NCBI GenBank assembly: GCA_024711125.1
Contig: JANJTM010000077.1
Span: 67,836 to 124,144, forward strand
From: Rhodothermales bacterium
GTDB taxonomy: Bacteria > Bacteroidota > Rhodothermia > Rhodothermales > UBA10348
DNA length: 56,309 bases
Direction of reading: 5' to 3'
Program-made: the position numbers and the translations under genes
Notes under the pieces: model-generated
Told to the model about the DNA's origin: nothing
Seen by the model: the letters and a program-made list of their open reading frames with translations, nothing else
Databases searched by the model: none
In this document: positions 1 through 56,309 of the stretch, in pieces
How the letters are laid out: every line of letters begins with the position of its first letter
Position numbering within the stretch: the stretch's first letter is position 1

Positions 1-3000
1 AAGGTCTCGTTCATCCTGAAGGACTACGAGGACTACTCGAACGGGGCCGCGTACTTCTTCGACAACATGATCGAGATCTGGGCGCCGGCGCTGGATACCC
101 CGTTCCGCGGGGACCACGCCTGGCTGCGCAACGTGATCTCGCACGAATTCCTGCACATGATCCAGGTGCAGAAGACGATGAAGGCGAACCGGCGCCTTCC
201 GTTCCTCTATTTCCAGTACCTGGATTACGAGAACGTGCGGCGGCCGGACGTGCTGTACGGCTATCCGAACGTCATCGCGACGTACCCCATCCCGGTGCTG
301 AACAACCCGGCGTGGCTGGCCGAGGGCACGGCGCAGTACCAGCGCTCGGCCATGGACTATGACCGGTGGGACAGTCACCGGGACATGCTGCTGCGCACGC
401 AGGTCCTGGCCGGGCGCGAACTGAGCCTCCAGGACATGGGCGGGTTCTACTCGCACACGAGCCTCGGCCGCGAGTCGGTCTACAACCACGGGTTCGCGTT
501 CTCGCAGTACATCGCGGCGACGCGGGGCGAGGACGCCCTGCGGGCCGTGAGCGCGTCGCTCGCGAAGTGGTCGAACTGGAATTTCGAGCGCGCGGCGAAG
601 GACGCCCTCGGCATCGACGGCCAGGCCCTCTACGACGAGTGGATGGCCCACCTGCGGGCGGAATACGGGGCGCGTACGGAAGCGATCCGCGCCGCGCTCG
701 CGGAAGGGGAGACCGTGTCGGAAGCCGGATTCCTCAACGGCTATCCCCGCCTGTCGCCCGACGGCACGAAACTCGCGTGGGTGTCGAACGCGGGGCAGGA
801 CTTCAGCGCGCAGTCGATCCGGGTCATGGACCTGTCCACGGAAGGCGCGACCGGTTCGGCGGCAGGTGGCCCCGGTTCGGCGGAACGCCGCGGCGTGACC
901 CGCTTCGACGTGGGCGGCGCTCCCGACGCGGGCTACACGTGCTCCCTCGGCCATCGGCTGGTGCGCACGGGGGGCGGTGCGATCGCGTGGAAGCCCGACG
1001 GGAGGTCCATCGTGTACGCCCGCACGAACGACGACGCGGACGGGCACCTGGTCTCGGATCTCTGGGAAGTCGAGGTGGCCACGGGCCGGCGGACCCGACT
1101 GACCCGCGGCGCGCGGGCCAACGACCCCGCATGGAGCCCGGACGGGCGTTCGGTGGCGTACGTGACCCTCGGGGACGGCTCGTCGAATCTTGCCCTGCTC
1201 GACACGGCGACCGGCACGACCCGCACGCTGACGACGTTCGCCGAGGGACAGCAGGTCACCGACCCGCGCTTCGCCCCGGCCGGCGACTGGATCCACTTCG
1301 CCGTCACGGCGCGACGGGGGCGTGACCTGTGGCGCGTCCGCACGGACGGCACGGGCGCCGAAGCGGTGCTGGCGACCCCCGACGACGAGCGCACGCCGGC
1401 CGTGTCGGCCGACGGCTCGACGCTGTATTTCGCCTCGGACGCCGACGGCATCTACAACCTGTACCGCCTGGACCTGCGTGACCCGGCGGCGGGCGCCGAG
1501 CGGCTCACGAACGTGCTGGGCGGGGCCTTCGCGCCCGAGCCGGCGCCGGGCGGCGGGCTGTGGTTCGCGCGCTACGATGCCGAGGGCTTCCGCATCGCCC
1601 GGCTCGCGGGGTCGGCCGTGGCCGCAAGGCCTTCCGCGGCGCGCTACGAGCCGCCCGCGCTGATGGGCAAGCGCCTGGGCGCCGAACTGGCGCCGGGCGA
1701 CGGGGCGGTGCCCGGCGGCACGCAGGCCGGCGTCACCGCGGGCTTCGACTGGACCCGCCTCAACCGGTTCGACGATACCGATGCGCGGCCCTTCGCGGCG
1801 TCGGACCTCGCCGCCGCCCACGCGAAACAGCCGGTGCCCGTGGCACTGGGCACCGACGACGCGCAGGAAGGCGTGCTGCGCCCGTATGCCCCGGTTTTCA
1901 CCTCGTTCTCGTTCCTCCCGGTCCTTCGGCTCGACCGCTACGTGTCGCGGCGGCGCTCGACCGGGGACGTGCGCCTTCCGGACCGCACGGTAGGGGAGAC
2001 GCTGCTGCGCAATACCAAGGCGGGCGTCTACGTGGCCTCCCGCGAGGTGCTTCCCGGGCTCTCGATGTTCGGAGGGGCGCTCGTGTCGCCCGCCTCGAGG
2101 CCCTCGGAGTCGTTCTTCGATTACATGGCCCCGAGCCACCTCCTGAAGCTCGAACGGGACGTCTTCCTGCAGTTCGACTACGCGCGCGGGCTCGGGCTCC
2201 TGCCGAAGCGATGGTCGCCCCAGTTCTCGCTCGAGCTCTTCAACGTAAGCCGGAACGTGTCGAGCGGGCTCTCGATCGAGGAGTTTCCGTGCACGTCCTG
2301 TTACCCCGATACGACGCTCGCCGACCTCTCGTACAACCTCTGGGAAGTCGACCTGTCGGCCCGCTCGAAGGTCAGCCGGTCGCTCATCGTCGAGACGGCC
2401 GTGCGCTACTCGCCGTACCGCGTGACGACCGAGCGCTTCTTCTCGAAGGAACTGCGACAATCGATCCCCGAATCCTCGAGCCGGTACTTCATCGGGAGCG
2501 CGCTGAGGCTCTGGTTCTACTACGAGGCGCTCGCGCCGCACCGCCACGAGGATGTCGTGCCCGAAGGGATGCGCGTCGAGGGCGGTTTCGAGCGCGAGAA
2601 CGGTCGTCTGCTGACGCGATTCGACGTCGAGGACGGCCGGCTCGAACCGGTGTACGAGCGGAATACGTTCGTGCGGGCCGCGCTGGACGTACGCGCCGGG
2701 ATGCGGCTTTTCCGCCATGCCAAGGCGCCGCATGGACTTGCGGTGCGCGCGCGCGGAACGGCGATCCTGGGCCCGGAGGTGGACGACTTCTACAACGACT
2801 ACGTGGGCGGACTCACCGGGGCGCGCGGGTACCCATTCTACGCGCTGGGCGGCAACCGCACGGCCTGGCTGCACGCCGCGTATTCGTTTCCGATCCTGCC
2901 CGACCTGCGCCGGCAGGTCGCGTTCCTCTACCTCGACAAGGTCTACGCCCGGGTGTATGCCGACGCGGCGGCGGCGTGGTCGGGCAAATGGTCGGGATCG

Positions 3001-3219
3001 GGCGGGTTCCGCAAGGACGTCGGCGCGGAGCTGCGGTTCGGCCTGGGATCGTTCTACCTGCTGCCCACGGCGATCTTCGCGAGCGCCACGTACGGGCTCG
3101 ACGCCTTCGATTTCCAACTCGACGAGGGGTTCCTGACCCCGGACGGCCGGCCGTTCGTGCGCTACGGCCGCGAACTCCAGTGGCACGTCGGCATTCTCTT
3201 CGGGTTCGATCTCCTCTGA
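1..3219 (+). CDS. Omp85-type outer-membrane protein with metallopeptidase-like and PD40 propeller domains (5' partial)
   Basis: The frame is open from base 1, so the N-terminus and any signal peptide lie outside the window; 1072 residues are visible. Near the left edge is a gluzincin-type zinc motif, HEFLH (bases 142-156), followed by WLAEGTAQY, which could supply the third ligand. Next come at least five PD40/TolB-like propeller repeats of the SPDG type (roughly bases 720-1600). The last third is rich in alternating aromatic strands and contains GARGYPF, resembling the RGF/RGY loop motif of Omp85/BamA barrels. I infer an outer-membrane barrel carrying a peptidase-like and propeller part outside the barrel. 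Such three-part proteins occur in Bacteroidota and Gemmatimonadota; substrate and function are unknown. The peptidase could be inactive, since only the motif is seen. Confidence 0.8.
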   Translation, partial: KVSFILKDYEDYSNGAAYFFDNMIEIWAPALDTPFRGDHAWLRNVISHEFLHMIQVQKTMKANRRLPFLYFQYLDYENVRRPDVLYGYPNVIATYPIPVLNNPAWLAEGTAQYQRSAMDYDRWDSHRDMLLRTQVLAGRELSLQDMGGFYSHTSLGRESVYNHGFAFSQYIAATRGEDALRAVSASLAKWSNWNFERAAKDALGIDGQALYDEWMAHLRAEYGARTEAIRAALAEGETVSEAGFLNGYPRLSPDGTKLAWVSNAGQDFSAQSIRVMDLSTEGATGSAAGGPGSAERRGVTRFDVGGAPDAGYTCSLGHRLVRTGGGAIAWKPDGRSIVYARTNDDADGHLVSDLWEVEVATGRRTRLTRGARANDPAWSPDGRSVAYVTLGDGSSNLALLDTATGTTRTLTTFAEGQQVTDPRFAPAGDWIHFAVTARRGRDLWRVRTDGTGAEAVLATPDDERTPAVSADGSTLYFASDADGIYNLYRLDLRDPAAGAERLTNVLGGAFAPEPAPGGGLWFARYDAEGFRIARLAGSAVAARPSAARYEPPALMGKRLGAELAPGDGAVPGGTQAGVTAGFDWTRLNRFDDTDARPFAASDLAAAHAKQPVPVALGTDDAQEGVLRPYAPVFTSFSFLPVLRLDRYVSRRRSTGDVRLPDRTVGETLLRNTKAGVYVASREVLPGLSMFGGALVSPASRPSESFFDYMAPSHLLKLERDVFLQFDYARGLGLLPKRWSPQFSLELFNVSRNVSSGLSIEEFPCTSCYPDTTLADLSYNLWEVDLSARSKVSRSLIVETAVRYSPYRVTTERFFSKELRQSIPESSSRYFIGSALRLWFYYEALAPHRHEDVVPEGMRVEGGFERENGRLLTRFDVEDGRLEPVYERNTFVRAALDVRAGMRLFRHAKAPHGLAVRARGTAILGPEVDDFYNDYVGGLTGARGYPFYALGGNRTAWLHAAYSFPILPDLRRQVAFLYLDKVYARVYADAAAAWSGKWSGSGGFRKDVGAELRFGLGSFYLLPTAIFASATYGLDAFDFQLDEGFLTPDGRPFVRYGRELQWHVGILFGFDLL

Positions 3220-3253
3220 CCCCAGCCGGCGGCGGTGCCGTCGCCGTTTCGAT

Positions 3254-3934
3254 ATGGATCCAACACTCGTGATGGCCGCCGCCGTGGTGATGCTCGCGGT
3301 CGGCGTCTCCTTCCTCTATGTGCTGCTCGGCAAGCGCCCGGGATATCGCCCGGCCGACGCGATGGAGTGGATCGGCGCGCTGCTTTCGGTAGCGCTCGTG
3401 GCCTCAGCCGCCCTGCTGCTCGTGCTGGCCTTCCGCCAGGCCGGTACTCCGTCGGCGGCATCGGCGGTGCTCGTCGCCCCCGGCGCGTCCCGGCCCGAGA
3501 TCCAGGATCTGACGATGGACACCCCGGCCGAGCCGTTCCCTTTCCGACGGGTCGATGACGGGGTGCGCAGTTCGCTCGACAGTCTCAAGGGCAAGGTCGT
3601 GCTCGCCAATTTCTGGGCCACCTGGTGCGGGCCCTGCCTCACCGAGATCCCGGAACTGAACCGCCTGCAGCAGAAGTATGCCGACCGCGGACTGGTCGTG
3701 CTGTCGATCTCGGACGAGGATCCGGCGACGCTGACCGCCTTCGACGAGAGTTTCGGGCTCGAGACGCTCAGCGTCCAGGTGCCGCCCGGACAGCGACTGC
3801 CGGCCCCCTTCACGACCGCCTTCGAGGTGCGTCCCACCTCGTTCGTGATCGACCGGGAGGGGCGGGTGCGCCGGTTCGTGCTCGGAGCCCGCTCGTACGA
3901 GAACTTCGAGCGCATGATCGCGCCGCATCTCTGA
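3254..3934 (+). CDS. TlpA/ResA-like membrane-anchored thiol-disulfide oxidoreductase
   Basis: 226 residues. Two hydrophobic segments (about residues 5-26 and 38-60) tether a thioredoxin-fold domain on the outer side of the membrane. The active site is WCGPC at residues 124-128 within the usual TlpA context (ANFWATWCGPC). A later PTSFVID stretch supplies the cis-Pro loop. The family reduces or exchanges disulfides in the periplasm, for example during cytochrome c maturation or as a response to oxidation. The partner here is unknown. The gene is separated by 4 nt from the next gene and is probably co-transcribed with it. The two-helix N-terminus resembles other TlpA proteins from this bacterial group more than a simple signal peptide. 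Confidence 0.9.
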   Translation: MDPTLVMAAAVVMLAVGVSFLYVLLGKRPGYRPADAMEWIGALLSVALVASAALLLVLAFRQAGTPSAASAVLVAPGASRPEIQDLTMDTPAEPFPFRRVDDGVRSSLDSLKGKVVLANFWATWCGPCLTEIPELNRLQQKYADRGLVVLSISDEDPATLTAFDESFGLETLSVQVPPGQRLPAPFTTAFEVRPTSFVIDREGRVRRFVLGARSYENFERMIAPHL

Positions 3935-3938
3935 TTCC

Positions 3939-4934
3939 ATGCCCAACCGCATCCTGTTCGTCGCCCTGCTGATCGTCGTGGCGCCGCTGGAAGCCGGCGC
4001 CGCCGGGTCGGCCTCCCATGCGCCGGCTGACACGCTCGAAACGCCGCGTGTCGCGGTCCGGAGGGCCCTGCTGGCCCCGGCGGCGGATCCGCATGCGTGG
4101 GCCGTCGTGTCCGGGCAGCGTGCGGAACGTTCGATTCCGCTCGCTTTCGGGCTGTCGGCGGTACTGCCCGGCGCGGGACAGGCGTACAACCGCTCGTGGG
4201 TCAAGGCGGGTGTGGCCGTCGCGCTCGAGGCGGCGGTCTGGACGATCTGGGCGACGCGAACCGCCGACGGGGAGCAGGCCGAACGAGACGTCTTCGAATT
4301 CGCGCATGCCCGTTGGAGTCCCTCGCGGTACGCGGCGTGGTTGAACGATTACGTGCAGTACCTGGCCGAAACGGACGGCCACTCGGTCAGCGCGCCGCCG
4401 GCCGATGCACCGACCGACATCGATTTCACGCGGCCTGCCGCCTGGACCGACGCGCAGCGGCTCACGGTGGACCGGTTCTTCCGACAGATCCAGGCCATCG
4501 AGCGGCAGGTCTACCATCCCGAGACCGGAGCCACGTTCTCGCACCAGCTGCCGTTCTTCGGCGAGCAGCAGTACTACGAGCTGATAGGGAAGTACTTCCA
4601 GTTCGCGCCCGGCTGGGACGATTATGCCGCGTGGCGGGACGACCAGGGGGCGTTCACCCAGGCCATCGATCCCGAGCACACGGGCCCCGGCAATACGAAA
4701 CCCAACGTCTCGGAGACCTTTCGCCGGTACGCGCGCGAACACGCCCACTCGCAGGACCTGCTGCGTTCGGCGCGCCAGGTCTCCATGTTCGTCATCGTGA
4801 ACCATCTGCTCGCCGCGGTCGATGCCGCCGTGACGGCAAAGCTGCACAACGACCGCCTGTCGGTGCGCACCGCGGTGGGACGCGGACCGGACGGGGGCGC
4901 GCAGCCCACCGCGGCCGTCGCGCTGCGGTTCTGA
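3939..4934 (+). CDS. DUF5683-like secreted/membrane protein
   Basis: 331 residues with a clear N-terminal signal sequence (hydrophobic core at about residues 5-22 ending AGA). A glycine-rich hairpin motif, LPGAGQAYNRSWVKAG (about residues 75-90), begins a hydrophobic segment and is the hallmark of DUF5683-type proteins, which carry small membrane hairpins. The middle is rich in Tyr, Trp and Arg and is probably periplasmic; a second hydrophobic stretch near residue 285 (SMFVIVNHLLAAVDAAV) would return to the membrane. Function is not known. It is flanked by tightly spaced genes on the same strand (4 nt upstream, 7 nt downstream), so it sits in an operon with the TlpA-like and DUF92 genes. Confidence 0.75.
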   Translation: MPNRILFVALLIVVAPLEAGAAGSASHAPADTLETPRVAVRRALLAPAADPHAWAVVSGQRAERSIPLAFGLSAVLPGAGQAYNRSWVKAGVAVALEAAVWTIWATRTADGEQAERDVFEFAHARWSPSRYAAWLNDYVQYLAETDGHSVSAPPADAPTDIDFTRPAAWTDAQRLTVDRFFRQIQAIERQVYHPETGATFSHQLPFFGEQQYYELIGKYFQFAPGWDDYAAWRDDQGAFTQAIDPEHTGPGNTKPNVSETFRRYAREHAHSQDLLRSARQVSMFVIVNHLLAAVDAAVTAKLHNDRLSVRTAVGRGPDGGAQPTAAVALRF

Positions 4935-4941
4935 GACGCGC

Positions 4942-6396
4942 ATGACGCCCGGCGACTGGAGCATCCTGCCGTGGGTCCTGCTGTACCTCGCGGTCGTCCT
5001 GGGGGCTTCGGAAGTGATGCATTCGGTCGGTGCGTGGTCGTCGACCACCGCTCGGAGGGGGGTGCACCTCGCCGTGGGGTCCGCGGCGGCCGCCGCCCCG
5101 GTCGTTTTCGATACGGCGTGGCCGTTGCTGGTGCTTGCGGCGATCTTCGTGCCGTTCAACCTCGTCGCCGGTCGCCGCCGGTGGCTGCGCGGCATGCACG
5201 ACGTCGCGCGCCGCACCGACGGCACCGCCACCTTCGCCCTGGCCGTGCTGTTCGCCGCCTGGGCCGCCTGGATGCTCGATCCCGCGCGGGTTCCGGCCAT
5301 GCAGGCGGCGCTCGTGGTCCTGGCGCTCGGGGATCCGCTGGCCGCGTGGGTGGGCGAGCGCCGGGGCGGACGCACCCGGTACCGCGCCGGGGGTGACGAG
5401 CGTTCCCTGGTCGGATCGGCGGTATTCTTCGCGGTCGCCCTGGTCGGAATCGGGGGCACCTCGGTCGTCACCGGATTCCCGGTGGGCGTGTCCGCACCGG
5501 CCACGATCGCCCTCGTCGTGGCCGCGGCGTTCTGGGCCACCGTGGCCGAGGCCGTCGGTCGATCGGGTTGGGACAATCTGTGGATCGTCGTGGCGATCGT
5601 CTTCCTCGTGGGGTTCGTTCCGGAGGATCCCCGCGCGTTGGCCCGTCTGCTGGCGGCCACGCCGGTATCCCTCGCGCTTGCCGCGACGACCCTGAGGCTG
5701 CGCCTCCTCGACGCGGGCGGAGCCTGGGGAGCGGCCCTGCTCTGCCTCACGATCATCCTGTTCGGCGGTTGGGGTCTGTTGCTGCCCGGCGCTGCTTTCT
5801 TCGTGCTGTCGAGCCTGCTCTCCCGGGTCGGGCGCGGCGTCAAGGACGGCCTCGCGGTGCGCCCGGAAAAGTCCGGTCCGCGGGACCTCGTCCAGGTGGC
5901 GGCCAACGGGGGCGTGGCGTGGCTCGTGCTCGCCGCGGGCGTGCTCGCGGGCGACGTGGGGCAGGGCTGGGTCGTCGCGTCCTTCTGCGGCGCATTCGCC
6001 GCCGCGGCCGCCGACACGTGGTCCACCGAGATCGGAAGCCTGTGGGGCCGGTCGCCGCGCCTGGTGACGACGGGCCGCCGCGTCGAAGCCGGAACGTCGG
6101 GCGCCGTCACGCTGACGGGCCTCGTGGCGTCGGTCGCCGGTTCGGCGAGCGTCGCCGGCGTATCGTGGCTGCTCGGCGCCCCGTTCATCGCGATCCTCGC
6201 GGCGGGCGTTGCCGGCGGCCTCGTCGACAGCCTGGCCGGCGCTCTGCTCCAGGGCGCGTGGCCTGGCGAGGGGTCCCTGGCGGAGGCGAGGCAGGCGGGA
6301 ACGGCCCCGGTCAAGGGCCTTGCCTGGGTCGACAACGACACGGTGAACTTGCTTTGCACCGCCGCGGGTGCCATCTTGGCGGCGGCCCTGGCCTGA
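4942..6396 (+). CDS. Fused CTP-dependent isoprenol kinase-like and DUF92 (VTE6-like) membrane protein
   Basis: 484 residues, almost entirely hydrophobic helices. The N-terminal half resembles the dolichol/phytol kinase family: about eight helices with a GDPLAAWVGERRGG motif followed by a basic loop and the conserved SLVGSAVFF stretch. The C-terminal half (from about residue 250) matches DUF92/TMEM19: DTWSTEIGSLWGR, TTGRRVEAGTSGAV and GGLVDSLAGALLQG are recognisable. In plants VTE5 phosphorylates phytol and VTE6, a DUF92 protein, phosphorylates phytyl phosphate. A fusion of the two would plausibly carry a prenyl alcohol to the diphosphate in one polypeptide. That activity is inferred; the substrate (phytol, farnesol, geranylgeraniol) cannot be read from sequence. 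Confidence 0.8.
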   Translation: MTPGDWSILPWVLLYLAVVLGASEVMHSVGAWSSTTARRGVHLAVGSAAAAAPVVFDTAWPLLVLAAIFVPFNLVAGRRRWLRGMHDVARRTDGTATFALAVLFAAWAAWMLDPARVPAMQAALVVLALGDPLAAWVGERRGGRTRYRAGGDERSLVGSAVFFAVALVGIGGTSVVTGFPVGVSAPATIALVVAAAFWATVAEAVGRSGWDNLWIVVAIVFLVGFVPEDPRALARLLAATPVSLALAATTLRLRLLDAGGAWGAALLCLTIILFGGWGLLLPGAAFFVLSSLLSRVGRGVKDGLAVRPEKSGPRDLVQVAANGGVAWLVLAAGVLAGDVGQGWVVASFCGAFAAAAADTWSTEIGSLWGRSPRLVTTGRRVEAGTSGAVTLTGLVASVAGSASVAGVSWLLGAPFIAILAAGVAGGLVDSLAGALLQGAWPGEGSLAEARQAGTAPVKGLAWVDNDTVNLLCTAAGAILAAALA

Positions 6397-6482
6397 AAAG
6401 ACCTCGCGCCCTGCGTCTCGCCTTGGTTTGCGTGCTTCAGCGGGTGGGCCGATTCCGATCACCTCTTGCCCCGACCCGCGCC

Positions 6483-7769
6483 ATGCCCTGGTACCGCAAG
6501 CTGCACTGGCAGATCATCCTCGGCCTCGTTCTCGGCCTCGCGTTCGGAATTCTCGCCGCCGCCAACGGATGGAGCGGGTTCACGAACGACTGGATCGCGC
6601 CGTGGGGTACGATCTTCATCAACCTGCTCAAGCTGATCGCGGTCCCGCTGATCCTCGCCTCGCTGATCACCGGGGTGTCGTCGCTCAAGGACCTCCGCGC
6701 CCTGTCCCGGATCGGCGGCAAGACGGTCGGGCTGTACCTCGTGACGACCGCGACGGCCATCGTGATCGGCCTGGTGGTGGTCAACGTCATGCGTCCCGGC
6801 GACACGGTGCCCGACTCCATGCGCGAGCAGCTGCAGGCGACGTACGAGACCGTCGCCGAAGAGCGGGCCGAGACGGCGCTGGCCATGGACCGCGGGCCGC
6901 TGCAGGCCTTCGTGGACATGGTGCCGGAGAACTTCTTCGGCGCCGCCTCGAACAACCGGAACATGCTCCAGGTGGTATTCTTCGCCATTTTCGCGGGAAT
7001 CGGGTTGTTGATGATCCCGCGCCGGACGGCGCAACCGCTGATCACGTTCTTCTCGAGCCTGAACGACCTGATCATCAAGATGGTCGAGATCATCATGGTC
7101 GTGGCGCCGGTCGGCGTCTTCGCATTGATCGCGGGCACGATAACGACCATCGCCCAGGACAATCTCGACCAGGTGGTGGAACTGCTGGCGGCGCTCGGCT
7201 ACTACTGCCTCGCGGTGGTGCTGGCGCTGGGCATCCAGACGGCGGTCGTGTTTCCGCTCATGATCCGGACGCTGACGCCCATGCGGCTGGGGGCCTTCTT
7301 CTCGAACATCGCGCCCGTCCAGCTGCTCGCGTTCTCGACGTCCTCCAGCGGCGCGACCCTGCCCGTCACGATGGAGGTCACCGAAAAACGGATCGGGGTT
7401 TCGGAAGAGGTGTGTTCGTTCGCGCTTCCGCTGGGGGCGACGATCAACATGAACGGCACGGCACTCTACCAGGCCGTGGCGGCGGTATTCATCGCCCAGA
7501 CGCTGGGCATGGGTCTCGATGTGGGCGCCCAGGCCATGATCGTGCTCACCGCGACGCTGGCCGCGATCGGGACGGCATCGGTCCCCAGCGCGGGTATCGT
7601 GACGTTGGTGGTCATCCTGGAATCGGTCGGAGTGCCGTCGGCGGGCATCGCGCTGATCTTCGGGGTGGATCGGATCCTCGACATGACGCGCACGGTCACC
7701 AACGTCACGGGCGACATCGTCGTGGCGACGGTCGTGGCCTCCAGCGAGGGGCAGCTGCGGGCCGTCTGA
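6483..7769 (+). CDS. Dicarboxylate/amino acid:cation symporter, SLC1/DAACS family (tandem copy 1)
   Basis: 428 residues from ATG 6483; the frame is open much further upstream but only as a shadow of the DUF92 gene. SLC1-family signatures are present: the serine-rich hairpin STSSSGATLPVT (HP1) and NMNGTALYQAV in helix 7, the usual NMDGT motif with Asn for Asp. Members (GltP, GltPh, DctA) co-transport glutamate, aspartate or C4-dicarboxylates with Na+ or H+ as trimeric elevator transporters in the inner membrane. The next gene is a close paralogue with the same N-terminus (MPWYRKLHWQIILGL), showing a tandem duplication. Substrate is not predictable here. Confidence 0.93.
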   Translation: MPWYRKLHWQIILGLVLGLAFGILAAANGWSGFTNDWIAPWGTIFINLLKLIAVPLILASLITGVSSLKDLRALSRIGGKTVGLYLVTTATAIVIGLVVVNVMRPGDTVPDSMREQLQATYETVAEERAETALAMDRGPLQAFVDMVPENFFGAASNNRNMLQVVFFAIFAGIGLLMIPRRTAQPLITFFSSLNDLIIKMVEIIMVVAPVGVFALIAGTITTIAQDNLDQVVELLAALGYYCLAVVLALGIQTAVVFPLMIRTLTPMRLGAFFSNIAPVQLLAFSTSSSGATLPVTMEVTEKRIGVSEEVCSFALPLGATINMNGTALYQAVAAVFIAQTLGMGLDVGAQAMIVLTATLAAIGTASVPSAGIVTLVVILESVGVPSAGIALIFGVDRILDMTRTVTNVTGDIVVATVVASSEGQLRAV

Positions 7770-7810
7770 GCGGGCCGGGAAAAATGGCCGTTCGCGGATG
7801 CCTCGGCGTA

Positions 7811-7841
7811 TTGACTTGCAGCGGGGCCGGGACCAACTTGC
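7811..7841 (+). promoter_or_regulatory. Possible promoter for the second SLC1 symporter
   Basis: In the 105-nt gap between the two symporter genes, TTG (7811-7813, in TTGACTTG) stands 20 nt before CAACTTGC (7834-7841), a weak fit to the Bacteroidota -33/-7 form. A start near 7847 would give a leader of roughly 28 nt. The -7 element lacks the initial T, so this is tentative. Confidence 0.3.
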
Positions 7842-7874
7842 GCCCGCATTTTTTCGCGGCGCGGCCGCACCCCC

Positions 7875-9164
7875 ATGCCCTGGTACCGCAAGCTTCACTG
7901 GCAGATCATCCTGGGCCTGGTTTCGGGCCTCGTATTCGGCATCGTCGCGGCTGCCAACGGGTGGGGCGAGTTCATCCGCGATTGGGTGGCGCCCTTCGGC
8001 ACCATCTTCATGAACCTGCTCAAGCTGATCGCGGTGCCGCTGATCCTGGCCTCGCTGATCACCGGGGTCGCGTCGCTCGGGGACGTGCGCAAGCTGTCCC
8101 GGATCGGCGGCAAGACGATCGGGCTCTACGTGGGAACGACGGCGATAGCGATCGTCATCGGGCTCCTGGTCGTCAACCTCCTGCAGCCCGGTGAGACCGT
8201 TCCGCCCGAGATGAGGGACCGCCTGCAGACGATGTACCAGGGAGAGGCCGCCGCGCGGGCCGAGTCGGCCGCCGCGCTCGAGCGCGGGCCGCTCCAGCCG
8301 ATCGTCGACATGGTGCCCGAGAACATCTTCGGCGCCGCGTCGAGCAACCGGAACATGCTCCAGGTGGTGTTCTTTGCCATTTTCGCCGGCATCGGACTCC
8401 TGATGGTGCCCCGGAAGACCGCCGAGCCGCTCATCACCTTCTTCTCGAGCGTGAACGATCTCATCATCAAGATGACCGAGATCATCATGAAGGGGGCGCC
8501 CTACGGCGTGTTCGCACTCATCGCCGCGACGATCACCTCCATCGCGCAGGACAACCTGCAGCAGGTCGTGGAGCTGCTCGCCGCGCTGGGGTACTACTGT
8601 CTCGCGGTCGTGGGGGCACTGGTGGTCCATTCGGCCATCGTGTACCCGATCATGCTCAGGACCTGGACACCCTACAAGGTCGGCGCGTTCTTTTCGCGTC
8701 TCGCCCCGGTGCAGCTGCTGGCCTTCTCGACCTCCTCGAGCAACGCTACGTTGCCCGTGACGATGGACATCGCCGAGAAGCAGCTCGGCATCTCCGAGGA
8801 GGTCTCTTCCTTCGCGCTTCCGCTCGGCGCGACGATCAACATGAACGGAACGGCGCTCTACCAGGCCGTGGCCGCGGTCTTCATCGCACAGACGCTCGGC
8901 ATGAACCTCGATCTCGTCGCGCAGGCGACGATCGTCCTGACGGCTACGCTCGCCGCCATCGGCACGGCCGGGGTGCCCAGCGCCGGCATCGTCACGCTCG
9001 TGGTGATCCTGGAGACCGTCGGGGTCCCCAGCGCGGGTATCGCGCTGATCTTCGGCGTGGACCGCATCCTCGACATGATCCGTACCGTCGTCAACGTCAC
9101 CGGAGACGTGGTCACCGCCACCGTCGTCGCGGCTACCGAGGGCCAGCTGGAGATGCCCGCCTGA
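7875..9164 (+). CDS. Dicarboxylate/amino acid:cation symporter, SLC1/DAACS family (tandem copy 2)
   Basis: 429 residues, closely similar to the gene immediately upstream over its whole length, including STSSSNATLPVT (HP1) and NMNGTALYQAV (helix 7). Most differences fall in the extracellular loop after helix 3 (about residues 110-145) and at some core positions such as SSGAT to SSNAT, which lies in the substrate-binding hairpin. The pair therefore probably arose by tandem duplication and may have diverged in substrate preference; that is an inference. The start ATG 7875 aligns exactly with the paralogue's start. No gene follows on this strand until 9634. Confidence 0.93.
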   Translation: MPWYRKLHWQIILGLVSGLVFGIVAAANGWGEFIRDWVAPFGTIFMNLLKLIAVPLILASLITGVASLGDVRKLSRIGGKTIGLYVGTTAIAIVIGLLVVNLLQPGETVPPEMRDRLQTMYQGEAAARAESAAALERGPLQPIVDMVPENIFGAASSNRNMLQVVFFAIFAGIGLLMVPRKTAEPLITFFSSVNDLIIKMTEIIMKGAPYGVFALIAATITSIAQDNLQQVVELLAALGYYCLAVVGALVVHSAIVYPIMLRTWTPYKVGAFFSRLAPVQLLAFSTSSSNATLPVTMDIAEKQLGISEEVSSFALPLGATINMNGTALYQAVAAVFIAQTLGMNLDLVAQATIVLTATLAAIGTAGVPSAGIVTLVVILETVGVPSAGIALIFGVDRILDMIRTVVNVTGDVVTATVVAATEGQLEMPA

Positions 9165-9375
9165 GATCCCGGATCGGGACTCGAATCGGGACGGCAAGGG
9201 CGTGGGGGGACGCAGGGAAACGGCACGGTGACCCCGAATTGGGGCATCGGGAATCGTTGTGCGCGAGGCAGCGGTACTGCGCCCGCATACGGCACGGAAA
9301 TCGTATTCCTCTCGGCGGAACCTTGATACCGGCGGGCCCGGCTCGGGGCGAGCGTCCTTCGGGAGGCGCGCTACG
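9165..9375. other. Intergenic stretch without a supported gene
   Basis: About 210 nt after the symporter pair. It holds two short inverted repeats near its start (TCCCG-GAT-CGGGA at 9167-9179 and CCCC-GAATT-GGGG around 9233-9245) that could end transcription of the symporter genes, though neither is followed by a T run. No convincing reading frame or known RNA motif is seen. Confidence 0.5.
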
Positions 9376-9406
9376 AAAAAGGCCCGGCGGACGAACCGAC
9401 GGGCCT
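9376..9406 (-). terminator. Rho-independent terminator of tRNA-Arg
   Basis: Read on the minus strand, AGGCCCG (9406-9400) pairs with CGGGCCT (9386-9380) around a 13-nt loop, and a run of T follows (complement of 9376-9380). It begins just 1 nt past the tRNA 3' end, so the tRNA is a single-gene transcript. Confidence 0.8.
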
Positions 9407-9407
9407 G

Positions 9408-9481
9408 CGCGCTTGGGAGGATTCGAACCCCCGACCTTTGGAACCGGAATCCAACGCTCTATCCAGCTGAGCTACAAGCGC
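9408..9481 (-). tRNA. tRNA-Arg(CCG)
   Basis: 74 nt on the minus strand with all four arms intact. The acceptor GCGCTTG (9481-9475) pairs fully with CAAGCGC (9415-9409). D-stem GCTC/GAGC, anticodon stem TTGGA/TCCAA with loop TTCCGGT (anticodon CCG, reading CGG), and T-arm with loop TTCGAAT. The discriminator is G and CCA is not encoded, so it must be added after transcription, unlike the other tRNA in this window. Confidence 0.95.
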
Positions 9482-9488
9482 AAGACCC

Positions 9489-9520
9489 GAAAAATAGGCC
9501 AGTCCGAAAGCCGGCGTCAA
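9489..9520 (-). promoter_or_regulatory. Promoter of tRNA-Arg (Bacteroidota type)
   Basis: On the minus strand TTG (9520-9518, in TTGACG) is followed after 21 nt by TATTTTTC (9496-9489), a close fit to TTG-N19-21-TAnnTTTG. The tRNA 5' end lies 8 nt further on. Confidence 0.7.
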
Positions 9521-9633
9521 GGAATACCGCCGCGAGGCGGGAAAGATTACGCGAATACCGATGATTCGGCGGAACGTATCCCAGGCTCCCGGGAGCTCCG
9601 GGTACGGACCGTCCGGACGCCGAGCCCAAGGCC

Positions 9634-10443
9634 ATGAGCGATTCCGCCCTGATCAAACGCTTCAAGACCGATCCCGAGGGGGGGTACCAGGAGTTGCTGG
9701 ACCGGTACACCCCCGTGCTGCTCCGCATGATCCGGCGGTTCCTGAGCGACCCCGACGAGATCATGGAAACGTACACGGCCATCTGCGAGCGCCTGAGGTC
9801 GTCAGACTACCTGGCGCTGCGGCGATTCCGCGTCGGGTCGGAACTCACGCCCTGGCTCAGTGTCGTCGTGGCCAACGCCTGCCGCGACCGGTTCCGGAAG
9901 CACCGGGTCGTTTCCGCTCCCCAATCGGTGATCACGCAACTCACGGAGTTCCAGCGCTACGTATTCCGCTACTACTACCAGGAGCAGCTCCCGCACGAGG
10001 AAATCGCCGAACTCATCCAGTCCCGGCACGGATTGCCCTGCACCGTGTCGTCCGTGGTCGAGGCGCTCGAGACCATCGACGGCCTGCTGTCGGTGAACAA
10101 GCGCTGGCACCTGCTGGCGGCCCTGCGGGCGAATCGCCCCATGGTGTCATTCGAGGACATGGCCGAAGCGGGCATCGAGCCCGTGGATCGGGCCACCATC
10201 GTGGATTACTCCGGAGACGGGGCCCCGGACCTTGAGCGTTCCGAGCACCTGAACGCCGCCCTGCAGTCGCTCGAGGCCGAGGACCAGCTCCTGGTCCTGC
10301 TGCGCTTCGAGCACGGAATGCGGGCCGAACAGATCGCCCGCGTGATGCAGTTCGACAACCAGAAGTACGTCTACACCCGTCTGCGCACGATCGTCAACCG
10401 CCTGCGGCGGCGCCTGGAATCGGCCGAAGCGGCGGCCGTCTGA
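9634..10443 (+). CDS. Sigma-70 family (ECF-like) sigma factor with two region-4-like segments
   Basis: 269 residues, longer than a usual ECF sigma factor (about 170-200). Residues 1-90 look like region 2: an acidic DPDEIMETYTAICERL segment and a Trp-containing region ending in NACRDRFRKH. A first region-4-like helix-turn-helix follows (about 105-150, LTEFQRYVFRYYYQEQLPHE). A second one is at the C-terminus (about 212-262, EDQLLVLLRFEHGMRAEQIA, then a basic recognition helix ending RLRRRLE). The extra segment between them (150-205) matches nothing I recognise. No anti-sigma gene is adjacent; the next gene encodes a CPBP intramembrane protease. It could instead be a non-canonical regulator using sigma-like folds. 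Confidence 0.8.
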   Translation: MSDSALIKRFKTDPEGGYQELLDRYTPVLLRMIRRFLSDPDEIMETYTAICERLRSSDYLALRRFRVGSELTPWLSVVVANACRDRFRKHRVVSAPQSVITQLTEFQRYVFRYYYQEQLPHEEIAELIQSRHGLPCTVSSVVEALETIDGLLSVNKRWHLLAALRANRPMVSFEDMAEAGIEPVDRATIVDYSGDGAPDLERSEHLNAALQSLEAEDQLLVLLRFEHGMRAEQIARVMQFDNQKYVYTRLRTIVNRLRRRLESAEAAAV

Positions 10444-10469
10444 GGGCTGCCATCGGGGGACGGCGCGCG

Positions 10470-10477
10470 TATCTTGC
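10470..10477 (+). promoter_or_regulatory. -7 element TATCTTGC ahead of the CPBP protease gene
   Basis: TATCTTGC resembles the Bacteroidota -7 element TAnnTTTG and lies 43 nt before ATG 10513. No TTG is found at the expected upstream distance. Similar TATCTTnC octamers precede hpt and holB in this window. Confidence 0.45.
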
Positions 10478-10512
10478 GCGACAAGAACCCGTCGACCCTC
10501 CACGGACCGACC

Positions 10513-11484
10513 ATGGAAATCCCTGACCCGCCAGGCGCCGCACCGATCGGCGGCGACATGCCGCGGCTCGACGGCTGGCTCGAACGACAGCGGTTCGCCC
10601 CGGGCATCACGATCGCGGGCGGACTCGTCCTGGGTTTCCTGGCGTTCCAGGGGCTCAGCCTTCTCGTGGGTTTCGGGTTGATTCTGGCCGATGGGGATGC
10701 CGCGTCGCTCGTCGGCATGGGAGTGGCCGATCTCGTGAGCACGTACGCCCGCGAATTTCTCATCGCGAACACGGTCGGCCAGTTCGCGGGTCTTCTCGCG
10801 CTCGCGTTCCTCTTCGCCCGCCTGCATACCGGAGAAGCGGCCCGCTTCCTTCGGTTCCGATCGGCCGACCCGCTGTTCTCCCTGCTGTCGCTCGTGGGCC
10901 TCGTGGCCCTGGTGCCCCTCGTGCAGGGACTCGGGCAGTTCAGCGATGCACTGCCGTGGCCGCAGGCGGTACGCGATTTCGAGGCCGTGCAGATGGATCT
11001 CATCGAACACGTGTTGTCGCAGGACCTCGGGTTGCTCTTCACGCTCGGCACCATGGCGCTCACGCCGGCCCTGTGCGAGGAAGCCTTCTTCCGCGGGTAC
11101 ATCCAGCGGCAGGCCGAACGCGCGTTCCCGGGGGCCATGGCCGCGGTGGTGTTCTCCGGGGTGATCTTCGGTCTCTACCACCTCCGCCTGACCCAGGCCC
11201 TCCCGCTGTCGCTGCTCGGGGTGTACCTCGCGTGGCTGACCTGGCGTTCGGGCAGCCTCTGGCCGGCCATTCTCGTCCACCTCGCGAACAACGGGCTCGC
11301 CGTCATTGCGGGACGCATGCTCGGCGGCGAGGGCACGGACGGAGCCGCCGCGCTGGACGCCCTGCGGTTCCCATGGTACGTCCTGCTGCTCTCGGCGGCG
11401 GCGACCGTGGTGGTAATCCGGGCCCTCGATCGCCGGGGTCCGGCGCCTCCGGACCCGGCCGGGAGGGATCGCGATGCCGGATGA
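10513..11484 (+). CDS. CPBP family intramembrane metalloprotease
   Basis: 323 residues with about eight hydrophobic helices. The three CPBP (Abi/CAAX protease-like) motifs are present in order: EEAFFRGY (residues 189-196), FGLYHL about 25 residues later, and HLANN near residue 255. In the family the two Glu, the Arg and the two His/Asn motifs form the metal-dependent active site within the membrane. ATG 10513 was chosen because the longer frame begins inside the probable -7 promoter element. The stop overlaps the next start by 11 nt, implying coupled translation with the DUF2007 gene. Substrates of bacterial CPBP proteins are mostly unknown; regulatory or maturation proteolysis is possible. 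Confidence 0.88.
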   Translation: MEIPDPPGAAPIGGDMPRLDGWLERQRFAPGITIAGGLVLGFLAFQGLSLLVGFGLILADGDAASLVGMGVADLVSTYAREFLIANTVGQFAGLLALAFLFARLHTGEAARFLRFRSADPLFSLLSLVGLVALVPLVQGLGQFSDALPWPQAVRDFEAVQMDLIEHVLSQDLGLLFTLGTMALTPALCEEAFFRGYIQRQAERAFPGAMAAVVFSGVIFGLYHLRLTQALPLSLLGVYLAWLTWRSGSLWPAILVHLANNGLAVIAGRMLGGEGTDGAAALDALRFPWYVLLLSAAATVVVIRALDRRGPAPPDPAGRDRDAG

Positions 11485-11815
11485 GCGCACCGACGGCGAA
11501 TGGGTGGTCGTGTTCGAGTCCGGCACCGACTACGCCGCCGAACTCGTCCGCGAGCGGCTGCTGGACGCCGACATCCCGGCCGTGGTAATGGCGCACCGCG
11601 ACCACGCCTTTCACCTGACTGTCGGCTCGATGGCTTCGGTCGCCGTCCGCGTACCCGTCTCTCGCGAAGCCGAAGCCCGCTCGCTGCTGTCGTCGCCGGC
11701 GATCGGGGAGCAGGAGTTGACGCGGATCGCGCTCGCATCGGCGCCCGTTCCCGACCCGAAGAGGAGCGGCCGCCCGGAATCCGACGGCGCCGAGCCCGGT
11801 CCCGAGTCCCGTTGA
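11474..11815 (+). CDS. DUF2007 domain protein (putative signal-transducing protein)
   Basis: 113 residues. The N-terminal 70 residues form a small alpha/beta unit (EWVVVFESGTDYAAELVRER, then AVRVPVSREAEARSLL) typical of DUF2007, a PII-like ferredoxin-fold domain without assigned chemistry. The remaining 40 residues are Pro/Ser-rich and look disordered. It overlaps the CPBP protease by 11 nt, and the next gene, cdsA, follows closely, so all three are probably one transcript. Function is unknown. Confidence 0.78.
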   Translation: MPDERTDGEWVVVFESGTDYAAELVRERLLDADIPAVVMAHRDHAFHLTVGSMASVAVRVPVSREAEARSLLSSPAIGEQELTRIALASAPVPDPKRSGRPESDGAEPGPESR

Positions 11816-11856
11816 ACCCGTCGTCGCGGTCGCGACCTACCCTGCCCCCGGATCGC

Positions 11857-12651
11857 ATGCGCATCGTCACCGCCCTCGTCGGCATTCCGATCGTCGTCGC
11901 GCTCACATGGCTCGGGGGCTGGTGGACGGCCGCGATGGTCGCCGGCATCGCCGTCGCGGCCCAGGTCGAGCTCTACCGCATGCTGCGCGCGCGCGGTATC
12001 GAGGCCGGAGGAGGGTCGGCCCTGGCAGCCGGGGCCTGCCTGGCGCTCACCCCGGTCCACGAGGGGTTCGGAGCCGCCGCGTTGGTGCTCACGCTGGTCA
12101 CGCTCGGCGCGTGGCCGGTGCGGGGCCGGGTCGACGGAGCGCTCGCGGGCGCCTCGGCGACGGTCTTCGGGATCATCTACCCCGCCGGCCTGCTCGCGTT
12201 CGTCGCCGCGCTGCGCCTCGACGGATCCCTGTCGGGCGATGACGCGTTCCTGCGAACCATCGGGGTCATCGTGCTCGTCTGGGCCGCCGACACCGGGGCC
12301 TACTATGCGGGCCGTGCGTTCGGAAAACACGCGTTGGCCCCGTCCGTGTCTCCGAAAAAGACCTGGGAAGGGTTCGCGGGCGGTGTCGCGGCCGCCCTGG
12401 TCGTCGCGTGGGCCATCGCGACCTGGGGCGAATCGGAAACGGGCACGGTTCACTGGCTGGCCCTCGGATTCGCGGCCGCGGTCGCGGGTCCGGTCGGCGA
12501 CCTGTTCGAGAGCGCGCTGAAGCGGGACGCGGGGATCAAGGATTCGGCCGGCCTGTTGCCTGGCCATGGCGGGTTCCTCGACCGGTTCGACGCCCTCGCC
12601 TTCGTCGCTCCGATCGCGTGGCTCTACCTGCGCCTCGTCGCGGGGGCGTGA
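11857..12651 (+). CDS. cdsA: Phosphatidate cytidylyltransferase (CDP-diglyceride synthase)
   Basis: 264 residues, a polytopic membrane protein that makes CDP-diacylglycerol from CTP and phosphatidic acid, the branch point for phosphatidylethanolamine, phosphatidylglycerol and cardiolipin. The C-terminal signature is complete: SPKKTWEG, then SALKRDAGIKDSAGLLPGHG followed by GFLDRFD. ATG 11857 gives the usual short N-terminus before the first helix. A TTG at 11812 that overlaps the upstream stop (TTGA) would add 15 residues and cannot be excluded. It lies downstream of CPBP and DUF2007 genes. Confidence 0.93.
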   Translation: MRIVTALVGIPIVVALTWLGGWWTAAMVAGIAVAAQVELYRMLRARGIEAGGGSALAAGACLALTPVHEGFGAAALVLTLVTLGAWPVRGRVDGALAGASATVFGIIYPAGLLAFVAALRLDGSLSGDDAFLRTIGVIVLVWAADTGAYYAGRAFGKHALAPSVSPKKTWEGFAGGVAAALVVAWAIATWGESETGTVHWLALGFAAAVAGPVGDLFESALKRDAGIKDSAGLLPGHGGFLDRFDALAFVAPIAWLYLRLVAGA

Positions 12652-12714
12652 GCCCTCCCGGAACGATCGGCACCCTCCGCGCATACAGGGCCGGTACAGG
12701 ACTTCCAGGAAACC

Positions 12715-12915
12715 ATGGGTCTTTTCACGCCCAACAAGCGCGCCACCTACCGCAAGTTCTCGTACGAACCGCGGTTCTACGATCCGAGGAAGGACGAGAA
12801 GCTCCGGCAGCGCATCCGGGTGGGGCGGAAGGCGCACCGCGGAAAGCCCGGCCGCGCGGTGGCGTTCGCCCTGCTGCTGGTTGCCGCGCTCTACCTGTAC
12901 CTGACCCTCTCGTGA
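12715..12915 (+). CDS. Small basic protein with C-terminal membrane helix
   Basis: 66 residues. The N-terminal 45 residues are strongly basic and aromatic (FSYEPRFYDPRKDEKLRQRI) and would be cytoplasmic; residues 48-64 form a single hydrophobic helix. Short proteins of this design occur in Bacteroidota-group genomes but I know of no function. Its good codon pattern, its place between cdsA and mutL (28 nt before mutL) and its own ATG support a real gene. The tail-anchored topology could place it at the inner membrane as a partner of another complex. Confidence 0.7.
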   Translation: MGLFTPNKRATYRKFSYEPRFYDPRKDEKLRQRIRVGRKAHRGKPGRAVAFALLLVAALYLYLTLS

Positions 12916-12943
12916 CGGGGGAAAGCACCCGGCGGCCCGATTC

Positions 12944-14815
12944 ATGATGCCCAGGACGGATTCGGAAGCGGAGATCGGCGTCATCCGGGTCATGCCGGAG
13001 GTGCTCGCGAACAAGATCGCGGCCGGCGAGGTCGTGCAACGTCCCGCATCGGCAGCGAAGGAACTCGTCGAGAACGCGATCGACGCCGGCGCTTCCAGGG
13101 TGGAAGTGCACGTGCGGGATGCCGGGCGGACGCTCATCCAGGTCATCGACGACGGGTGCGGTCTCGCGGCCATCGATGCCGTTCGCTGTTTCGGGCGGCA
13201 CGCGACGAGCAAGATCCGGTCGATCGAGGATCTCGAACGCATCGTGACGCTGGGATTCCGGGGAGAGGCGCTGGCGTCCATCGCCGCCGTGGCCCGCGTG
13301 GAACTGCGTTCCCGGCGTCGTGAGGACGATCACGCCACCCTCGTGCGCATCGAGGGTGGCGTGATCGAGGAGACGGCGCCCTGCGCCCTGGCCGGAGGCA
13401 CCTCCGTCGCGGTGCGCCATCTCTTCTACAACGTTCCGGCACGCCGATCCTTCCTCAAGAGCGATGTGACCGAACTTCGCCACGTGCTCGACGCGGTGCA
13501 GCAGGCGGCGCTGGCCCAACCGGGCGTCGCGTTCCTCTTCCGGAGCGACGATGCAACCGTACTCGACCTGCCTGCCGAGCAGGGAGCGGGCGCGCTGGAG
13601 CGCCGGGCCGCCGCGATGTTCGCGTGGGACCCGGCCAAGGACCTGGTGCCCGTCGAGGAGGAAACGAGTTACCTCCGTGTCCACGGCGTGGTCGGTCGTC
13701 CGGCCATCCGGAAGAAATCCCGCGGCGACCAGTACCTGTTCGTGAACCGGCGACCCGTTCGGAGCCCGTACCTCGATCACGCCGTCTTTTCGGCGTTCCG
13801 CGGACTGCTGCCCGACGGCACCTATCCGTTCTTCGCGCTGTTTCTCGACATCGATCCCCGCCACGTGGACGTCAATGTGCATCCCGCCAAGAGCGAGGTG
13901 AAATTCGACGACGAGCGGGGTGTCTACGCGATGCTCAAGGCCGTCGTGCAGCGATCGCTGTCGCTGGCCGAAGGGTTGCCGCGTATCGACGGAGATGCGC
14001 CGAACCTCCTGGCGGGTTCCCCGGACGCCCGGCGTTCCGGAGACGGCTCCGGAGGGACGGATCTGCCGGGACCGGTGCAGCGGACGTTCGGCCCGCCACG
14101 GCCGGAGCGCACCGCCGAAGCGCCCGGCGACCTGTCGGCGCTGCTGTATTCCGGCGAGGTGAAGGACGGGGGAGCGAGGCCGGCGGAACTGCTCGCGTCG
14201 GACGCCACGGGATCGCGCGGTGCGGGCCGGCCCGAGATCGGGGGGGACGGCCGCCTGTGGCAGCTGGCCGATACCTACGTCATCGCTCCGCTGCGCACGG
14301 GACTGATGATCGTCGACCAGCGTGCCGCGCACGAACGCATCCTGTTCGAACGCTCGCTGGAGAGCCTGGACGAAGGGTTCGGGCTATCCCAGCAACTCCT
14401 GTTTCCGCGCACCGTGGAATTCTCGGTCGCCGATTTCGCGCTGCTGCAGGAACTGCTGACCGACCTGCGATCGATCGGGTTCGACGTCGAACCGCTCTCG
14501 GGTCGCACCGCGTTGATCCGCGGCGTGCCGGCCGGCATACGCACCGGCGACGAGGAGATGATCCTGGAGGACGTGATCGCGCAGTACCGCGAGTTCGAGC
14601 GGACTGAGCGGCTGCGCGGCCGCACGAACCTGGCTCGAAGCCTTGCCCGTCGGAGCGCGATCCGCGCGGGCACCCGGCTCGATCCGCAGGAAATGCGGGC
14701 CCTCATCGACCAGCTCTTCGAGTGCTCGCAGCCCTACGCGGCGCCCGACGGCTCGCCGACGCTCGTGCGCATCGGTGCCGACGAACTCGACCGTCGATTC
14801 GGCCGGCGTCGATGA
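12944..14815 (+). CDS. mutL: DNA mismatch repair protein MutL
   Basis: 623 residues. The N-terminal GHKL ATPase is intact: ENAIDAGA (motif I), DDGCGL (II), RHATSKI and TLGFRGEALASIAAVA (III). A linker of about 100 residues rich in Gly, Pro and Ala (roughly 345-445) leads to the C-terminal dimerisation domain. There the endonuclease motif reads DQRAAHERILFE, with Arg for the zinc-ligand His of DQHA(X)2E(X)4E. The later CPHGRP-type motif reads APDGSP, so further metal ligands are missing. MutL couples MutS mismatch recognition to strand incision; whether this one can cut DNA itself is doubtful. It overlaps tilS by 4 nt (ATGA). Confidence 0.95.
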   Translation: MMPRTDSEAEIGVIRVMPEVLANKIAAGEVVQRPASAAKELVENAIDAGASRVEVHVRDAGRTLIQVIDDGCGLAAIDAVRCFGRHATSKIRSIEDLERIVTLGFRGEALASIAAVARVELRSRRREDDHATLVRIEGGVIEETAPCALAGGTSVAVRHLFYNVPARRSFLKSDVTELRHVLDAVQQAALAQPGVAFLFRSDDATVLDLPAEQGAGALERRAAAMFAWDPAKDLVPVEEETSYLRVHGVVGRPAIRKKSRGDQYLFVNRRPVRSPYLDHAVFSAFRGLLPDGTYPFFALFLDIDPRHVDVNVHPAKSEVKFDDERGVYAMLKAVVQRSLSLAEGLPRIDGDAPNLLAGSPDARRSGDGSGGTDLPGPVQRTFGPPRPERTAEAPGDLSALLYSGEVKDGGARPAELLASDATGSRGAGRPEIGGDGRLWQLADTYVIAPLRTGLMIVDQRAAHERILFERSLESLDEGFGLSQQLLFPRTVEFSVADFALLQELLTDLRSIGFDVEPLSGRTALIRGVPAGIRTGDEEMILEDVIAQYREFERTERLRGRTNLARSLARRSAIRAGTRLDPQEMRALIDQLFECSQPYAAPDGSPTLVRIGADELDRRFGRRR

Positions 14816-16227
14816 AGCCGCGGGCCGAACGCACGCGCGCGTCCCTTGTCGCACGGGTCCAGCCGGCCGTGCAGGCGGCCGTGGGCGCGGAGTCGGCGGC
14901 ACCGGTCGTCGTCGCGGTGAGCGGAGGCATCGATTCGATGGTCCTGCTCGCGGCGATCGCCGAATCGCAGATTCCGGCCATCGCGGTTCACGTGCACCAT
15001 GCGCTCAGGGGTAGCGAAGCCGACGCCGACGCGGACCTGGTGGCGTCGGAATGCTCCCGTAGGGGCATCCCGTTCGAGATCGTACGCCTGGAACCCGGCT
15101 GGGAACAGGAAATCGGTCGACGCTCCCTCCAGGACGCGGCGCGGGAGCGTCGCTACGCCGCCCTGGAAGCGGTCGCCCGGGCCACCGGCGCGTCGTGTAT
15201 CGTGACGGGCCACAACCGCGACGACCAGGCCGAAACGGTGCTGATGCACCTGTCCCGGGGAACGGGTCCCGACGGGTTGGCGGGCATGCGGCGGGTGCGC
15301 GCGCTGCCCGGAGGCACGAGACTCGTGCGCCCCCTCCTGGATACGGGTCGGGCCGAGATCGAGGCGTTCGCACGCGAGCGGGGCGTAGCATGGCGGGAAG
15401 ACGCGTCGAACCGCCTTGGGGACTACCGTCGCAACGCGATACGGCACACGGTGATGCCGGCGCTCGAAGGCGTTGCGGGCCCGGGCGTCGCGGCCCGTAT
15501 CGCGCGGGCGGCCGACCTCGTCCGGGGCGCCCTGGACAGCGAACGCGATCCGTTGGAGCGTACGCTCCTGGCCCTGCTCACGAGTCCCACCCGTCCCGAC
15601 GGCCTCGGCCTGGCGCTCGGCCCGTGGCTGGAGCTCGGCCCGGTGTGGCGCGGTCGCATCGCGCTTGCGGCGCTCGAAACGGCGTTTCCCGGATCGACTC
15701 GCGACCGTCGGGCCGCCCTTCGCATCGAATCGCTCGCCCATTCCCAGGTCGGCCGCAAGTGGTCCGTGCCGGGCGGGGCCGTCTGGCGGGAGCGAAATGC
15801 GCTGGTGTTCGCGCGCGGGATCGCCGTCCCGGACCCGATCGGCGTTTCGCCGGACGAGCCCGTCGAGTGGCTGGGAGAGCGCATCGTGATCCGGTCCGGC
15901 CGCGCCGATGCGCTCGGCGGGAGCCCGGCGCCACGTCGCACCTTCCTCATCGATGCCGACAGCGCGACGGGCCCGTGGATCCTCCGCGCCTGGACCGCCG
16001 GGGACCGGATCGCTCCCGTCGGGCACCCCGGGCGCGCCCGTGTCAAGGTCCTGCTGACCGATGCCGGGGTTCCGGCGCGCCTGCGCGCCGGCGAACCGGT
16101 GCTCGAGGCCGGCGGACGAATCGTCGCGCTCCCGGGTCACGCGGTGGACCGGGCATTCGCCGTGCGGACCGGCACGTGCCGCGTCTTCGAAATCGTCCGG
16201 GAGCCGGGATCGCCGACGGGGGATTAG
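14812..16227 (+). CDS. tilS: tRNA(Ile)-lysidine synthetase
   Basis: 471 residues from ATG 14812, which overlaps the mutL stop as ATGA. The PP-loop SGGIDS is at residues 37-42, followed by HVHHALRG and GHNRDDQAETVLM, the typical N-type ATP pyrophosphatase core. The C-terminal part contains WTAGDRIAP and VKVLLTDAGVP, typical of the TilS C-terminal domain. The enzyme uses ATP and lysine to convert C34 of tRNA-Ile(CAU) to lysidine so that it reads AUA. The preceding frame is open but belongs to a shadow of mutL. Confidence 0.94.
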   Translation: MKPRAERTRASLVARVQPAVQAAVGAESAAPVVVAVSGGIDSMVLLAAIAESQIPAIAVHVHHALRGSEADADADLVASECSRRGIPFEIVRLEPGWEQEIGRRSLQDAARERRYAALEAVARATGASCIVTGHNRDDQAETVLMHLSRGTGPDGLAGMRRVRALPGGTRLVRPLLDTGRAEIEAFARERGVAWREDASNRLGDYRRNAIRHTVMPALEGVAGPGVAARIARAADLVRGALDSERDPLERTLLALLTSPTRPDGLGLALGPWLELGPVWRGRIALAALETAFPGSTRDRRAALRIESLAHSQVGRKWSVPGGAVWRERNALVFARGIAVPDPIGVSPDEPVEWLGERIVIRSGRADALGGSPAPRRTFLIDADSATGPWILRAWTAGDRIAPVGHPGRARVKVLLTDAGVPARLRAGEPVLEAGGRIVALPGHAVDRAFAVRTGTCRVFEIVREPGSPTGD

Positions 16228-16235
16228 TATCTTCC
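16228..16235 (+). promoter_or_regulatory. -7 element TATCTTCC ahead of hpt
   Basis: TATCTTCC starts directly after the tilS stop (TAG 16225-16227) and 38 nt before the hpt ATG, a spacing similar to that of other -7-like octamers in the window. There is no matching TTG upstream. It suggests hpt has its own start of transcription in addition to any read-through. Confidence 0.45.
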
Positions 16236-16265
16236 GCGATCTTCAACCTGACCCCCGATCGGCGC

Positions 16266-16838
16266 ATGACGTCCCGGACGGCCGAAGAGTCCCGACCCTC
16301 CGTGGTGATCAACGGTGAGCGATTCCGGATTTTCCTGGATCGCCAGACGATCGAACGCCGGGTTCGTGACCTTGGAGAGGCGATTTCGCGCGACTACGAG
16401 GGACGCCGGCCGATCTTCATCGGCGTGCTGAACGGCGCGTTCATTTTCCTCGCCGACCTGATGCGGCACGTCTCGATCGACTGCGAGGTGGACTTCATCA
16501 AGCTGTCTTCCTACGGGGCAGAGCGCATTTCGTCGGGCAGGGTGACCGAGCTGAAGCGCATCGACGCACATATCGAGGGGCGCGACGTCATCGTGGTGGA
16601 GGACATCGTGGACTCGGGGCTTTCGATGGCCTTCATCATGGAGCTGCTCGAAACGCACCATCCGGCATCCATCGCGACGGCGGTCATGCTGCACAAACCC
16701 GACGCCCTCAAGACCGAGGTCAAGCTGGACTACGTGGGTTTCCACATCGAGAACCGGTTCGTTCTCGGGTACGGGCTCGACTACGCACAGAACGGCCGGC
16801 ATCTCGCCGATCTGTACATCCTGGACGAGGACGGCTGA
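16266..16838 (+). CDS. hpt: Hypoxanthine phosphoribosyltransferase
   Basis: 190 residues. The PRPP-binding signature VIVVEDIVDSG (residues 108-118) and the flexible-loop/active-site segments (IGVLNGAFIF, KLSSYG) identify a purine-salvage phosphoribosyltransferase that converts hypoxanthine or guanine with PRPP to IMP or GMP in the cytoplasm. ATG 16266 gives the normal family length. Upstream tilS and hpt are neighbours in many bacteria, often ahead of ftsH, but here kynU lies convergently downstream, 9 nt beyond the stop. Confidence 0.94.
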   Translation: MTSRTAEESRPSVVINGERFRIFLDRQTIERRVRDLGEAISRDYEGRRPIFIGVLNGAFIFLADLMRHVSIDCEVDFIKLSSYGAERISSGRVTELKRIDAHIEGRDVIVVEDIVDSGLSMAFIMELLETHHPASIATAVMLHKPDALKTEVKLDYVGFHIENRFVLGYGLDYAQNGRHLADLYILDEDG

Positions 16839-16847
16839 GCCCGACGG

Positions 16848-18110
16848 TCAGCCGATTGCCGCGGCGAGGCGGTCGACGAAACGCCGCCCTTCGTCGAAGG
16901 TGTTGAAGAGCGCAGCCGGCGCGACGCGAAGGATATCCGGCTCCCGCCGGTCGCAGACGACGTCTGCCGCGACGAGGCGAGGGAATACCGTGTCGAGGTC
17001 GGCGCGCACCCGCAAGGAGAGCTGGGCTCCGCGAGACCCCGGATCCCGAGGAGTCACGATCTCGACCCGGTCCCCGAGCACCCGGTCGACGAGGCGCTCG
17101 ATGTAGCCCGTCAGGGCCACGCTCTTGCTCCGGACGGCGTCGAGGCCCGCCTCCTCGAACAGGCCGAGCGAAGCCGAGAGCGGAGCGAGCGCGAGCACCG
17201 ACGGCGTCGAAACCTGCCATCCCGCCGCGCCGGCCTCCGGTTCGAAGGCCGGCGGCATGCGGAAACGGTCGTCCAGGCGGTGACCCCACCATCCCGCGAG
17301 GCGCGGAAGCGCCTCGTCGAGGTGGTGCCGTTCGTGGACGAACAACCCTGCCGGCGCGCCGGGACCGCCGTTGAGGTACTTGTAGCCGCACCATGCGGCG
17401 AAATCGACGCCGGCGTCATGGAGCGAAAGCGGCACGTTGCCCACCGCGTGAGCGGCGTCCACGCCTACGGGCACGCCGTGGGCGTGCGCGGTCCGCACGA
17501 TCGGGGCCGGATCGAACGATTCGCCCGTCAGGTAATTCACCGCGCCCACGAGAACCAGCGCGAGACGGTGCGCCTCGCGCTCCAGCGTCTCGAGGAGGGC
17601 GTCCAGCGATGCGGATCCCGCCGCGGCCGACGGAGCCTCGACGATCGAACGGCGGGCGTCGTACCCGTGCAGGTCGATATGCGAGGCAACCGCGTACCGG
17701 TCGCTCGGGAAGGGTCGGGCCTCCATGAGCACCGCGTGGCGTGCCGCCGTGGGCCGGTAGAACGAGGCCAGCAGCGTGTGCAGGTTTCCCGTCAGTGTGC
17801 CTCCGACGGCCACTTCCGAAGGGTGGGCCCCCACGAGGCGCGCCGAGCGGGCCGCAGGGGTCGCGTCGGCCGTCACCCACGAGGCTTTTCGGTCGCTCCA
17901 TCCGGCCACGCCGAGTTCGGCCCATTCGTCCAGCGCCTCCTCCATCGCGCCCCGCGCGGCGAACGGCTGCGGACCGAGCGAATGCCCGGCGAAGTAGATG
18001 GCGGCGTGTCCGTGGCGGTCCTGGGGGAGGAAGAAACGAAGGCGGAAGGGGCTCAGCGCATCCTCCGCGTCGAGCGCGACGGCTTCGGCTCGGTCCTCGG
18101 CTGTGGTCAT
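16848..18110 (-). CDS. kynU: Kynureninase
   Basis: 420 residues, a PLP-dependent fold-type I enzyme that splits kynurenine (or 3-hydroxykynurenine) into alanine and anthranilate (or 3-hydroxyanthranilate). Family marks: YFAGHSLGPQP near the N-terminus, AGWSDRKASW, the Asp-containing VDAAHAVGN, and the PLP lysine in CGYKYLNGGPG (Lys244). It overlaps the upstream kynurenine-formamidase-like gene by 4 nt (ATGA), so the two enzymes of consecutive pathway steps are translationally coupled. No tryptophan dioxygenase gene is in the window. Confidence 0.94.
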   Translation of the reverse strand: MTTAEDRAEAVALDAEDALSPFRLRFFLPQDRHGHAAIYFAGHSLGPQPFAARGAMEEALDEWAELGVAGWSDRKASWVTADATPAARSARLVGAHPSEVAVGGTLTGNLHTLLASFYRPTAARHAVLMEARPFPSDRYAVASHIDLHGYDARRSIVEAPSAAAGSASLDALLETLEREAHRLALVLVGAVNYLTGESFDPAPIVRTAHAHGVPVGVDAAHAVGNVPLSLHDAGVDFAAWCGYKYLNGGPGAPAGLFVHERHHLDEALPRLAGWWGHRLDDRFRMPPAFEPEAGAAGWQVSTPSVLALAPLSASLGLFEEAGLDAVRSKSVALTGYIERLVDRVLGDRVEIVTPRDPGSRGAQLSLRVRADLDTVFPRLVAADVVCDRREPDILRVAPAALFNTFDEGRRFVDRLAAAIG

Positions 18111-18952
18111 GGCGGTTCGGGTCTTCCGGACATCCTTGCCGTGCGCACCGGGTAAAACACGGGGCGGGATGGTGCCGCATCCGAATCGATGGGTGGCACC
18201 TGCAGGTCGAGAAGGTACGAACCGTCCCGCAGCGACGGCGGAAAGACGGCCATCTCGGTAAGCGTGCAGCCGCGCCGGTCGGGACGCGCCGAGCGCGAAC
18301 CGGCGTCCATGCCCCAGAACGCCCGGTGCGCGGCCAGGCGGCCACCGTCCTCGGGGCGGTCGATCGACGGCAGTTCGAGCACGAGGTGCAGAATGCCCCG
18401 TTCCCCGAGGAGCGAGGCCGCCGCGCCGGTCAGGTAGGTCGGCGCGTCGGGCGGCCCGGGCGGCGCGATACGCACCGCAAAGCCCTCAAGGAACGACGGG
18501 TCGCACGACGCGAGTCCGCCGAGGAGGGCGGAACGCGTGACGACGAGGTCGCCGACGGCCCAGGACGGACCGGCCTCCTCCGCGGCGCGCACGTCGGAAG
18601 ATGCCTCCACCGTGATGACGGACGCGGGCACGAGCCGAGGGTCGAAGACGTCGACGAGCGTCTCCCGGCCCTCGGAAAGGTGTCCGAACGTTTCGGTGTG
18701 GGTGCCGTGGGCGTGCGGGACGATGTCCAGTCGGTCGGCGTTCACCACCCCGCCCCGCCGCACATCGGCCGGTCCCGTAGCCAGGTCCAGCGCACGGCGG
18801 AGGGCGGACGGTGCTGCGAACGGCACCGGGGCTCCGGTGTCGAAGCGCAGGGGTCGGGCGCAGTCGATACCCGCGGCAATCGCCGCCTCGTACCGACGTC
18901 CGTCGGCTTCCCAGCTCAAGGACGGGATCGATCGGGTGGGCTCGCGGCTCAC
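18107..18952 (-). CDS. Cyclase-family hydrolase, probable kynurenine formamidase
   Basis: 281 residues from GTG 18952, whose GTGA overlaps the stop of the upstream HD gene; an ATG 30 nt earlier (18982) is possible. The metal-binding motif of PF04199 is HAHGTHTETFGH (residues 80-91), with Glu where classical KynB has Asp (HxGTHxD). Beside kynU the obvious role is hydrolysis of N-formylkynurenine to kynurenine. The altered motif places it in a divergent branch of the family, so this is strong by context but not certain by sequence. The unit order PD40 lipoprotein, HD, this gene, kynU is tight throughout. Confidence 0.78.
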   Translation of the reverse strand: MSREPTRSIPSLSWEADGRRYEAAIAAGIDCARPLRFDTGAPVPFAAPSALRRALDLATGPADVRRGGVVNADRLDIVPHAHGTHTETFGHLSEGRETLVDVFDPRLVPASVITVEASSDVRAAEEAGPSWAVGDLVVTRSALLGGLASCDPSFLEGFAVRIAPPGPPDAPTYLTGAAASLLGERGILHLVLELPSIDRPEDGGRLAAHRAFWGMDAGSRSARPDRRGCTLTEMAVFPPSLRDGSYLLDLQVPPIDSDAAPSRPVFYPVRTARMSGRPEPP

Positions 18953-20229
18953 GATGCGATGCGCACTTCCTTGGGATGGCACAGGTACGGTCGCACTTCC
19001 CCGGCCGCCAGGGCCGAGATCGTCGGCGACTCGTCGCTTTCGATCAGCCCGGTGAGCGTGCCGTCCCGGGCGATGACCGAAATGGGCTCGCGGTAACGGT
19101 CATAGGCCGTGTGGCGAGCCTGGTGCACGTTGCAGTAGTACCCGGCATCGGCAGGGGCGTCGGCGGAGCGGCTGATGCCGGCCGAAACGAGCCAGTCGGC
19201 GACGCGCTCCCGGACTTCCTCGAGTCCGGAGGCCGGGAGCGGCTCCTCGAGGAAGGCCGTGCGGAGGAAGCGGCGATGCAGGAACCGGGACGAGAGGTCG
19301 GCCAGGACGCGGTCCTCGCTGCGGGTCCAGCGCTTGATGGTGAAAAGGATGTCGGCGTCGTCGAGTTCGCAATAGGCACGGCGGACGGCAGGATCGTCCA
19401 CTGCGCCGGCGGGAAGCGAACGCTCGAGGAAGAAGGCGAAAGCGGGGGCCGCGCCGTCCACGGCGGATGTCGTCCCGTTCCGATAGTGGGTTCGTGCGCG
19501 ACCGACGATGGACCGGAGTACCTGGTCGCCCGCGAGTACCGTCTTGTGCAGGTACACCTGCCAGTACATGAGCCGCCGGGATACGAGGAAATTCTCGACC
19601 GCGTACACGCCCTTCGCTTCTATCGCGAGCCGTTCCGCGCCGTCCATCGGCGCCACCGCCAGGGTCTTGAGGATGCGCTCCACGCCGACCCGTCCCTCCA
19701 CCACCCCCGTGTAGTACGAATCGCGGCGCAGGTAGTCGAGGCGGTCCATGTCGAGCTGGCTCGACACCAGTTCGTGGAAGAACGGCCGGTCGTAGGTATC
19801 GTCGAAAATCGCGATGACCAGGTCGAGCACACCGCCGTACCGGGTACGCAGGTCGGCCAGCAGCGCACGACTCATCGCCTCGTGGTGGAATCCCTCCAGG
19901 AGTTCGTGTTCGAGCGTATGGGAGAACGGGCCGTGTCCGACGTCGTGCAGCAGCGCGGCGAGACACGCCGCCGTGTGTTCGTCCGCCGTGATCCGGGTGC
20001 CCTTCTCGGACAGGCTCGCCAGCGTATCGTGCATCAGGGCGGTCGCTCCCAGGGCATGCCCGAAACGGGAGTGCTCCGCACCGGGAAAGACCATGTATCC
20101 GACCCCCAGCTGCCGGATGCGACGGAGTCGCTGCAGTTCGGGCGTGCCGATCAGCTCCAGCTGGAGATTCCTCGGAATCGAGACGAATCCGTGGACGGGG
20201 TCCGAGAAGAGCGTAAAGCGGGTCGGCAC
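18949..20229 (-). CDS. HD-domain phosphohydrolase (SAMHD1/dGTPase-like)
   Basis: 426 residues. GTG 20229 was chosen because it begins the conserved N-terminus (VPTRFTLFSDPVHGFVSIP); the frame before it is a shadow of the lipoprotein gene. The HD metal site is intact: AEHSRFGHALG (His53), LLHDVGHGPFSHTLEH (His95, Asp96), and a later LDMDRLDYLRRDS that supplies the last Asp. This family includes dNTP triphosphohydrolases and relatives with other phosphate substrates. It stands 19 nt after the PD40 lipoprotein and overlaps the next gene as GTGA. No link between nucleotide hydrolysis and kynurenine breakdown is obvious. Confidence 0.88.
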   Translation of the reverse strand: MPTRFTLFSDPVHGFVSIPRNLQLELIGTPELQRLRRIRQLGVGYMVFPGAEHSRFGHALGATALMHDTLASLSEKGTRITADEHTAACLAALLHDVGHGPFSHTLEHELLEGFHHEAMSRALLADLRTRYGGVLDLVIAIFDDTYDRPFFHELVSSQLDMDRLDYLRRDSYYTGVVEGRVGVERILKTLAVAPMDGAERLAIEAKGVYAVENFLVSRRLMYWQVYLHKTVLAGDQVLRSIVGRARTHYRNGTTSAVDGAAPAFAFFLERSLPAGAVDDPAVRRAYCELDDADILFTIKRWTRSEDRVLADLSSRFLHRRFLRTAFLEEPLPASGLEEVRERVADWLVSAGISRSADAPADAGYYCNVHQARHTAYDRYREPISVIARDGTLTGLIESDESPTISALAAGEVRPYLCHPKEVRIAS

Positions 20230-20248
20230 GCGCGGATGGGGTGCAGGG

Positions 20249-21253
20249 TCAGGGAGCCGCCGGCGGGTTCGACACCGGCGCCCAGCGACCCTCGCAATCG
20301 CGGCGACGCGAGGAGGCGAGTGGGTGGGCCGGCGCGCTTCCGTCCAGCGGGAAATAGAGCACGTCGAAATTGCCGTGTGACGTCTCGGTACACGAGAGCA
20401 TCCAGCGCCCGTCCGGAGAGAATCGCGGATACCAGTTCTGCCCACCGAAGAGCGCCGTATCCACCTTCGACGACGCGATGTCGTAGACCAGGATCTCGCT
20501 GGTGTGCTCCCGGTCGGCGTAGAACGCGATCCAGCGGCCGTCGGGGGAGATGGCGGGGTCGCCGTAGTACGCGTCGGAATTCGTGATGCGTCGGCCGGAC
20601 GGTTCCTGGAGCGAGCCGAGGAAGAGGTCGGCCGTTCCGTCGGCGTTCTCGCGGCCGAAAACGAGCGTGCTGCCGTCCGGCGCGAGCCGGGCACCCGTGA
20701 CGGGTGCGCCGTCCGCGATCCGCAGGCGTTCCTGGTTCGAGCCGTCGGCGTTCATGACGTACGCGTGCTGCGCACGCGACGTGTCGGCCGGCTCCTGCCG
20801 CCACGACGTGAAGAGGATGCGACCGTCCGGGGTCCAGGCCGGGACATAATCGTGGTCCTCGTGGGTCGTCAACTGGCGGAGGTCGCTCCCGTCGGCGTTC
20901 ATGACGAAGACGTCGTACTTGCCGTTGCGGTCGGAGTGGAAGACGATCCGGGAGCCGTCGGGAGACCACTCGGGCCAATTGTCGCTCGCCGGATGGTTGG
21001 TCAGGTTGATCCAGGTGGTGTCACCGGGGTTCACGCGGTAGATGTCGGCGTTTCCGTCGCGTGTGGACATGAATACGAGCGGGGCGCGTTCCGGAGACCA
21101 GTCGGACGACCCCGGGAACGAGGCGGGATCCGAGAGGAAGTCGCCGCCGACCGTCGAGAGGGCCTCGACCGGTGCGGGCGTCTGTTCGCGGCCGCAGGCG
21201 GCCAGCAGGACCATGGCGGCGGCGGAAAGGAAGAATCGGGAGCGCATGTACAT
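20249..21253 (-). CDS. PD40 (TolB-like) beta-propeller lipoprotein
   Basis: 334 residues from ATG 21253 (a second ATG at 21247 is equally good). The N-terminus is a lipoprotein signal, with hydrophobic stretch and lipobox VLLAAC, so the mature protein is anchored by its Cys. The rest consists of about six propeller blades with WSPDGSRI, WTPDGRILF, LAPDGSTLVF, ISPDGRWIAF and FSPDGRWM motifs. Such propellers usually bind other envelope proteins or sugars. It heads the minus-strand unit with the HD and kyn genes and is divergent from the deacetylase-like gene 38 nt away. Confidence 0.85.
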   Translation of the reverse strand: MYMRSRFFLSAAAMVLLAACGREQTPAPVEALSTVGGDFLSDPASFPGSSDWSPERAPLVFMSTRDGNADIYRVNPGDTTWINLTNHPASDNWPEWSPDGSRIVFHSDRNGKYDVFVMNADGSDLRQLTTHEDHDYVPAWTPDGRILFTSWRQEPADTSRAQHAYVMNADGSNQERLRIADGAPVTGARLAPDGSTLVFGRENADGTADLFLGSLQEPSGRRITNSDAYYGDPAISPDGRWIAFYADREHTSEILVYDIASSKVDTALFGGQNWYPRFSPDGRWMLSCTETSHGNFDVLYFPLDGSAPAHPLASSRRRDCEGRWAPVSNPPAAP

Positions 21254-21291
21254 TGCGGGAGGTAAACGGGGCAGCGCGCCCCGACGAGGAC

Positions 21292-22674
21292 GTGAATAGA
21301 CCCAAAATAGGCCACGAACCGTCGAACGTGCCGACGCCGCCGCCGGGCGCCGTGCAGATTCCGTGCGGAATCGCGCTGCCCGATGCGCTGGTTCCGCGAG
21401 CGCGCCACGCGCTGGAGGCCCTGCTCGTGCCGCTCGGTCTCGACCCGACCTGGGACGAGACCCCGGCACCGGGGCTCTGGTACGGCCCGCCCGAAGCGGA
21501 TGCTCCGATCGGCAGGCTGCGCGTCGACGCCACGGGCTGGGATCGTCGCGTCCGGAACACCGCAGCGGACCCGTCGGACCCGGTGTTCGAGGCGTGGTGG
21601 TGGCTGTCGGGTGATGCCGAGGCCGAGATCGTGGCCCGCGACGGGGTCGGCCGGTATGCATTCTCCGGTTCGTGGCACGATCGGCTCGGTCTCGGACTTC
21701 GCGCGCCCGTCGACGAGGCGCGTGATCGGCTCGCCGGGCGGCTGCGTGCGGCCGGCATGCCCGTCAGGCCCAGGCGTTGGGCCGGCCGACCGTGGGCGCT
21801 GTGCCCCACGCACGACGTGGACTACGTACGACGGTTCCGCCCGGGACTGGCGTGGCGGGAGACGGTCGATCACCTCGTCCTCGACCGGCGGGGCCTGCCG
21901 GCGGTCGAGCGGATTCGGCGGTGGATCCGATTCGCCGCGGCGGCCCTTCCGTCCGACGATCCGTACCGGCGAGCCTTGCGTCGCATGCTCGACATGGAGA
22001 CCGGACTCGGCGTGACCGCGACCTGGTTCTTCAAGACGGCGGCCCACGGACCGTACGACGTGGGCTACCGGGTGGGCTCGGCGTTCGTCCGCCGGTTCCT
22101 GGCGGCGGCACGGGAGCGGGGGCACGAGATCGGCCTGCACCCTTCGTTCCACTCGTTCGCGCATCCGGACCGCATGGTCGCCGAGAGGGACACGCTGGCT
22201 TCCGCGTCGGGCGGACCCGTACCCGCCCTGCGTACCCACTACCTGCGTTGGCACGACGCCGTTACGCCGTCGATTGCCGGTTCGGCCGGATTCGCCGTCG
22301 ACTCGTCGTTGGGTTTCGCCGACTCGGTGGGATTTCGCCGGGGTACCTGCGTTCCGTTCCGCCTCTGGGACCGGGCGAACGATCGTGCCGCGTCGGCCTG
22401 GGAGATCCCGCTCTCGGTCATGGAGTCGAGCCTGTTCAACCGGATGGGCCTGGACGTGGAGGGCGCCATGGAGGCCACGCAGGCCGCGGCCGGGACCGCC
22501 CGGCGCCACGGGGGCGCACTCGTCGTGTTGTGGCACAACGTGTTGTGGGAAGAGGACGACGCTCCGGGGTGGGGTGAGCACTTCGAGCGCACGCTGCGAT
22601 GGGCCGTCTCGGACGGGGCCTCCGTGGCTTCGTTGGGCTCGGCGCTGTCGTCGTGGGCCCCCGGGCCGGCCTGA
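21292..22674 (+). CDS. Polysaccharide deacetylase-like protein (NodB fold)
   Basis: 460 residues from GTG 21292 (another GTG at 21328 is possible). Residues 1-165 form a separate N-terminal domain of the kind that precedes the NodB fold in Bacteroidota proteins. The catalytic domain shows CPTHDVDYV (metal Asp at 175-177) and IGLHPSFHSF (HxxxH, His283 and His287), followed by LRTHYLRW and VLWHNVLW. Family members remove N-acetyl groups from surface or cell-wall glycans. There is no signal peptide, so a cytoplasmic role on a lipid-linked or small sugar is more likely. Sua5 follows 21 nt downstream. Confidence 0.8.
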   Translation: MNRPKIGHEPSNVPTPPPGAVQIPCGIALPDALVPRARHALEALLVPLGLDPTWDETPAPGLWYGPPEADAPIGRLRVDATGWDRRVRNTAADPSDPVFEAWWWLSGDAEAEIVARDGVGRYAFSGSWHDRLGLGLRAPVDEARDRLAGRLRAAGMPVRPRRWAGRPWALCPTHDVDYVRRFRPGLAWRETVDHLVLDRRGLPAVERIRRWIRFAAAALPSDDPYRRALRRMLDMETGLGVTATWFFKTAAHGPYDVGYRVGSAFVRRFLAAARERGHEIGLHPSFHSFAHPDRMVAERDTLASASGGPVPALRTHYLRWHDAVTPSIAGSAGFAVDSSLGFADSVGFRRGTCVPFRLWDRANDRAASAWEIPLSVMESSLFNRMGLDVEGAMEATQAAAGTARRHGGALVVLWHNVLWEEDDAPGWGEHFERTLRWAVSDGASVASLGSALSSWAPGPA

Positions 22675-22686
22675 TCCACGGCGTAT

Positions 22687-22703
22687 CTTCGCATCATGCG
22701 AAG
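22687..22703. repeat. Perfect palindrome over the sua5 start codon
   Basis: CTTCGCAT-C-ATGCGAAG is a perfect 8-bp inverted repeat with a single central base. It contains the ATG (22696) of the downstream gene and overlaps a -7-like octamer TATCTTCG (22684-22691). It could be an operator or an mRNA hairpin that hides the start codon. Confidence 0.5.
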
Positions 22704-23673
22704 TCCCCTCGAGACGCTCCTGACCGACGATCCGGAACGGGCCGCCGCGTTCGTCCGGAACGGGCGGTGCGTCGCGTTTCCGACCGAAACCGTGTACGGG
22801 CTCGGGGCCGACGCCACCCGGGACGAGGCGGTGAGGGGGATCTACGCCGCCAAGGGCAGGCCCCAGGACAACCCGCTCATCGTACACGTGCCCGACGCCT
22901 CGCTCGTGGAGTCGGTCGCGGCCGAGGTCACCGCCACGGCCCGCCGGCTGCTGGAGCGGTTCTCACCGGGTCCCCTCACCGTCATCCTTCCCCGCGGTCC
23001 GGCCGTGGCTGCTTCCGTTTCGGCAGGGCTGACGACCGTGGGAATCCGCGTCCCGGCCCACCCGGTGGCGCGGCAGTTCCTCGAGCGGTGCGGGGTCCCG
23101 GTGGCCGCCCCTTCGGCAAACCGCTCGGGGCGTCCGAGTCCCACGACGTGGCAGGCGGTCGAGGCCGACCTCGGCGGACGCATCCCGTGCATCCTCCGGG
23201 GGGGCCGCTCGCGGGTAGGACTCGAATCCACGGTGGTGGACTGCACGGGAGGAACCGCGATCCTGCTTCGCGCCGGGTCGGTATCGCTGGAAGCCCTGCG
23301 GGCGGTCGTGCCCGGCGTGCGCCCGGCCGTCCCGGGCGATTCCCTGGCCGAACGGTCGCCCGGCACGCGGCATCCGCACTACGCGCCGAACGCCCGCGTG
23401 GTCGTCGTGGACCGCGACGCGGCTCCGGGGCCCGGGGTGGCGTGGATCGGGCTGGGGCCCGCTCCGGACGGGTATGCCCTCGTTTCGGAGCACGCCGATG
23501 CGGCGTCGTACGCGCACGCGCTCTTCGACTTCTTCCGGCTATGCGATGCGGAAGGGGTGACGCGGGTCGAATGTCGTCGCGTGGCTCGTCGGGGGATCGG
23601 CAGGGCGCTCATGGACCGGATCGATCGGGCCGCGCACGCCACGGAGGTCCGGTCGCCCGCATCAGAAGCGTAG
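22696..23673 (+). CDS. L-threonylcarbamoyladenylate synthase (Sua5/TsaC type)
   Basis: 325 residues: an N-terminal YrdC/TsaC domain (FPTETVYGLGADA, KGRPQDNPLIVHV, SANRSGRPSP) plus the C-terminal Sua5 domain joined by a linker (SPGTRHPHYAPNA). It makes threonylcarbamoyl-AMP from Thr, bicarbonate and ATP, the first step of t6A synthesis on ANN-reading tRNAs. TsaB of the same pathway is encoded at 37.3-38.0 kb. The gene ends convergently with PAP2, the two stops overlapping by 12 nt. The start codon lies inside a perfect palindrome. Confidence 0.93.
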   Translation: MRSPLETLLTDDPERAAAFVRNGRCVAFPTETVYGLGADATRDEAVRGIYAAKGRPQDNPLIVHVPDASLVESVAAEVTATARRLLERFSPGPLTVILPRGPAVAASVSAGLTTVGIRVPAHPVARQFLERCGVPVAAPSANRSGRPSPTTWQAVEADLGGRIPCILRGGRSRVGLESTVVDCTGGTAILLRAGSVSLEALRAVVPGVRPAVPGDSLAERSPGTRHPHYAPNARVVVVDRDAAPGPGVAWIGLGPAPDGYALVSEHADAASYAHALFDFFRLCDAEGVTRVECRRVARRGIGRALMDRIDRAAHATEVRSPASEA

Positions 23674-24420
23674 TTCGAGTCCCACGCTGCCGGGTCCCAG
23701 CGTCGGCTGGAGAGTGACACGGCCCGGGGGTCCCTGGTGACGGCGCACGAGCGCCCGGGCCGTGAGGAATCCCACCGCGGAACCGCCCACGACGTCGCTG
23801 AACCAGTGGAAATTGGTCGCCATGCGGGAAAACGCGGTGGCCGTCGCGACGACGAGAAGGGCGGCGCCGGGGAGGCCCGGGTAGTACAGGAACCACGGCG
23901 TGAGGAACGCGAAGGCGGTGGTCGCATGCCCCGACGGAAAGGACGTGCCGCCCGTGAACGGTTCGAACACCGACGGGCCTTCTCCCTGGTACGGGCGGGC
24001 CCTTCCGATCACGGTCTTGAGCAGGTTGGTGACCAGGTTCGAGTACACGACGGCCTGGAGCGAGGTGAACGCGGCATCCTGGAAGCGGTCGTCGCCCGAC
24101 ATGAGCGCTCCGAGGAAAATCACCGCCCCGATCGGCCGGACCACCTTGACGTTGCCGATCTCTTCGACCACCGTTACGTGGGCTCCCTCGGTGATGCCCG
24201 CCACGTCCTCGGTGAGTCCCCTGTCGTACCTGGACAGGACGAGAAGTCCGGCCCCGGCGCCCGCCGTCGCGATCCACTCGGAACCCGAAAACCCGGCCAC
24301 GAGGCCGGCCGCGTCCTCCACGGGCCAGCGGACGAACCGCAGCGGATCGTCCCGACGTTGCGCGGCGGCACCCGGAACGAAAGCCGAAAGCAGGAGAAAT
24401 GCCGCCAGCGCGTGTCGCAT
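23662..24420 (-). CDS. PAP2-family phosphatase, secreted/membrane
   Basis: 252 residues with an N-terminal signal sequence ending AAAQ. The three PAP2 motifs are intact: KTVIGRARP, FPSGHATTAF and SRMATNFHWFSDVVGG, giving the catalytic His pair. The family removes phosphate from phosphatidic acid, undecaprenyl diphosphate or similar lipids on the outer face of the membrane. The protein ends in Phe (LGLELRF) and the last 25 residues read like a beta strand, a design seen in Bacteroidota PAP2 proteins placed in the outer membrane; this is only suggestive. Confidence 0.88.
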   Translation of the reverse strand: MRHALAAFLLLSAFVPGAAAQRRDDPLRFVRWPVEDAAGLVAGFSGSEWIATAGAGAGLLVLSRYDRGLTEDVAGITEGAHVTVVEEIGNVKVVRPIGAVIFLGALMSGDDRFQDAAFTSLQAVVYSNLVTNLLKTVIGRARPYQGEGPSVFEPFTGGTSFPSGHATTAFAFLTPWFLYYPGLPGAALLVVATATAFSRMATNFHWFSDVVGGSAVGFLTARALVRRHQGPPGRVTLQPTLGPGSVGLELRF

Positions 24421-24452
24421 GGAAATCCCGGGCCGGATGCGGGCTAAGCCGC

Positions 24453-24460
24453 TATATTAC
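24453..24460 (+). promoter_or_regulatory. -7-like element TATATTAC ahead of the creatininase-to-AmpG series
   Basis: TATATTAC lies in the 118-nt gap between the divergent PAP2 and creatininase-family genes, 79 nt before ATG 24539. No TTG sits at the expected distance. It is the only promoter-like site before the five-gene series, whose later gaps are at most 35 nt. Confidence 0.4.
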
Positions 24461-24538
24461 GAAGGCGCGGGCTTTGGTGGTTCCCGTCGCGCCGGTCGCA
24501 GCCCCGCGTCGAGCCGGCCGGCCCGTTCCGCACGCCGT

Positions 24539-25303
24539 ATGCCCAGACCCTGGATGCTCAAGGAGGCCGCCCTTCCGGATGTGCTTCGGCATCCCTGCGC
24601 GGTCGCCGTCCTGCCCTGGGGCGCCACCGAGGCGCACAATCGGCATCTTCCGTACGGCACCGACATCTACGAGTGCGACCACGTGGCCGCCGAGGCCGGG
24701 CGCATCGCCTGGGAAGCGGGTGCGCACGTCTCGATCCTTCCGACCGTTCCGTTCGGGGTCAATTCGGGTCAACTCGAGATCCCCATGACGCTGCACGTTT
24801 CGCCGGAGACCCAGACGGCGATCCTGGAGGACCTGGTTGCGGGGCTCGAAGCGCACGCGGTGCGCAAGTTCGTCATCCTCAACGGGCATGGCGGGAACGA
24901 TTTCCGCTCGATCGTGCGCTCGCTGCAGGCGACGTTTCCGGGGGTTTTCGTTTCCGTGGTGAACTGGTACCGGGTCGTCGACGACCGGGCGTTCTTCGAC
25001 GAGCCGGGAGACCATGCGGGGGAACTGGAAACCAGCCTCATGATGCACGTCGAGCCCGGTCTCGTTCGCCCGTTGGAGACCGCGGGACCGGGAGCCGGGC
25101 GCGCGGTCCGGTTGGCGGCACACCGGGAGGGATGGGCCTGGGCGCCGCGCCACTGGCCGTCGGCCACCGACGACACGGGGGTGGGCAATCCGAAAGCAGC
25201 CACCTCGGACAAGGGAGCCCGGTATTTCGCCGCGGTGACGGAACGCATCGCGGCCTATCTCGTGGACCTGGCCCGGGCAGACCTGGACGATCTCTATGCC
25301 TGA
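24539..25303 (+). CDS. Creatininase-family amidohydrolase
   Basis: 254 residues. The metal ligands of the creatinine amidohydrolase family are visible: GATEAHNRHLPYGTD near the N-terminus, VILNGHGGND in the middle, and DHAGELETSLM after it. The family includes creatininase, mycofactocin peptidase MftE and riboflavin-pathway formamide hydrolases, so the substrate is open. ATG 24539 begins the conserved N-terminus; the frame extends upstream only as non-coding. Its end overlaps the isoaspartyl peptidase start by 8 nt, and the order points to co-transcription with cell-wall genes downstream. Confidence 0.87.
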   Translation: MPRPWMLKEAALPDVLRHPCAVAVLPWGATEAHNRHLPYGTDIYECDHVAAEAGRIAWEAGAHVSILPTVPFGVNSGQLEIPMTLHVSPETQTAILEDLVAGLEAHAVRKFVILNGHGGNDFRSIVRSLQATFPGVFVSVVNWYRVVDDRAFFDEPGDHAGELETSLMMHVEPGLVRPLETAGPGAGRAVRLAAHREGWAWAPRHWPSATDDTGVGNPKAATSDKGARYFAAVTERIAAYLVDLARADLDDLYA

Positions 25304-26288
25304 CGCCGTCGGCACCCTTCGATCCGGCCGGGTTCCGCCTCCGGCGTCCACCGGTTCGGCTCCCTGCCTGCTGGTGCACGGTGGTGCCTGGGACATTCCC
25401 GACGCCTTCGTATCGGACCACCTGGAAGGCATCCAGGGCGCGATCGAGGCCGGGCGCGCCGTGCTGGAGACCGGCGGCTCGGCGGTGGCTGCGGTCACGG
25501 CCGCGGTTTCGTTCATGGAAGGGCACGGGGCCTTCGACGCGGGGTGCGGGGCCGTGCTGACGCGCAAGGGCACGGTGGAGCTGGACGCCGGGATCATGGA
25601 CGGCGAATCGCTCGCCTGGGGCGCGGTGGCCGGCGTACACCGCCTGCGCCATCCCGTCGAGGCGGCGCGGGCATTGCTGGACGACGGGGCCGGCGTGGTC
25701 CGTTTCCTCGTCGGCGAGGCCGCCGAACGCTTCGCCGCACACGAGGGGATCCTCCCGTGCGATCCGGCAACGCTCGTTCACGCCCGTGAGCGGCTGCGGT
25801 TCGCACACCTGCAGGGAGTGCAGGACTGGCATACGAGCGAGGCTTTCCTTCCGTCGAAGCGAGGGGGTCCGAGGGGCACGGTGGGCTGTGTCGCCCGGGA
25901 CGCTTCGGGGCGCATGGCCGCCGCCACCTCGACGGGCGGAACGCCTTTCCGTCCACCCGGCCGAGTGGGAGACTCCCCGTTGCCGGGCTGCGGGTACTAT
26001 GCCGACCGCGCCGGCGCCGCCTCGTCCACCGGCTGGGGAGAGGCGATCGCCTCGGCCAACCTCGCCGGACGGGCGGTGGCGGCGGTCGAGCGGGGCGGGG
26101 AGGCCGAAGTCGCGGCCCGGACCGAACTGGAGCGCATGGCCGACCGCGTGCACGGCGTAGCCGGCGAGCCGGCCACGGGTGGGCTCATCGTGCTCTCGGC
26201 CGACGGGTCCGGGGCGTGGGCGTTCACGACGCCGCGCATGGCGCGCGGCGGATGGGCCGAGGGCGCGGCGCCGTGGGCGCTGCTCTGA
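25296..26288 (+). CDS. Isoaspartyl peptidase/L-asparaginase (Ntn-hydrolase)
   Basis: 330 residues. The nucleophile is Thr195 in GPRGTVGCVARD, the point where the precursor would cleave itself into alpha and beta subunits. STGGTPFRPPGRVGDSPLPG follows, the classical substrate-binding segment of plant-type asparaginases. The enzyme removes N-terminal beta-aspartyl residues from dipeptides or hydrolyses asparagine. About 20 residues before LLVHGGAW are not part of the fold. It overlaps the upstream gene by 8 nt and lies 12 nt before the DigH-like gene, so it could serve peptide salvage alongside wall turnover; that link is inferred. Confidence 0.9.
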   Translation: MPDAVGTLRSGRVPPPASTGSAPCLLVHGGAWDIPDAFVSDHLEGIQGAIEAGRAVLETGGSAVAAVTAAVSFMEGHGAFDAGCGAVLTRKGTVELDAGIMDGESLAWGAVAGVHRLRHPVEAARALLDDGAGVVRFLVGEAAERFAAHEGILPCDPATLVHARERLRFAHLQGVQDWHTSEAFLPSKRGGPRGTVGCVARDASGRMAAATSTGGTPFRPPGRVGDSPLPGCGYYADRAGAASSTGWGEAIASANLAGRAVAAVERGGEAEVAARTELERMADRVHGVAGEPATGGLIVLSADGSGAWAFTTPRMARGGWAEGAAPWALL

Positions 26289-26300
26289 ATCCGGAATACC

Positions 26301-27824
26301 ATGGTCCCACGATCGATACTTCATTCGGCCCTGGTCCTGGCGACCGTCGGCGCCGTTCTCGTTGCGGCGCCGGGGTGTGCGGGCAGCCGCGAACTCGTGG
26401 GGGACTACACCGTTTCCGTGCCGGCAGGCACGATTCCTTCGGCCGACCGGGAGTTCCGCGCCGCGTGGATCGCGACCGTGGCGAACATCGACTGGCCGTC
26501 GCGCCCCGGTCTTCCGATCCGTGACCAGCAGCACGAGTTGCGCGCGATGCTGCAGCAGGCCGCCGCCATGCGGCTCAACGCGGTGGTCCTCCAGGTGCGA
26601 CCCGCGGCCGACGCGTTCTACCGGGACGGCCTCGAGCCGGTGTCGTACTATCTCACGGGGGTCGAGGGCGCGGATCCCGGCTGGGATCCCCTCGAGTTCG
26701 CCGTCGAGGAGGCCCACGGGCTCGGACTCGAGCTGCACGCGTGGTTCAACCCGTACCGGGCCGGCCATCCTACGGGGAAGGACCCCTCCTCCGGCCACGT
26801 ACGGGTCGCCCACCCGGACTGGGTGGTTCGATACGGAGACCTGTGGTGGCTCGATCCGGGACATCCGGGGGCCCGGGAGCACTCGCTCCGGGTGATCGAG
26901 GACGTCGTCCGACGCTACGATCTCGACGGTATCCACGTCGACGACTATTTCTATCCGTACCCGGTGCAGGATTCCACGGGCCGACGCGTGGAATTCCCCG
27001 ATTCGCTGTCGCGGCGTGCCGCCGTGGCGGCCGGGGAGTCCCGACCCGTCGACGAGTGGCGCCGCCACAACGTGGACGTCTTCATCCGCGCCATGTACGA
27101 GCGCACGAAGGCGATCAAACCGTGGGTGAAGGTCGGAATCAGCCCGTTCGGCATCTGGAGGCCGGGCCATCCGGAAGGAATACGCGGATTCGACCAGTAC
27201 GAAGGGCTGTATGCCGATGCCAGGCTCTGGCTCAGGGAGGGCTGGGTGGACTATTTCACGCCCCAGCTCTATTGGGCGCTCGATTCGTCCGGCCAGCCCT
27301 ACGAAAAGCTGCTCGCATGGTGGGTCGGCGAGAACGTGGTCGGGCGGCACCTGTGGCCCGGCAATTACGTCAGCCGGGTCATCCCGGCAGGCGGCGGGGA
27401 CTGGACCCCAGGGGAGATCGTCGGGCAGGTGGAAACGACGCGTCGGTACACCGACGGCAACGTTCACTTCTCGATGCGCGCCCTGATGCCTGGTCCCGGA
27501 TTGGATGCGGCCCTGTCGCGATCGGTTTACCGTGCGCCGGCCCTCGTTCCGGCCACGGATTGGCTCGGAGGGTCGCCGCCGGGCGTGCCGACCGCGGCCG
27601 TCCGCCTGCTGGGCAGCCGTACCGTACTCGACCTGCGCCCCTCGGCCCAAGGCGACGAGCCGTTCGCCTGGCACGTACGACTGCTCCATGGAAAACGCTG
27701 GACGATCCGCGTACTGCCCGGCCACGAACGCGCGATCCCGTTGGAGCGCCTGCCGGACCGGGTCGTGGTTTCGGCCGTGAATCGACTGGGGCAGGAGGGT
27801 CCGAACGTCGATGTTCGCCCGTAG
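26301..27824 (+). CDS. DigH/YddW-like glycosyl hydrolase (GHL10 family), envelope
   Basis: 507 residues. The N-terminus is a hydrophobic export signal with a Cys near residue 26 (weak lipobox APGC). The GHL10 catalytic barrel runs from about residue 52 (FRAAWIATVANIDWPS) through AWFNPYRAGHP, DGIHVDDYFYPYP, KVGISPFGIWRPG and DYFTPQLYWA. The C-terminal 100 residues look like a small beta domain. In E. coli, DigH cleaves peptidoglycan glycan strands from which amidases have removed the stem peptides. The next gene, overlapping by 14 nt, encodes an amidase-type protein, which supports the same role here. Confidence 0.88.
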   Translation: MVPRSILHSALVLATVGAVLVAAPGCAGSRELVGDYTVSVPAGTIPSADREFRAAWIATVANIDWPSRPGLPIRDQQHELRAMLQQAAAMRLNAVVLQVRPAADAFYRDGLEPVSYYLTGVEGADPGWDPLEFAVEEAHGLGLELHAWFNPYRAGHPTGKDPSSGHVRVAHPDWVVRYGDLWWLDPGHPGAREHSLRVIEDVVRRYDLDGIHVDDYFYPYPVQDSTGRRVEFPDSLSRRAAVAAGESRPVDEWRRHNVDVFIRAMYERTKAIKPWVKVGISPFGIWRPGHPEGIRGFDQYEGLYADARLWLREGWVDYFTPQLYWALDSSGQPYEKLLAWWVGENVVGRHLWPGNYVSRVIPAGGGDWTPGEIVGQVETTRRYTDGNVHFSMRALMPGPGLDAALSRSVYRAPALVPATDWLGGSPPGVPTAAVRLLGSRTVLDLRPSAQGDEPFAWHVRLLHGKRWTIRVLPGHERAIPLERLPDRVVVSAVNRLGQEGPNVDVRP

Positions 27825-30800
27825 CCCGACCCTGGTCTTCCTCGCGTCGGTCGTGGCCGTCGGCTGCTCGGGTCCACGGGCCGTGCCGACCCCGCCGGGT
27901 GCCGCGGCGGTGGAAGCCGCCGTCCGGGACGCGGTCACGCGCACATTCGTCGAGTGCCGCCCGGACCGGTGCGGCATGCGCCTGGACCGCGCATCGGCGG
28001 TCGATTCGGTACGTCTCCGGGACGGACGGGCGCGCGTGTACCTCAACGACGCGTTCGCGCAGGTACCGATCCGCGAGGAGGGTCTCGCCTCGATCCGGGC
28101 AGCCATCGGTCGGCACCTGGACCCGGCAATGCACCCCGGTACCGTCGATCTGATCGCGCTCGGACTTCCGGTCGACGAACTCGTCCCGAACCCCTTGCGG
28201 CGCTCGCTCCCCGCCGACGAGGCCCGAAGGCCGGACGTACGGCCCGAGCCGCGTCCCGTGGTGCGGCGCGTCACGAACGTCCCCGAGCCCTCCCGTGGCC
28301 TTTTCGGCCGCCATATCGCGCTCTGGCAGAGCCACGGGTGGTACTGGGAGCGCCGGCTGGGGCGGTGGGAGTGGCAGCGGGCGAGGCTGTTCCAGACCGT
28401 CGAGGACGTGTTTCCGACCGGATTCGTGCTTCCCTATCTCGTTCCGATGCTCGAGAGGGCCGGGGCCGAAGCGTGGACGCCCCGGGAGCGTGACCTGCAG
28501 GAACACCTGGTGGTCGTGGACAACGACGGGTCTTCGAATGCGTCGGTGTACGTGGAGGACGGTGCCTGGAGCGACACGCCGGGCGCGGGTTTCGGCGTGG
28601 GATCGATGCCGTATCGAGACCGCGAGAATCCCTTCGAGGCCGGGTCGGCCCGCTTCGCCGAGGCGGCGCCCGGCGGCTCGGCCGTCGCGGAGTGGCGTCC
28701 GACAATCCCGGAAGACGGAGCCTACGCGGTGTACGTGTCCTGGGCGCCGCACGACCGTGCGGCCGCAGCCGCCCACTACACCGTGCGCCACGCCGGGGGG
28801 TCCACGCGGTTCGTCGTCGACCAGCGCATGGCGTCCGGTACCTGGGTCTACCTCGGCACGTTCGACTTCCGGTCGGGCGCGGGACCTGACTCGGCCTCGG
28901 TGCGCCTCGACAACACGGGCGACGCCGGGACCGTGGTCACCGCCGACGCCGTGCGATTCGGCGGCGGCATGGGGCTCGTCGAGCGGGGCGGCTCGACGAG
29001 CGGACGCCCGCGCTGGACCGAGGCCGCGCGCTACCACCTGCAGTACTCGGGTATGCCCGCCGACCTCGTATACGCCGTGACGGGAGCGGTGGACGACTAC
29101 GGGGACGACTACCGGGGCCGCGGGGAGTGGGTCAATTATCTGAAGGGCGCGCCCTTCGGACCGAACCGCGACCGCTCGGCACGCGGCCTCGGCATTCCCG
29201 TGGACCTCTCGCTCGCGTTCCACACCGACGCCGGGGTCACGCGCACCGACTCGACCGTGGGCACCCTGATGATCTACTCGAGCCCCGGGGCCGACTCCCT
29301 GCGAGTCTTCCCGGACGGCATGTCCCGATTCGCGTCGCGGGACTTCGCCGACCTGCTCCAGAGCCAGATCGTCGCCGACATCCGCGCCCTGCACGACCCG
29401 GCGTGGAGCCGGCGCGGCCTCTGGGACCGGGATTATTCGGAAGCGTTCCGCCCCAACGTGCCCGCCGCGCTGCTCGAACTGCTGTCGCACCAGAACTTCG
29501 CCGACATGCGGTTCGGATTGGACCCCCGCTTCCGCATTACCGTGTCGCGCGCGATCTACAAGGCGATGGCCCGCTTCCTGGCGGCCCAGTACGGGGAGCC
29601 GGATCCGGTCATTCAGCCCCTGGCGCCGACACGCCTGCAGGCGCGGCTTTCCGGCGACGGCCGCGTCCGGCTGTCGTGGCGGGCGACGCCGGACCCGCTC
29701 GAGCCGTCTGCGATGCCCGACGGATACGTGCTCTACACGCGGAGGGGCGCCGCCGCGTTCGACGACGGCCGATCGGTCGCCGGAGACACCATGTGGGTCC
29801 CGATCGACGCGGGCGTCGATTACGCCTTCCGGGTCGAAGCCTGGAATGCCGGCGGGCGCAGCGCACCGTCGGAGACGGTAGCCGCCGCGTGGGTGCCGGG
29901 AGCGCCGAAGGCCCTGCTCGTCTCGGCCTTCGACCGGCTGTCGGCCCCGGCCTCGATCGATCTCGGCCCGTGGCGCGGTTTCCTCGACGGGACGGACCAT
30001 GGGGTGGCCGACCGGGTCGAACTTTCGTTCGTGGGAGCACAGAAGGAATTCGACGCGGACGTTCCGTGGCGGGACGACGACGATCCGGGCCACGGGGCCA
30101 GCTACGGCGATCAAGAGGCCACCGTGTCGGCCGGCAACACGTTCGATTACCCCGCAGTGGTGGGACCCTCCGTGCGGCGCGCCGGCTTCTCGGTCGAAAC
30201 CGCGAGTGACGAGGCGGTCGAGGAGGGCGGAATTCCGACCGGTACGCCGATCGTCGTGCTCCTGCTCGGCGAGGAACGGGAAACGACGCCCGGAGCGGCT
30301 TCGGAGCCGGCGTTCGCGCCTTTTCCGGCGTCGATGGTCGACGCGCTGCGTGCACACGCCGATCGCGGAGGAGCGCTGCTGGTTTCCGGGTCCTACGTCG
30401 GGACCTCGCTGTACGAGCACCCGTCGACGGCGGCCGATGCCGTGTTCGAGGATTCGTCGTCGGCCGCGCGCGCGGCCTTCGCGCGCGATGTCCTGCACGT
30501 GACCTGGCGCACCGGCCGCGCGGTGCGGGAGGGGGGCGTGTTTTCCGTGGACGCGTCCGTGGGTCCCCGGACCTTCGGATTCCACGTGCACCGCAACCCG
30601 CACCGGTACGCTGCCGAGTCGCCGGACGCCCTCGATCCCGTCGGGGACGGCGCCCGGACGCTCCTGCGCTACGCCGAGTCGGGCATGAGCGCGGCGGTCG
30701 GGTACGAAGGACCCCACAGGGCCGTCTCGGTCGGATTTCCCATCGAAACGATCGTGAGCGACACGGATCGCGACCGGCTCGTAGCTTCCCTCCTGGGCTT

Positions 30801-30825
30801 CCTGGTTCCCCGCGCGTCCCGCTGA
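27811..30825 (+). CDS. Amidase_3-like lipoprotein with inserted golvesin-type domain (xanthan-lyase-like)
   Basis: 1004 residues. Lipoprotein signal with Cys19 (VVAVGC). Residues 35-130 form a GerMN-like alpha/beta domain (tentative). The amidase fold starts at about 163 (GLFGRHIALWQSHG, His175), breaks off, and resumes at about 460 with SLAFHTDAG (His471) and ALLELLSHQNFADM (Glu556). These fit the two His ligands and the catalytic Glu of Amidase_3. The interruption at about 272-385 is a golvesin/xanthan-lyase-type beta domain (YAVYVSWAP, VYLGTFDF, VTADAVRFG). A fibronectin-III-like domain (600-695) and an alpha/beta C-terminal domain follow. I infer cell-wall amidase activity with glycan or surface binding. 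It overlaps the DigH-like gene and precedes AmpG. Confidence 0.78.
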   Translation: MFARSPTLVFLASVVAVGCSGPRAVPTPPGAAAVEAAVRDAVTRTFVECRPDRCGMRLDRASAVDSVRLRDGRARVYLNDAFAQVPIREEGLASIRAAIGRHLDPAMHPGTVDLIALGLPVDELVPNPLRRSLPADEARRPDVRPEPRPVVRRVTNVPEPSRGLFGRHIALWQSHGWYWERRLGRWEWQRARLFQTVEDVFPTGFVLPYLVPMLERAGAEAWTPRERDLQEHLVVVDNDGSSNASVYVEDGAWSDTPGAGFGVGSMPYRDRENPFEAGSARFAEAAPGGSAVAEWRPTIPEDGAYAVYVSWAPHDRAAAAAHYTVRHAGGSTRFVVDQRMASGTWVYLGTFDFRSGAGPDSASVRLDNTGDAGTVVTADAVRFGGGMGLVERGGSTSGRPRWTEAARYHLQYSGMPADLVYAVTGAVDDYGDDYRGRGEWVNYLKGAPFGPNRDRSARGLGIPVDLSLAFHTDAGVTRTDSTVGTLMIYSSPGADSLRVFPDGMSRFASRDFADLLQSQIVADIRALHDPAWSRRGLWDRDYSEAFRPNVPAALLELLSHQNFADMRFGLDPRFRITVSRAIYKAMARFLAAQYGEPDPVIQPLAPTRLQARLSGDGRVRLSWRATPDPLEPSAMPDGYVLYTRRGAAAFDDGRSVAGDTMWVPIDAGVDYAFRVEAWNAGGRSAPSETVAAAWVPGAPKALLVSAFDRLSAPASIDLGPWRGFLDGTDHGVADRVELSFVGAQKEFDADVPWRDDDDPGHGASYGDQEATVSAGNTFDYPAVVGPSVRRAGFSVETASDEAVEEGGIPTGTPIVVLLLGEERETTPGAASEPAFAPFPASMVDALRAHADRGGALLVSGSYVGTSLYEHPSTAADAVFEDSSSAARAAFARDVLHVTWRTGRAVREGGVFSVDASVGPRTFGFHVHRNPHRYAAESPDALDPVGDGARTLLRYAESGMSAAVGYEGPHRAVSVGFPIETIVSDTDRDRLVASLLGFLVPRASR

Positions 30826-30860
30826 GCCCCGTTCCCTCTCGAGATAACCTTCACAAGCCC

Positions 30861-32726
30861 ATGTCAGAGAACGGCAAGTCTGCCCGCGGCGCCTGGTGGT
30901 GGGTCCCCTCGCTGTACTACGCGGAGGGACTTCCGTACGTGGTCGTCATGGTCGTCTCGGTGATCATGTACAAGCGGCTCGGCATCTCGAATGCCGAGAT
31001 CGCGCTGTACACGAGCTGGCTCTACCTGCCGTGGGTGATCAAGCCGCTGTGGAGCCCGATCGTCGACATCCTGCGCACGCGGCGGTTCTGGATCGTGACG
31101 ATGCAGCTCGTGATCGGGGGAGGTCTCGCCGGTGTCGCGCTCACGCTCAACGCTCCCGACGCCTTCCGCTGGTCGCTGGCGTTCCTGTGGCTCCTGGCGT
31201 TCAGTTCCGCGACCCACGACATCGCGGCCGACGGGTTCTACATGATGGGCCTGTCGCAGCACGACCAGGCCTGGTTCGTCGGCATCCGGTCGACATTCTA
31301 CCGCGCGGCCATGATCACCGGGCAGGGGCTGCTCGTCATCCTGGCAGGCTACCTGGAGACCTCGACGGGTCTCGACCCCGTGCGGTTCGTGGTGCAGGCC
31401 GAGCCCGGGGTCGTTGAAACCCGGTTCGAGCATCCCGATTCCCTGCACGGGCCCGAAGCGGCAGCCGCGCTGCCCTCCCTGTCCGCACCTGCGGAACCGC
31501 TGCGCGCCCCGACCGGGGCCGTGGATGCGTCCCGAGCCGATTCGCTGGTGGCGCTGGCCCGGACGTGGAACGAGGAGCACGGGTTCGTCGCGCCGCCCGC
31601 GACCTCGTCGACCGCTTCTGCCGACGGCGAATCGTGGTGGACCCGCGCGGTCTCCGGGCCGCTCGGTCGTGTCATCGCCGACCGGTTCGGGGAGGAGCGG
31701 ACCGCCACGGAAGCGGTTCGACGCGTGGGTGCGGCCGTTCTCGTTCCGGTCGTACTCGACGGCACGAACGCCGACGAAATCGTGCTCAACGTGACCCACG
31801 AGGACGGCGACCCCAGCGTACGCCTGCTGCACGGGGAGCGGATCACGTTCGCCCCCGGGCAGGGCCGGCGCACGGCGCTGGCCGTCGTCCAGCTCGACCC
31901 GAAGCTCGACGCGGCGACGAGCGCGGCGTTCGTGGGGCGCTCCGGCAACATCCCTCTCGCATGGTCCATCACGTTCTTCGTGCTGGCGGGTCTCTTCGTG
32001 GGGTTCTTCGCGTGGCACCGCGCGGTGCTGCCGAGGCCGGCCGAGGACCGACCCGGCGCCGGCCAGGCGGTGGGCGACGTCGTGCGCGAGTTCCTTTCGA
32101 CGTTCGCGCGCTTCTTCCGCCGCCGTGACATCGGAGTGATCCTGCTGTTCCTGCTCTTCTACCGGTTCGCCGAGGCGCAGCTCGTCAAACTCGCATCCCC
32201 TTTCCTGCTCGATACGCGGGAAGCGGGCGGGCTCGCCCTGACGACCGGCGAGGTCGGGTTCGTCTACGGAACCGTGGGCATCATCGCCCTGACCCTGGGG
32301 GGAATTCTCGGGGGCTTCCTCGCCGCGCGCGACGGGCTGAAACGGTGGCTCTGGGTCATGGTGGCGGCCATCAACCTTCCGAACCTGGCGTACGTCTGGC
32401 TGGCGTACACCACGCCCGAGAGCCTGTGGGCGGTCAACGCGGCCGTCGCGGTCGAACAGTTCGGATACGGATTCGGCTTCACCGCGTACATGCTCTACAT
32501 GATCTACGTATCCGACGGGCCGCACAAGACGGCGCATTACGCGATCTGCACGGGCTTCATGGCCCTCGGCATGATGATCCCCGGCATGTTCAGCGGCTGG
32601 CTCGAAGAGCTGGTGGGCTACCGCCACTTCTTCGTATGGGTCGTGATCGCCACGATCCCCGGATTCCTCGTCGCACGGTTCATTCCGCTCGCCCCGGAAT
32701 TCGGTCGGAAGCAGCCGGAGGCCTGA
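30861..32726 (+). CDS. AmpG-like MFS permease with large periplasmic insert
   Basis: 621 residues, a 12-helix major facilitator with AmpG-family marks: LYYAEGLPY in helix 1, LYTSWLYLPWVIKPLWSPIVD in helices 2-3, and SSATHDIAADGFYM. AmpG imports anhydro-muropeptides for wall recycling. Unlike E. coli AmpG, about 200 residues (168-365) are inserted between helices 5 or 6 and the next pair; they carry no hydrophobic helix and should be a soluble periplasmic domain. The gene is 35 nt after the amidase-golvesin gene and convergent with the TonB receptor. The position strongly supports a muropeptide or wall-sugar substrate. Confidence 0.85.
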   Translation: MSENGKSARGAWWWVPSLYYAEGLPYVVVMVVSVIMYKRLGISNAEIALYTSWLYLPWVIKPLWSPIVDILRTRRFWIVTMQLVIGGGLAGVALTLNAPDAFRWSLAFLWLLAFSSATHDIAADGFYMMGLSQHDQAWFVGIRSTFYRAAMITGQGLLVILAGYLETSTGLDPVRFVVQAEPGVVETRFEHPDSLHGPEAAAALPSLSAPAEPLRAPTGAVDASRADSLVALARTWNEEHGFVAPPATSSTASADGESWWTRAVSGPLGRVIADRFGEERTATEAVRRVGAAVLVPVVLDGTNADEIVLNVTHEDGDPSVRLLHGERITFAPGQGRRTALAVVQLDPKLDAATSAAFVGRSGNIPLAWSITFFVLAGLFVGFFAWHRAVLPRPAEDRPGAGQAVGDVVREFLSTFARFFRRRDIGVILLFLLFYRFAEAQLVKLASPFLLDTREAGGLALTTGEVGFVYGTVGIIALTLGGILGGFLAARDGLKRWLWVMVAAINLPNLAYVWLAYTTPESLWAVNAAVAVEQFGYGFGFTAYMLYMIYVSDGPHKTAHYAICTGFMALGMMIPGMFSGWLEELVGYRHFFVWVVIATIPGFLVARFIPLAPEFGRKQPEA

Positions 32727-32741
32727 GGTGCGGGGCGTGGT

Positions 32742-34736
32742 TCAGAATCGCACGCCGATACCGGCGGCGAGGTGGCGTCCCGGCGCCGGCTCGTAGAATC
32801 GCCCGCCCCGGGCGTTCGGAAGTACCGCAGCCGCACGCTCGAGATCGAGCGCGTTGCGCACCGCGACGAACGGGGTCACGGCCGCGCCGGCGACCGCGAG
32901 CGTCCGGGACACCTCGGCGTTGAGGGACGCGGCCGACGGATCCCTCGCCGTCCCGGCGTCGTCGGCCGACAGCGCGGAACGCGCGTCGAGCGAGACTTCA
33001 GCGTGCATCGCCCGGGTCGTTCGCGACACGGCCAACCGGAGCACGCGTTCGGGCACGCCGGGAACCGGGATTCCGCTCTCCCGGAATCGGAATCTCGACC
33101 ACAGCACGACGGCCGTCGCTTGCCAACCGCGCCCCGGGGCCCACGCCACGGACCCGTCGACCCCCCTGGAGGTAGCGCGTCCCGCGTTGCGGTAGACCGT
33201 GCGCCCGTCCACCGGGGACTCGAAGGAGGACAACAGGTCGCGGATGGACAGGTCGAACACCGATACGTCGATCGCCCACGCATTCCCTTCCGATCGCACC
33301 CCGGCTTCCATTCCCCGGGTCTGCTGCGGTCCGAGGTCCGGGTTGAATCCGGGTCGGCCGTCAGCCCGGTTCACGAGTTCCACGGTCGTGGGCGACTCGA
33401 AGGTGGTGGACCACGAGGCGTAGGCGGTCGTCCGTCCCACGGACCACCGGAGGCCCAGGACGGGGCTTGCCTCACCGAGCCGGCGGCTTCCGGACTGGTC
33501 CCCGTCGGTAGTGATCCCATCGTCCAGGGCGAGGGTGAGCCGGTCCCAGCGGAATCCCGCCTGACCGGTGAGTCCTCGCGCGACCCGAAGCGATCCGAGA
33601 ACACTCGCCGAGAGCGCCGTCACGGTCTCGCGCTGCTCGAGTGTGCGCACCGCGCCCTCCTTTCCTCCCTCGTTCGCCGCGTTCACCCGGTCGTCATCCT
33701 GCGTGGCCGCATCGATCGCGACGTCGAGCCCGAAGCGATCCGACCCCCGGCGCCAGGCGGCCCGCAGCCCGGCCGCGCGGCGGTCGACCCCGACCCAGGC
33801 AAAGGGCAGGGGATTCTCGAGCCGCCGACCCAGCCCCCAACCCGATACCTCGGCGTTTCCGCCGGCTGCGGGCAGGTCCAGGCGGAGCCCGGCGTGGCCC
33901 TGCCGCGACACCTTGCCGGATGCGGTCGCCACGTAGCGCGGATCGGCGCCCCTGCGGTCGACGACAAGTTCCGCGGCCGTGAGCGCACCGGGCGCCTCGA
34001 CGTCCTGGTCCACCGCGCCCGCCGACCAGCGGAGCACCGCGTTCCGGGACACGGAGATGCGTCCCGAGGCGCCGAGCCGCACGAGGCGTCCCCGCGCGTG
34101 GTCGCGATACCCCTCGGTGTCGAGAACCGAAGCCCACACCCGGAGCGGGCCGGCGGCGGTCCTTGCGCCGGCCTCGACGAGCCCCGACCGGGTCGCCCAC
34201 GCCGAACCCGTGAGGGCAGCCCGAACGAAGGGCAACTCGCCGTCACCGGGAGCGGTCTCGAAGGCGAGCACGCCGCCGGACCCGTTTCCCCAGAACCGCG
34301 CCGACGGCCCACGGATCGACTCGACCCTACGCACGATGCCCGGGTCGATGGCTTCCGTGACCGCTTGCCCGTCGGGGAGCGTGAGTGGAACGCCGTCCAG
34401 TACGACCTGGACGCCGCGCACGCCGAAGCCCGCGCGGGCTCCCTGTCCCCGGACCGCGATCCGGTCGCCCAAGGCGAGGTGCGCGCGGTCCGAAGCGTAG
34501 ACCCCGGGGATCGCGCGAAGCAGCCCGGCGGCCGATACCTCCTTGGGGGCATCGACTTCGGCGATGCCCCGCACCCTGACGGTCAGCGCGAAGGCCGCGT
34601 CGTCGACGCTCGCGACCATGCCGCGGGCGGCTTCCACCCGTACTTCGTCGAGAGTGACGACGCTGGTGTCGGCCGACTGCGCCGAGACCTGGAGCGCGAC
34701 CGCCGGGAACAGGAACGGGACGAGGAAGCGACGCAT
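32742..34736 (-). CDS. TonB-dependent outer-membrane receptor
   Basis: 664 residues with a signal peptide ending VSAQS, a TonB-box-like segment (VVTLDEVRVEA), a plug domain (LLRAIPGVYASD, IAVRGQGARAGFGVRG, VVLDGVPLTLPDGQA) and a 22-strand-type barrel ending in a C-terminal Phe (LAAGIGVRF). Plug text is closest to the FecA/iron-siderophore side of the family, but the ligand cannot be told. It lies downstream of the SpoIID-like gene on the same strand (68-nt gap) and ends 15 nt from the AmpG stop. Confidence 0.92.
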   Translation of the reverse strand: MRRFLVPFLFPAVALQVSAQSADTSVVTLDEVRVEAARGMVASVDDAAFALTVRVRGIAEVDAPKEVSAAGLLRAIPGVYASDRAHLALGDRIAVRGQGARAGFGVRGVQVVLDGVPLTLPDGQAVTEAIDPGIVRRVESIRGPSARFWGNGSGGVLAFETAPGDGELPFVRAALTGSAWATRSGLVEAGARTAAGPLRVWASVLDTEGYRDHARGRLVRLGASGRISVSRNAVLRWSAGAVDQDVEAPGALTAAELVVDRRGADPRYVATASGKVSRQGHAGLRLDLPAAGGNAEVSGWGLGRRLENPLPFAWVGVDRRAAGLRAAWRRGSDRFGLDVAIDAATQDDDRVNAANEGGKEGAVRTLEQRETVTALSASVLGSLRVARGLTGQAGFRWDRLTLALDDGITTDGDQSGSRRLGEASPVLGLRWSVGRTTAYASWSTTFESPTTVELVNRADGRPGFNPDLGPQQTRGMEAGVRSEGNAWAIDVSVFDLSIRDLLSSFESPVDGRTVYRNAGRATSRGVDGSVAWAPGRGWQATAVVLWSRFRFRESGIPVPGVPERVLRLAVSRTTRAMHAEVSLDARSALSADDAGTARDPSAASLNAEVSRTLAVAGAAVTPFVAVRNALDLERAAAVLPNARGGRFYEPAPGRHLAAGIGVRF

Positions 34737-34804
34737 CGGGGCCGGGTGTTACGCCCGTCGAAGCCCCATCCCGCCGGGTTTGTTTCGTTTCCCGGGGTCC
34801 GGCC

Positions 34805-36244
34805 TCACCATGCCACGCGGCGCGAGATCACCCGGCCGGTGGAGGAGGCGGTGGAGTCGCGGGCGGGGCCGGACCACCCGGCGGGCCGAGCGGCGTTCCG
34901 GGCGGCCGCGTTGGCGCGCAGTGCGGCCGAGGCGCGGCCGGCGGTCGACGTCGGCGCTTCTTCGATCCCGGGTGCGGCGGCCGGGGTCACCGATACGGGA
35001 TCGGACGAGGACGGGCGCGTCGCTGCGAGCATGGGCCCATCCGCGTTCGAGACGCGTGCCGTTTCGAGCCGGACGTCGCGATAGTAGAAGTCGAGGATCT
35101 CCCGGTAGCTCTTCCCGTCGATCGCCATGCCGTGCGCGCCCCACTGCGAGAGGCCGACCCCGTGCCCGTACCCGCGGCCCGAAAACACGTAGCTTCCGGC
35201 GTCGGTACGCAGGTCGAACAGGGTCGAACGCAGGGCCGTCGGCCCGAAAGTCCGGATGATCTGCAGGCGGAAGTCCTGGGTGGAAAGCTCCCGGTCGCGT
35301 CCGCCGGATCCCCGCAGGCGCAGGGTACGCGCGCGGCCATCCGGGGACCTTTCGCCGATGGCGATCGAGCGCACGTCGGCGCCGAAGGCGTCCCGAAGCA
35401 CCGCGTGCAGCCGGTCGGCGTCGATCTCCCAGGTCCACGATCGGTGCGGCGAGACGGCGTCCCATGCGTCCTTCCGACCGCGCAGGTACGGAAGTGCCGC
35501 CGCCTGCCAGACGTCCTCGTTGTTGGCCGTGTGGCCTCCGCTCGACGAGTAGTAGGTCGCCACGATCAGGTCGCCGCCGTAGGTCAGCACCTCGCCGGCC
35601 GTAGCGCGCGCGGCCTCGAGCGCGCGCGCCGTCACGGCCCGGTTTCCCTTGTACACTTGGGACAGCGTGTGGTCGACCTGGTCGTACTCGGCCGATCGAA
35701 GGGCCTTCAGAGCGTACGTGCGGGCGATCACCGCCATGGCCTTCGAGCCCTCGACGTCGTCGAGCCCGTACTCCGAGGCCACCACGCTGGCCACGTAGTC
35801 TTCGAGCGGAACGTGGTTGACGAGCCGCAGCGCAGACGAGCCGGCCTCGGCGGTGGCGTGGATCGACCCCAGGTAACTGCGCGTGGCCGAGCCGACCTGC
35901 AGCGTGACCGCTTCGGTCTCACGCGGCTCGATGCGCACGGCGGGCGCCTGCAGCGTGCCGCGGGCCGACTCCACCCGGATATCCCGGCCGTCCCGGACGA
36001 GGGTCATGCGGGCCCCTCCCGGCAGCGAGAATCGCGGGCGCTCGTCGTCGCCCGCGAACACGTCGAGTCCGGACGCGGGAGCGTCCACGACCACCGAGCG
36101 GGGCGCCAGCTGTTCCAGGAGGCGCACGCGAAGCACGCCGGGGATCTCCCGGTCGGGGTTCGGAGCGGCGGTCGCCGGGCGCAGCGCCACGAACAGGCAC
36201 ACCACGGCCACGACCCGCAGGGACGGGAAGGGGTTCGAAGACAT
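34805..36244 (-). CDS. SpoIID/LytB-family secreted lytic transglycosylase
   Basis: 479 residues with an N-terminal signal sequence. The SpoIID domain is clear: PLEDYVASVVASE with the catalytic Glu158, RTYALKALRSAEYD, YSSSGGHTANNEDVW and the GRGYGHGVGLSQWGAHGMA box. Bacillus SpoIID cleaves glycan strands already stripped of stem peptides. Non-spore-formers of the Bacteroidota group also carry SpoIID-like proteins. The last 75 residues are Ala/Pro/Ser-rich and probably disordered. Upstream are accD and tsaB on the same strand, 177 nt away; downstream is the TonB receptor. Confidence 0.88.
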   Translation of the reverse strand: MSSNPFPSLRVVAVVCLFVALRPATAAPNPDREIPGVLRVRLLEQLAPRSVVVDAPASGLDVFAGDDERPRFSLPGGARMTLVRDGRDIRVESARGTLQAPAVRIEPRETEAVTLQVGSATRSYLGSIHATAEAGSSALRLVNHVPLEDYVASVVASEYGLDDVEGSKAMAVIARTYALKALRSAEYDQVDHTLSQVYKGNRAVTARALEAARATAGEVLTYGGDLIVATYYSSSGGHTANNEDVWQAAALPYLRGRKDAWDAVSPHRSWTWEIDADRLHAVLRDAFGADVRSIAIGERSPDGRARTLRLRGSGGRDRELSTQDFRLQIIRTFGPTALRSTLFDLRTDAGSYVFSGRGYGHGVGLSQWGAHGMAIDGKSYREILDFYYRDVRLETARVSNADGPMLAATRPSSSDPVSVTPAAAPGIEEAPTSTAGRASAALRANAAARNAARPAGWSGPARDSTASSTGRVISRRVAW

Positions 36245-36421
36245 CGGTCAGGGGGCTTGTCGCGCCCGCCGACCGATCGGCCGGGGTTACCCCCGGAACG
36301 TCTGCCAGAACACCGGTCCGCCGCCGGGCTTTCTTCGGGATCGGTCCCGCGCCCGGCGATATTCAGTACTTAAAGTGAAGATATCATGAAGGACTGGGCG
36401 CCCGAAGGCACTGCGGCGCGA
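36245..36421. promoter_or_regulatory. Gap with likely promoter for the SpoIID-like gene
   Basis: The 177-nt gap between accD and the SpoIID-like gene contains an unusually A+T-rich patch (36359-36390). On the minus strand it holds TATCTTCA (36383-36376), the same octamer type found before hpt, holB and the CPBP gene. A start there would give a leader of about 130 nt. No upstream TTG at the expected distance. Confidence 0.4.
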
Positions 36422-37282
36422 TCACGCTGCCGCTCCCGATTCGTCCAGCAGATCCAGGAGGTGCGCGAGGTGGTTTCGCAGCTCCCGGCGATCGACGATC
36501 TGGTCCACGAACCCTTTCTGGACCAGGAATTCCGACCGCTGGAATCCGTCGGGCAGATCCTGGCCCATCGTCTCGCGGATCACGCGCGGTCCGGCGAAAC
36601 CGATCAATGCTCCGGGTTCCGCAAGCTGCACGTCGCCCAGCATGGCAAACGAGGCCGTGACGCCGCCCGTCGTCGGATTGGTCAGGAGCACGAAGAACGG
36701 CAGTTTCGCCTCGTCGAGACGGGCGAGGTGCGCACTGGTCTTCGCGAGCTGCATGAGGCTGAGGGCGCCTTCCATCATGCGGGCGCCGCCGCTCTGCGTG
36801 ATGACGAGGAACGGGATCCGCTCCGTGTAGGCCCGGCGTATCGCACGGGCCACGATCTCTCCCACGACCGATCCCATGGAACCGCCGATGAACGAAAAGT
36901 CCATGGCGGCGACCGAGATGCGGTGACCGCCCACGCGTCCGACCGCTGCCCGCGCCGCGTCCCCGAGTCCGGTCTTCCTCTCGGCTTCGTCCCGGCGTTT
37001 CGGGTAGGGCTTCTTGTCGACGAACGAGAGCGGGTCGGCCGAACGCAGGTCGTCGTCGAAGGTCTCGTACCGTCCGTCGTCGAAGAGAAGCCGGAAATAC
37101 CCGGTGCTGGTCATCAGGAAGTGATGGTCGCACTTGGGGCACACCAGCAGGTTGCGCTCGAGTTCTCGCCGGTTGATCGTTTCGGCGCAGCCCGGGCACT
37201 TGACCCACTGGCCCTCGGGGATCTCGTTCTTTTCGGTGACCCCGGTGCGGATACCCGCGGTGGTTCTACGAAACCAGGCCAT
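36422..37282 (-). CDS. accD: Acetyl-CoA carboxylase, carboxyltransferase subunit beta
   Basis: 286 residues from ATG 37282. An N-terminal zinc ribbon (Cys29, Cys32, Cys48, Cys51, CPGC and CPKC) precedes the crotonase-fold carboxyltransferase domain (SFIGGSMGSVVGE, QSGGARMMEGALSLMQ, NPTTGGVTASFAMLGD). With AccA it transfers the carboxyl group from biotin to acetyl-CoA, making malonyl-CoA for fatty-acid synthesis. The tsaB stop lies inside the accD start region, overlapping by 17 nt, so tsaB and accD are translationally coupled. The pairing is unusual in function but tight in sequence. Confidence 0.96.
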   Translation of the reverse strand: MAWFRRTTAGIRTGVTEKNEIPEGQWVKCPGCAETINRRELERNLLVCPKCDHHFLMTSTGYFRLLFDDGRYETFDDDLRSADPLSFVDKKPYPKRRDEAERKTGLGDAARAAVGRVGGHRISVAAMDFSFIGGSMGSVVGEIVARAIRRAYTERIPFLVITQSGGARMMEGALSLMQLAKTSAHLARLDEAKLPFFVLLTNPTTGGVTASFAMLGDVQLAEPGALIGFAGPRVIRETMGQDLPDGFQRSEFLVQKGFVDQIVDRRELRNHLAHLLDLLDESGAAA

Positions 37283-37982
37283 GCTGGGGAAGGGTTCGGG
37301 CGGTGAATTCGCGCAGATAATACGGCTCGAACGTCGCGGCATCCACGGAGGCTCCCGCGGCCAGCAGGGCGATGCCGAGGCGGGCGACCGCGGCGGCACC
37401 CGGCAGACTCGTCTCGCGGATCGTGCAGGCGAGACCCCGCCCGCGGGCCGCGGCCGCAAGGACGGGGGCGCCGTTGCCGACCAGGAGCACGGGGCCGCCG
37501 CTCGGTGGACCGGCACGTACGAACGCATCCAGGACCGCGTGCCCGTCGCCGGCCGTCGGGCTCAGCACCTCCTCGGGCATCCCGCCACGACCGATCCGGA
37601 ACGCCGCCGCATACACCTCTCCGCGGCGCGCCGCGAACGCGGGCATGACGATCGATCCCGGGGCGGAGGGGACCGACGAGGCCAGCGCCTGCAGCGACGG
37701 TACGGCGACCAGGGGGATCGAAAACGCGAATGCGAGGCCTTTCGCCGTGCTCGCGCCGATGCGCAGCCCGGTGTAGGAACCCGGACCCGCCGAAACCGCC
37801 ACCGCGGCCAGGTCGGTCGGAACCAGGCCGGCGACCGTCATCGCCTCTCCGATCATGGGCACCAGGCGTTCGGCGTGCAGGCGCGGACGGTCCACGCCCA
37901 GCTCGACGACGACGCGCCCGCCGTGGAAGATCGCCACCGAGCAGACGTCGGTCGCGGTTTCGATGGCGAGCAGGGCGGTCAT
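37266..37982 (-). CDS. tsaB: tRNA threonylcarbamoyladenosine biosynthesis protein TsaB
   Basis: 238 residues from ATG 37982. ASKHA-fold N-terminus LLAIETATDVCSVAI, then AVSAGPGSYTGLRIGASTAKG and AFAARRGEVYAAAF, all typical of TsaB. It partners with TsaD (and TsaE) to transfer threonylcarbamoyl from the Sua5 product to A37 of tRNA. The frame remains open upstream but has no homologous sequence there. It is divergent from the EF-G gene (127-nt gap) and overlaps accD by 17 nt. Confidence 0.94.
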   Translation of the reverse strand: MTALLAIETATDVCSVAIFHGGRVVVELGVDRPRLHAERLVPMIGEAMTVAGLVPTDLAAVAVSAGPGSYTGLRIGASTAKGLAFAFSIPLVAVPSLQALASSVPSAPGSIVMPAFAARRGEVYAAAFRIGRGGMPEEVLSPTAGDGHAVLDAFVRAGPPSGGPVLLVGNGAPVLAAAARGRGLACTIRETSLPGAAAVARLGIALLAAGASVDAATFEPYYLREFTARTLPQHGLVS

Positions 37983-38044
37983 GAAAACGATGAAAAGGCG
38001 TTGGCGTGGGCGCTTGAAGGCCTCCGGCCCGGCGGGGTTTCCGA

Positions 38045-38074
38045 TTGAATTGCCGGGGTGGGGGCGTATTTTGT
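38045..38074 (+). promoter_or_regulatory. Promoter of the EF-G paralogue
   Basis: TTG (38045-38047), 19 nt, then TATTTTGT (38067-38074): a good fit to the Bacteroidota TTG-N19-TAnnTTTG promoter. Transcription would begin about 30 nt before the ATG at 38110, which has a GAGG Shine-Dalgarno-like sequence (38097-38100), one of the few in the window. Confidence 0.65.
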
Positions 38075-38109
38075 CGCCCCGTTTTTCCACGTGTTCGAGG
38101 CGAATGACC

Positions 38110-40236
38110 ATGAACGTATACGAGACCGATCGCATCCGCAACATCGCCCTGGTCGGTCACCAGGGCGCCGGCAAGACCATGCTGGCCGAAGCGATGCTCC
38201 GCGCCAGCGGACGCATCCTGCGGATGGGGTCGATCGCAGAAGGAACGACCGTCAGCGACTACCACCCCAGCGAGAAGGAGCGGCAGATGTCGGTCTTCTC
38301 GTCGCTGCTCCACGTCGAGTGGAACGGGGTCAAGATCAACATCCTCGACACCCCCGGATATCCCGATTTCGTCGGTGAGGTCGTGGCCTCGCTCCACGTG
38401 GCCGACGCGGCGGTCTTCGTGATCAATGCCGCGGAGGGCGTCCAGGTCGGAACCGAACTTGCGTGGCGCACGGCCGAAGAGCTCGGCAAGCCCGCGATGT
38501 TCGTGATCAACCACCTGGACAAGAGCGGTACCGATTTCCGCGCGACGGTGGAGCAGATCCGCGAGCGCTTCGGACGCGGCGCGTCGATCGTCCAGCTACC
38601 GTACGGCGAGGGATCCCGCACCGTGGTGGACGTGCTCCTGATGAAGCAGATCGCGTTCGAGGCCGAGACGGGGGCGATGGTCGAGGCCGAGATCGACGCG
38701 GCGCACAAGGAGGAGGCCGAAACGATCCACAACGAGCTGGTGGAGTCGATCGCCGAGAACGACGAGGGCCTGATGGACCTCTTCTTCGACAAGGGCACCC
38801 TGAGCGAGGACGAGATGCGGAAGGGTCTGCACGTGGAGATGATCCACCGGCAGATGTTCCCCATCTTCATCACGAGCGCTACGCAGAACATCGGCGTGAG
38901 CCGGCTCATGTCGTTCATCGTGAACGTCTTTCCGAAGCCGCACGAGCTTCCGCCGTTCCGGCTCGAGAACGGGGGAACGATCCCCTGCGATCCCAAGGGC
39001 GAGCCGGTCGCGTTCATCTTCCGCACGATGGCCGAACAGCACGTCGGCGATTACTCGTTCTTCAAGGTGTGCTCGGGCGAGATCGCGCAGGGACTCGACC
39101 TGGTCAACGACCATACTTCGGCCGCCGAGCGCATCGGGCAGATCTTCTCGATCAACGGACACGACCGCGAGAACGTCACGAAGATGTACGCGGGTGACAT
39201 CGGTGCGCTGGTCAAGCTGCGAGACTCGCACACCAACGATACCCTGTTCCGGAAGGGCTCTTCGGCCGCCGTGCTGCCGATCGACTTCCCCGAGCCGCGG
39301 TACTCGACGGCCGTCGTGGCCGCGCGCGAAGGGGAGGAGGACAAGATCGCCCAGGGGTTGCACCAGCTGGCGAACGAGGATCCTTCGCTCATCCTCGCCC
39401 ACGACCAGAACCTCGGCCAGATGGTACTGGGCGGGCAGGGGGAGATGCACCTCGAGATCGCGAGGTACCGGCTCAAGAACCGGTTCGGCGTGGACGTCGA
39501 GTACGTCAAACCGCGCGTGGCGTACCGGGAGACCGTACAGCAACAGGCGCGCGCCAAGTACCGGCACAAGAAGCAGACCGGCGGAGCCGGCCAGTTCGCC
39601 GACATTTCGTTGCTCGTCGAGCCGCTGAACGGCGATTTCGTGCCGCCGGCCGACATCACCGTGCGTGGAGTCAACGACACCACGACCGCCTGGGGTTCGA
39701 AGATCCAGTACATCGACGCGATCGTCGGCGGCGTGATCGACATGCGGCGTTTCTTCGGCGCCATCCAGAAAGGCATCTCCGAGGCGCTGCAGAACGGCCC
39801 GGTGGCCGGATACCCCGTGGGTGACGTCCGGGTGGTGATCTACGACGGCGGCATGCACGCGGTGGACTCGAACGAGAACGCGTTCAAGACGGCGGCCCGC
39901 ATGGGCTTCCGCCAGGCGTTCCGCGACGCGTCCCCGATCCTCCTCGAACCGATCCACAATCTCGAGGTGACGGTGCCCGAGGCGTATACCGGCGACGTGA
40001 TGGGGGACCTGAACAACCGGCGTGCACGCATCCAGGGCATCGAAAGCGAGGGCGTTTTCCAGCGCATCGTTGCCCAGGCTCCCGAGTCGGAGCTGTACCG
40101 GTACTCGACGGTGCTGCGCTCCCTCACGCAGGGGCGCGGTCTGCACAAGGCGACGTTCAGCCACTACGAGACCATGCCGCGGCACGTCCAGGACAAGGTC
40201 GTGGCCGAGGCCGCTGCGGCCGAGTCGGAGGACTGA
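38110..40236 (+). CDS. Elongation factor G paralogue (Bacteroidota EF-G2-like), atypical switch II
   Basis: 708 residues from ATG 38110, which aligns with the N-terminus of Bacteroidota EF-G paralogues and has a GAGG 9 nt upstream; ATG 38104 would add two residues. All EF-G domains are present. The P-loop is GHQGAGKT (16-23) and G4 is NHLDK (134-138). Switch II reads DTPGYPDF (80-87), with Tyr84 in place of the His that activates water in translational GTPases. In Bacteroides, a paralogue of this type (EF-G2) lacking GTPase activity supports translation during starvation. I infer a similar alternative translocase. It has its own promoter and terminator, so is a single-gene unit. Confidence 0.88.
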   Translation: MNVYETDRIRNIALVGHQGAGKTMLAEAMLRASGRILRMGSIAEGTTVSDYHPSEKERQMSVFSSLLHVEWNGVKINILDTPGYPDFVGEVVASLHVADAAVFVINAAEGVQVGTELAWRTAEELGKPAMFVINHLDKSGTDFRATVEQIRERFGRGASIVQLPYGEGSRTVVDVLLMKQIAFEAETGAMVEAEIDAAHKEEAETIHNELVESIAENDEGLMDLFFDKGTLSEDEMRKGLHVEMIHRQMFPIFITSATQNIGVSRLMSFIVNVFPKPHELPPFRLENGGTIPCDPKGEPVAFIFRTMAEQHVGDYSFFKVCSGEIAQGLDLVNDHTSAAERIGQIFSINGHDRENVTKMYAGDIGALVKLRDSHTNDTLFRKGSSAAVLPIDFPEPRYSTAVVAAREGEEDKIAQGLHQLANEDPSLILAHDQNLGQMVLGGQGEMHLEIARYRLKNRFGVDVEYVKPRVAYRETVQQQARAKYRHKKQTGGAGQFADISLLVEPLNGDFVPPADITVRGVNDTTTAWGSKIQYIDAIVGGVIDMRRFFGAIQKGISEALQNGPVAGYPVGDVRVVIYDGGMHAVDSNENAFKTAARMGFRQAFRDASPILLEPIHNLEVTVPEAYTGDVMGDLNNRRARIQGIESEGVFQRIVAQAPESELYRYSTVLRSLTQGRGLHKATFSHYETMPRHVQDKVVAEAAAAESED

Positions 40237-40253
40237 TCGGGAAGACCGACGTG

Positions 40254-40294
40254 AAGGGGGTGTCGACGACGGTCGGCACCCCCTTTCATTTTTT
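40254..40294 (+). terminator. Rho-independent terminator after the EF-G paralogue
   Basis: AAGGGGGTG (40254-40262) pairs with CACCCCCTT (40277-40285) around a 14-nt loop, and TTTTTT follows at 40289-40294. It separates the EF-G transcript from the amidase/actin unit. Confidence 0.85.
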
Positions 40295-40296
40295 GC

Positions 40297-40304
40297 TACA
40301 TTCG
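40297..40304 (+). promoter_or_regulatory. -7-like element TACATTCG ahead of the amidase/MamK-like unit
   Basis: TACATTCG follows the EF-G terminator T run by 2 nt and lies about 49 nt before the TTG start of the amidase. There is no clear TTG at the expected -33 distance. As the terminator is strong, a promoter is needed here. Confidence 0.45.
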
Positions 40305-40352
40305 TACCCCACGTCCCCGATTCATTACTAAATCGTAGTAGTAACGGCCGCC

Positions 40353-41432
40353 TTGCGGACAGACCGGCTCCATACCACCGACAAGGCCCGGCGGGCCATG
40401 CTCGAGGCGGTGGCCGAGGAGAATCGCCGCATGCTCGATGATCGCGCCGGCGCCCGGAGCGCCGTGCGGAGAAGGCGCTACGCGGGAGGGGCGGTTGCGT
40501 TGGCGCTGGTCGCCGTAGTCGTCGCCGTCGCGATGGGCGGGTCGCCGGGTCGGCAGCGGGCTACCGTGACGATCCCGACGGAGAGCGATGGGGCCTCGCC
40601 GTGGGCCGCCTTCCTCGAGCGGGTCAGCCTGCTCCCCGAAGACACGACGGGGCAGGAGGACGAGTGGATACCGGAGGAGGAATTCAGGGCGCTCTCGGCG
40701 CAGGGAACACCGCTGGCGCAACTGTTCGGCCTTCACGTGCGCACGGTGGTGATCGATGCCGGACACGGCGGCGCGGATCCCGGTTCGATAGGGGCCTCCG
40801 GGTTGAAGGAAAAGGACGTTACGCTGGATGTGGCGCTCCGGCTGGAGCGTCGCCTGGTCGCAAGAGGCTACGACGTGCGCCTGACCCGCTCGGACGACCG
40901 GACGGTCAGCCTCCGCGATCGTGTCGGGTTCACCAACGGGGTCGAGACCGACCTCTTCGTCTCGATCCACGTCAACAGTTTTCCGACCGATTCGGTCAAC
41001 GTCCTCGAGACGTTCTATTTCGGCGCGGGCGGGGGTGCGGCGGTCGAGCGGGCCGCGGAGGCCGAGAACCGAGGCAGCGATTTTTCCGTGGCCGATTTCG
41101 ACCGTCTGATTTCGGACGTGGTCACCACCGTGAAACTCCAGGAGTCGCGCCGTCTGGCGCGCTCCATCCAGCGATCCCTCGTGCGCAGCGTGCGCACGGC
41201 CGACGGGCCCATCTCGGACTGGGGCACCAAGCCCGGACCGTTCGTCGTCCTGCTCGGCTCCCGGGCCCCCAGCGTCCTGGCCGAAATCGGCGTCATCTCC
41301 CACCCCGAAGGCGAGCGCAGGCTCGCCGACGAAGCCTACCGAGAGCGACTGGCGACGTGGCTCGAGGAAGGCATCCTGAACTACCTCATCAGCCGATCCC
41401 GAGAGGAACCCGGCGCAAACCCCGTGGACTGA
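40353..41432 (+). CDS. Membrane-anchored N-acetylmuramoyl-L-alanine amidase (Amidase_3)
   Basis: 359 residues from TTG 40353 (ATG 40398 would remove 15). A basic cytoplasmic tail of about 42 residues precedes one membrane helix (about 43-63), then a linker and the Amidase_3 domain from residue 128. Zinc ligands and catalytic Glu are intact: VVIDAGHGGADPG (His138), GLKEKDVTL (Glu153), FVSIHVNSF (His206) and SVLAEIGVISH (Glu311). It removes stem peptides from peptidoglycan in the periplasm. The MamK-like actin gene starts 1 nt after its stop, so the two must be co-translated; the cytoplasmic tail could contact the filament (inference). Confidence 0.92.
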   Translation: MRTDRLHTTDKARRAMLEAVAEENRRMLDDRAGARSAVRRRRYAGGAVALALVAVVVAVAMGGSPGRQRATVTIPTESDGASPWAAFLERVSLLPEDTTGQEDEWIPEEEFRALSAQGTPLAQLFGLHVRTVVIDAGHGGADPGSIGASGLKEKDVTLDVALRLERRLVARGYDVRLTRSDDRTVSLRDRVGFTNGVETDLFVSIHVNSFPTDSVNVLETFYFGAGGGAAVERAAEAENRGSDFSVADFDRLISDVVTTVKLQESRRLARSIQRSLVRSVRTADGPISDWGTKPGPFVVLLGSRAPSVLAEIGVISHPEGERRLADEAYRERLATWLEEGILNYLISRSREEPGANPVD

Positions 41433-41433
41433 C

Positions 41434-42462
41434 ATGGCCTCCAAGAAGAAGCAGGGCACCGGCGAGGCGCTCTATATCGGCATCGATCTCGGCACGTCGC
41501 GCAGCGCGATCGTCGCCTCGAACGGAAAACGCGACTGGATCGACAGCTACGTCGGGTGGCCCCGGGACTTCGTCGCGAAGAAGATGCTCGGCAAGCCCAT
41601 CCTCTACGGCGCCGACGCTCTCGCGAACCGGCTTTCGCTCCACCTCGTGCGCCCGCTCGAGGCCGGCGTGATCCGCGACGGATCGCAGAGGGCCGAGGAG
41701 GCCGTGCGGGAGCTGGTGCATCACCTCATCCGCCAGGTGGACCCCGGAGACGCGACGGAGATCTACGCGGCGGTGGGCGTACCGGCCGAGGCGCTTCGCG
41801 TCAACAAGCTCGCGATCCGGAACGCGGTGAAGGAGTATGCCGACTCGCTGATGGTGGTGTCGGAACCCTTTGCCGTCGCCTACGGTCTCGGGACGCTGAA
41901 CAACGCGCTCGTCATCGATATCGGTGCCGGTACGGCCGACTTCTGCATTCTCCACGGTACCATGCCGGGCGAGGAGGACCAGCGCACGCTCGCGATGGCG
42001 GGCGACTGGCTGGATCAGCAGCTCCACGAGCGGCTGGCCGAGCGATTCCCGGAGGCCTCCATCAGCCTCCCGATGGTGAAGTCCTTCAAGGAGGAACACG
42101 GGTTCATAGGCAATCACAGGGACCGCGTCAAGGTCAAGGTGCCCGTGAAGGGCGTTCCGACGTCCATCGAAATCACCGCCGACCTGCGACGGACGTGCGA
42201 GAGCCTTCTCCCGGTGCTCGCCGAGGCGACGACCGATCTCATCGCCCGCTACGAGCCCGACTTCCAGGAGGAAGTCAAGCAGAACATCTTCCTCGCCGGA
42301 GGGGGCAGCCAGATCAAGGGTCTCGCCGAAGGGCTCGGCGAGCAACTGGCCTCCTACGGTCAGTTCACGGTGCGCACGATCCAGGACCCGCTCTTTGCCG
42401 GCGCCGAGGGCGCGCTGGCGCTCGCGCAGGACATGCCGGCCGAGTACTGGGTGGAGATGTGA
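41434..42462 (+). CDS. MamK-like bacterial actin
   Basis: 342 residues. The actin-fold signature is complete: phosphate-1 loop LYIGIDLGTSRSAIV (13-27), the catalytic-Glu segment VVSEPFAVAYG (Glu144), phosphate-2 VIDIGAGTADFC (160-171) and the adenosine motif NIFLAGGGSQIKGL (284-297). Length, spacing and the texts VGWPRDFV, GVPAEALRVNK, GTMPGEEDQ and the ending PAEYW follow magnetosome filament protein MamK far better than MreB, ParM or FtsA. No other mam gene is nearby. It starts 1 nt after the amidase stop. I infer a cytoplasmic filament used in wall cleavage, division or placement of something other than magnetosomes. Confidence 0.85.
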   Translation: MASKKKQGTGEALYIGIDLGTSRSAIVASNGKRDWIDSYVGWPRDFVAKKMLGKPILYGADALANRLSLHLVRPLEAGVIRDGSQRAEEAVRELVHHLIRQVDPGDATEIYAAVGVPAEALRVNKLAIRNAVKEYADSLMVVSEPFAVAYGLGTLNNALVIDIGAGTADFCILHGTMPGEEDQRTLAMAGDWLDQQLHERLAERFPEASISLPMVKSFKEEHGFIGNHRDRVKVKVPVKGVPTSIEITADLRRTCESLLPVLAEATTDLIARYEPDFQEEVKQNIFLAGGGSQIKGLAEGLGEQLASYGQFTVRTIQDPLFAGAEGALALAQDMPAEYWVEM

Positions 42463-42468
42463 CCCCTC

Positions 42469-42501
42469 GGCAGGTCCTCCGTCAGAAGCGGAGGACCTGC
42501 C
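42469..42501. terminator. Bidirectional hairpin between convergent genes
   Basis: GGCAGGTCCTCCG (42469-42481) and CGGAGGACCTGCC (42489-42501) form a perfect 13-bp stem with a 7-nt loop in the space between the MamK-like gene and the convergent spermidine-synthase-like gene, covering the latter's last codons. There is no T run on either side, so it may work as a Rho-independent-like barrier or 3'-end stabiliser. Confidence 0.65.
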
Positions 42502-45133
42502 AGAGGCTGGCGTAGTCGTCGGTCCAGGCAATCGGGGGAGCGGGTGACGGAGCCGCCGTCGCCGCCCGCACGCGTTCGTCGTCGGCGAAGCGTTCGTTGC
42601 CCGTGATCACCGCCCACGTGGATTCGTAGACTCCGCGGGCCTCGTCGTCCCGGTTCTCGAACCGGAAAGCCTTCCACCCGAGGTGGGACGCCAGTCCGCG
42701 AATCACCGGGTCGAGGTCGAGGAAACGATTGGACGTGTGGAAGACGATGGCGCCGCCGGGCGCCAGGCGATCCCGGTACAGTTCGGCGGCCTCCCGCGTC
42801 ACGAGATGGATCGGAATCGCGTCCGACGAGAACGCGTCGACGACGAGCACGTCGAACGGAGGCTCGGCGCCGACGGCACGCTCACGCTCCAGCGAAATCC
42901 GCGCATCGCCGATCACGACGTCTACGGCGGCCCTGGACTCCCCGAGGAAGGTGAACCGGGTTCCGGCCAGTTCGGCGACCGTGGGGTTGATCTCGTAGAA
43001 CCGAAGCCTGTCGCCTTCGCGACCGTACGCGGCGATCGTTCCGACCCCGAGGCCCACGACGCCCAACCGCAACGCCGCCGAGGAGTCGTCATCGGACCCG
43101 ATTGCGCGCATCCGCTCCAACGCCAGTTCCAGCCCGGTCCCCGGTCCGTAGTAGGACGTCGGGTGCGTGCGCAGGCTGTCGTCGAGGTACTGGAATCCGT
43201 GATCGATCCGGCCGTGGGTGAGCAGCCGGTACCGACCGTGGAGGGATTCTTCCACGGTAACCGAAAGCACCCCGTAGAAGTCGCGATGCGTGGATTCGCG
43301 CTCGACCAGCGCCCCACGCTCGATGGATACGAAACGGAGGGCAAGCAGCAGGACCGCGGCCGCCACGGGGCCCCAGGCGAGGGCCGCCTGGCCTCGGCGC
43401 CGGTCGCCGCGACGTTGGGCGCGCACGGCCGCGAGGTCGATGCCGGCGAGGACCACCGCGACGACGAGCACGGCGCGGGTCGCCACCGCATCGGCGAACG
43501 CAAGGATCGCCAGGAGCGCGACGAGTCCGGAGTGAAGCAGCCCGACGGTGACGATCCGGCGAATCCTCGGCGTCAGGCGCGATTCCCAGGCCCTGGCCCA
43601 GAGGAGTCCGAGGCCGGCGCCGACCCCGCTCCAGCCGAAAACCAGCCAGGGCGCGACGGGCGCGAACGCCGGCTCGTCGATCGTGGATGCGAACGCGTGT
43701 ACGACCGCACCGTGCAGGATCGTGGAGGCGATCCACACCACGATCGTCGTCCGGTCGCGCTCCCGGGCCCACGCCGTTGCGGTCCACGCGCCAAGGTGCA
43801 CGACGGAAAGCGCCAACCAGGTCCACACCACGACGGAACGATCCGGAGCCGCGGCATCGGAAGCCTGTCCGGCCGCCGTCTGCGGGGCGAGGACGAAGTC
43901 GACGAAACCGAAAATCTGCACGACCGAGACCAGGATCGCGGTCCAGAATCGCGCGCCGCCGGGCGCAACCCATCGCCCGGATCGGGCCAGGGCCGACACG
44001 GCGAGCGCGCCGGTGGCCACGAGCGCGACCGGGTACTCCCAGAACCCGTCGAATGCGGCCGGTGCAAGCAGGGCGACGAACAGGCCACCGACGACACCGC
44101 CGGCGGCGACCGAGAGGTAGAAACCGGTCAGGTGTCCCGCGCCAGGGCGGATGGCGACGAGCTCTCCGTGAAGCACCATGCAGCCCGAGAAAAGGGCCGC
44201 CGACAGGGCGAGGACCAGCCACTCCACCGGGACGTCGGCTCCGCGGGCCAGCATCCATCCCGACGCGGCCGACGAGACCGCGAAAACGGTCACGAACAGC
44301 CGCCGATCGTACCACCGGGGATGGTCGAAACAGAGCACGAACGAAAGCAGGTACAGCGCGAGCGGAAGTACCCACAGGAAGGGCACGACCGCCACGTCGA
44401 TGCAGAGCTGGTTCGTCGTGGCCAGGAGCAGCGCCGACGCGGTCGCGGGCAGTGCGAGCCAGTACATCCGGATGCCCGCCGAAAGCCCGGGTTCGAGTTC
44501 CGCAGGCGAGCGCGACGCGGCCGCCGGCGGCCGCGGGTCGACGGCGCGTCGGCCGTGTGCGACCGCGAGGGCGACGGTGAGGACCGCGAACACCCCGTAC
44601 GCGATCGTCCACGCCAGCGCCTGTCCGTGAAGCGTCGACAGCGGCTCGATGACGAACGGGTACGCGATCAGCGCGAGCAGCGACCCGGCGTTGGACAGCG
44701 CGTACAACCGGTACGGTGACGGCCGGCCCGGCTCTCGACTGAACCAGCGCTGCAACAGCGGCGACGTGGAGGCCAGGACGAAGAACGGCGCGCCGATGGA
44801 CAGAAGCAGGACCTCGAGAATCCGGGCCGTCGGTGAACCTGCTCCCCCGTGGAACGCGGGCGCTTCGGGAAGCAGGGGCAGCGCGAGGAGGGACGCGGCG
44901 ACGACGACGGCGTGCACGCGGGCCTGCGTTTCCGGCCGCATTCGCTCGCTCGAGGCGTGGGCATACGCGTAGCCCGCGAGCAACGCCGCCTGGAAGAAGA
45001 GCATGCACACCGTCCAGACGGCGGGTCCTCCCCCGAACCAGGGCAGAAGGAACCGTGCCACGAGCGGCTGCACCAGGAACAGCAGGAACGCCGCCAGGAA
45101 TACGATCGCACCGTACCTGAACATCGACGTCAT
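42482..45133 (-). CDS. Multi-pass membrane protein fused to spermidine-synthase-like domain
   Basis: 883 residues from ATG 45133 (ATG 45124 also possible). The first 600 residues contain some 15 hydrophobic helices (MFS-like, FLVQPLVARFLLPWFGG is typical of this family). The last 280 residues form a Rossmann-fold spermidine-synthase-like domain: LGVVGLGVGTIAAYG, FYEINPTVAELA and DVLVVDAFSSDAIPIHL. Such fusions are widespread, but their methyl- or aminopropyl-transfer reaction is unproven. The Asp pair that binds amine substrate in true SpeE is only partly visible, so polyamine synthesis should not be assumed. Confidence 0.85.
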   Translation of the reverse strand: MTSMFRYGAIVFLAAFLLFLVQPLVARFLLPWFGGGPAVWTVCMLFFQAALLAGYAYAHASSERMRPETQARVHAVVVAASLLALPLLPEAPAFHGGAGSPTARILEVLLLSIGAPFFVLASTSPLLQRWFSREPGRPSPYRLYALSNAGSLLALIAYPFVIEPLSTLHGQALAWTIAYGVFAVLTVALAVAHGRRAVDPRPPAAASRSPAELEPGLSAGIRMYWLALPATASALLLATTNQLCIDVAVVPFLWVLPLALYLLSFVLCFDHPRWYDRRLFVTVFAVSSAASGWMLARGADVPVEWLVLALSAALFSGCMVLHGELVAIRPGAGHLTGFYLSVAAGGVVGGLFVALLAPAAFDGFWEYPVALVATGALAVSALARSGRWVAPGGARFWTAILVSVVQIFGFVDFVLAPQTAAGQASDAAAPDRSVVVWTWLALSVVHLGAWTATAWARERDRTTIVVWIASTILHGAVVHAFASTIDEPAFAPVAPWLVFGWSGVGAGLGLLWARAWESRLTPRIRRIVTVGLLHSGLVALLAILAFADAVATRAVLVVAVVLAGIDLAAVRAQRRGDRRRGQAALAWGPVAAAVLLLALRFVSIERGALVERESTHRDFYGVLSVTVEESLHGRYRLLTHGRIDHGFQYLDDSLRTHPTSYYGPGTGLELALERMRAIGSDDDSSAALRLGVVGLGVGTIAAYGREGDRLRFYEINPTVAELAGTRFTFLGESRAAVDVVIGDARISLERERAVGAEPPFDVLVVDAFSSDAIPIHLVTREAAELYRDRLAPGGAIVFHTSNRFLDLDPVIRGLASHLGWKAFRFENRDDEARGVYESTWAVITGNERFADDERVRAATAAPSPAPPIAWTDDYASLWQVLRF

Positions 45134-45218
45134 GGATGTCGCCGGGTGGGGTATGCGGAAGGCGCAGCGTCGCGCCCGGAGCCGCACGCGGCGAGATCGA
45201 AGCCGGCCGTACGATACG

Positions 45219-45241
45219 AAAAACGGCCCGGCACAGGGCCG
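45219..45241 (-). terminator. Rho-independent terminator of the CAT-anticodon tRNA
   Basis: On the minus strand CGGCCC (45241-45236), 6-nt loop, GGGCCG (45229-45224), then TTTTT (45223-45219). It begins 5 nt past the encoded CCA. Confidence 0.85.
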
Positions 45242-45246
45242 GACCG

Positions 45247-45323
45247 TGGTGGCGCGGGGCGGACTTGAACCGCCGACCTACGGGTTATGAATCCGTCGCT
45301 CTGACCGGCTGAGCTACCGCGCC
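45247..45323 (-). tRNA. tRNA-Met(CAT), CCA encoded
   Basis: 77 nt on the minus strand including discriminator A and an encoded CCA (45249-45247). Acceptor GGCGCGG/CCGCGCC, D-stem GCTC/GAGC, T-stem GGCGG/CCGCC are all perfect. The anticodon loop is TTCATAA (anticodon CAT); the stem ACGGA/CCCGT has an A-C pair at 31-39. It lacks the features of an initiator tRNA (first pair is intact G-C). An elongator Met is most likely; tRNA-Ile(CAT), the substrate of the tilS product, is the alternative. Confidence 0.85.
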
Positions 45324-45331
45324 GAGAAAAG

Positions 45332-45362
45332 AAAAGTTACCGTCGCGCGCGCTGCGCGTCAA
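45332..45362 (-). promoter_or_regulatory. Promoter of the CAT-anticodon tRNA (Bacteroidota type)
   Basis: On the minus strand TTG (45362-45360, in TTGACG), 20 nt, then TAACTTTT (45339-45332). The tRNA 5' end follows 9 nt on. Together with the tRNA-Arg promoter it defines the housekeeping form TTGAC-N18/19-TAnnTTTn in this genome. Confidence 0.7.
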
Positions 45363-45384
45363 CGGCAAGCCCTCGACCCTTCAG

Positions 45385-45392
45385 TATCTTCA
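45385..45392 (+). promoter_or_regulatory. -7-like element TATCTTCA ahead of holB
   Basis: TATCTTCA lies 124 nt before the holB GTG and 60 nt from the divergent tRNA. It is identical to the octamer before the SpoIID-like gene. A T-rich patch nearer the start (45490-45500) offers no better match. Confidence 0.4.
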
Positions 45393-45515
45393 CGCCGATC
45401 CGCGACTGCGTCCACTTCCGCTCCGGCCCACCCGGGGCGCCGACCGCGCCGACCCGAGCGTTCCGGACTCGACCGGCGAAGCCACAGCAGTTACCTTTAC
45501 GCAAACGGTACGCCG

Positions 45516-46679
45516 GTGGGCTGGAATCGAGTCATCGGACAGGAACGGGTGGTGGACACCCTGAAGCGCGCCCTGGCCAGCTCGCGCGTCGCACACGCGT
45601 ACCTGTTTCATGGGCCCGACGGGTCGGGCAAGCGTGCGGCCGCGCTCGCCTTCGCGCAGGCACTCCAGTGCGAGCACCCCGAGGCCGCTCCGTGCGATGC
45701 GTGTTCGTCGTGCCGACGCGCCGCGCGCCTGCAGCACCCGGACATCCAGGTCCTGATGCCCCAGCCCGCCGACGTGCGGCCGGAGGAAATCCGCGAGCGC
45801 CTCGATCGGCTCGCCGAAGACCCTTACGCTACGGTCGATTTCGTGCGTCGCTCGTCGCTCGACGATTCGGGATCGACGTCGAATCGCGTCGTGCAGTATT
45901 CCGTCGGACGGATCCACGATGACCTGCACCGGGTGATGAGCTTCAAGCCGGTCGAAGGCCGCTGGAAGGTGGCGGTCGTCACCGACGCCGAACTGCTGCG
46001 CAAGGAGGCGGCCAACGCGTTCCTGAAGCTGCTCGAGGAGCCGACTCCGCGGACGGTCTTCGTGCTGACGACCTCGAGGGCCGATCGCCTGCTGCCGACC
46101 ATCGTGTCGCGCTGCCAGCGGATCCGATTCGAGCGCATCGACGACGCCTCGCTGGAGGCGGCTCTCGTCGAAAGGGCCCGGATCGAGCCTCCGATCGCGC
46201 TCACGATCGCCCGAATGGCCGACGGTTCGTACGCCCGCGCCCTGGATCTCGCGGGATCGGAGGAGTTGCTCGCGTCCCGGATGGAAGTGGTGGACCTGCT
46301 GCGCGCGGCATACCAGGTGTGGTCGCATGCCGATGTCGCGGCCGAGACCGTGGAACGCCTGTCCCGGCGCGGTCGGGAGCACCAGAAGTTCCTCCTGGGT
46401 CTCGGTCTGGTATGGCTTCGCGACCTCGTGCTGGTTCGCCACCTGGGAGATCAGGCGCCTATCGTGAACGTCGATCAGCGCGACGAACTGCTGAAGTTCT
46501 CGTCGCGCATGACCGCGGCCCGTCCTGAGCGCATGGTGGTTCTCGTCGAGGAGGCCATGGACCTCGTGGACCGCAACATGAACGCGCGCCTTCTGTTCAC
46601 GGTACTGCTGCAGCGGTTGCACGACGCGATGCACGGAGCGGAATCGGCAGCGCTCGTACCGTCGCTCGTGGAGGGCTGA
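45516..46679 (+). CDS. holB: DNA polymerase III, delta' subunit
   Basis: 387 residues, GTG start chosen because it begins the standard WNRVIGQERVVDTL N-terminus. AAA+ clamp-loader features: FHGPDGSGKR (32-40), a four-Cys zinc module (CEHP...CDACSSC), LRKEAANAFLKLLEEP and the SRC box in TIVSRCQRI. The delta' subunit is the stator of the clamp loader that puts the beta clamp on DNA. RicT follows 3 nt downstream, the same holB-yaaT order as in Bacillus. Confidence 0.92.
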   Translation: MGWNRVIGQERVVDTLKRALASSRVAHAYLFHGPDGSGKRAAALAFAQALQCEHPEAAPCDACSSCRRAARLQHPDIQVLMPQPADVRPEEIRERLDRLAEDPYATVDFVRRSSLDDSGSTSNRVVQYSVGRIHDDLHRVMSFKPVEGRWKVAVVTDAELLRKEAANAFLKLLEEPTPRTVFVLTTSRADRLLPTIVSRCQRIRFERIDDASLEAALVERARIEPPIALTIARMADGSYARALDLAGSEELLASRMEVVDLLRAAYQVWSHADVAAETVERLSRRGREHQKFLLGLGLVWLRDLVLVRHLGDQAPIVNVDQRDELLKFSSRMTAARPERMVVLVEEAMDLVDRNMNARLLFTVLLQRLHDAMHGAESAALVPSLVEG

Positions 46680-46682
46680 CGC

Positions 46683-47648
46683 ATGGGGTGTGCCGGGTGC
46701 GCAACGAAATCGGCCCGTGCGGGCGGGTGCGCTTCGGGGCGGTGCGGAACCGGGGGCTGTCCCTCGATGCACGCGTTCGACTGGCTGGCGGACCTCGGCA
46801 CGGCCGCTCCCCCCGCTGCGTTCGACGTCGTCGAGGTCGCCTTCAAGGGCGGTCGTCGGGGTTTTTTCGCAAACCGGCCGGGGCTCGACATCCATACCGG
46901 CGACGAGGTGATCGTCGAGGCCGACCGGGGCGTGGATTTCGGAACAGTCCACCTGGCCGGTGAAATGGTGCGCCTGCGCCTGCGTTCCAAGGGCATACCG
47001 GAGGACGAACCCTTCCCGGCGATTACGCGGCGCGCGACGCTCGAGGACATCGAGCGCTACCGGGCGATGCACGACCTCGATGCCGAGACGTTTCTCGTGG
47101 GTCGCCGCACCATCGACCGGATGAGCCTGCCGATGAAGCTCGTGGACGTGGAGTGGCAATTCGACGAGCGCAAGGTCACCTTCTTCTTCACGAGCGAGCA
47201 GCGGGTCGATTTCCGCGAACTCGTGCGCCGGCTGGCCAAACGATACCGTACGCGCGTCGAACTGCGGCAGATCGGCGCCCGTGACGAGGCGGCGCGCATC
47301 GGGGGAATCGGCTCATGCGGGCGCACGCTGTGCTGCTCGACGTGGCTCCAGGAATTCCGACCGGTGTCGACGCAGGCGGCCAAGACGCAGAACCTTCCGC
47401 TGAATCCCGTGCGGCTTTCCGGACAGTGCGGGCGCCTGAAGTGCTGCCTGAATTACGAGTTGGACCAGTACATGGACGCGCTGCGACGATTCCCGCGTGC
47501 CGACAGCCCGGTGCATACTCCGAAGGGCATCGGGATCGTGCAGAAGCTCGACATCTTCCGCGAAACGGTCGGGCTCGCGTACGAGGACGGATCGTGGGAG
47601 GAGCGCCCGCTCGCCGAAGTCAGGGAGATGCTCGGCTGGGGCGGCTGA
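46683..47648 (+). CDS. PSP1-domain protein, RicT/YaaT-like
   Basis: 321 residues. The N-terminus holds five Cys (positions 3, 6, 16, 21, 26), followed by AFDWLADL, a pattern usual in Bacteroidota homologues. The PSP1 domain starts near residue 45. Its C-terminal part has further conserved Cys (CGRTLCCSTWLQEF and SGQCGRLKCCLNYE). In Bacillus, RicT forms a complex with RicA and RicF that carries 4Fe-4S clusters and affects RNase Y; no RicA or RicF gene is seen here. The genetic link to holB is conserved over wide distances. Confidence 0.9.
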   Translation: MGCAGCATKSARAGGCASGRCGTGGCPSMHAFDWLADLGTAAPPAAFDVVEVAFKGGRRGFFANRPGLDIHTGDEVIVEADRGVDFGTVHLAGEMVRLRLRSKGIPEDEPFPAITRRATLEDIERYRAMHDLDAETFLVGRRTIDRMSLPMKLVDVEWQFDERKVTFFFTSEQRVDFRELVRRLAKRYRTRVELRQIGARDEAARIGGIGSCGRTLCCSTWLQEFRPVSTQAAKTQNLPLNPVRLSGQCGRLKCCLNYELDQYMDALRRFPRADSPVHTPKGIGIVQKLDIFRETVGLAYEDGSWEERPLAEVREMLGWGG

Positions 47649-47654
47649 CGGTCC

Positions 47655-48062
47655 CTACGGTTCGTCCGTGTCGAGGCCCGCATCGTCGGGCGTGATGTGT
47701 TTCAGGATGTCCGCCGGATCCTCGCGGATCAGCGCCAGGATCGCGCCGTGCGAGACGATGAGGTAGTCCCGTCCCTCCCAGCTCAATTCGATCGCCTCCT
47801 TGCGCAGGAAAAAGGCGTAATCGCCCGGCCGCGCCTGCATGGGCAGGTACCGGATCACGTCGCGGGACGGTGCCCACGGTTCGCCCTCGGAGTACTCGGG
47901 ATTCGGAATCACGTAGCCCGGCCCGACGCGTACGACACGCCCCGAACGCACCTTGTCCCGTTCGGCCACCGTCGCCGGCAGGACGAGCCCCGATTCGGTC
48001 TGGCGCTCGCCGTCATCCGGCGTGATGAGGACACGGTCACCGACGAGGAGGATCTCGCTCAT
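47655..48062 (-). CDS. GroES-like (Cpn10 fold) protein without adjacent groEL
   Basis: 135 residues from ATG 48062; ordinary GroES has about 97. LLVGDRVLITPDD, GLVLPATVAERDKVRSGRV and VRVGPG follow the Cpn10 barrel. A longer loop comes next (about 60-85, PNPEYSEGEPWAPSRDVIRY), then PGDYAFFLRKEAIELSWEG and DYLIVSHGAILALIRE. The mobile loop that touches GroEL (usually GGI/V with IIIP-type text) is present only as SGLVLPAT. The start overlaps the upstream glycosyltransferase stop by 4 nt (ATGA). It may be a second co-chaperonin or a GroES-fold protein with another role. Confidence 0.8.
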   Translation of the reverse strand: MSEILLVGDRVLITPDDGERQTESGLVLPATVAERDKVRSGRVVRVGPGYVIPNPEYSEGEPWAPSRDVIRYLPMQARPGDYAFFLRKEAIELSWEGRDYLIVSHGAILALIREDPADILKHITPDDAGLDTDEP

Positions 48063-49303
48063 GGAGTCGCGGACCGGGTTCGGCCGAAGGCCAGTTCGTG
48101 GAGCAGGCGGTCGTATTCGTCCAGGATGCGGCCGGCGTCGAAGGCCACGGCTCTCGCGCGGCAGGCCTGCACCCAGGCCGCGAAAACGTCCGGGCGGTTC
48201 GGAAGGTCCGCCAGCAAGCCCGGAATCCGCTCGATTTCGCTCCAACGGAAGGCCGGTCCGGCCCCCGACCCGGTCATTTCCCGTCCGAACGGAGTATCCG
48301 CGTCACAGACGGCGAGGACCGGCAGCCCGGCCGCCATGGCGGGCAGCAGTTTGCTCGGAATGAACGAGCCCCCGGCGCCTTCGGTCTCGGTCACGACGAG
48401 GAGATCGAAGGCGCGGAGCGCCCGGGCAAGATCCGCCTCGTCGGACAGCGGTGCGAACGTGAAGCGCGGGTCGCCCGACCGTTCCACCCATTCGCGTACC
48501 GCTGGAGCCGTTCCGCCCGCGCCCTGGATGCGGAAGGCGAACGCGGCGTCCGAAGCGTGCAGCGTCTCGCACAGCCGCAGGAGTTCCTGCTTCGTCCCGA
48601 GGTTGCCCGAGTACAGCAGGCGGACCGGGGCTCGGGGCGGTTCGGCGCGGGCCGGCACGTCGGCGATGGCCTGCGCCAGCGATCGGTGCAGCCAGTTCGG
48701 CAGGTAGTGCACGGGCTGGCCGCGGTCGCGCAGCGCCACGAGCCGCTCGACCATGGCCGGCGCGATCGTACTCCACGCGTCGGCCTCGTTGAAAAGCGCG
48801 CGCTGCACGGCTGCGAACAGCCGGTTGAGCCGCCCGCTGCGCACGATACCCGAGGCCGCGGCCGCGTCGGCCGAAAGGTCCTGTACGGTGAGCCACAACG
48901 GGACTCCGACGAGCCGTTTCAGGACCGCCGCCCAGGCCACCGCGCCTACGAGCGGGCAGTACACCATGATCGCGTCGTAGTCGCCGGGCGACGGCAACCT
49001 GCGCGAAAGGCTGAGCGGAAAAGACAGTTCGTACAGCAGCCGCTGCACGAGCGAGTTGGGACGGGACGGGATGAACAGGCCGAACCGCTCTACCCGCACC
49101 CCGCCTTCGCGGGTTTCCACGATGCCCAGGCCGTTGGCGCCGGTCTTGTCGGTCCACTCCGGGTAGTAGGGCACCGCACAGCGTACGGTCACGTCCCAGC
49201 CGCGCTCGACGAGTCCCTCGGCCAGGTCGGCGAACAGTACGCCCCCGCCCAGGTCGGGGCGGTACACGTTGACGAGGACCAGGAGTCGGGGAGCGCGCTT
49301 CAC
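48059..49303 (-). CDS. Glycosyltransferase family 4-type, WbuB-like
   Basis: 414 residues, GT-B fold. N-terminal acceptor half: LVLVNVYRPDLGGGVLFADL, GWDVTVRCAVPYYPEW, YCPLVGAVAWA and LTVQDLSADAAAASG. C-terminal donor half: LLYSGNLGTKQ, then the segment ending FIPSKLLPAMAAGLPVLAV with the Glu/Ser of a typical GT4 nucleotide-sugar site. Such enzymes build surface polysaccharides from the cytoplasmic face. It lies between purF (40 nt upstream) and the GroES-like gene (ATGA overlap). No other polysaccharide-locus genes are in the window, so its product is unknown. Confidence 0.85.
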   Translation of the reverse strand: MKRAPRLLVLVNVYRPDLGGGVLFADLAEGLVERGWDVTVRCAVPYYPEWTDKTGANGLGIVETREGGVRVERFGLFIPSRPNSLVQRLLYELSFPLSLSRRLPSPGDYDAIMVYCPLVGAVAWAAVLKRLVGVPLWLTVQDLSADAAAASGIVRSGRLNRLFAAVQRALFNEADAWSTIAPAMVERLVALRDRGQPVHYLPNWLHRSLAQAIADVPARAEPPRAPVRLLYSGNLGTKQELLRLCETLHASDAAFAFRIQGAGGTAPAVREWVERSGDPRFTFAPLSDEADLARALRAFDLLVVTETEGAGGSFIPSKLLPAMAAGLPVLAVCDADTPFGREMTGSGAGPAFRWSEIERIPGLLADLPNRPDVFAAWVQACRARAVAFDAGRILDEYDRLLHELAFGRTRSATP

Positions 49304-49343
49304 GCCGCGTGGGGATGTCGGGTCGGCCGGAAAGGGCGGCCCG

Positions 49344-50873
49344 CTACCACTCGTTCTCGTCCTTCGACACGTCCATCTCGACCGGAACCGGGTACCGCGA
49401 GGTGAAACATGCGTTGCAGTACCCGTACGGGTTCTCGTTGGCCTCGCGAACGGCCGACATCAGCCCGTCGGCCGAGAGGTATGCCAGCGAATCGACGCCG
49501 AGCCAATCCCGCATGCGCTCGAGGTCGCCACCGAGCTGGTTGGCGAAGAGTTCGTCGTGGCTCGGAAAGTCCATGCCGTAGAAACACGGCGACACGACGG
49601 GAGGGGACGCCACGCGGAAGTGGACCTCGCGCGCCCCGGCCTTCCGCACCATCTGCACGAGCTGGCGCGCCGTCGTTCCGCGCACGATCGAATCGTCCAC
49701 CATCACGACCACGCGGTCACGGAGTACCCCCTCGACCGTGTTGAACTTCGAGCGGACCTTGGACTCGCGCCGGCTCTGGCCGGGTGCGATGAAGGTGCGG
49801 CCGACGTAGTGGTTGCGGATGAGGCCGATCTCGTAACGCGCACGGTAGCCGAGCTTGTTGCACTCGGTCACGTATCCGAGCGTTGCCGTGTTCGACGAGT
49901 CGGGAACGGCGATCACGATCGGCGTCGGGTCTCCGTCCGGGACCGTGGGCACGGGGGCGTCGTGCGCGAGCGCCTTTCCGATCTTGCGGCGCACCTTGTC
50001 CACCATCTCGCCGAAGATCTTCGAATCGGGCCTCGAAAAGTAGACGTACTCGAATACGCATTGGCTGACCCCGTGGTGCTGCGCCAGTTGGTACGACTCG
50101 AACTCGCCTTTTGCGCAGCCCTTGCGGTCGATGACCAGCACCTCCCCGGGGGCGACGTCGCGCACGTACTCGGCCCCGATGAGGTCGAAGGCGCACGTCT
50201 CACTGGCGACGCACCACGCGGGGCCGCCTTCCTGACCGGGCTGCTCCAGCTTGCCGAGCGCGAGCGGACGGAATCCGTTCGGGTCCCTCACGGCGATGAG
50301 CGCGTCATCGGTCAGGATCACGAGCGAGAACGCGCCCTCGACCTGTCCCAGCGCGTCGAGCACCTTGTCGATCTGTCGCCGGCGTGAACTCTGGGCGATG
50401 AGGTGGAGGAACAGCTCCGAGTCGCTCGTCGACTGGAAGATCGTGCCGCGGATCGAGAACGAGTTGCGCAGCTCCCGGGCGTTCGACAGGTTTCCGTTGT
50501 GCGCAAGCGCCAGGTTCCCGTCCCGGTAGTTGACGAGCAGCGGCTGGATGTTCGCCCGGTTGTTGGAGGCTCCCGCCGTGGAGTACCGGTTGTGGCCGAT
50601 GCCCGAGCTGCCGAGGAGCTTGGTCTCGAAAATCGACGGATCCGAGAAGACGTCGAGCACCAGCCCTTCGTCCTTGTGCGCGATCATGACCTGGCGTTTG
50701 CGGGTCTCGTCGAACGTCGAGGTGACGATGCCGGCAGACTCCTGGCCCCGATGCTGCAGGGCGTGCAGGCCGAGGTAGATCAGGTTGGAGGCGTTCGTGG
50801 CATTGTAGATGCCGAAAACGCCGCAATACTCGCGGATCTGGCGCATGGTCTCGCGGAAGGTCACGCCGCCCAT
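49344..50873 (-). CDS. purF: Amidophosphoribosyltransferase
   Basis: 509 residues. The N-terminal glutaminase has its nucleophile Cys17 just after a 16-residue leader (EYCGVFGIYNA); the first residues would be removed during maturation, and ATG 50846 could be the start with a 7-residue leader. GLHALQHRGQESAGI and GHNRYSTAGAS follow. The PRPP loop is VVVMVDDSIVRGTT. Four Cys match the 4Fe-4S ligands of the Bacillus enzyme (SETCAFD, SPCFYGMD, YCNACF). It catalyses the first committed step of purine synthesis from PRPP and glutamine. Confidence 0.96.
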   Translation of the reverse strand: MGGVTFRETMRQIREYCGVFGIYNATNASNLIYLGLHALQHRGQESAGIVTSTFDETRKRQVMIAHKDEGLVLDVFSDPSIFETKLLGSSGIGHNRYSTAGASNNRANIQPLLVNYRDGNLALAHNGNLSNARELRNSFSIRGTIFQSTSDSELFLHLIAQSSRRRQIDKVLDALGQVEGAFSLVILTDDALIAVRDPNGFRPLALGKLEQPGQEGGPAWCVASETCAFDLIGAEYVRDVAPGEVLVIDRKGCAKGEFESYQLAQHHGVSQCVFEYVYFSRPDSKIFGEMVDKVRRKIGKALAHDAPVPTVPDGDPTPIVIAVPDSSNTATLGYVTECNKLGYRARYEIGLIRNHYVGRTFIAPGQSRRESKVRSKFNTVEGVLRDRVVVMVDDSIVRGTTARQLVQMVRKAGAREVHFRVASPPVVSPCFYGMDFPSHDELFANQLGGDLERMRDWLGVDSLAYLSADGLMSAVREANENPYGYCNACFTSRYPVPVEMDVSKDENEW

Positions 50874-50934
50874 CGGGCGGACGTGCGGGGGTAAAAGGGT
50901 TTAATGCCCTCGCACGCCGAAGGTTTTCGACACG

Positions 50935-50953
50935 CCCCCGCCGTGGCAGGGGG
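50935..50953 (-). terminator. Hairpin between NSS symporter 1 and purF
   Basis: CCCCC (50935-50939) pairs with GGGGG (50949-50953) with a 9-nt loop in the 113-nt gap after the symporter stop. It would end that transcript, although a T run is absent. A smaller GGG-TTTAATG-CCC hairpin is at 50898-50910. Confidence 0.4.
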
Positions 50954-50986
50954 GTACGCGGTCCCCGCGCCCCGTTCCCCGAGTGA

Positions 50987-52351
50987 TCAGAAGTACCGCC
51001 CGGTCGAGACGATGAAGCCGAGCACGACGACGATGGCGATCGGAAGGACGAATCGCACGACGATTCCCCACGCCGAGGCAAACGCCATGCGGTGCCCACT
51101 GGCCTCCAACGCCTCGATCGCCTTCGGAATGCCCCATTTCCACCCCACGAAAACACAGGTCGCGAGCGCGCCGATCGATAGCGCGTAGTTGCCCCAGATG
51201 ATGTTCTGGATGTCGAGGAAGCTGGTGTCGAAGAGGAACGAGGTGAAAACGTCGGCTCCGCCCTGGGAGAGGGCCGACGGCACGGCGAGCACGAAGCAGA
51301 CGCCGCCGAGCACCCAGGCCGCCTTCTCCCGCTTCCACTTGCGTTCGTCGACGAAATAGGCGACCACGACCTCGAGCAGGCTGATGGTCGACGTCAGCGC
51401 GGCGATCGCGAGCAGGGCGTAGAAGGCGATGGCGAAGAGCGTGCCCGCCGGAAGGCTGTTGAAGACGGTCGGAAGCACGACGAACACCAGGCCCGGGCCG
51501 GCGGCCGGGTCGAGACCCGCGGAGAACAACGCCGGGAACATGATGAGCCCCGCGAGCACCGCGACCGACGTGTCGGCGAGCGCGACGAGCGCTCCGGCCT
51601 GCGGCATGTTCTCCTCCTTGGGGAAGTACGAGCCGTAGGTCACCATGGCGCCCATGCCGAGGCTGAGCGAAAAGAGCGCCTGCCCGAGCGCAGCCATGAC
51701 CGCGCCGGCGGACAGCTCCGAAAAATCGGGTACCAACAGGTACTCGAGCCCGGCCATGCCGCCGGGCAGGGTCAACGCGCGGATCGCGAGGACCAGCAGG
51801 ATGGCGAATAGCGCCGGCATGAGGATCTTGGACGCCCGTTCGATGCCCGCGCTGACACCGCCGCGCACGATGAGAATCGTGAGCAGCAGGAAGAGCGCCG
51901 TGTAGCCTACGGCCTGCAGCGGGTCGCCGATGAGTCCCGTGAAGAGCGCACCCGACGCATCGGCGTCCATGGCCGCTCCGAAGTCGCCCATGAAGGCGTG
52001 TCCCAGGTACCCGAGCGTCCATCCGGCGACGACCGAGTAGAAGGCCAGGATGCCGAAACCGGCGGCGATGCCGAGGTATCCCACGGCCGGCCACCAGGAG
52101 TTGGGGACCAGCGCGCGGAAGGCGCCGACCGCGTTGCGTTCGGTCTTCCGCCCCATGGCGAGTTCCGAGAAGAGCACCGGGATGCCGATGAGCAGCACGC
52201 AGCCCAGATACAGCAGCACGAAGGCGCCGCCCCCGTTCTCGCCCGCCATGTACGGAAAACGCCAGATGTTGCCCAGGCCGATGGCCGAGCCGGCCGCGGC
52301 GAGGATGAAGCCGAGGCGGCCGGACCACTGTCCGCGGGAGGCGGTAGACAT
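50987..52351 (-). CDS. Sodium-dependent transporter, NSS/SNF (SLC6) family (tandem copy 1)
   Basis: 454 residues from ATG 52351. LeuT-fold family marks: AAAGSAIGLGNIWRFPYMAGE with the unwound helix 1, ENGGGAF, and LSLGMGAMVTYGSYFP in helix 6. Twelve or so hydrophobic helices. NSS proteins import amino acids or related small molecules with Na+. The protein is closely similar to, and exactly as long as, the next copy at 52.7-54.1 kb. An 18-residue upstream extension of the frame is not conserved in the paralogue. Confidence 0.93.
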   Translation of the reverse strand: MSTASRGQWSGRLGFILAAAGSAIGLGNIWRFPYMAGENGGGAFVLLYLGCVLLIGIPVLFSELAMGRKTERNAVGAFRALVPNSWWPAVGYLGIAAGFGILAFYSVVAGWTLGYLGHAFMGDFGAAMDADASGALFTGLIGDPLQAVGYTALFLLLTILIVRGGVSAGIERASKILMPALFAILLVLAIRALTLPGGMAGLEYLLVPDFSELSAGAVMAALGQALFSLSLGMGAMVTYGSYFPKEENMPQAGALVALADTSVAVLAGLIMFPALFSAGLDPAAGPGLVFVVLPTVFNSLPAGTLFAIAFYALLAIAALTSTISLLEVVVAYFVDERKWKREKAAWVLGGVCFVLAVPSALSQGGADVFTSFLFDTSFLDIQNIIWGNYALSIGALATCVFVGWKWGIPKAIEALEASGHRMAFASAWGIVVRFVLPIAIVVVLGFIVSTGRYF

Positions 52352-52380
52352 GACGGGTCGGGGTTGATGTGAAGAGGCGG

Positions 52381-52389
52381 CGAAGGATA
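52381..52389 (-). promoter_or_regulatory. Probable -7 region of NSS symporter copy 1
   Basis: TATCCTTCG (minus strand, 52389-52381) lies 29 nt before ATG 52351. The equivalent position before copy 2 has TATTCTTCG, and in both the site runs on as CCGCC, so the promoter region was duplicated and kept together with the gene. Confidence 0.45.
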
Positions 52390-52466
52390 CTCGCAACCTC
52401 GGCAACCCGAAAGAGCCCCGACAGGCCTTAATCGCCCTTTAATCAGGGGGCGCGGTCGCGCACGGA

Positions 52467-52542
52467 CGCCGCATCGGGTGTCGCGGGTCGTGCGTGCGGA
52501 AGCGCGCGTGTGCGGGACCGCGGTCCCGACCCCGATGCGGCG
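52467..52542. repeat. Nested inverted repeats in the spacer between the NSS genes (left half)
   Basis: CGCCGCATCGGG (52467-52478) and CCCGATGCGGCG (52531-52542) are a perfect 12-bp inverted repeat enclosing about 52 nt. Inside it lies a perfect 14-bp palindrome GGGACCGCGGTCCC (52514-52527). Together they could fold into a large branched hairpin in RNA or DNA. Confidence 0.6.
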
Positions 52543-52603
52543 GCTCGGCCCGGGCGCGCACGGCCCGGCCCCTGGAGTGGGCCCGAGAGGAGGGAATCGG
52601 GGA

Positions 52604-52687
52604 GCGGAAGTGGAAAATGGGGCCGGATTCCACTTCCGCGCCCGAAAAACGGCTCCGGAAGTGGAATTCGGGGCTGAATTCCACTTC
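52604..52687. repeat. Tandem pair of hairpins sharing GGAAGTGGAA (right half of NSS spacer)
   Basis: First repeat: GCGGAAGTGGAA (52604-52615), 12-nt loop, TTCCACTTCCGC (52628-52639). Second repeat: GAAGTGGAATTC (52658-52669), 6-nt loop GGGGCT, GAATTCCACTTC (52676-52687). The core GGAAGTGGAA is thus present four times in alternating orientation within 84 bp, followed on the minus strand between the two by a TTTTT run (complement of 52645-52649). It begins 24 nt after the stop of NSS copy 2 on the minus strand. Confidence 0.75.
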
Positions 52688-52710
52688 GCCGCCCCCCTAG
52701 GCGCCCACGC

Positions 52711-54075
52711 TCAGAAGTACTGCCCCGTGAGGACGATGTACCCCAGCACGATCGCGATGGCGATCGGCGAGAGGAAACGCACCACGAAGGCCCACGCCGA
52801 GCGCAGCGGCATGACGTGTCCGCTGGCCTCGAGGCTCTCTAGGCCCTTGCCGACGGTCCATTTCCACCCGACGAAGAGGCAGGTGGCCAGCGCGCCGATC
52901 GAAAGCGCGTAGTTGCCCCAGATGATGTTCTGGATGTCGAGGAAGCTGGTGTCGAAGAGGAAGGAGGTGAAGACGTCGGCGCCGCCCTGGGAGAGGGCCG
53001 ACGGCACGGCGATGAGGAAACAGACCGAGCCGAGCACCCATGCCGCCTTCTCCCGCTTCCAGCCGCGTTCGTCGACGAAGTAGGCGACGACGACCTCGAG
53101 CAGGCTGATCGTCGAGGTCAGCGCGGCGATCGCGAGCAGGGCGTAGAAGGCAATCGCGAAGAGCGTGCCGGCCGGAAGGCTGTTGAACACGGTCGGAAGC
53201 ACGACGAAGACGAGGCCGGGACCGGCAGCCGGGTCGAGACCGGCCGAAAACAGCGCCGGAAACATGATGAGACCCGCCAGGATCGCGATCGAGGTATCGG
53301 CGACCGCGACCATGGCGCCGGCAAAGGGCATGTTCTCTCGCTTCGGGAAATAGGAGCCGTAGGTCACCATGGCGCCCATGCCGAGGCTGAGCGAGAAGAG
53401 CGCCTGCCCCAGCGCGGCCATCACCGAGCCGGCCGTCATCTTCGAGAAGTCGGGCTTGAGCAGGTAGGAGAGGCCTTCCATTCCGCCCGGAAGCGTGACC
53501 GAGCGGACGGCGAGCACGATCAGGATGGCCAGCAGGGCGGGCATGAGGATCTTGGCGGCCCGCTCGATGCCGGAGCTGACACCGCCCCTCACGATCAGGA
53601 TCGTCAACAGCAGGAATCCCGCGGTATAGGCGATGGCCTGCGTCGGCGAGCCGATGAGGCTCGTGAAGAGCGCGTTCGACTGCTCGGCCGTCATCGCGGC
53701 GCCGAAATCGCCGAGTACGGCGTGACCCAGGTAGCCGAGCGTCCAGCCGGCGACGACCGAGTAGAAGGCCAGGATGCCGAAGCCGGCGGCGATGCCGAGG
53801 TAGCCGACCGCGGGCCACCAGGTGTTCGGAACGAGTGCGCGGAAGGCGCCCACCGCGTTGCGCTCGGTCTTCCGCCCCATGGCGAGCTCACTGAACAGCA
53901 CCGGGAGTCCGATCAGCAGGACGCAGGCCAGGTACAGCAGCACGAACGCCCCGCCGCCGTTTTCGCCGGCCATGTACGGGAAACGCCAGATGTTGCCGAG
54001 GCCGACGGCCGAGCCGGCGGCCGCCAGGATGAAGCCGAGGCGGCCGGACCACTGTCCGCGGGATGCATTCGCCAT
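52711..54075 (-). CDS. Sodium-dependent transporter, NSS/SNF (SLC6) family (tandem copy 2)
   Basis: 454 residues. Same signatures as copy 1 (AAAGSAVGLGNIWRFPYMAGE, ENGGGAF, LSLGMGAMVTYGSYFP). Differences concentrate in the loop after helix 3-4 (about 130-150), around PDFSKMTAG, and in the C-terminal cytoplasmic segment (KWTVGKGLESLEASGHVMPL). The high similarity, even in DNA, suggests recent duplication or gene conversion. It lies upstream of copy 1 on the minus strand, with a 359-nt structured spacer between. Confidence 0.93.
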   Translation of the reverse strand: MANASRGQWSGRLGFILAAAGSAVGLGNIWRFPYMAGENGGGAFVLLYLACVLLIGLPVLFSELAMGRKTERNAVGAFRALVPNTWWPAVGYLGIAAGFGILAFYSVVAGWTLGYLGHAVLGDFGAAMTAEQSNALFTSLIGSPTQAIAYTAGFLLLTILIVRGGVSSGIERAAKILMPALLAILIVLAVRSVTLPGGMEGLSYLLKPDFSKMTAGSVMAALGQALFSLSLGMGAMVTYGSYFPKRENMPFAGAMVAVADTSIAILAGLIMFPALFSAGLDPAAGPGLVFVVLPTVFNSLPAGTLFAIAFYALLAIAALTSTISLLEVVVAYFVDERGWKREKAAWVLGSVCFLIAVPSALSQGGADVFTSFLFDTSFLDIQNIIWGNYALSIGALATCLFVGWKWTVGKGLESLEASGHVMPLRSAWAFVVRFLSPIAIAIVLGYIVLTGQYF

Positions 54076-54103
54076 GGAATATTACAGTCGGATTAAAAGG
54101 CGG

Positions 54104-54136
54104 CGAAGAATACACGGGAAATCGGCGGCCCCGCAA
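54104..54136 (-). promoter_or_regulatory. Promoter of NSS symporter copy 2
   Basis: On the minus strand TTG (54136-54134), 21 nt, then TATTCTTCG (54112-54104), 28 nt before ATG 54075. The -7 region and its distance to the start match copy 1. Confidence 0.5.
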
Positions 54137-54175
54137 GCGAAATCGGGCGACCGTGCGCGGATGGGGGCTCCCGTG

Positions 54176-54257
54176 TATATTCGGTGAAGCTACCCTGCGC
54201 CGGATGTCCGGCGCGTCTGCCCGGAACCCCGTCCTCGTCGGACCCCTGGTGGGTCCG
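54176..54257 (+). promoter_or_regulatory. Promoter-like site and two leader hairpins before the cytochrome-type lipoprotein gene
   Basis: TATATTCG (54176-54183) resembles the -7 element. The following leader contains two perfect hairpins: GCGCCGGA-TG-TCCGGCGC (54197-54214) and CGGACCC-CTGGT-GGGTCCG (54239-54257), the latter ending 7 nt before the ATG. They could control translation of the downstream gene; no known riboswitch is recognised. Confidence 0.45.
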
Positions 54258-54264
54258 CCTCGCG

Positions 54265-56309
54265 ATGCACAGGACCCCGTCTCTGTATCTGCTTGCGGCG
54301 CTTGTGCTTGCAGCGTCGGCCTGCGGCGTGTCCCATCCACCGGAGATCGAGGAGGCGATGGCCACGATCCCGAAGGAGATCCGCTACAACCGGGACGTGC
54401 GGCCGATCCTCTCGGACCGCTGCTTCAAGTGCCACGGCCCCGACGCGGCGGCCCGCGCCACGAACATGCACCTGGATTCGCGCGAGGGCTCGCAGATCGC
54501 GCTGGTCGCGGCGGCGAGCAGCGGGCGCGCGATCGACCCCGGCGATCCGTACGGCAGCGAGATGGTGCGGCGCATCCTGTCGCACGACCCGGCCTACCAC
54601 ATGCCTCCGCCCGAGGCGAACCTGACGCTGACCGACGAGGAGAAGGCCATCCTCATCCGCTGGATCGAGCAGGGCGCGGAATACGAGCCGCACTGGGCCT
54701 TTTCGCCCCCGGTCGAGCCCGACGCGCCGGACGTGGACGACCGGACGTGGTCCCGGCAGCCGATGGACCGCTTCGTGCTGGCCCGTCTCGAGGCGGAAGG
54801 CCTCGCGCCGCAGCCCGAAGCCGACCGCGAGACGCTGCTGCGGCGCGTGACGCTCGACCTGACCGGCCTCGTGCCCACGATCGAGGAAATGGGCGCGTTC
54901 CTCGCCGACTCGTCGGAAGGCGCGTACGAGCGGGCGGTCGACCGTCTGCTCGCGTCGCCCGCGTACGGGGAGCGGATGGCGAGCGCCTGGCTGGACCTCG
55001 CCCGCTATGCCGATTCGCACGGCTACCAGGACGACGGCATGCGCAACATGTGGCCTTGGCGCGACTGGGTCGTAAAGGCGCACAACGAGAACCTGCCGTG
55101 GGACACCTTTGTCACCTGGCAGATGGCCGGCGACCTGCTGCCGGACGCCACGCAGGAGCAGATCCTCGCGACCGGATTCAACCGCAACCACCTGCAGAGC
55201 CAGGAGGGCGGCATCGTCGCCGAGGAGTACCGGGTCGACTACGTGGCCGACCGCACCCATACGTTCGGGCGGGCCTTCCTGGGCCTCACGATGGAGTGCG
55301 CGCGCTGCCACGCGCACAAGTACGACCCCATCCCGATGGAGGAGTACTACGGGCTCTTCGCCTTCTTCAACTCGATAAACGAGTTCGGAAACATCCCGTA
55401 TTCGGGCGAGGCGGCGCCCGTCGTCATTCTCACCGACTCGCTGACCGACGCTCGGCTGGCGGAATTGCGCGCGTCGATCGCGCGGCTCGAGAGGGAACTG
55501 GCGACCGCGGCCGACGCGTCGTACCCCGGGTGGCTGCGTTCGGCGGGGGAGGGCGCCGCGTTGCGGCTGCCCGTGGCGCCGGCGTCGGTGCGGTCGTCCT
55601 CCGGCCGGGCGGCGCCGGGTGGCGCACGGCGCGAGGACCCCGCCCCGACGGGTCTCATCGGCCACTATCCGCTCGAGGGCTTCGTCGAGACGAAGGACCG
55701 CCTCGACCTGCCCGACCTCGTCAAGCCGAAGGAACCCGGCTATTTCTGGGGCGACCGCGACCAGCTGCCCGAACTCATCGAGGGCGTCGCCGGGAAGGGC
55801 ATGCGACTGAAGGGGGACGGTTGGCTCGACATGGGCGGCAAGCGGTTCGTCTTCGAGCGGAACGAGCCCTTCACGCTCTCGCTCTGGGTGCGCCTGGCGA
55901 GCGACTCGACGCACGGGCCGCTCATGGGCAAGTCCGGCGGGCTCTTCAACGGCAAGCGTGGCTACCTCGTGATCCTGAACGAGGACGGCACGCTCTCGGC
56001 GAGCCTCAACCACGTTTTCCCCGACAACTCGATCGAGATCCGCACGACCGATCGCCTCCCGGCGGGCGCCTGGCGCCACGTCGCGCTGACCTACGACGGT
56101 TCGTCGCGGGCCGACGGGATCCGCCTCTTCCTCGATGGCCGCCCGATGGCCTCGCGCGTGGTGGTCGACAACCTGCGCCAGTCGATCCGCTTCTCGATCG
56201 ACCCGGCGACCGGCGACACGAGCAACTGGGGCGGTTCGGGCAACCTCGCGATCGGTTTCGAGGGCGGAAACCTGCCGACCCTCGACCGGGCCGACGTGGA
56301 CGAATTCCG
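54265..56309 (+). CDS. Planctomycete-type cytochrome c / DUF1549 / LamG lipoprotein (3' partial)
   Basis: The frame is open from ATG 54265 to the right edge (681 residues seen). Lipoprotein signal with lipobox VLAASAC (Cys20). Residues 40-145 form a PSCyt1 (PF07635) domain with one haem motif, CFKCH, and the distal HMPPPEA. From about 155 to 375 a PSCyt2/DUF1549 domain follows (MDRFVLARLEAEGL, LLRRVTLDLTGL, GLTMECARCHAHKYDPI, which has CxxCH-like text). After about 460 a LamG-like jelly roll begins (HYPLEG, FTLSLWVRL, WRHVALTYDGS). In complete proteins a DUF1553 domain follows. The family is linked to breakdown of complex polysaccharides in planctomycetes and relatives; the reaction is unknown. 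Confidence 0.88.
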   Translation, partial: MHRTPSLYLLAALVLAASACGVSHPPEIEEAMATIPKEIRYNRDVRPILSDRCFKCHGPDAAARATNMHLDSREGSQIALVAAASSGRAIDPGDPYGSEMVRRILSHDPAYHMPPPEANLTLTDEEKAILIRWIEQGAEYEPHWAFSPPVEPDAPDVDDRTWSRQPMDRFVLARLEAEGLAPQPEADRETLLRRVTLDLTGLVPTIEEMGAFLADSSEGAYERAVDRLLASPAYGERMASAWLDLARYADSHGYQDDGMRNMWPWRDWVVKAHNENLPWDTFVTWQMAGDLLPDATQEQILATGFNRNHLQSQEGGIVAEEYRVDYVADRTHTFGRAFLGLTMECARCHAHKYDPIPMEEYYGLFAFFNSINEFGNIPYSGEAAPVVILTDSLTDARLAELRASIARLERELATAADASYPGWLRSAGEGAALRLPVAPASVRSSSGRAAPGGARREDPAPTGLIGHYPLEGFVETKDRLDLPDLVKPKEPGYFWGDRDQLPELIEGVAGKGMRLKGDGWLDMGGKRFVFERNEPFTLSLWVRLASDSTHGPLMGKSGGLFNGKRGYLVILNEDGTLSASLNHVFPDNSIEIRTTDRLPAGAWRHVALTYDGSSRADGIRLFLDGRPMASRVVVDNLRQSIRFSIDPATGDTSNWGGSGNLAIGFEGGNLPTLDRADVDEF

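Follow-up and report, generated by a model that had tools for sequence, protein, structure and literature searches.

A conserved digH, amidase-golvesin and ampG gene trio in a Rhodothermales family probably serves cell-wall recycling

In Escherichia coli, the amidase of cell-wall recycling acts after import, in the cytoplasm. Amidases of the Amidase_3 type (AmiA/AmiB, CwlV, Rv3717/Ami1, LytH) hold their zinc ligands and catalytic glutamate in a His, Glu, His, Glu pattern. According to PMC12288456, DigH (E. coli YddW) acts on the ends of denuded glycans, from which it frees anhydro-fragments; fragments of this type are imported by E. coli AmpG. In Tannerella forsythia, the operon that contains ampG (Tanf_08345-08370; PMC5388701) starts with a gene labelled 'xanthane lyase', followed by glycosyltransferase genes, lytB, ampG and ybbC. 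There and in PMC7670621 the operon is tied to scavenging of MurNAc, and in the latter the authors inferred a periplasmic amidase activity without assigning a gene to it.

We analyzed a window of 56,309 nucleotides from a Rhodothermales bacterium (contig JANJTM010000077.1, positions 67,836 to 124,144). Between 24539 and 32726 the list of open reading frames of the window contained five, all on the (+) strand. The first three encode a creatininase-family hydrolase (24539..25303; PF02633, 4.2e-54), an isoaspartyl peptidase/L-asparaginase of the Asparaginase_2 type, IaaA (25296..26288; PF01112, 7.4e-77), and a predicted glycan-cleaving enzyme, the DigH-like member of GHL10 (26301..27824; PF02638, 1.4e-60). 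All three assignments agree with a sequence-only reading made earlier. They are followed by amidase-golvesin, a predicted N-acetylmuramoyl-L-alanine amidase (27811..30825), and an AmpG-family permease (30861..32726). The tight packing described in that reading was also confirmed, the genes being separated by overlaps of 8 nt (creatininase/Asparaginase_2) and 14 nt (DigH/amidase-golvesin) or gaps of 12 nt (Asparaginase_2 to DigH) and 35 nt (amidase-golvesin to AmpG). The promoter-like site that it had placed before the five genes was not recovered: a scan of 23.5-35 kb for promoters of the sigma-70 type revealed 0, with 0.5 expected from shuffles. A terminator scan gave none above chance. By eye, only a TATATT is visible, near 24453, in a region common to the five-gene run and a divergent PAP2 gene.

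In 21 of the 27 genomes of the host's family, digH, amidase-golvesin and ampG stand side by side, 19 times on a single contig and twice over a contig break (G310, G313). Among the six genomes without the whole trio, three have contig ends at this place (G298, G307, G308), one carries none of the three genes (G309) and two were unchecked (G300, G301). Gene order is hence conserved for the last three genes of the run, while the five-gene order occurs in this genome alone. The conserved unit is digH, amidase-golvesin and ampG, with a SpoIID/LytB gene nearby (34805..36244, (-) strand; TIGR02669, 2.4e-61, over cut-off). This gene was found in all 8 family relatives for which downstream DNA was retrieved, and its product is a candidate second enzyme on denuded glycan. 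It is convergent with the unit, lies beyond a TonB-dependent receptor gene and was absent from the earlier reading.

The protein encoded at 27811..30825 had been called an Amidase_3-golvesin lipoprotein. Its golvesin part was readily detected (Golvesin_C, Pfam 3.9e-24); the amidase part was missed in Pfam and was recovered by fold and invariant residues. PF01520 (Amidase_3) scored 17.9 bits against a cut-off of 27 (E 0.0034), the profile being split by the inserted domain. In an AlphaFold2 model (pLDDT 89.1, pTM 0.91), an Amidase_3 fold spans residues ~161-594 and is interrupted by the golvesin domain at ~228-384; an fn3 domain (~605-690) and a glutamine-amidotransferase-like domain (~697-1004) lie downstream. 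VIA-align comparison with 19 solved entries of Amidase_3 type gave Z values of 15.5-19.4 over model residues 161-594 (for 4rn7, 183 of 186 residues at an rmsd of 2.2), and alignment of the model to 6f2p gave Z 19.8. In sequence alignments the His, Glu, His, Glu pattern is matched by H175, E198, H471 and E556, candidate zinc and catalytic residues that were invariant in sets of 23 and 35 sequences. Of 35 homologues, 34 matched Pfam Amidase_3 when a permissive threshold of E <=10 was used (best 2.1e-5). Neither Pfam nor a PDB sequence search alone identified the amidase, which became apparent from the profile scan of the 35 homologues together with the fold. With Foldseek by itself, the first amidase came at rank 18, behind xanthan lyase, fn3 and long alignments due to chance. 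The fold and the candidate metal and catalytic residues are common to the window protein and known Amidase_3 amidases; unlike these, it carries a golvesin domain inside the catalytic domain, followed by the fn3 and amidotransferase-like domains. The inserted domain is probably sugar-binding. NCBIfam holds no family for the window protein or for three Bacteroidota copies. The protein labelled 'xanthan lyase' looks like a misnamed amidase. Searches of the open-licence PMC literature returned nothing joining golvesin, amidase and peptidoglycan, or xanthan lyase, Bacteroides and muramoyl; for xanthan lyase with ampG or peptidoglycan, the term was absent among the matches listed. Golvesin with Bacteroid gave a lectin paper only.

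The DigH-like protein reached 205.5 bits with PF02638 (cut-off 27.9), and its sole PDB sequence match was Cwp19 (5oq2, 1.1e-81). By eye, its N-terminus resembles that of a lipoprotein, with a hydrophobic stretch and a Cys. It shares the GHL10 family with DigH and Cwp19 and, unlike these, is encoded beside an amidase and AmpG. The permease matched TIGR00901 at 7.1e-49 and 166.6 bits, below the curated NCBIfam cut-off of 350, as did an AmpG-type protein of B. fragilis (178.7 bits). AmpG structures nevertheless made up its top 4 PDB sequence matches and top 5 fold matches (AlphaFold2 model, pLDDT 81.3), in line with its earlier assignment as AmpG-like. An insert of 196 residues (~168-362) lies between predicted TM5 and TM6, a feature common to 9 of the 18 Bacteroidota AmpGs compared; no Pfam family exceeded the cut-off in any of 5 inserts tested. 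A single clade of insert-bearing AmpGs was rejected, since a tree of 41 proteins (13 long, 28 short) required 7 changes, at least 4 of them forced by starred branches.

A wider survey covered 80 named loci, the best 80 of 581, many of them on short contigs. In the DNA retrieved around these 80 amidase-golvesin genes, AmpG was encoded nearby in 26, SpoIID in 24 and DigH in 11; because of this last low count, the DigH link appears to be mainly a family trait. Eighteen of these best 80 loci carry amidase-golvesin, GT2, SpoIID and AmpG on the same strand and in this order, and 19 carry NamZ-type genes. Bacteroidia loci such as L108 and L075 read amidase-golvesin, GT2, DUF4922, SpoIID, AmpG, NamZ. 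The order of the T. forsythia operon, whose lytB is SpoIID-type, resembles that of these two loci. By gene order and label, Tanf_08345 may therefore be inferred to be a homologue of amidase-golvesin, and the operon of PMC5388701 is a partial precedent. The window differs in that digH adjoins the amidase and SpoIID lies on the other strand; it holds no one-direction operon of the T. forsythia type, and the unit contains no GT2, DUF4922 or NamZ. AmpG was present in 27 of 27 sampled genomes with full-length amidase-golvesin vs 62 of 269 others (Fisher p 3e-16, ignoring kinship). The amidase-golvesin protein also occurs in Ignavibacteria, KSB1, Calditrichia and Neomarinimicrobiota.

The sequence-only reading had taken the run as a single five-gene unit, with the two front hydrolases as part of the pathway. 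If all five genes formed one functional operon, IaaA and the creatininase would act on peptides or amides that are imported or released. The overlaps and small gaps throughout the run agree with this, as does the frequency of creatininase genes, which are commoner in genomes with amidase-golvesin (13 of 27 vs 47 of 269; Fisher p 6e-4, ignoring kinship). Despite this enrichment, the creatininase adjoins the amidase unit in the window's genome only, 1 of 27 in the family. No match to it was found in the DNA of 27 loci or of the best 80 of 581, some of these loci coming from the same genome, and its orthologues in 10 relatives neighbor unrelated genes (GATase_5, PALP, UvrC, YbjQ, DUF58 or thioredoxin-type). 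In favor of a larger operon, iaaA and digH are no more than 1 kb apart in 7 of the 27 family genomes; however, in two genomes (G179, G305) an antisense ORF sits between iaaA and digH. A role of the front hydrolases in the pathway is hence unsupported, and a functional operon of all five genes seems very improbable. The creatininase is probably outside the unit, IaaA is a lineage-specific neighbor, and both are neighbors rather than steps of a wall-recycling pathway. The creatininase scored 183.9 bits with PF02633 (cut-off 31.3), fell below the NCBIfam cut-offs of the MftE and creatininase equivalogs and has 3lub as its nearest solved structure (E 5.5e-64); its start is uncertain, the frame being open from 23900. 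PDB matches of the Asparaginase_2 protein were beta-aspartyl peptidases of E. coli type. To our knowledge, an isoaspartyl bond is not expected in the peptidoglycan of the host phylum. The open-licence PMC literature yielded nothing on isoaspartyl with peptidoglycan recycling, and, judged by titles and the opening lines of abstracts, that on creatininase and peptidoglycan held nothing about wall recycling.

The trio itself might instead help daughter cells to separate or remodel the wall, with AmpG import as a by-product and neither recycling nor nutrition as the selected function. E. coli DigH and amidases do act at the septum (PMC12288456), but the neighbors of amidase-golvesin in Bacteroidia are the salvage genes NamZ, MurQ and AmpG, and the T. 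forsythia operon is linked to scavenging as described above; we regard this explanation as unlikely. Still less probable is a golvesin protein that is non-catalytic or acts otherwise, as a glycan-binding scaffold, an amidase activator or the true polysaccharide lyase of its label. The C-terminal part of a Paenibacillus xanthan lyase is indeed the best match of the golvesin domain, and the Pfam Amidase_3 score is below cut-off. This match is, however, restricted to the golvesin domain (228-384), whereas the remaining N-terminal region fits amidases and no variation occurs at any of the four candidate active-site positions in either alignment.

We therefore consider it probable that the conserved trio is a wall-recycling set with the predicted activities of amidase, DigH and AmpG, presumably co-transcribed. 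The chain of these three steps, proposed earlier, is supported because the trio is kept in the family, the amidase shows the expected fold and residues, and DigH and AmpG have the roles given in PMC12288456. In the periplasm, amidase-golvesin would release stem peptides from MurNAc; the peptide-free glycan would then be cut by DigH and perhaps also by SpoIID, and AmpG would bring in the resulting disaccharides. Enzymes of the NamZ, GH3/NagZ and MurQ types, encoded elsewhere in the genome, could process these further; the genome contains 1 NamZ and 1 MurQ over cut-off and 5 GH3. A MurK-like kinase cluster (c4) is weakly supported, with no Pfam match and NagK at 1.6e-5, far below cut-off.

With somewhat less assurance, we lean towards a broader reading, in which the 'xanthan lyase' encoded in salvage operons of Bacteroidota is an amidase of peptidoglycan with a sugar-binding insert and is the periplasmic amidase of T. 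forsythia. These bacteria would then strip the glycan before import, so that AmpG would carry mainly disaccharides free of peptide, and the strip-first route would reach into Ignavibacteria, KSB1, Calditrichia and Neomarinimicrobiota. If true, the periplasmic amidase activity inferred in PMC7670621 would have a candidate gene, and a large family named for an unrelated polysaccharide lyase would gain a testable function. The strip-first order, with the amidase acting before import, would become testable across Bacteroidota and neighboring phyla.

Between 24539 and 32726 the window carries five consecutive plus-strand open reading frames, closely spaced as in the sequence-only reading: two junctions overlap (by 8 and 14 nt) and two leave short gaps (12 and 35 nt). 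That reading also placed a promoter-like site before the run; a scan of 23.5-35 kb for sigma-70-type promoters found none. In Pfam the first three products matched Creatininase, Asparaginase_2 (IaaA) and GHL10 (DigH-like), and the fourth (27811-30825) matched Golvesin_C and, weakly, fn3. The fifth is related to AmpG in NCBIfam with a score below the cut-off, and AmpG cryo-EM structures were its best PDB matches in both sequence and fold. By eye, the DigH-like and fourth proteins have an N-terminal hydrophobic stretch and a cysteine in an imperfect lipobox, and no signal peptide was seen in IaaA or the creatininase, which would therefore act, if at all, in the cytoplasm. A PAP2 gene lies upstream, divergent from the run. 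Downstream, on the opposite strand, follow genes for a TonB-dependent receptor (32742-34736, minus strand; nearest NCBIfam family PqqU, 4.4e-57, far below cut-off), found at the same place in three sampled genomes (G179, G305 and G306), and for SpoIID/LytB. Farther along the window are a gene for an MreB/actin-like ATPase domain protein (41434-42462, plus strand; MreB_Mbl, 1.5e-22), a relative of which also occurs near the unit in the named-genome locus L110, and two tandem minus-strand genes of sodium:neurotransmitter-symporter type (50987-52405 and 52711-54075; the first was scanned) with nearly identical N-termini.

To determine which genes stay together, each of the five proteins was searched against 27 family genomes, including the window's own, and coordinates were compared. 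The digH gene adjoins the fourth gene in 23 of the 27, as the fourth gene does ampG (23/27), and all three adjoin in 21, two of which (G310 and G313) have them spread over two contigs. Of the remaining six, three end at contig borders (G298, G307, G308), one has none of the genes (G309, 74% complete), and the others are G300 and G301. SpoIID lies downstream and convergent in all eight family relatives with enough DNA compared. By comparison, iaaA was found less than 1 kb from digH in seven genomes, two of which (G179 and G305) have an antisense reading frame in between, and only in the window's genome does the creatininase gene adjoin the unit. Thus, the proposed five-gene wall-recycling unit is not supported as a whole: its last three genes hold together, and iaaA and the creatininase gene fall away.

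Creatininase orthologues (49-61% identity, one partial) were located away from the unit in 15 relatives. Ten such stretches had none of the other query genes nearby; ten neighbouring proteins were scanned, two without a match, and the types found were GATase_5, PALP, UvrC, YbjQ, DUF58, OmdA and thioredoxin. The phylum sample comprises 296 genomes; a creatininase (E up to 1e-30) is encoded in 60 of them, and by the listed coordinates it stands beside the unit solely in the window's genome. It is commoner in genomes with a long match to the fourth protein (13/27 vs 47/269, p 6e-4), an enrichment that may reflect kinship.

The fourth protein was matched in 46 of the 296 genomes, in 27 over most of its length; the remaining matches cover the golvesin or C-terminal part only. 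Residues H175, E198, H471 and E556 are invariant in an alignment of 23 full-length sequences, and also in the window protein and 34 others from 80 named loci. Under permissive settings (E up to 10), 34 of 35 sequences matched Pfam Amidase_3 (best 2.1e-5, window 0.0034). An AlphaFold2 model (pLDDT 89.1, pTM 0.91) was aligned to 1000 chains ranked by Foldseek. Of these, 19 Amidase_3-type entries, including Rv3717, AmiA and CwlV, fitted the part of the model between about residues 161 and 594 (Z 15.5-19.4), with 183 of 186 residues of C. difficile 4rn7 aligned at an rmsd of 2.2; in plain Foldseek the first amidase appeared only at rank 18. Residues 228-384 match the golvesin portion of 6f2p, a Paenibacillus xanthan lyase (Z 19.8). 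Together, these fits place the golvesin domain inside the predicted catalytic domain, an insertion that may explain the label "xanthan lyase". The C-terminal domain (residues about 697-1004; 29899-30822) resembles glutamine-amidotransferase-like folds; both the middle domains of beta-galactosidases and PdxT-type proteins score Z about 13 against it.

In named genomes, at least 581 relatives of the predicted amidase were confirmed, the best 80 of which (Bacteroidota, Ignavibacteria, KSB1, Calditrichia and Neomarinimicrobiota) were analyzed. Near the amidase gene in these loci, many on short contigs, were AmpG (26/80), SpoIID (24/80), DigH (11/80), IaaA (2/80) and creatininase (0/80). NamZ-type genes occurred in 19 of these best 80, and the one-strand order amidase, GT2, SpoIID, AmpG in 18. 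On example loci the assignments of GT2, DUF4922, NamZ, SSF, GH3-beta-lactamase, SpoIID and GHL10 were confirmed, and MurQ scored above cut-off. The order of the 18 loci is that reported for a Tannerella forsythia operon, given in a figure legend as xanthane lyase, gtf, gtf, lytB, ampG, ybbC (PMC5388701). Across the phylum sample, AmpG (E up to 1e-30) is present in 27/27 genomes with a long amidase match vs 62/269 others (Fisher p 3e-16), and by genus in 22/22 vs 33/117 (p 6e-11), kinship being ignored in both.

Between predicted TM5 and TM6, the window's AmpG-like protein carries a 196-residue alpha/beta insert (31362-31946; residues about 168-362), a site that is periplasmic by usual MFS topology. 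Inserts of 134-202 residues are common to 9 of 18 Bacteroidota AmpGs compared, with several gains or losses, and the insert matched no Pfam family above cut-off. Among solved structures, the DigH-like protein is closest to Cwp19, a lytic transglycosylase. A second DigH-like gene (46% identity) lies upstream of the window on the same contig (G000:C73:52903-54063, window's own genome). Elsewhere, that genome encodes one NamZ, one MurQ above cut-off and five GH3 genes. In E. coli, according to a published study, DigH can release anhydro-fragments from denuded glycan ends and AmpG imports anhydromuropeptides (PMC12288456). The comparisons support a three-gene unit of digH, a newly recognised split amidase and ampG, with activities that are predicted: the amidase would strip stem peptides off the glycan, DigH, and perhaps SpoIID, would then cut the denuded glycan, and AmpG would bring the pieces into the cell.

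Follow-up and report, generated by a model that had tools for sequence, protein, structure and literature searches.

Bacterial actins have known roles in organising wall synthesis and division as well as plasmids and magnetosomes. The E. coli amidases AmiA and AmiC are soluble periplasmic enzymes, and to our knowledge the magnetosome mamAB operon includes no amidase partner for MamK. BeeR, a MamK-related actin of non-magnetotactic bacteria that carries an N-terminal extension, was described for Verrucomicrobiota in a paper that mentions no amidase (PMC11929497). Bbp (big bacteria protein) is a MamK-like actin of non-magnetotactic Desulfobacterota and Gammaproteobacteria; its operon was described as comprising the actin, a hypothetical protein and a Kelch protein, and the word "amidase" is absent from the text of that paper (PMC10580974). 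In the literature on MamK-type actins that we searched, with subscription papers and preprints mostly outside its scope, the gene pair reported here is undescribed.

Identification of an amidase-actin gene pair

Our analysis identified two adjacent ORFs within the window, that is, the whole stretch of 56,309 nucleotides of Rhodothermales DNA that was analyzed:

40353-41432, forward strand: membrane-anchored Amidase_3 (N-acetylmuramoyl-L-alanine amidase), with a TTG start and TGA at 41430-41432 (Pfam PF01520)
41434-42462, forward strand: MamK-type actin, with ATG at 41434 and a stop at 42462 (NCBIfam, PDB match and structure model)

The junction between the two genes is a single nucleotide (C) separating TGA from ATG. 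The original prediction had given the coordinates, the junction of 1 nt and the two family assignments, and the ORFs together with the Pfam and NCBIfam scores bear all of these out. That prediction had also placed no mam gene nearby, which agrees with our family scan of seven neighbours of the pair in the window: all seven are housekeeping or envelope genes, and no mam gene was found among them. A SpoIID/LytB-domain protein encoded 4 kb from the pair (34805-36244, reverse strand) is another possible wall enzyme. A search of viral contigs for the locus found none.

Family assignment and phylogeny of the actin

The window actin scored 399.4 bits against the NCBIfam MamK model NF040964 (curated cut-off, 400) and lower against other families (BeeR, 224; MreB, 78), while members of the amidase-linked clade described below scored 403-435 on the same model in eight other genomes. 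The top match in a PDB sequence search was MamK (5ljw; 281 bits, residues 11-341), and the predicted structure (pLDDT 90) is nearest to MamK in the filament (5ljv; TM 0.91/0.96). The magnetosome MamK of AMB-1 (PDB 5ljv/5ljw) shares with the window actin full-length homology (39% identity), the fold and the ATPase residues, whereas BeeR, although also MamK-related, is more distant (34% in structural alignment). Two residues could be mapped as follows:

41863-41865, forward strand: E144 of the actin, invariant in alignments A1 and A7
41917-41919, forward strand: D162 of the actin, invariant in alignments A1 and A7

We take E144 to be the counterpart of the MamK ATPase glutamate, and D162 that of MamK D161.

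In a tree of 137 actins, built by a quick method with SH-aLRT support only (no bootstrap) and with AMB-1 as the sole confirmed magnetosome MamK reference, the 83 amidase-linked actins formed a single clade (SH-aLRT 99), and the window actin branched apart from AMB-1 MamK, which fell in another group. This clade spans Rhodothermota, Desulfobacterota, Nitrospirota, Pseudomonadota and Aminicenantes (at least five phyla). Its members also differ from AMB-1 MamK in clade-specific residues that include W35, W42, F46, G83 and A131. Bbp resembles the window actin in being MamK-like outside magnetotactic hosts, and differs from it in its described operon. The actin was found in 12 of 296 sampled genomes of the window's phylum, all 12 within the window's order, and among the matches listed its closest named relatives are Rhodothermales.

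By family scores, PDB match, tree and structure alike, MamK is a closer relative of the window actin than either BeeR or MreB. Judged from its sequence, it is of the MamK type, not MreB, ParM or FtsA, and belongs to an amidase-linked lineage of its own, apart from magnetosome MamK. The likeness to MamK originally proposed thus holds as to type over MreB, ParM and FtsA, but the tree puts the protein in a separate amidase-linked clade, with AMB-1 MamK elsewhere.

Conservation and co-occurrence of the gene pair

An ortholog of the actin (59-79% identity) was present in 20 of 60 relative genomes, the organism's own included, and in all 20 the amidase was encoded immediately upstream on the same strand. 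In a search of named genomes with an actin profile, the amidase lay directly upstream in 80 of the best 80 loci (52-79% identity), which are the closest ones, picked on actin similarity alone, and in part duplicate the set of relatives; the pairing, on whose conservation the original prediction had been staked, is therefore strongly conserved. These loci come from Rhodothermales, Desulfobulbaceae and relatives, Nitrospirota, Gammaproteobacteria, Azoarcus and Aminicenantes. Across all loci, with the phylum samples added, actins at least 50% identical to that of the window were all amidase-linked, and those at most 48% identical never were within the 1.5 kb examined.

The distribution of the amidase follows that of the actin, in counts taken over phylogenetically non-independent genomes. 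It was present in 20/20 Rhodothermales genomes with the actin versus 0/40 other relatives, and a gap in score separates 20 genomes (2e-66 or better) from the others (5e-36 or weaker), those above the gap being exactly the genomes with a linked actin. A similar gap was found in Nitrospirota (18 genomes at about 1e-92 or better, the next at 1e-54), where the genomes with the amidase are again exactly those with the linked actin (18 of 246). Actin and amidase distances were correlated over 98 loci (r = 0.92; 0 of 2000 permutations), as expected where both are inherited as a unit. Overlaps of 14-56 nt between the two genes are seen in many pairs and are consistent with translational coupling. A third conserved gene was sought around the 80 loci and none was found, the commonest neighbour family occurring in only 12 of them.

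In 11 Nitrospirota loci (L067, L076, L081, L093, L096, L098, L100, L104, L110, L112 and L114), the gene directly downstream of the pair encodes a protein with a receiver domain, a membrane span and a SPOR domain, one member of this family having been scanned with Pfam. SPOR domains bind amidase-denuded glycan, a property in line with a function in division or in remodelling of the wall.

Several other loci deserve mention. A natural amidase-actin fusion suspected in L151 was rejected, as there are two separate frames. L042 and L043 are identical-looking amidase-actin loci in opposite orientation on one contig (JAJCYR010000091), reflecting either a duplication or an assembly artefact. A second Nitrospirota group of MamK-type actins (L131-L143; 41-45% identical) is found without the amidase, beside unassigned neighbours, and coiled-coil proteins are encoded upstream of three MamK-type actins of Desulfobacterota (L165, L167 and L169) that lie close to the amidase-linked clade. 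Ten neighbours of unlinked actins were scanned and contained no mam family, so we do not call these actins magnetosomal.

Predicted topology of the amidase and its N-terminal motif

The following features were located within the amidase ORF:

40398-40433, forward strand: copy of the N-terminal motif, MLEAVAEENRRM (residues 16-27; the invariant Asn is N24)
40482-40538, forward strand: predicted transmembrane segment (residues 44-62), the hydropathy maximum after a net-positive linker
40746-41378, forward strand: Amidase_3 catalytic domain (residues 132-342; Pfam PF01520, E 7e-45)

The TTG start is backed by a GTG at the equivalent position in L037, a close relative. Both the domain and the zinc-site motifs of Amidase_3 are present: residues H131, E146, H199 and E304 (L037 numbering) are invariant in alignment A3, and we take them to have the zinc-site roles usual in the family. 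Ahead of the membrane span lies a basic tail of about 43 residues, in keeping with the membrane-anchored, basic-tailed Amidase_3 first predicted. The enzyme is predicted to reside in the inner membrane, with a cytoplasmic N-terminus and a periplasmic catalytic domain. In the model of the L037 amidase, a helix (10-63) makes the motif helix continuous with the span, and is followed by a disordered stalk (66-96) and an AmiA-like catalytic domain; the motif falls within a confidently predicted helix (pLDDT 90, residues 11-20). E. coli AmiA and AmiC share the catalytic fold of the paired amidase, whereas the cytoplasmic motif and the membrane span belong to the latter only.

The cytoplasmic N-terminus carries the consensus [KR]xxILRGVYE[DE]NLRI, which we report here as a new motif. 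Over 94 amidases, Asn was counted 94 times, Leu 92, Val 83 and Tyr 83, in an alignment built around the consensus, a procedure that tends to raise such counts. We nevertheless consider the conservation real, because mean pairwise identity is 0.59 in the motif versus 0.23 for linker, span and stalk, and because the same Asn (N24) is invariant in the independent alignment A3. With start codons picked by us, the motif begins 4-20 residues after the start in most amidases (34 and 37 in two), and is followed by a basic linker of 11-42 residues, net positive in 97%, and then by the hydrophobic span. Real N-termini mostly score 8-12 of 12, and shuffled ones 3-5. The window copy is degenerate (5/12 consensus residues), does not on its own stand out clearly from shuffled N-termini, and was assigned by position and by its close relatives (MLRRVYEENRRI in L003/L037). 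The amidase of Roseithermus sacchariphilus has two copies. Across 44 genomes, the pattern GVYE[DE]N occurred beyond the paired amidases only in unrelated or out-of-context ORFs, and we regard these extra matches, MgtE among them, as unrelated or due to chance. In the single genome compared that lacks the actin, the relative G059, the closest amidase (L226), possibly not an ortholog, does not have the motif.

A putative link between filament and wall cleavage

Given the conservation of the tail motif, amidase and actin are likely, on sequence grounds, to be physically linked, whichever of the two acts on the other. We favour, with some reservation, a functional module in which a MamK-like filament is bound by the tail motif of the amidase, placing or clustering wall cleavage. 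The actin would polymerise into a cytoplasmic filament, as its family and fold suggest, and the N-terminal helical motif would bind it; peptidoglycan cleavage would then be placed or clustered along the filament, which would meanwhile be tied to the membrane. Control may also run in the other direction, with the amidase anchoring the filament, and the motif could instead bind another partner or govern membrane insertion.

A less likely reading, to which we still give some weight, is that the tail serves mainly as a membrane anchor and filament regulator, with the state of the filament sensed across the membrane and switching on an autoinhibited amidase, without positioning. The nearest solved relatives include AmiA (8c2o, the fold nearest to that of the L037 amidase; TMt 0.84) and AmiC, a helical insert (222-276) separates core strands of the L037 model, presumably where AmiA/B/C carry their regulatory helix, and the receiver-SPOR gene next to 11 Nitrospirota pairs is also consistent with such signalling; the disordered stalk, however, would be a poor transmitter of a conformational signal. 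It is improbable that the two proteins merely share a process, such as division, with joint transcription and inheritance but no contact: the gene overlaps would suit this, but it does not explain why the cytoplasmic motif is conserved while the adjoining linker, span and stalk diverge. That the actin is a stray magnetosome MamK adjoining an unrelated amidase, as its NCBIfam score at the cut-off might suggest, is contradicted by the separate clade and the conserved pairing and is most improbable.

If the module we favour is correct, it is quite possible, although we hold this only tentatively, that binding of a MamK-type filament to a short linear motif in the amidase tail represents a further coupling of cytoskeleton to wall besides MreB-RodZ and FtsA/FtsZ-FtsEX. 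Such a coupling would span at least five phyla through either great age or wide transfer, and may lie near the non-magnetosomal ancestor of magnetosome MamK. An actin dedicated to a wall hydrolase is undescribed as far as the literature searched shows. The pair places MamK-type actins in a setting outside magnetosomes, and its 12-residue motif, with the Asn24 equivalent, is a directly testable element.
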